A stretch of 10,794 nt of DNA, from assembly GCA_030623665.1 (NCBI GenBank), contig JAUXLO010000038.1, forward strand, positions 1-10,794. The letters run 5' to 3'. The notes under the pieces are model-generated. The model was not told the origin of the DNA. It made no database searches and saw only the letters and a program-made list of their open reading frames with translations. Shown here in pieces: positions 1-10,794 of the stretch (its first letter is position 1; each line of letters begins with the position of its first letter). Both the position numbers and the translations under genes were made by a program. This stretch comes from Planctomycetota bacterium. GTDB taxonomy: Bacteria; Planctomycetota; Brocadiia; Brocadiales; Bathyanammoxibiaceae.

Positions 1-853
1 TCTCGACCTCCATCTTTATGTCGATTATGCCCCGAAGCATCTCCCCATCGGCCACTTTAGAGGCCATGGTGTTGGCCTCTCTGAACATCTCCTGCACGAG
101 AAACTCTTGTCTCCTACCAGACGGCCCCTCTTCTCTCATGGCATCCTCCAACTGTGAGATATGACTCTTGAGCCTGGCGATCTCCTCCGCAATGTCGGAG
201 CGTTCCGCAAAGAACGCTACCTCTCTGGCCAGGTCACTATCGGAGACTTCCGCATCTATGCCCTGCAACAGAGTAGAAACCCTTTTTCTCAGCCTGTCCC
301 GATAGCAGCTCACAACCTCATGCGCCCCCTTTTCCAGCACATCCAGGAGATTCATTATGCGTTCCTTCGAGCGGATGATTTCTTCTTCCAGGGCCCTCCC
401 TTCCTGTGCACGCATACCGAGCAGTCCGTCCAGTGCAGAATTTACCAGACCCTCCAATACCGGCACCAACTCTTCTACGTTGTCTTCATGCACCCTGGCC
501 TTTTCGCAGATACCGGGTAACGACAATAAGGAGGCTAGGGGCACATCTCCTTCCGGCCCTAATTCCTCCTGCAGCTCCTTCATGGAACGGTAGTAGCCCT
601 TAAGGGTCTCCAGGTTGATGTGAAGCACCGGGGTCTCCTGAACGTGCTTATACTCTATCTCCATGTATACACTGCCCCGGGACAGTTTATCTTTTAAGAG
701 CTTCTCTAACCGCTCCTGATAAGGCAAGAAGGGCTCTGGTATCCTAGTGCTTATCTTCAAAAACCGATTGTTGACAGAACGGACCTCTACCAGAAGGGCA
801 GCATTATCGTCCCTGCTTTCAGCCCTGCCGAAACCAGTCATACTTCTCAGCAT
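1..853 (-). CDS. yicC: YicC/YloC family endoribonuclease, 3' end beyond the window
   Basis: The reading frame stays open from an ATG at 853 to the left edge, giving 284 codons with no stop. The protein begins MLRSMTGFGRAES, and an RSVNNRFLKI segment follows at about residues 26-35; both are hallmarks of the YicC N-terminal domain. Near the right end of the visible part come EEIARLKSHISQLE and then DIKMEVE, which belong to the C-terminal DUF1732 domain and normally lie about ten residues from the end, so little is missing. The family is a stress-related endoribonuclease acting on RNA in the cytoplasm. The gene is last visible in the pheA-tpiA-secG-yicC operon, 33 bases after the secG stop, with only a weak ribosome site (GGAAC). 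In many genomes yicC is followed by gmk, which would lie just left of this window (inference). Recognition is strong; the physiological role is less certain. Confidence 0.93.
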   Translation of the reverse strand, partial: MLRSMTGFGRAESRDDNAALLVEVRSVNNRFLKISTRIPEPFLPYQERLEKLLKDKLSRGSVYMEIEYKHVQETPVLHINLETLKGYYRSMKELQEELGPEGDVPLASLLSLPGICEKARVHEDNVEELVPVLEGLVNSALDGLLGMRAQEGRALEEEIIRSKERIMNLLDVLEKGAHEVVSCYRDRLRKRVSTLLQGIDAEVSDSDLAREVAFFAERSDIAEEIARLKSHISQLEDAMREEGPSGRRQEFLVQEMFREANTMASKVADGEMLRGIIDIKMEVE

Positions 854-886
854 ATCGTTCCAAACACCTAACGTTTGTGCCACTTA

Positions 887-1450
887 TTATTTAGGTGATT
901 CCTTTTGTTCCTTCTCTTTCGTCTCTTGTTTCTCTGCTTTTTGTTTCTCTTGCTCTTCTTGCCAGCCTAATGCGGTACTTGCCGGCTCTTGCTGTGCAGG
1001 GACAGGAGCAGGGGCCATCCCTTCCGCGGGCGGATGCCCCGGTGGGAGACCTTCCATAGGCGGATGTCCGGGCGGAACCTCGACCGGCGGGTGCCCGGCA
1101 GGCATCTCGGCTCTTTGTTCTACAGGGGCCTTCTCAATGAGCGTAAAACTTGAGATCTTTGTCAGACATATGGTGCTGACGATAAAGACCGCCCCTATTA
1201 GATAGGTAACCTTACTCAGGAACGTGCTGCTCCTCGTACCAAAGCTAGATTGGTCCTGTAGACCGCCGATGGCCGCCAGTCCGCCCCCTTTACCCGCCTG
1301 CAGCAATATGGCCCCTATCATCACCGCACACGTCAACACAAGAAATATTTTAAGGGCTGAAACCATCCTCATAAAGGTCATGGTAAATACAATGCCAAAG
1401 ACTACGACGATGGCTAGCGCCCATTTAACTGTCTTTTCGTTCAACTCCAT
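887..1450 (-). CDS. secG: Preprotein translocase subunit SecG with extra N-terminal helix and repeat-rich tail
   Basis: SecG is the small inner-membrane subunit of the SecYEG translocon. The core is plain: a membrane helix (about residues 33-51) ending in LLQAGKGGGLAAIGG, the loop QSSFGTRSSTFLSKVTYLIG, and a second core helix (about 82-98). Two things are unusual. There is an additional hydrophobic segment before the core (about 9-27), so three membrane helices are predicted instead of two. After the core comes a roughly 85-residue tail holding three GHPP(V/M/A)E units (119-143), a Pro/Ala stretch, and a Glu/Lys/Gln-rich end. The total is 187 residues, against roughly 75-120 usual. I chose the ATG at 1450 because GGGAGAGG lies just upstream and it starts 10 bases after the tpiA stop. 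An upstream ATG at 1471 would overlap tpiA and has no better ribosome site. It sits in the pheA-tpiA-secG-yicC operon; tpiA-secG adjacency is common in bacteria. Confidence 0.9.
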   Translation of the reverse strand: MELNEKTVKWALAIVVVFGIVFTMTFMRMVSALKIFLVLTCAVMIGAILLQAGKGGGLAAIGGLQDQSSFGTRSSTFLSKVTYLIGAVFIVSTICLTKISSFTLIEKAPVEQRAEMPAGHPPVEVPPGHPPMEGLPPGHPPAEGMAPAPVPAQQEPASTALGWQEEQEKQKAEKQETKEKEQKESPK

Positions 1451-1460
1451 CACCCTCTCC

Positions 1461-2237
1461 CTATACAGCACTCCTCACTTGTTCAAATGCAGCAGAGATT
1501 ATCTCCAGGAATGAATCGCTCTTTAGACTTGCGCCTCCCACCAAAAGGCCGTTTATGTCCGGTTGTGCCAGTAGTTCGACTGCATTATCCGGTTTAACAC
1601 TCCCCCCGTACAGTATCCTCACACTGGCGGATACGTCTTCACCGTAAGACTCCTTCAGTAGCGCTCGAATGCGGCCATGGACCTCCTGTGCCTGGGTAGA
1701 AGTCGCATTCTTGCCCGTGCCGATGGCCCAGACCGGTTCATAGGCTATGGTCAACCTTGAGACGTCTTCAGGCCTCAGACCCGCCAGGCCCGCCCTGAGT
1801 TGTCTTTCTATAACCTCAAAGGTGCTGCCCGATTCTCGTTCCTCCAGCCTCTCACCAAGGCAGAATATGGGCATTATGCCCTTGGTGAAGGCCGTCCGAA
1901 GTTTTGAATTTATCATCGAATCCGTCTCGCCGAAGACGTGTCTTCTCTCGGAGTGGCCCAGGATAACGTGCGTGCACCCTACCTCCTTAATCATATCACC
2001 CGAGACCTCCCCCGTGAAGGCCCCTTTGTCCTCCCAGTGCATGTTCTGCGCGCCAAGGATGACGCTGCTACCCTCCAAGACGGAGTACACGTCCTCCAGA
2101 AAGACGGAGGGAGGACACACACCTACGTCCACTCCCGTTATGCCCTCGGTGCCGTCCCTCACGGAGCCGGCTAACTCTCTCGATTCCTTTAGGGTCAGAT
2201 TCATCTTCCAATTGCCTGCTATGAAGGGCCTTAGCAC
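1461..2237 (-). CDS. tpiA: Triosephosphate isomerase
   Basis: This cytoplasmic glycolytic and gluconeogenic enzyme interconverts dihydroxyacetone phosphate and glyceraldehyde 3-phosphate. The 258-residue length is normal. The active site is complete: GNWKMN with catalytic Lys11, HVILGHSERR with His95, AYEPVWAIGTG with Glu167 as catalytic base and the start of the flexible phosphate loop, and YGGSVKPDN (210-218) plus LLVGGASL (231-238) for phosphate binding. The start is a GTG at 2237, supported by a consensus AGGAG ribosome site eight bases upstream (2246-2250) that directly abuts the pheA stop. The gap to pheA is 13 bases, and the next gene secG begins 10 bases after this stop, so the genes are almost certainly cotranscribed and probably translationally coupled. 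Nothing in the protein is unusual. Confidence 0.98.
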   Translation of the reverse strand: MLRPFIAGNWKMNLTLKESRELAGSVRDGTEGITGVDVGVCPPSVFLEDVYSVLEGSSVILGAQNMHWEDKGAFTGEVSGDMIKEVGCTHVILGHSERRHVFGETDSMINSKLRTAFTKGIMPIFCLGERLEERESGSTFEVIERQLRAGLAGLRPEDVSRLTIAYEPVWAIGTGKNATSTQAQEVHGRIRALLKESYGEDVSASVRILYGGSVKPDNAVELLAQPDINGLLVGGASLKSDSFLEIISAAFEQVRSAV

Positions 2238-2250
2238 TGAAGAGACTCCT

Positions 2251-3333
2251 TTACGGAAATTGGTTGTCCCTTGGGAATGAGCCCAAGACCTTAAGCTCTA
2301 GGCACACGTGGCTGACCTTTTCCAGCATCCTCTTAATGTTCTCGTCCTGAACATGACCCTCAAACTCTACGTAAAAACTGTAATCCCAGGCCTTTCTGCC
2401 GGAAGGCAGCGATTCTATACTCGTCAGGTTGACGCCGCACTTTTTAAACGGGTGGAGGATCTCGTAGAGTGCACCGACTTGATTCCTTATGTAACACATT
2501 ACCGCCGTCTTGTCCTTACCGCTCGGGCTGGAGAACGACTTACTCAAGACATAGAAACGTGTAATGTTATCGGGATCGTCTTCGATATTGCTGCACAGGA
2601 CGTTTAAGTTGTATGGCTCTGCCACCTCAGCATGGGCTATAGCGGCGGCGTTAGTCTCTCTTTTTGCCATCTGTGCGGCCTCGGTAGTACTGCCAACCTC
2701 CAACAGTTCTACCTCAGGGAGCTTGTTCGAGAGCCAATTCCTGCACTGAGAAAAGACCTGAAGTTTGGAGTATATCCTTTTAACCTCCTCAATGGCACAA
2801 CCGGCCATAAGGCTGTGGTGTATTGGGAGTATAACCTCCGCACAGACCTTAACATCACACTCCTGAAACATGTTAAGTGTCTCGCGTATGCTCCCCTCTG
2901 TAGAATTCTCTGCAGGGACTATTCCATAATTTGCACGGCCCGTTTCCACCTCTCTAAAGACTGCATCTATACCTCTCTGCGGCAAGTACTCGACAGAGGC
3001 ACCAAAACCCCTCCTGGCGGCTACAAAGCTGAAGGTACCCACCGGGCCCAGATAGGAGACCCTAAGGGATTTCTCAAGGGCCCTGGAGCCGGCCATAAGT
3101 TCCCTGTAAATCGCCCTTAAGCAGTCGTCGGGCAGGGGGCCTTTATTCTCTGAGGCAACCCTCTCATAGACCTGTTGTTCCCTGTTAGGGTGATAGACCT
3201 CTGTACTAGTCTGCCTCTTTACCTCACCTATGCGTTTGGCAATCCCTGCACGGTCGTTCAGGAGCTTGACTATCCTTGAATCAAGGTCGTCGATTTGCTT
3301 CCTTAAGGATTCTAACGCACCTTCAGTTTTCAT
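2251..3333 (-). CDS. pheA: Bifunctional chorismate mutase/prephenate dehydratase (P-protein)
   Basis: The protein converts chorismate to prephenate and then to phenylpyruvate, the committed steps of phenylalanine synthesis. Domains in order: an AroQ chorismate mutase helical domain (about 1-88, with LRKQIDDLDSRIVKLLNDR), a prephenate dehydratase domain (about 91-268, with YLGPVGTFS, VPAENSTEGSI, GSTTEAAQMA and the catalytic ITRFYVL at 257-263), and a C-terminal ACT regulatory domain (about 276-355, with GALYEILHPF and SIESLPSGR). The 360-residue length is typical. The second ACT motif reads ESLP where the family usually has ESRP (Phe binding), so feedback inhibition may be altered; this is inference. 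ATG at 3333 has an AAGGG ribosome site about 11 bases upstream. It is first in the operon, behind a sigma-70-type promoter near 3404-3432. Confidence 0.97.
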   Translation of the reverse strand: MKTEGALESLRKQIDDLDSRIVKLLNDRAGIAKRIGEVKRQTSTEVYHPNREQQVYERVASENKGPLPDDCLRAIYRELMAGSRALEKSLRVSYLGPVGTFSFVAARRGFGASVEYLPQRGIDAVFREVETGRANYGIVPAENSTEGSIRETLNMFQECDVKVCAEVILPIHHSLMAGCAIEEVKRIYSKLQVFSQCRNWLSNKLPEVELLEVGSTTEAAQMAKRETNAAAIAHAEVAEPYNLNVLCSNIEDDPDNITRFYVLSKSFSSPSGKDKTAVMCYIRNQVGALYEILHPFKKCGVNLTSIESLPSGRKAWDYSFYVEFEGHVQDENIKRMLEKVSHVCLELKVLGSFPRDNQFP

Positions 3334-3351
3334 TATAATATTGACCCTTAG

Positions 3352-3362
3352 GACAGGCTGTC
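3352..3362. repeat. Short inverted repeat in the pheA leader
   Basis: GACAG and CTGTC face each other around a single base. The repeat lies between the predicted pheA transcription start (near 3397) and the start codon at 3333, where it could be an operator half-site pair or chance. It is too tight to fold as a hairpin. Confidence 0.25.
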
Positions 3363-3403
3363 ATACGGAGGATTTTTTGAAGGCTAAAGTGTTTTAAACC
3401 ATA

Positions 3404-3432
3404 TCAATATCAGAATTTAAGAAGGGTGTCAA
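3404..3432 (-). promoter_or_regulatory. Predicted sigma-70-type promoter of the pheA-tpiA-secG-yicC operon
   Basis: On the minus strand a perfect -35 box TTGACA (3432-3427) is followed after 17 bases by TATTGA (3409-3404). Transcription would start near 3397, leaving a leader of about 64 bases before pheA. The box lies 11 bases from the -35 box of the divergent NYN-gene promoter. Confidence 0.55.
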
Positions 3433-3443
3433 ACAAAATTAAT

Positions 3444-3471
3444 TTGACTGTTACAGCCACATTGATAAAAT
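3444..3471 (+). promoter_or_regulatory. Predicted promoter of the NYN-domain gene and rnc
   Basis: TTGACT (3444-3449) is followed after 16 bases by TAAAAT (3466-3471). Transcription would begin near 3478, that is, downstream of the in-frame ATG at 3470. This is one reason to place the start of the NYN gene at 3524. Confidence 0.45.
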
Positions 3472-3523
3472 GGTATTATATTTTTTCTACCCCGATGTTT
3501 CAAGGTACATAAGAGAGATAGAG

Positions 3524-4108
3524 ATGGCCCAAGATTCTATAAAGTCTTCAAAGTCTTCTGAACAGCGAGTAGGAGTCTTCGTAGACGTACAGAATATGTT
3601 CTATTCGGCTAAGGCGTTGCATCAGTCGAAGATAGACTACTCTAAACTGCTCCAAGAAATCGTTGGTAACAGGAAACTTGTAAGGGCCCTTGCATATGTG
3701 GTCCAAAAGTCAGAGGTGGACCAATCCAGCTTTACAGAGGTCCTGGAGCGGCTGGGTTACGAGATAAAATCAAAAGACCTGCGACTTCGCCCCGACGGCA
3801 CCGCCAAGGGTGACTGGGACATGGGTATAGCTATAGACACCATAGCCATTGCGCCCAAGCTGGACACGGTGGTACTGGTCTCGGGCGACGGCGATTTTGT
3901 ACCCCTGGTAGAGATGCTGAAGGCCCATGGCTGCAGGGTGGAAGTGGTTTCCTTCCGCAAGAGCACCTCCACCGAGCTTGTCATCGCGGCCACAAAATAT
4001 ACCTCCATCGAAGAATCTATGCTGTTTAAGGAGAGAAAATTCCAGAAGGATGAAAACTCAAGAGACCAACAGGAGAGAGAGCCTAAAAAGGTGCCAGAAA
4101 GGACTTAA
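3524..4108 (+). CDS. NYN domain (LabA/DUF88-like) putative ribonuclease
   Basis: The fold is a PIN-like NYN nuclease domain covering about residues 15-165. Conserved acidic positions are visible: VGVFVDVQN (Asp21), KGDWDMGIAID (Asp97, Asp99, Asp105) and LVSGDGDFVPLV (Asp122, Asp124). These form the metal site of NYN/LabA-type proteins, many of which are thought to cleave RNA. The last 25 residues are highly charged and probably disordered. The frame opens at an ATG at 3470, but that codon overlaps the predicted -10 box and has no ribosome site. The ATG at 3524, preceded by AGAGAGATAGAG, gives 194 residues starting MAQDSIKSSK and is preferred. The gene overlaps rnc by 59 bases, which points to an RNA-processing pair. 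The fold is secure; the substrate is unknown. Confidence 0.88.
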   Translation: MAQDSIKSSKSSEQRVGVFVDVQNMFYSAKALHQSKIDYSKLLQEIVGNRKLVRALAYVVQKSEVDQSSFTEVLERLGYEIKSKDLRLRPDGTAKGDWDMGIAIDTIAIAPKLDTVVLVSGDGDFVPLVEMLKAHGCRVEVVSFRKSTSTELVIAATKYTSIEESMLFKERKFQKDENSRDQQEREPKKVPERT

Positions 4109-4775
4109 ATACACCTTTAAAGACATCTCTTTGCTTGAGAAGGCGCTTATACATACATCCTGTAAGCTGGAATACAACGGCAGTAACGAGAGGCTGGAGT
4201 TTCTTGGCGACGCTGTACTTGGGATGGTAATCTCCGGGCACCTCTACAATACTTTTGTTGAATTCAGCGAGGGTGAGCTGACAAAGATAAAGTCAGTGGT
4301 GGTAAGTCAGCCCATATTGGCCAAGACAGGAAACAGGTTAGGGCTTAGCCGGTACATAACCGTAGGCAAGGGGCTTCACGGCAAACACGGTTTCCCAAGG
4401 TCTATCATCGCCAACGTATTTGAGGCCGTCATTGCGGCCGTCTATATAGACGGTGGAATCCGTGCGGCTAGCGATTTTGTCCTCACACACCTATTAGAGG
4501 AAATAAAGCTTGCCTCTAAAGATGAACACGTGAGGAACTACAAGAGCCTCCTCCAACAGTACTGCCAGAAACACCTAAATACTACTCCACAATATAAGAT
4601 AATTGGGCAGCACGGGCCGGACCACGGTAAGACCTTCGAGGTCATGGTCGTAATCAAAGACAATACCTACGGCCACGGCAAAGGCCAGAGCAAGAAAGAG
4701 GCAGAGCAACTCGCCGCCGAAGAAACACTTAACGCCATTGTCTTTGACAAAGGCAGTGCGGCAGCAAAATGCTAG
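4050..4775 (+). CDS. rnc: Ribonuclease III
   Basis: RNase III cleaves double-stranded RNA in rRNA and mRNA maturation as a cytoplasmic homodimer. Domains: a nuclease domain (about 12-152) with the signature NERLEFLGDAVLG (46-58; Glu47, Glu50 and Asp54 match E. coli Glu38, Glu41 and Asp45), then a double-stranded RNA-binding domain (about 160-231, NYKSLLQQYCQK through GQSKKEAEQLAAEETL). In the second metal motif the usual Asp is Asn122 (ANVFEAVIAAVYID), while the catalytic Glu125 is kept. Length is 241 residues, normal for the family. The ATG at 4050 lies inside the NYN gene and its nearest purine run (AGAAGG) touches the start codon, with AAGGAG 16 bases away, so translation may depend on coupling. 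No later start would keep the first helix. The stop shares CTAG with the queC stop. Confidence 0.95.
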   Translation: MKTQETNRRESLKRCQKGLKYTFKDISLLEKALIHTSCKLEYNGSNERLEFLGDAVLGMVISGHLYNTFVEFSEGELTKIKSVVVSQPILAKTGNRLGLSRYITVGKGLHGKHGFPRSIIANVFEAVIAAVYIDGGIRAASDFVLTHLLEEIKLASKDEHVRNYKSLLQQYCQKHLNTTPQYKIIGQHGPDHGKTFEVMVVIKDNTYGHGKGQSKKEAEQLAAEETLNAIVFDKGSAAAKC

Positions 4776-5458
4776 AGTCTGTCCGTCCGGTAGGGTATTG
4801 GATCCTTATGTCCCGCCTCACTAAACGCCTCACGCCGCAACAAACAACTCTGACACCGCCCACAGGCCTTTTCCTCTTCCTTATAGCAAGACCAGCTGAG
4901 ATGAAAGGGCGCTCCCAGTGACATGCCCCTCTTGACTATGTCGCCTTTCCTCATGTGAATCAGGGGTGTCTCCACGGTTATGTGGGTCTCGGGCCTGGTG
5001 CCTGCATCCACAAGCCTATTAAATATCTCGTAATACCGCTCCCTGCAGTCGGGGTAACCTATACGGTCATCCTCCACTGCACCAATGAAAACCTTCTCTG
5101 CTCCTATGACCTCTGCCCACGAAACAGCAGCCATAAGTAGATGCGTATTCCTGAAAGGTACATATGTGGAGGGTACTTTGTTCGTGGTCGTGGTGGATGT
5201 TGGAATGGCAATACCTGAATCGGTGAGACTGGAACCGCCAATGGCGCCCAGATAGGTCATATCTATGACTAATCTCTTTTCCCCGGGTACCGCGTAGCAA
5301 GATGCGATATCGTTAAACGCCTTCAGCTCCCTTTCTTCCGTCTTTTGCTTATAGTTTGCGTGGAGACAGGCCAGCTCAAAGGACTCATTGGCTATGGCCG
5401 CCACCACACAACTATCCATCCCCCCGCTCAGGAGTACCACTGCCAGACCTGCTTTCAT
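4772..5458 (-). CDS. queC: 7-cyano-7-deazaguanine (preQ0) synthase QueC
   Basis: QueC turns 7-carboxy-7-deazaguanine into preQ0 using ATP and ammonia, a step towards queuosine in tRNA. The PP-loop LLSGGMDS (9-16) binds ATP. The family segments YVPFRNTHLLMAAVSWAEVIGAEKVFIGAVEDD (split here at residues 99-131) and YPDCRERY follow. The zinc site is complete at the C-terminus: Cys191, Cys199, Cys202 and Cys205 (CYKEEEKACGRCQSC). The 228-residue length is typical. The ATG at 5458 has an AAGGAG ribosome site 11 bases upstream, lying inside the end of queE; the two genes overlap by 47 bases and must be cotranscribed. The queC product uses the queE product directly. At its other end the gene meets rnc tail to tail with a 4-base overlap and no room for a conventional terminator. 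Confidence 0.97.
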   Translation of the reverse strand: MKAGLAVVLLSGGMDSCVVAAIANESFELACLHANYKQKTEERELKAFNDIASCYAVPGEKRLVIDMTYLGAIGGSSLTDSGIAIPTSTTTTNKVPSTYVPFRNTHLLMAAVSWAEVIGAEKVFIGAVEDDRIGYPDCRERYYEIFNRLVDAGTRPETHITVETPLIHMRKGDIVKRGMSLGAPFHLSWSCYKEEEKACGRCQSCLLRREAFSEAGHKDPIPYRTDRL

Positions 5459-6119
5459 CTCTACACGTGCTCCTTAGCGTTATACCTTCCGGTGTCCCCG
5501 GGGGCCAAACGTATCGTTGGACCTGTATCTGGAAACGGACATCCACCCCATCCTCCAGTATCCAGGAGGCTACCTGTTTGAGCTCTAACTTACCAAAAGC
5601 TACACCGATAAGAACCTTCGCCTTCTCTGTAAGCTTGTATCTTTCTATAACGTCTTTTGCCCAGTCATAATCCCTTCTGGAACTTAACACAAACTTTACT
5701 TCGTCACCGGGCCTCAATCTTTCAATATTTCCCCAATCCACTTTATGGGCCATACCGCTATCAGGACATTTCAGGTCCATAATCCTTATGGCAGCTTCAG
5801 GCAGCACACTTATATCCAGCGTGGCGTTGGTCTCGACCAGCACATGGTAACCATTCTTTATGAGCAATGAGACCAATCCTCCGGTCTCCTCTTGAAGTAG
5901 GGGCTCGCCCCCGGTAATCTCTATCAAATTACACCCCAAGAGCTCAATATCGGAAAGAATCTCATCCTCACTCATGTTCACCCCGTTCTCATAGGCATGG
6001 ACCGTATCACAGTAGTTGCATCTTAAATTACATCCCGTTAGCCTTATAAAGCTGCACGGCAACCCGGCATAGGTGGACTCTCCCTGAATGCTCTTAAATA
6101 TTTCAGTTACCTCTAGCAT
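5412..6119 (-). CDS. queE: 7-carboxy-7-deazaguanine synthase QueE (radical SAM)
   Basis: QueE is a radical S-adenosylmethionine enzyme that contracts 6-carboxytetrahydropterin to 7-carboxy-7-deazaguanine. Visible features: EIFKSIQGEST (6-16), the iron-sulfur motif CNLRCNYCDT with Cys30, Cys34 and Cys37, the SAM-binding ITGGEP (68-73), and an ETNAT segment. The family's C-terminal block appears as RFQIQVQRYVWPPGTPEGI. After it about 22 extra residues (TLRSTCRDESRSGSG and onwards) run into queC, giving 235 in total. A run of C and G in the WPPG codons (near 5500-5508) is a possible frameshift spot: in another frame the protein would stop at a TAG two bases before the queC ATG. The upstream ribosome-site candidate AGGGGG is 12 bases from the ATG at 6119. 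It is first in the queE-queC operon. Confidence 0.95.
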   Translation of the reverse strand: MLEVTEIFKSIQGESTYAGLPCSFIRLTGCNLRCNYCDTVHAYENGVNMSEDEILSDIELLGCNLIEITGGEPLLQEETGGLVSLLIKNGYHVLVETNATLDISVLPEAAIRIMDLKCPDSGMAHKVDWGNIERLRPGDEVKFVLSSRRDYDWAKDVIERYKLTEKAKVLIGVAFGKLELKQVASWILEDGVDVRFQIQVQRYVWPPGTPEGITLRSTCRDESRSGSGTPERGDG

Positions 6120-6140
6120 AAAAGACGTATGCCCCCTTTA

Positions 6141-6166
6141 GACGGTGTTATTTCAGTAAAACCGTC
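6141..6166. repeat. Inverted repeat at the queE transcription start
   Basis: GACGGT (6141-6146) and ACCGTC (6161-6166) form a perfect 6-base inverted repeat with a 14-base centre. On the minus strand its outer edge coincides with the predicted queE transcription start (about 6166), and it ends just before the ribosome site. It could be a repressor operator or a 5'-terminal mRNA hairpin. I do not see the conserved sequence of a class I preQ1 riboswitch. Confidence 0.4.
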
Positions 6167-6172
6167 AAAAAA

Positions 6173-6202
6173 ATTATAAATCAGCCTCCGCCTATTTAGC
6201 AA
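6173..6202 (-). promoter_or_regulatory. Predicted promoter of queE-queC
   Basis: On the minus strand TTGCTA (6202-6197) is followed after 18 bases by a perfect TATAAT (6178-6173). The predicted start near 6166 gives a leader of about 47 bases. Confidence 0.55.
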
Positions 6203-6414
6203 GTGCTTTTAGACCGTTTATAACATATTTTGTGAATAAAGCAAGACCTCTGCAAGACCTTGTGTTTTCGTCCATTACGTCCAAAATCTAGGGATACAAT
6301 TTATCAAGCCCATCTGGAAGAGGGTAGGTAAATCAAGCCCCTGCAAAGGGTTTCGTGAAAGCCATGCGATGATAAGGGAGATCTCGGCCGATTCAAAATA
6401 ATGTCACGCCAAAG
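6179..6414. other. Non-coding stretch with short direct repeats
   Basis: No credible gene on either strand. GCAAGACCT occurs twice, at 6241-6249 and 6252-6260, exactly 11 bases (about one helical turn) apart, as expected of tandem protein-binding sites. ATCAAGCCC occurs at 6303-6311 and 6332-6340. A TACAAT box at 6295-6300 lacks a good -35 partner. The stretch separates the divergent queE promoter from the orphan ORF and mamK-like cluster, so it is the natural place for upstream control of that cluster. No tRNA or known riboswitch core was recognised. Confidence 0.4.
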
Positions 6415-6666
6415 GTGCTGCGCCCAACAAATGGCCGACCGGCCTTCGGCGAAGATGTGCCTATGGCATCACATCTTAAAATAAATATTTATCAGGGCTC
6501 AGGGCCTAAATATTACCAAAATTATGCTATTGACAAGGAATTTGGTTTATTGTACGATTCGCAAGTGGGGAATTCTAAGAATACTGTTCCAAACGGTTTA
6601 GCTGGAAGCTACAATCAAATTATTTACAAAGGCAGGGATCTTAAAGAAAGGGGGATATTGAAGTAA
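6415..6666 (+). CDS. Small hypothetical protein, first ORF of the mamK-like cluster
   Basis: An 83-codon frame starts with GTG at 6415; an ATG at 6463 would give a 67-residue version beginning MASHLKINIYQGSG. I do not recognise the protein. It is rich in Tyr, Asn, Gly and Lys, has no membrane segment or signal peptide, and is followed after two bases by the ATG of the coiled-coil gene, which itself lacks a well-spaced ribosome site. That spacing suggests translational coupling and is the best argument that this frame is real. Against it: neither start has a good ribosome site, the codons from 6480 onward are more AT-rich than in neighbouring genes, and a good promoter-like sequence lies inside it (6530-6558). 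It may be a genuine small gene, a remnant of a larger one, or an acquired fragment. Confidence 0.45.
   Translation: MLRPTNGRPAFGEDVPMASHLKINIYQGSGPKYYQNYAIDKEFGLLYDSQVGNSKNTVPNGLAGSYNQIIYKGRDLKERGILK
6530..6558 (+). promoter_or_regulatory. Promoter-like sequence upstream of the coiled-coil and mamK-like genes
   Basis: A perfect TTGACA (6530-6535) is followed after 17 bases by TACGAT (6553-6558). A start near 6565 would give a leader of about 100 bases before the coiled-coil gene at 6669. It lies inside the small ORF 6415-6666, so either that ORF is not coding or this is an internal promoter. Confidence 0.45.
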
Positions 6667-6668
6667 AA

Positions 6669-7412
6669 ATGTATCAAGAACACTCTAATCCCTCCCCAAA
6701 GGATGTACAGCTCGATGTAGGAACGGCAATCGACCAGGTAGCTTCGCACATACCCCTCAAGGCCTTTCGTAAACAGGGTCTATCCGAGGTTCGGGTAATT
6801 AGCGAGAAGACCCTTGGCGAACTGGTAGAGAAGGCCGTAGATGCCGAGCTTCAAAAGAGATTCGACGACCTATCGAGGGAAAGGGATGAACTCCGCACGA
6901 GGTCAGAGGCCCTGTCGAGGCAACTGGCGGCGATTGAGGAGGGCTCAGGAGGCCTTTCTGGTGAGAAGGAAGAGTTAGAAAGGAACAAAAAAGCTCTTGA
7001 GGAAGAGGTGGCACGACTTCGCAGCAGGTTAGACGCAGAAAAGACAACGTTCACGGGAGCCACAAGCGCTAAGACGTCAGTAACCAAGGAAAAATACGAG
7101 GAAAAATTAAAAGAGGTGATAGAGAATATACTCGAGGGGACAAGGGGGACGATTCCTGTAGACTTGTTTGAAAATGTTAAGGAAAACCTCTTGAATCAAC
7201 TTGTTGAGAAATTTCCACACACCACATCTCCCCTTCGCGTTATAAGCCAAAGTGAAGCAGCATTTACCAGCCAACCACAACCGTTCACTCCCACCTCAGG
7301 TACCGGGCCTATAAAACCAGGGAGTCTATTCCACAAGCTGGTGGAAAGTAATGTCCAATGGCGCCACAAGCAGAAGACCCGGAAAGAAGAACAGAAGGGA
7401 AAAGAGTTTTAA
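6669..7412 (+). CDS. Coiled-coil protein upstream of the MamK homologue
   Basis: I do not recognise a named family. The 247-residue protein is soluble, without signal peptide or membrane segment. Order of parts: a mixed N-terminal region (1-48); a long charged helical stretch with heptad-like spacing (about 49-127, such as RFDDLSRERDELRTRSEALS and EELERNKKALEEEVARLRSR) broken by a Gly/Ser hinge at 92-98; a Thr/Ser linker; a second helical part (138-182, KEKYEEKLKEVIENILEG and onwards); a Pro/Thr/Gln linker (185-218); and a basic C-terminal helix (219-247). This is the make-up of a structural or adaptor protein. It ends 34 bases before the mamK-like start on the same strand, so the two are probably cotranscribed. 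A role as filament partner or anchor is inferred from context only. Confidence 0.85.
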   Translation: MYQEHSNPSPKDVQLDVGTAIDQVASHIPLKAFRKQGLSEVRVISEKTLGELVEKAVDAELQKRFDDLSRERDELRTRSEALSRQLAAIEEGSGGLSGEKEELERNKKALEEEVARLRSRLDAEKTTFTGATSAKTSVTKEKYEEKLKEVIENILEGTRGTIPVDLFENVKENLLNQLVEKFPHTTSPLRVISQSEAAFTSQPQPFTPTSGTGPIKPGSLFHKLVESNVQWRHKQKTRKEEQKGKEF

Positions 7413-7433
7413 CAAAACATTTTTTACTTCCCT

Positions 7434-7442
7434 GGAGGAAGG
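7434..7442 (+). promoter_or_regulatory. Strong ribosome binding site deciding the mamK-like start
   Basis: GGAGGAAGG lies with its GGAGG core eight bases before the ATG at 7447. It selects that start over the in-frame ATG at 7351, which lies inside the coiled-coil gene and has no such site. Confidence 0.75.
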
Positions 7443-7446
7443 TTAT

Positions 7447-8514
7447 ATGATGGCAGAGGCTGTTACAGAAGAAAGAGACCCCAACGTTATGTACGTAGGT
7501 ATGGACCTGGGGACGTATAGGGCCTCTATAACGGCAAGCAACGGTATTAGGAAAACGGTGGTAAGTGTCGTGGGATGGCCAAAGGACGACATCTCCAGAA
7601 AGTTATTGGGTAAGGATATTGTCTTTGGCCATGAGGCCATGAAACACCGTTTAGCGCTGAACCTTGTAAGGCCCCTCGAGAAAGGAGTAATAAAGTATTC
7701 TGACGATTCAACGCTGGCAAGCGAAGAAGAAATAGAAATATACAAGGAGGCAGCGAAAGAGATCGTTAAACATGCGATAACTCTGGCGCAACACAGAAGT
7801 GGACAAACGGTATATGCCGTTATCGGAGCACCCGCCCAGGCAAGCGTAATAAACAAACAGTCGTTGATAGAGGCCGCTATGGAGGCCGTTGATTCCGTCA
7901 TTGTGGTCTCTGAACCCTTTTCCGTGGCTTACGGACTTGACATGCTGGATGATGCCTTAATTATTGACATTGGGGCTGGTACGGTCGACCTCTGTAGGAT
8001 GCACGGTGCATTACCTGAAGAAGGAGACCAGATAACCCTTACCACCGCTGGGGACTACGTAGACGAGCTTCTATTGAAGCTGATAAAGGAAAATCATCCC
8101 GATGCCCAAATCACCATCAATATGGCCAGGGATATAAAGGAAAGAAACGGCTTTGTCTCAGATACCAACGATAGAGTAGTCGTCAGGATCCCTGTAGAAG
8201 GCAGGCCCAGGGTAATTGACATAACAGAAGAATGCAAGCAGGCTTGCAAGGCTATAGTACCGCCTATGATTGAGGCCGTTGGAAACCTTATCGCCACCTA
8301 CGACCCTGAGTTCCAGGCCCGTATAAGAAACAATATAATCCTGGCAGGTGGTATGAGCCAGCTAAAGGGTCTCGACAGGCTTCTGGAGGAGGGGCTTGAG
8401 GAGTTTGGCGGTGGAAATGTCTGCAAAGTAGATGAACCTGTTTATGCGGGTGCTGACGGTGCTCTTAAACTGGCCTACGATATGCCCGGTGCCCTCTGGA
8501 AGGAGCTAAGGTAA
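7447..8514 (+). CDS. mamK: MamK-family actin-like ATPase (filament-forming)
   Basis: The protein has the actin/Hsp70 ATPase fold: phosphate-1 motif YVGMDLGTYRAS (16-27), phosphate-2 motif LIIDIGAGTVDL (171-182) and adenosine motif ILAGGMSQLKGLD (298-310). It matches the magnetosome filament protein MamK along its length, with SVVGWPKDDI, KLLGKDIVFGHEA, AVIGAPAQAS, VVSEPFSVAYGLD, a PEEGDQITLTTAGDYVDE block and the end GALKLAYDMPGALW. Glu156 and Asp174 correspond in context and spacing to the MamK catalytic Glu143 and Asp161, so it should hydrolyse ATP. The 355-residue length fits MamK (about 350). The start is set by the ribosome site at 7434-7442. MamK forms cytoplasmic filaments that align magnetosomes; no other mam gene is seen here, so the cargo is unknown. 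The symbol marks family membership, not proven magnetosome function. Confidence 0.9.
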   Translation: MMAEAVTEERDPNVMYVGMDLGTYRASITASNGIRKTVVSVVGWPKDDISRKLLGKDIVFGHEAMKHRLALNLVRPLEKGVIKYSDDSTLASEEEIEIYKEAAKEIVKHAITLAQHRSGQTVYAVIGAPAQASVINKQSLIEAAMEAVDSVIVVSEPFSVAYGLDMLDDALIIDIGAGTVDLCRMHGALPEEGDQITLTTAGDYVDELLLKLIKENHPDAQITINMARDIKERNGFVSDTNDRVVVRIPVEGRPRVIDITEECKQACKAIVPPMIEAVGNLIATYDPEFQARIRNNIILAGGMSQLKGLDRLLEEGLEEFGGGNVCKVDEPVYAGADGALKLAYDMPGALWKELR

Positions 8515-8627
8515 GGCATCGTCAAAGAAGCCGTGTCAGGGTTCAGAGAATCTTCCCGTTCTAAGAACATTCTTCCCAATGTCTTTACACCTTCCGTGTC
8601 TGTCCAATGTCCAATGACAGGCGAGGG

Positions 8628-8642
8628 GCAGCTCCCCGCTGC
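8628..8642 (+). terminator. Possible weak terminator after the mamK-like gene
   Basis: GCAGC-TCCCC-GCTGC folds into a 5-bp GC-rich stem, extendable by a G-T pair, followed by TGTATTATTT. The T run is broken, so this is a weak candidate for a factor-independent terminator. Confidence 0.3.
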
Positions 8643-8650
8643 TGTATTAT

Positions 8651-8662
8651 TTACTCGAGTAA
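8651..8662. promoter_or_regulatory. Perfect 12-bp palindrome, candidate operator
   Basis: TTACTCGAGTAA equals its own reverse complement. It ends seven bases before the predicted -35 box (8669), a position suited to an activator or repressor dimer. Confidence 0.4.
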
Positions 8663-8668
8663 GTATCC

Positions 8669-8698
8669 TTGTCATGCAACCCCATTTCTTATTATAAT
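8669..8698 (+). promoter_or_regulatory. Predicted promoter of the four-cysteine gene
   Basis: TTGTCA (8669-8674) is followed after 18 bases by a perfect TATAAT (8693-8698). The -10 box sits within the palindrome TTATTATAATAA (8689-8700). Transcription would start near 8705, giving a leader of about 70 bases. Confidence 0.5.
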
Positions 8699-8774
8699 AA
8701 AGTAAGAACTTGAAGGCACATTATTAATAGCCTGAAAACCCTTTAAGGAGCCTGCACATCTAAGGAACTTGGAT

Positions 8775-9047
8775 ATGATAAAGTGGCTAAAACCCGTTCG
8801 TAAATGCAGTGACTGTCAGCTTAACCTTGGTGACCGCTGTGCCATATTTGAAAGTCCAAGGGACAAGTGGCACCACGGCAGATGCTCGGGGTACAACAAC
8901 CCTGAGTTAATAAAGAAATTTGAAGAAGAACAGGCAAAACACCCACCCAAGGAAACAAAAGAAAAAAGGAAAATGGTGGCAAAAAAGAGAGGCACCACAG
9001 AACATCGTCAAGGAAAGGCAAAGACCGTCAGGCAAAGCACTCACTAA
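8775..9047 (+). CDS. Small basic protein with four cysteines, putative zinc-binding
   Basis: I do not recognise a named family. The 90-residue product begins MIKWLKPVRKCSDCQLNLGD. Cys11, Cys14, Cys22 and Cys37, with His33 and His34 between the last two, could bind zinc or another metal. The second half (about 44-90) is a charged, strongly basic tail (PKETKEKRKMVAKKRG and beyond), likely disordered and able to contact nucleic acid or acidic protein surfaces. The ATG at 8775 is chosen over a TTG at 8769 because AAGGA lies eight bases upstream of it. It has its own promoter. It follows the mamK-like gene on the same strand, but the long spacer argues against strict cotranscription. The stop overlaps the thrC stop by four bases. 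Confidence 0.75.
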   Translation: MIKWLKPVRKCSDCQLNLGDRCAIFESPRDKWHHGRCSGYNNPELIKKFEEEQAKHPPKETKEKRKMVAKKRGTTEHRQGKAKTVRQSTH

Positions 9048-10420
9048 GGAAGGTCTTTATCCTGAGAAGGCTGCAGGTTGTAGCAGCCCCTTTCTATCGC
9101 CTCGAAAATAGCGGTCCTAATGGTCTCATAGTCGGCAGCCACCTCCAGAGGACGGTTTATATACCTGGACTCTACACCGTCCAGCGCCCCCGCGTGATAC
9201 CCGATCTTAAACTCGGGAAACTTCAGCCCGTGCGCCGTTGATATTAGTACAACCCTGTCTCCCGGCCTTATGGTCCCCTCCTTTGTCAGCTTTATCAAAC
9301 CCGCAAGTGCCACCCCCGTATGGGGGCAATTAAACAGCCCACTGCGGTCGGCACGTGCGGCCGCATTGGCTAGTTCATCCTCCGTAGCCTGCTCAACCAC
9401 ACCGTCAAAAATCTTTAAGATCTTCGTGGCCTTATGTATACTAACCGGATCTCCTATCTGAATAGCGCTGGCAAGGGTCTTTTGCGCTTGAATGGGCCTA
9501 TATTCCCTAAAATTTTCCAAGTAACTACGGTAAAGGGGATTAGCCCTTTGGGCCTGGACGCATACCAGCCTTGGTAACCTGTCGACAATGCCGAGCTCTT
9601 TCATCATAAGGAACCCCAGGCCGATAGCCGTTACGTTTCCCAGGTTGCCACCAGGCACCACCACTACGTCAGGCACCTCCCAATTGAACTGCTGAGTTAT
9701 TTCTATACTCACTGTCTTTTGACCCTCTATGCGCAGGGAGTTCATGGAGTTCGCAAGATATATGTTGTTCTTTTGACATACCTCTCGGACCAGCTTCATA
9801 CAACCGTCAAAGTCTGCGTCTATAGACAATGTTAAAGCATTATTGGCCAGTGGCTGGACCAGCTGGGACGTGGATACCTTGTTCTTGGGCAGAAATACTA
9901 TTGCCGGTATACCTGCTGCCGCACAGTAGGCCGCAAGTGCGGCAGAGGTATCACCCGTTGAGGCACAGGCAACACCAAGTATCCCCTTGCCTTCGGAGAT
10001 CATCTGTTTGACCATCGACACCAACACCGTCATGCCCAGGTCTTTAAAGGACCCTGTATGGGCATTTCCGCACTGCTTTATCCACAAGTCTTTCAGCCCT
10101 ATATCCTCGCCAAAACGCTGTGCCCAAAACAGGTTACTCCCGCCTTCATATAAAGAAACGATGTTTTCATTCTTTATGTTTGGACAAACCAACTCCTTCT
10201 TGCCCCATACGCCGCTACCGTAGGGCCACTCCGTCCTCATGTAGCGCTTGCCAAAGAGTTTTGTCCAATAGCCGGGCTCCTTCTGCTTTAGTCTGTCCAT
10301 ATCATGCCTGACTTCCAGAAGCCCACCACATTTCTGGCAGCTGTATACTATCTGGTTAAGTTCATACCTTTCATCACAGCCGCTCGCGCACTGGAACCAG
10401 GCCTTATAGCTCTCTACCAT
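9044..10420 (-). CDS. thrC: Threonine synthase
   Basis: This pyridoxal-phosphate enzyme converts O-phosphohomoserine to threonine in the cytoplasm. The N-terminus has a zinc-ribbon-like Cys pattern (Cys11, Cys15, Cys28, Cys31) found in one class of threonine synthases. The PLP-binding lysine is Lys126 in NAHTGSFKDLGMTV, and the phosphate-binding loop CASTGDTSAALAAY follows, with VPGGNLGNVTAIGLG later; this fold-type II pattern is unambiguous. Length from the chosen start is 458 residues. I use the ATG at 10420 because AAAGGA lies ten bases upstream and the predicted transcription start is near 10458; the longer frame to a TTG at 10462 would begin outside the transcript. The gene appears monocistronic within the window and ends in a 4-base convergent overlap with the four-cysteine gene. 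Confidence 0.96.
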   Translation of the reverse strand: MVESYKAWFQCASGCDERYELNQIVYSCQKCGGLLEVRHDMDRLKQKEPGYWTKLFGKRYMRTEWPYGSGVWGKKELVCPNIKNENIVSLYEGGSNLFWAQRFGEDIGLKDLWIKQCGNAHTGSFKDLGMTVLVSMVKQMISEGKGILGVACASTGDTSAALAAYCAAAGIPAIVFLPKNKVSTSQLVQPLANNALTLSIDADFDGCMKLVREVCQKNNIYLANSMNSLRIEGQKTVSIEITQQFNWEVPDVVVVPGGNLGNVTAIGLGFLMMKELGIVDRLPRLVCVQAQRANPLYRSYLENFREYRPIQAQKTLASAIQIGDPVSIHKATKILKIFDGVVEQATEDELANAAARADRSGLFNCPHTGVALAGLIKLTKEGTIRPGDRVVLISTAHGLKFPEFKIGYHAGALDGVESRYINRPLEVAADYETIRTAIFEAIERGCYNLQPSQDKDLP

Positions 10421-10464
10421 AAGAAAAAGGTCCTTTCTTACCAATAAAAGAATGAACTTCAAAA

Positions 10465-10493
10465 ATTATAGGGCCAATACACCCAGCTTTCAA
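10465..10493 (-). promoter_or_regulatory. Predicted promoter of thrC
   Basis: On the minus strand TTGAAA (10493-10488) is followed after 17 bases by a perfect TATAAT (10470-10465). The predicted start near 10458 gives a leader of about 38 bases. Confidence 0.6.
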
Positions 10494-10530
10494 GTGGATA
10501 AAAATGATCAAAAAAATTCTCTCCTTCACC

Positions 10531-10558
10531 TTGACAGGTATTACATGGACGTTATAAT
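10531..10558 (+). promoter_or_regulatory. Predicted strong promoter of the right-edge gene
   Basis: A perfect TTGACA (10531-10536) is followed after 16 bases by a perfect TATAAT (10553-10558), then a T run. Transcription would start near 10565, about 90 bases before the ATG at 10656. Within that leader an ATG at 10585 opens a 25-codon frame that ends at 10662, overlapping the start codon of the next gene, but it has no ribosome site. Confidence 0.6.
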
Positions 10559-10655
10559 TTTTTACAAGTTTCGCCCTAGCGCCTATGGTACTCGGATCTT
10601 TGGGCGTCTACCGTAATAGCTCTATGGACGATGATCAAATTACTAAGGTAAGAAA

Positions 10656-10794
10656 ATGCTAGTAAAGACCCTCGGAATAGAATGGCAAAAGAAGTTGGAG
10701 CGCCTGGCGCTCATAAAGGAAAGATACAAAAAACTGGTCCTGGAGCCAAGAAGAGAGATTGAGTTTGAATTGGAAAAGGACCTCCTGGAAGAAA
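10656..10794 (+). CDS. Start of an unrecognised charged helical protein, cut by the right edge
   Basis: The ATG at 10656 follows TAAGG with seven bases between, a good ribosome site, and lies downstream of a strong promoter. The visible 46 codons start MLVKTLGIEWQKKLERLALI and continue with a dense mix of Lys, Arg and Glu in an amphipathic helical pattern, with no signal peptide. I do not recognise a family from this piece; it could be the N-terminal helix of a larger cytoplasmic protein. It is divergent from thrC. Confidence 0.6.
   Translation, partial: MLVKTLGIEWQKKLERLALIKERYKKLVLEPRREIEFELEKDLLEE

Follow-up and report, generated by a model that had tools for sequence, protein, structure and literature searches.

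The window, by which we mean the whole stretch of 10,794 nucleotides analyzed, carries a mamK-family actin gene and, immediately before it, a gene for a coiled-coil protein, here termed the partner (Table 1). The gap of 34 bases between the two genes, on the same strand, was as given in a preliminary description of this DNA. The arrangement taken to define the module, namely a same-strand partner ending in a 12-residue motif and preceding mamK, was found in the window. The actin reading frame starts at position 7447 (or 7450) and is preceded by GGAGGAAGG.

Table 1. Features of the mamK locus, with positions in the window
Feature	Positions	Strand	Basis
Putative promoter, sigma-70-like, for both genes (TTGACA and TACGAT, 17 bases apart)	6530..6558	+	Conserved; consensus scan
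Gene of the partner, whose 247 aa comprise a conserved N-terminal region, a coiled coil and a C-terminal motif	6669..7412	+	Conserved in 8/9 family genomes; homologous to partners of other families
Conserved N-terminal region of partner, ~residues 19-62 (LKxFRKQGLxEVxVISEKTLxELVxKAV)	6723..6854	+	Accounts for most of the match to the profile of other planctomycete partners
Long-helix, coiled-coil-like region of partner, residues 46-123	6804..7037	+	Composition; low-confidence AlphaFold2 model (helices 46-91 and 97-123)
C-terminal motif of 12 residues (FHKLVESNVQWR), a proposed helix for docking on MamK	7329..7364	+	Motif conservation among loci
mamK-family actin gene, 355 aa	7447..8514	+	NCBIfam NF040964 (425 bits), tree, dN/dS
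Conserved short ORF of 92 aa with Cys and a basic C-terminus, located between mamK and thrC	8769..9047	+	7/7 family loci

A site of the form TTGACA-N17-TAxxxT occurs 74-158 bases ahead of the partner gene in seven of the eight loci examined from the host family (the exception being L040), and both genes are probably expressed, as a co-transcribed pair, from this one conserved promoter. The 92-residue ORF downstream is kept in all seven family loci that hold the place and in none of the other loci compared; it matched nothing in Pfam, NCBIfam or PHROG. The Rfam scan of the window gave no match. An 83-residue ORF at 6415-6666 was considered as a gene and rejected: relatives provided no full-length match, just pieces of 13-16 residues, and the ORF spans the conserved promoter-like site. 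It is probably not a gene.

Assignment of the actin to the MamK type was confirmed over its full length. It scored 425.3 bits against the NCBIfam MamK model NF040964 (cut-off 400), whereas other actin models stayed below their cut-offs, including two MreB models (75.9 bits with a cut-off of 293, and 59.4 with 365.75) and that of the related actin BeeR (NF053558, 200.6 bits, far under the cut-off of 530). The family models therefore favored MamK over MreB, BeeR and the others. The closest solved structures were chains 5jyg/5ljv ("Actin-like ATPase", E 1.1e-78), which we take to be MamK of Magnetospirillum magneticum AMB-1, while 8r2n, presumably the BeeR actin, was matched at E 5e-39. The nucleotide motifs noted at the outset (the DLGT, DIGAGT and AGG blocks) align with those of the AMB-1 chain, and the Glu/Asp pair was located at Glu156 and Asp174 (Glu143 and Asp161 in AMB-1 numbering), present in all 58 aligned MamK rows. 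This pair has a catalytic role in MamK.

In ParM-type partition systems the actin is accompanied by parC repeats and by ParR, a DNA-binding protein, and a weak match to a PHROG partition protein (E 4.8e-8) could be taken to indicate a DNA segregation system of this kind. This reading has largely been refuted already and is hardly credible, since the MamK model scores best by far, no repeats were found at 6110-6700, and the neighbors of mamK in the window are chromosomal housekeeping genes (yicC, tpiA and pheA, named by eye) that are conserved in relatives. The genes adjoining mamK encode the upstream coiled coil, in which Pfam revealed no DNA-binding domain, and the 92-residue protein without a Pfam match.

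The host was described as a possible anammox planctomycete, and its family is indeed an anammox family, Ca. Bathyanammoxibiaceae. The genome RIFCSPLOWO2_12_FULL_50_35 (G003), of the same family as the window, is placed there by PMC9723696, and hydrazine synthase (PF18582) was detected in six of the nine family genomes, including one of the same genus (G007); it was not found in the window's own assembly (82% complete). Conservation of the gene pair among relatives held in eight of the nine genomes. The ninth, G005 (94% complete), is without the pair and also without the adjacent thrC orthologue, so that loss of the pair is indistinguishable there from a missing segment.

Occurrence of the pair extends well outside this family, with 19 other planctomycete families represented among the loci examined (which the hydrazine synthase scan did not take in), and the genome context of mamK is variable. 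Among 392 sampled Planctomycetota genomes, MamK was over the cut-off in 91, the magnetochrome domain was present in four, and 251 gave no MamK match at E <= 1e-60. The largest family of the class with hydrazine synthase (f3, which appears to be Brocadiaceae-like) comprises 33 genomes, 19 of them carrying this enzyme, and none has MamK over the cut-off. In a further family (f4, apparently Scalinduaceae-like), 13 of 17 genomes carry hydrazine synthase and three have MamK over the cut-off, all grouping with a MamK from a magnetosome cluster.

These distributions bear on the cargo. The preliminary description named the anammoxosome and its iron-rich particles as the obvious candidates, to be held or segregated by the filament and its adaptor, and both the anammox character of the family and the presence of the pair in eight of its nine genomes agree with that idea. 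However, the standalone type of MamK found in the window is absent from all 50 genomes of f3 and f4, in which hydrazine synthase is common, whereas MamK and the pair are widespread elsewhere in the phylum. Anammoxosome positioning is therefore weakly supported and rather improbable. Of the earlier interpretation, the MamK actin, the coiled-coil partner, the lack of a detected magnetosome cluster and the anammox-family host all stood; the anammoxosome as obvious cargo was not supported.

The suggestion that the coiled-coil protein is a partner of MamK is strongly supported by conservation, in terms of motif, profile and co-occurrence. An LxxIFxxNxxLR-like motif lies just upstream of mamK in 8/8 family loci and 41/46 other planctomycete loci, compared with 0/4 f4 loci and 8/1576 mechanical ORFs used as controls, the search pattern having been set after inspection of the sequences. 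Its Asn occurs in 49 of 49 cases, as the pattern itself demands. The five loci missed were L066 (where a contig end cuts the motif), L095, L096 and L107 (none found), and L117, in which the motif lies deeper, at residue 566 of 704.

A profile built from the 41 non-family partners recovered all eight family partners among 2903 ORFs (E 1e-5 to 6e-12, the latter for the window partner). Its 50 matches consisted of these eight, 41 ORFs directly before other mamKs and one further ORF (L098), with none in the four f4 loci. The window partner owes its score to the N-terminal part and the coil (43.6 bits); taken by itself, the C-terminal motif scores -1.8 bits. Profile scores of coiled-coil proteins can be inflated by the coil. 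The reverse profile, from the eight family partners, recovered just 17 of the 41 together with one unrelated ORF. Profile A3 located the partner in eight of 75 genomes of the class, which are exactly those having the family's MamK. Besides mamK itself, the partner is the sole gene family that recurs near mamK in more than three families; another cluster, spanning eight families, represents by our reading antisense ORFs that overlap mamK. GGDEF domains were over the cut-off in three of ten planctomycete partners scanned, and PilZ domains suspected in the L103 and L117 partners gave no Pfam match. Because the AlphaFold2 models of MamK and partner are poor (mean pLDDT 34 and 53.5, respectively, each from a three-row alignment), the proposed docking of the partner on MamK through its C-terminal motif draws on conservation.

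The absence of detectable magnetosome genes was upheld within the range of the two probes used, the magnetochrome domain PF18509 and a MamB query. PF18509 was found in none of the nine family genomes. The MamB query was unmatched in the window's own genome (G000, 82% complete) and in G007, G008 and G003, and gave matches of 22-29% identity in the other five. No complete mam cluster, which would have made this an ordinary magnetosome gene, was found elsewhere in the window's own genome at that level of completeness.

A relative of the same order, G059, combines hydrazine-synthase genes with a near-complete magnetosome cluster. Such an apparent anammox bacterium would unite two bacterial organelles in one genome. 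Among the papers listed in literature searches, with subscription papers mostly outside their coverage, no anammox bacterium with magnetosome genes was seen.

In the phylogenetic tree, the window actin stays with MamK in the presence of MreB (ParM and AlfA were not included) and falls within the standalone MamKs of planctomycetes, separate from the AMB-1 protein and the same-order magnetosome-cluster MamK. The eight family MamKs are monophyletic (100/100), with two f84 rows as sister (98/96), inside a planctomycete clade of 54 rows (99/97). In the best tree a branch at 100/97 sets the f4 and AMB-1 sequences, the only representatives of magnetosome MamK, apart from the others; the AU test did not reject, at the 5% level, a grouping of family and magnetosome MamK (p 0.068). 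The gene is under purifying selection, with dN/dS of 0.026-0.070 in four unsaturated pairs with the window's own genome, in three of which the value is lower than that of mreB; the pair G004-G006 is an exception (mamK 0.158, mreB 0.021).

We also considered whether the pair is a relic or silent remnant of a lost magnetosome cluster. The AU result is compatible with such an origin, as is the cluster of G059, in which a coiled-coil gene likewise precedes mamK. Yet that coiled-coil protein is without the motif and is missed by the partner profile, the best tree splits the two types of MamK, selection on mamK is strong in most pairs, and the MamB query found nothing in the four genomes listed above. 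A relic is thus very unlikely.

A role as a scaffold for cell shape or division has a certain appeal, as many planctomycetes lack FtsZ, the gene occurs in many planctomycete families in variable genome contexts, and the GGDEF domains of some partners could link the filament to signaling. However, the window's own genome retains its own MreB, at G000:C72, and the 251 sampled genomes without a MamK match indicate that MamK does not serve a core function. We consider this role unlikely.

Recurrence of the pair in many other planctomycetes implies that it probably organizes something other than magnets. We favor, with a probability of about 0.6, a two-gene, non-magnetosomal module of filament and adaptor, belonging to a planctomycete-wide lineage of standalone MamK, that positions or segregates an intracellular structure. 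Judged from its family and intact motifs, the actin would bind ATP and polymerize into an ATP-dependent filament. The partner would oligomerize via its coiled coil and dock on the filament via the amphipathic C-terminal motif (here FHKLVESNVQWR), while its N-terminal region, an end that in some other planctomycetes carries a GGDEF domain, may hold cargo or anchor the filament. A broader version is tentative: standalone MamK with its motif-bearing adaptor might be an old planctomycete-wide cytoskeleton for positioning an organelle or complex, magnetosome MamK a specialized offshoot, and the GGDEF adaptors a link to nucleotide signaling in some lineages.

The AMB-1 protein resembles the window MamK in exceeding the NF040964 cut-off, in sequence (40.9% identity over 335 columns) and in its Glu/Asp pair and nucleotide motifs, but the window protein has no detected magnetosome cluster, a separate clade in the best tree and another partner. 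By description, the closest functional parallels are MamJ of Magnetospirillum, an adaptor tying cargo to MamK filaments, which PMC10653835 reports as not identified outside magnetospirilla save for a MamJ-like gene in MV-1, and the Mad20/23/25/26-MamK-Mad28 network of Desulfovibrio magneticus, whose coiled-coil proteins interact with MamK actin to organize an organelle (PMC12748827). The Mad proteins, in contrast to the partner, act on magnetosomes and are encoded in a magnetosome cluster. Planctobacteria have already been credited with MamK-type "actin-ancestors" (PMC7203096), although the available portion of that article mentions neither partner, motif nor anammox family. Among the papers listed in the literature searches described above, nothing was seen on this mamK-partner pair.

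A MamK match alone, even over a curated cut-off, is no marker of a magnetotactic bacterium. The partner motif offers a concrete candidate docking site and a route to the cargo. If the proposed module is real, MamK would be decoupled from magnets: planctomycetes, a phylum noted for unusual internal membranes, would commonly possess as a cytoskeleton, together with a dedicated adaptor, a filament that is otherwise familiar almost exclusively from magnetosomes.

The window corresponds to contig G000:C181, part of an assembly (G000) of 1.5 Mb that is 82% complete. The preliminary description of a full-length MamK-type actin, encoded 34 bases after a coiled-coil gene (here termed the partner), was borne out by the NCBIfam MamK model (425.3 bits, cut-off 400); the same ORF fell under the cut-off for BeeR (200.6 bits) and for MreB (75.9 bits). 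The nearest solved structures, 5jyg and 5ljv (E 1.1e-78), are chains labelled "Actin-like ATPase", which we take to be AMB-1 MamK. Alignment with this chain showed intact nucleotide motifs and an intact Glu/Asp pair, both residues of which are kept in 58 of 58 aligned MamK rows. The gene pair is flanked on one side by yicC-, secG-, tpiA-, pheA-, NYN-, rnc-, queC- and queE-type genes (yicC, tpiA and pheA named by eye) and on the other by thrC. Upstream of the partner, 7 of 8 loci from the family of the window, Bathyanammoxibiaceae (f1, nine genomes), have a promoter-like site. A Cys-containing ORF of 92 aa lies between mamK and thrC in all seven f1 loci holding that place, and has no counterpart in the other fetched loci.

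Positions of features in the window and in other planctomycete genomes
Feature	Location	Strand	Remarks
Promoter-like site TTGACA-N17-TAxxxT	window, 6530-6558		before partner; sequence pattern
Coiled-coil partner gene	window, 6669-7412	+	
mamK	window, 7447-8514	+	
92-aa ORF	window, 8769-9047		
Near-complete magnetosome gene cluster	L048, G059:C33:5000-24900		NCBIfam matches
FeoB-like gene and two similar DtxR-like regulator genes	L133 (G059:C33:1-8000), 3263-7204		just upstream of the G059 cluster; by eye
Hydrazine-synthase genes	L132, G059:C25:22000-38000		hzsA and neighbours
Second, distant actin-like frame	L109 (G097:C271), 5072-6091	-	26% identical to window MamK; about 1.4 kb downstream of G097's mamK

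Within the class, MamK exceeded the cut-off in 11 of 75 genomes, distributed as 8/9 in f1, 3/17 in f4, 0/33 in f3 and 0/16 in the rest. The coiled-coil gene directly precedes mamK in all eight f1 genomes that have it, and a profile of the eight partners had matches in exactly the same 8 of the 75 genomes. In the sole f1 genome without mamK (G005), neither the partner nor the thrC orthologue was found; thrC adjoins mamK in two genomes of the same genus (G004 and G006), and the segment holding the three genes has been either lost or left unassembled in G005. Purifying selection on mamK is strong in most of the genome pairs compared. For the window genome versus G007, G008, G003 and G010, dN/dS was 0.026, 0.045, 0.063 and 0.070 for mamK, 0.28, 0.17, 0.23 and 0.24 for the partner, and 0.072, 0.068, 0.128 and 0.062 for mreB; the comparison with G009 was saturated. 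In the G004-G006 pair the value was 0.158 for mamK versus 0.021 for mreB.

The preliminary description had seen no magnetosome genes, and this held as far as the search extended, namely a PF18509 (magnetochrome) scan and a MamB query rather than every mam gene singly. PF18509 was absent from all nine f1 genomes in a scan of the 75 class genomes, in which three matches over cut-off in G059, an f4 member, served as a positive control; G047 had a single match under the cut-off. The MamB query had no match in G000, G007, G008 or G003; in the other five f1 genomes it hit sequences of 22-29% identity. Across the sampled phylum, MamK exceeded the cut-off in at least 91 of 392 genomes (at least 141 at E <= 1e-60) and magnetochrome was detected in at least four, two of which (G059 and G257) are among the 91; these counts are lower bounds, since only 5 first-look candidates per genome were scored for MamK and 20 for magnetochrome. 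Subject to this limit, MamK in the sampled phylum generally occurs with no magnetochrome gene detected alongside it (89 of 91 genomes). Non-magnetotactic MamK homologues and planctobacterial MamK have already been mentioned (PMC5955933, PMC7449369, PMC7203096, in the portions available); PMC7449369 also reports that none of these homologues was placed within its MamK clades.

The phylogeny comprised 63 rows (46 other phylum loci, eight f1, three f4, AMB-1 and five MreB, with ParM and AlfA not included), and its sampling was not random, since best-scoring loci were supplemented by loci hand-picked from the match list. The f1 MamKs form one clade (100/100), sister to two rows of another family, f84 (98/96), and are nested among 54 planctomycete rows (99/97), a clade that excludes AMB-1 and f4. 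The latter two make up one side of a branch with 100/97 support. An alternative tree uniting f1 with AMB-1 and f4 was 12.7 log units worse and was not rejected at 5% (AU p 0.068).

The partner family likewise extends beyond f1. A profile from 41 non-f1 partners recovered all eight f1 partners among 2903 ORFs (E 1e-5 to 6e-12); of its 50 matches, these eight and 41 ORFs directly before other mamKs (mostly training rows) account for all but a single ORF in L098, and none lies in the four f4 loci. At E <= 0.05 the reverse profile, from f1, found 17 partners outside the family and a single ORF unrelated to them. The match of the window partner is confined to the N-terminal region and coil, and its C-terminal motif contributes nothing to the score. 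This 12-residue motif (L/M/F xx I/L F/V xx N xx L R/Q) occurs in 8/8 f1 loci and in 41 of 46 other phylum loci, the carriers among the latter spanning 19 families by tree labels, and in none of the four f4 loci; the count leaves out seven duplicates and one MreB locus. Among 1576 other mechanically called ORFs of at least 100 aa, 8 matched the pattern, which had been defined after inspection of the sequences. In 33 neighbourhoods, mamK and the partner were the only gene families near mamK in more than three families, aside from a third recurring cluster (eight families), which we read as antisense ORFs over mamK. No mention of the partner family or the motif was found in the available portions of the literature searched.

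In the f4 genome G059 (Brocadiales, 93% complete), on one contig, MamE, MamM, MamN, MamO, MamP, MamA, MamQ and MamB were best NCBIfam matches, with MamB and MamK over cut-off and the others below. On a second contig, an hzsA gene adjoins genes for 341-aa two-haem, 378-aa and eight-haem proteins. The two contigs have tetranucleotide profiles correlating at 0.92; since the profiles of two relatives, G044 and G045, reach 0.89-0.92 with them as well, this test would not tell a single genome from one mixed with a close relative. In the tree the MamK of G059 clusters with the MamKs of G044 and G045, where a lysine-rich coiled-coil gene and mamK lie amid large TPR genes (L046, L047, L049) and inspection of 20 kb by eye showed no further mam gene; G045 has a second mamK copy, truncated at a contig end. 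Barring a binning error, G059 is a candidate magnetotactic anammox bacterium, for which no earlier report was found in the literature searched.

An anammox host had been envisaged for the window, with the anammoxosome as an obvious candidate cargo. The former is supported at the family level, since G003 (contig MHZB01000030.1, RIFCSPLOWO2_12_FULL_50_35) is assigned to Ca. Bathyanammoxibiaceae in the available portion of PMC9723696 and hydrazine synthase alpha (PF18582) is present in six of nine f1 genomes, including the same-genus G007; PF18582 was not found in the 82% complete G000 assembly itself. Two class relatives of other families (f7, f8) have 11 (G064) and 16 (G065) PF18582-type domains. 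The anammoxosome is a possible cargo of the filament and not the favoured one, because the f1-type MamK is missing from f3 and f4, where 19/33 and 13/17 genomes have hydrazine synthase, and because the pair recurs widely in the rest of the phylum.

The data establish the family, the linkage of the two genes, the motif, the selection and that no magnetosome genes were detected. Beyond this, the MamK-partner pair is probably a filament and its adaptor: MamK would polymerise, the partner would oligomerise through its coil, and its C-terminal helix would dock on the filament, leaving the N-terminal region to hold cargo. A low-confidence structure model of the partner has a separate C-terminal helix (220-245), preceded by a segment (184-214) at pLDDT under 50, which is compatible with docking without proving it. 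Some partners of family f27 (L057, L059, L061, L076) contain two or three copies of the motif, compatible with a multivalent filament-binding peptide. GGDEF exceeded the Pfam cut-off in three of ten partners scanned (L102, L065 and L094, from f39) and matched below it in L056; such partners suggest a link between MamK filaments and nucleotide signalling.
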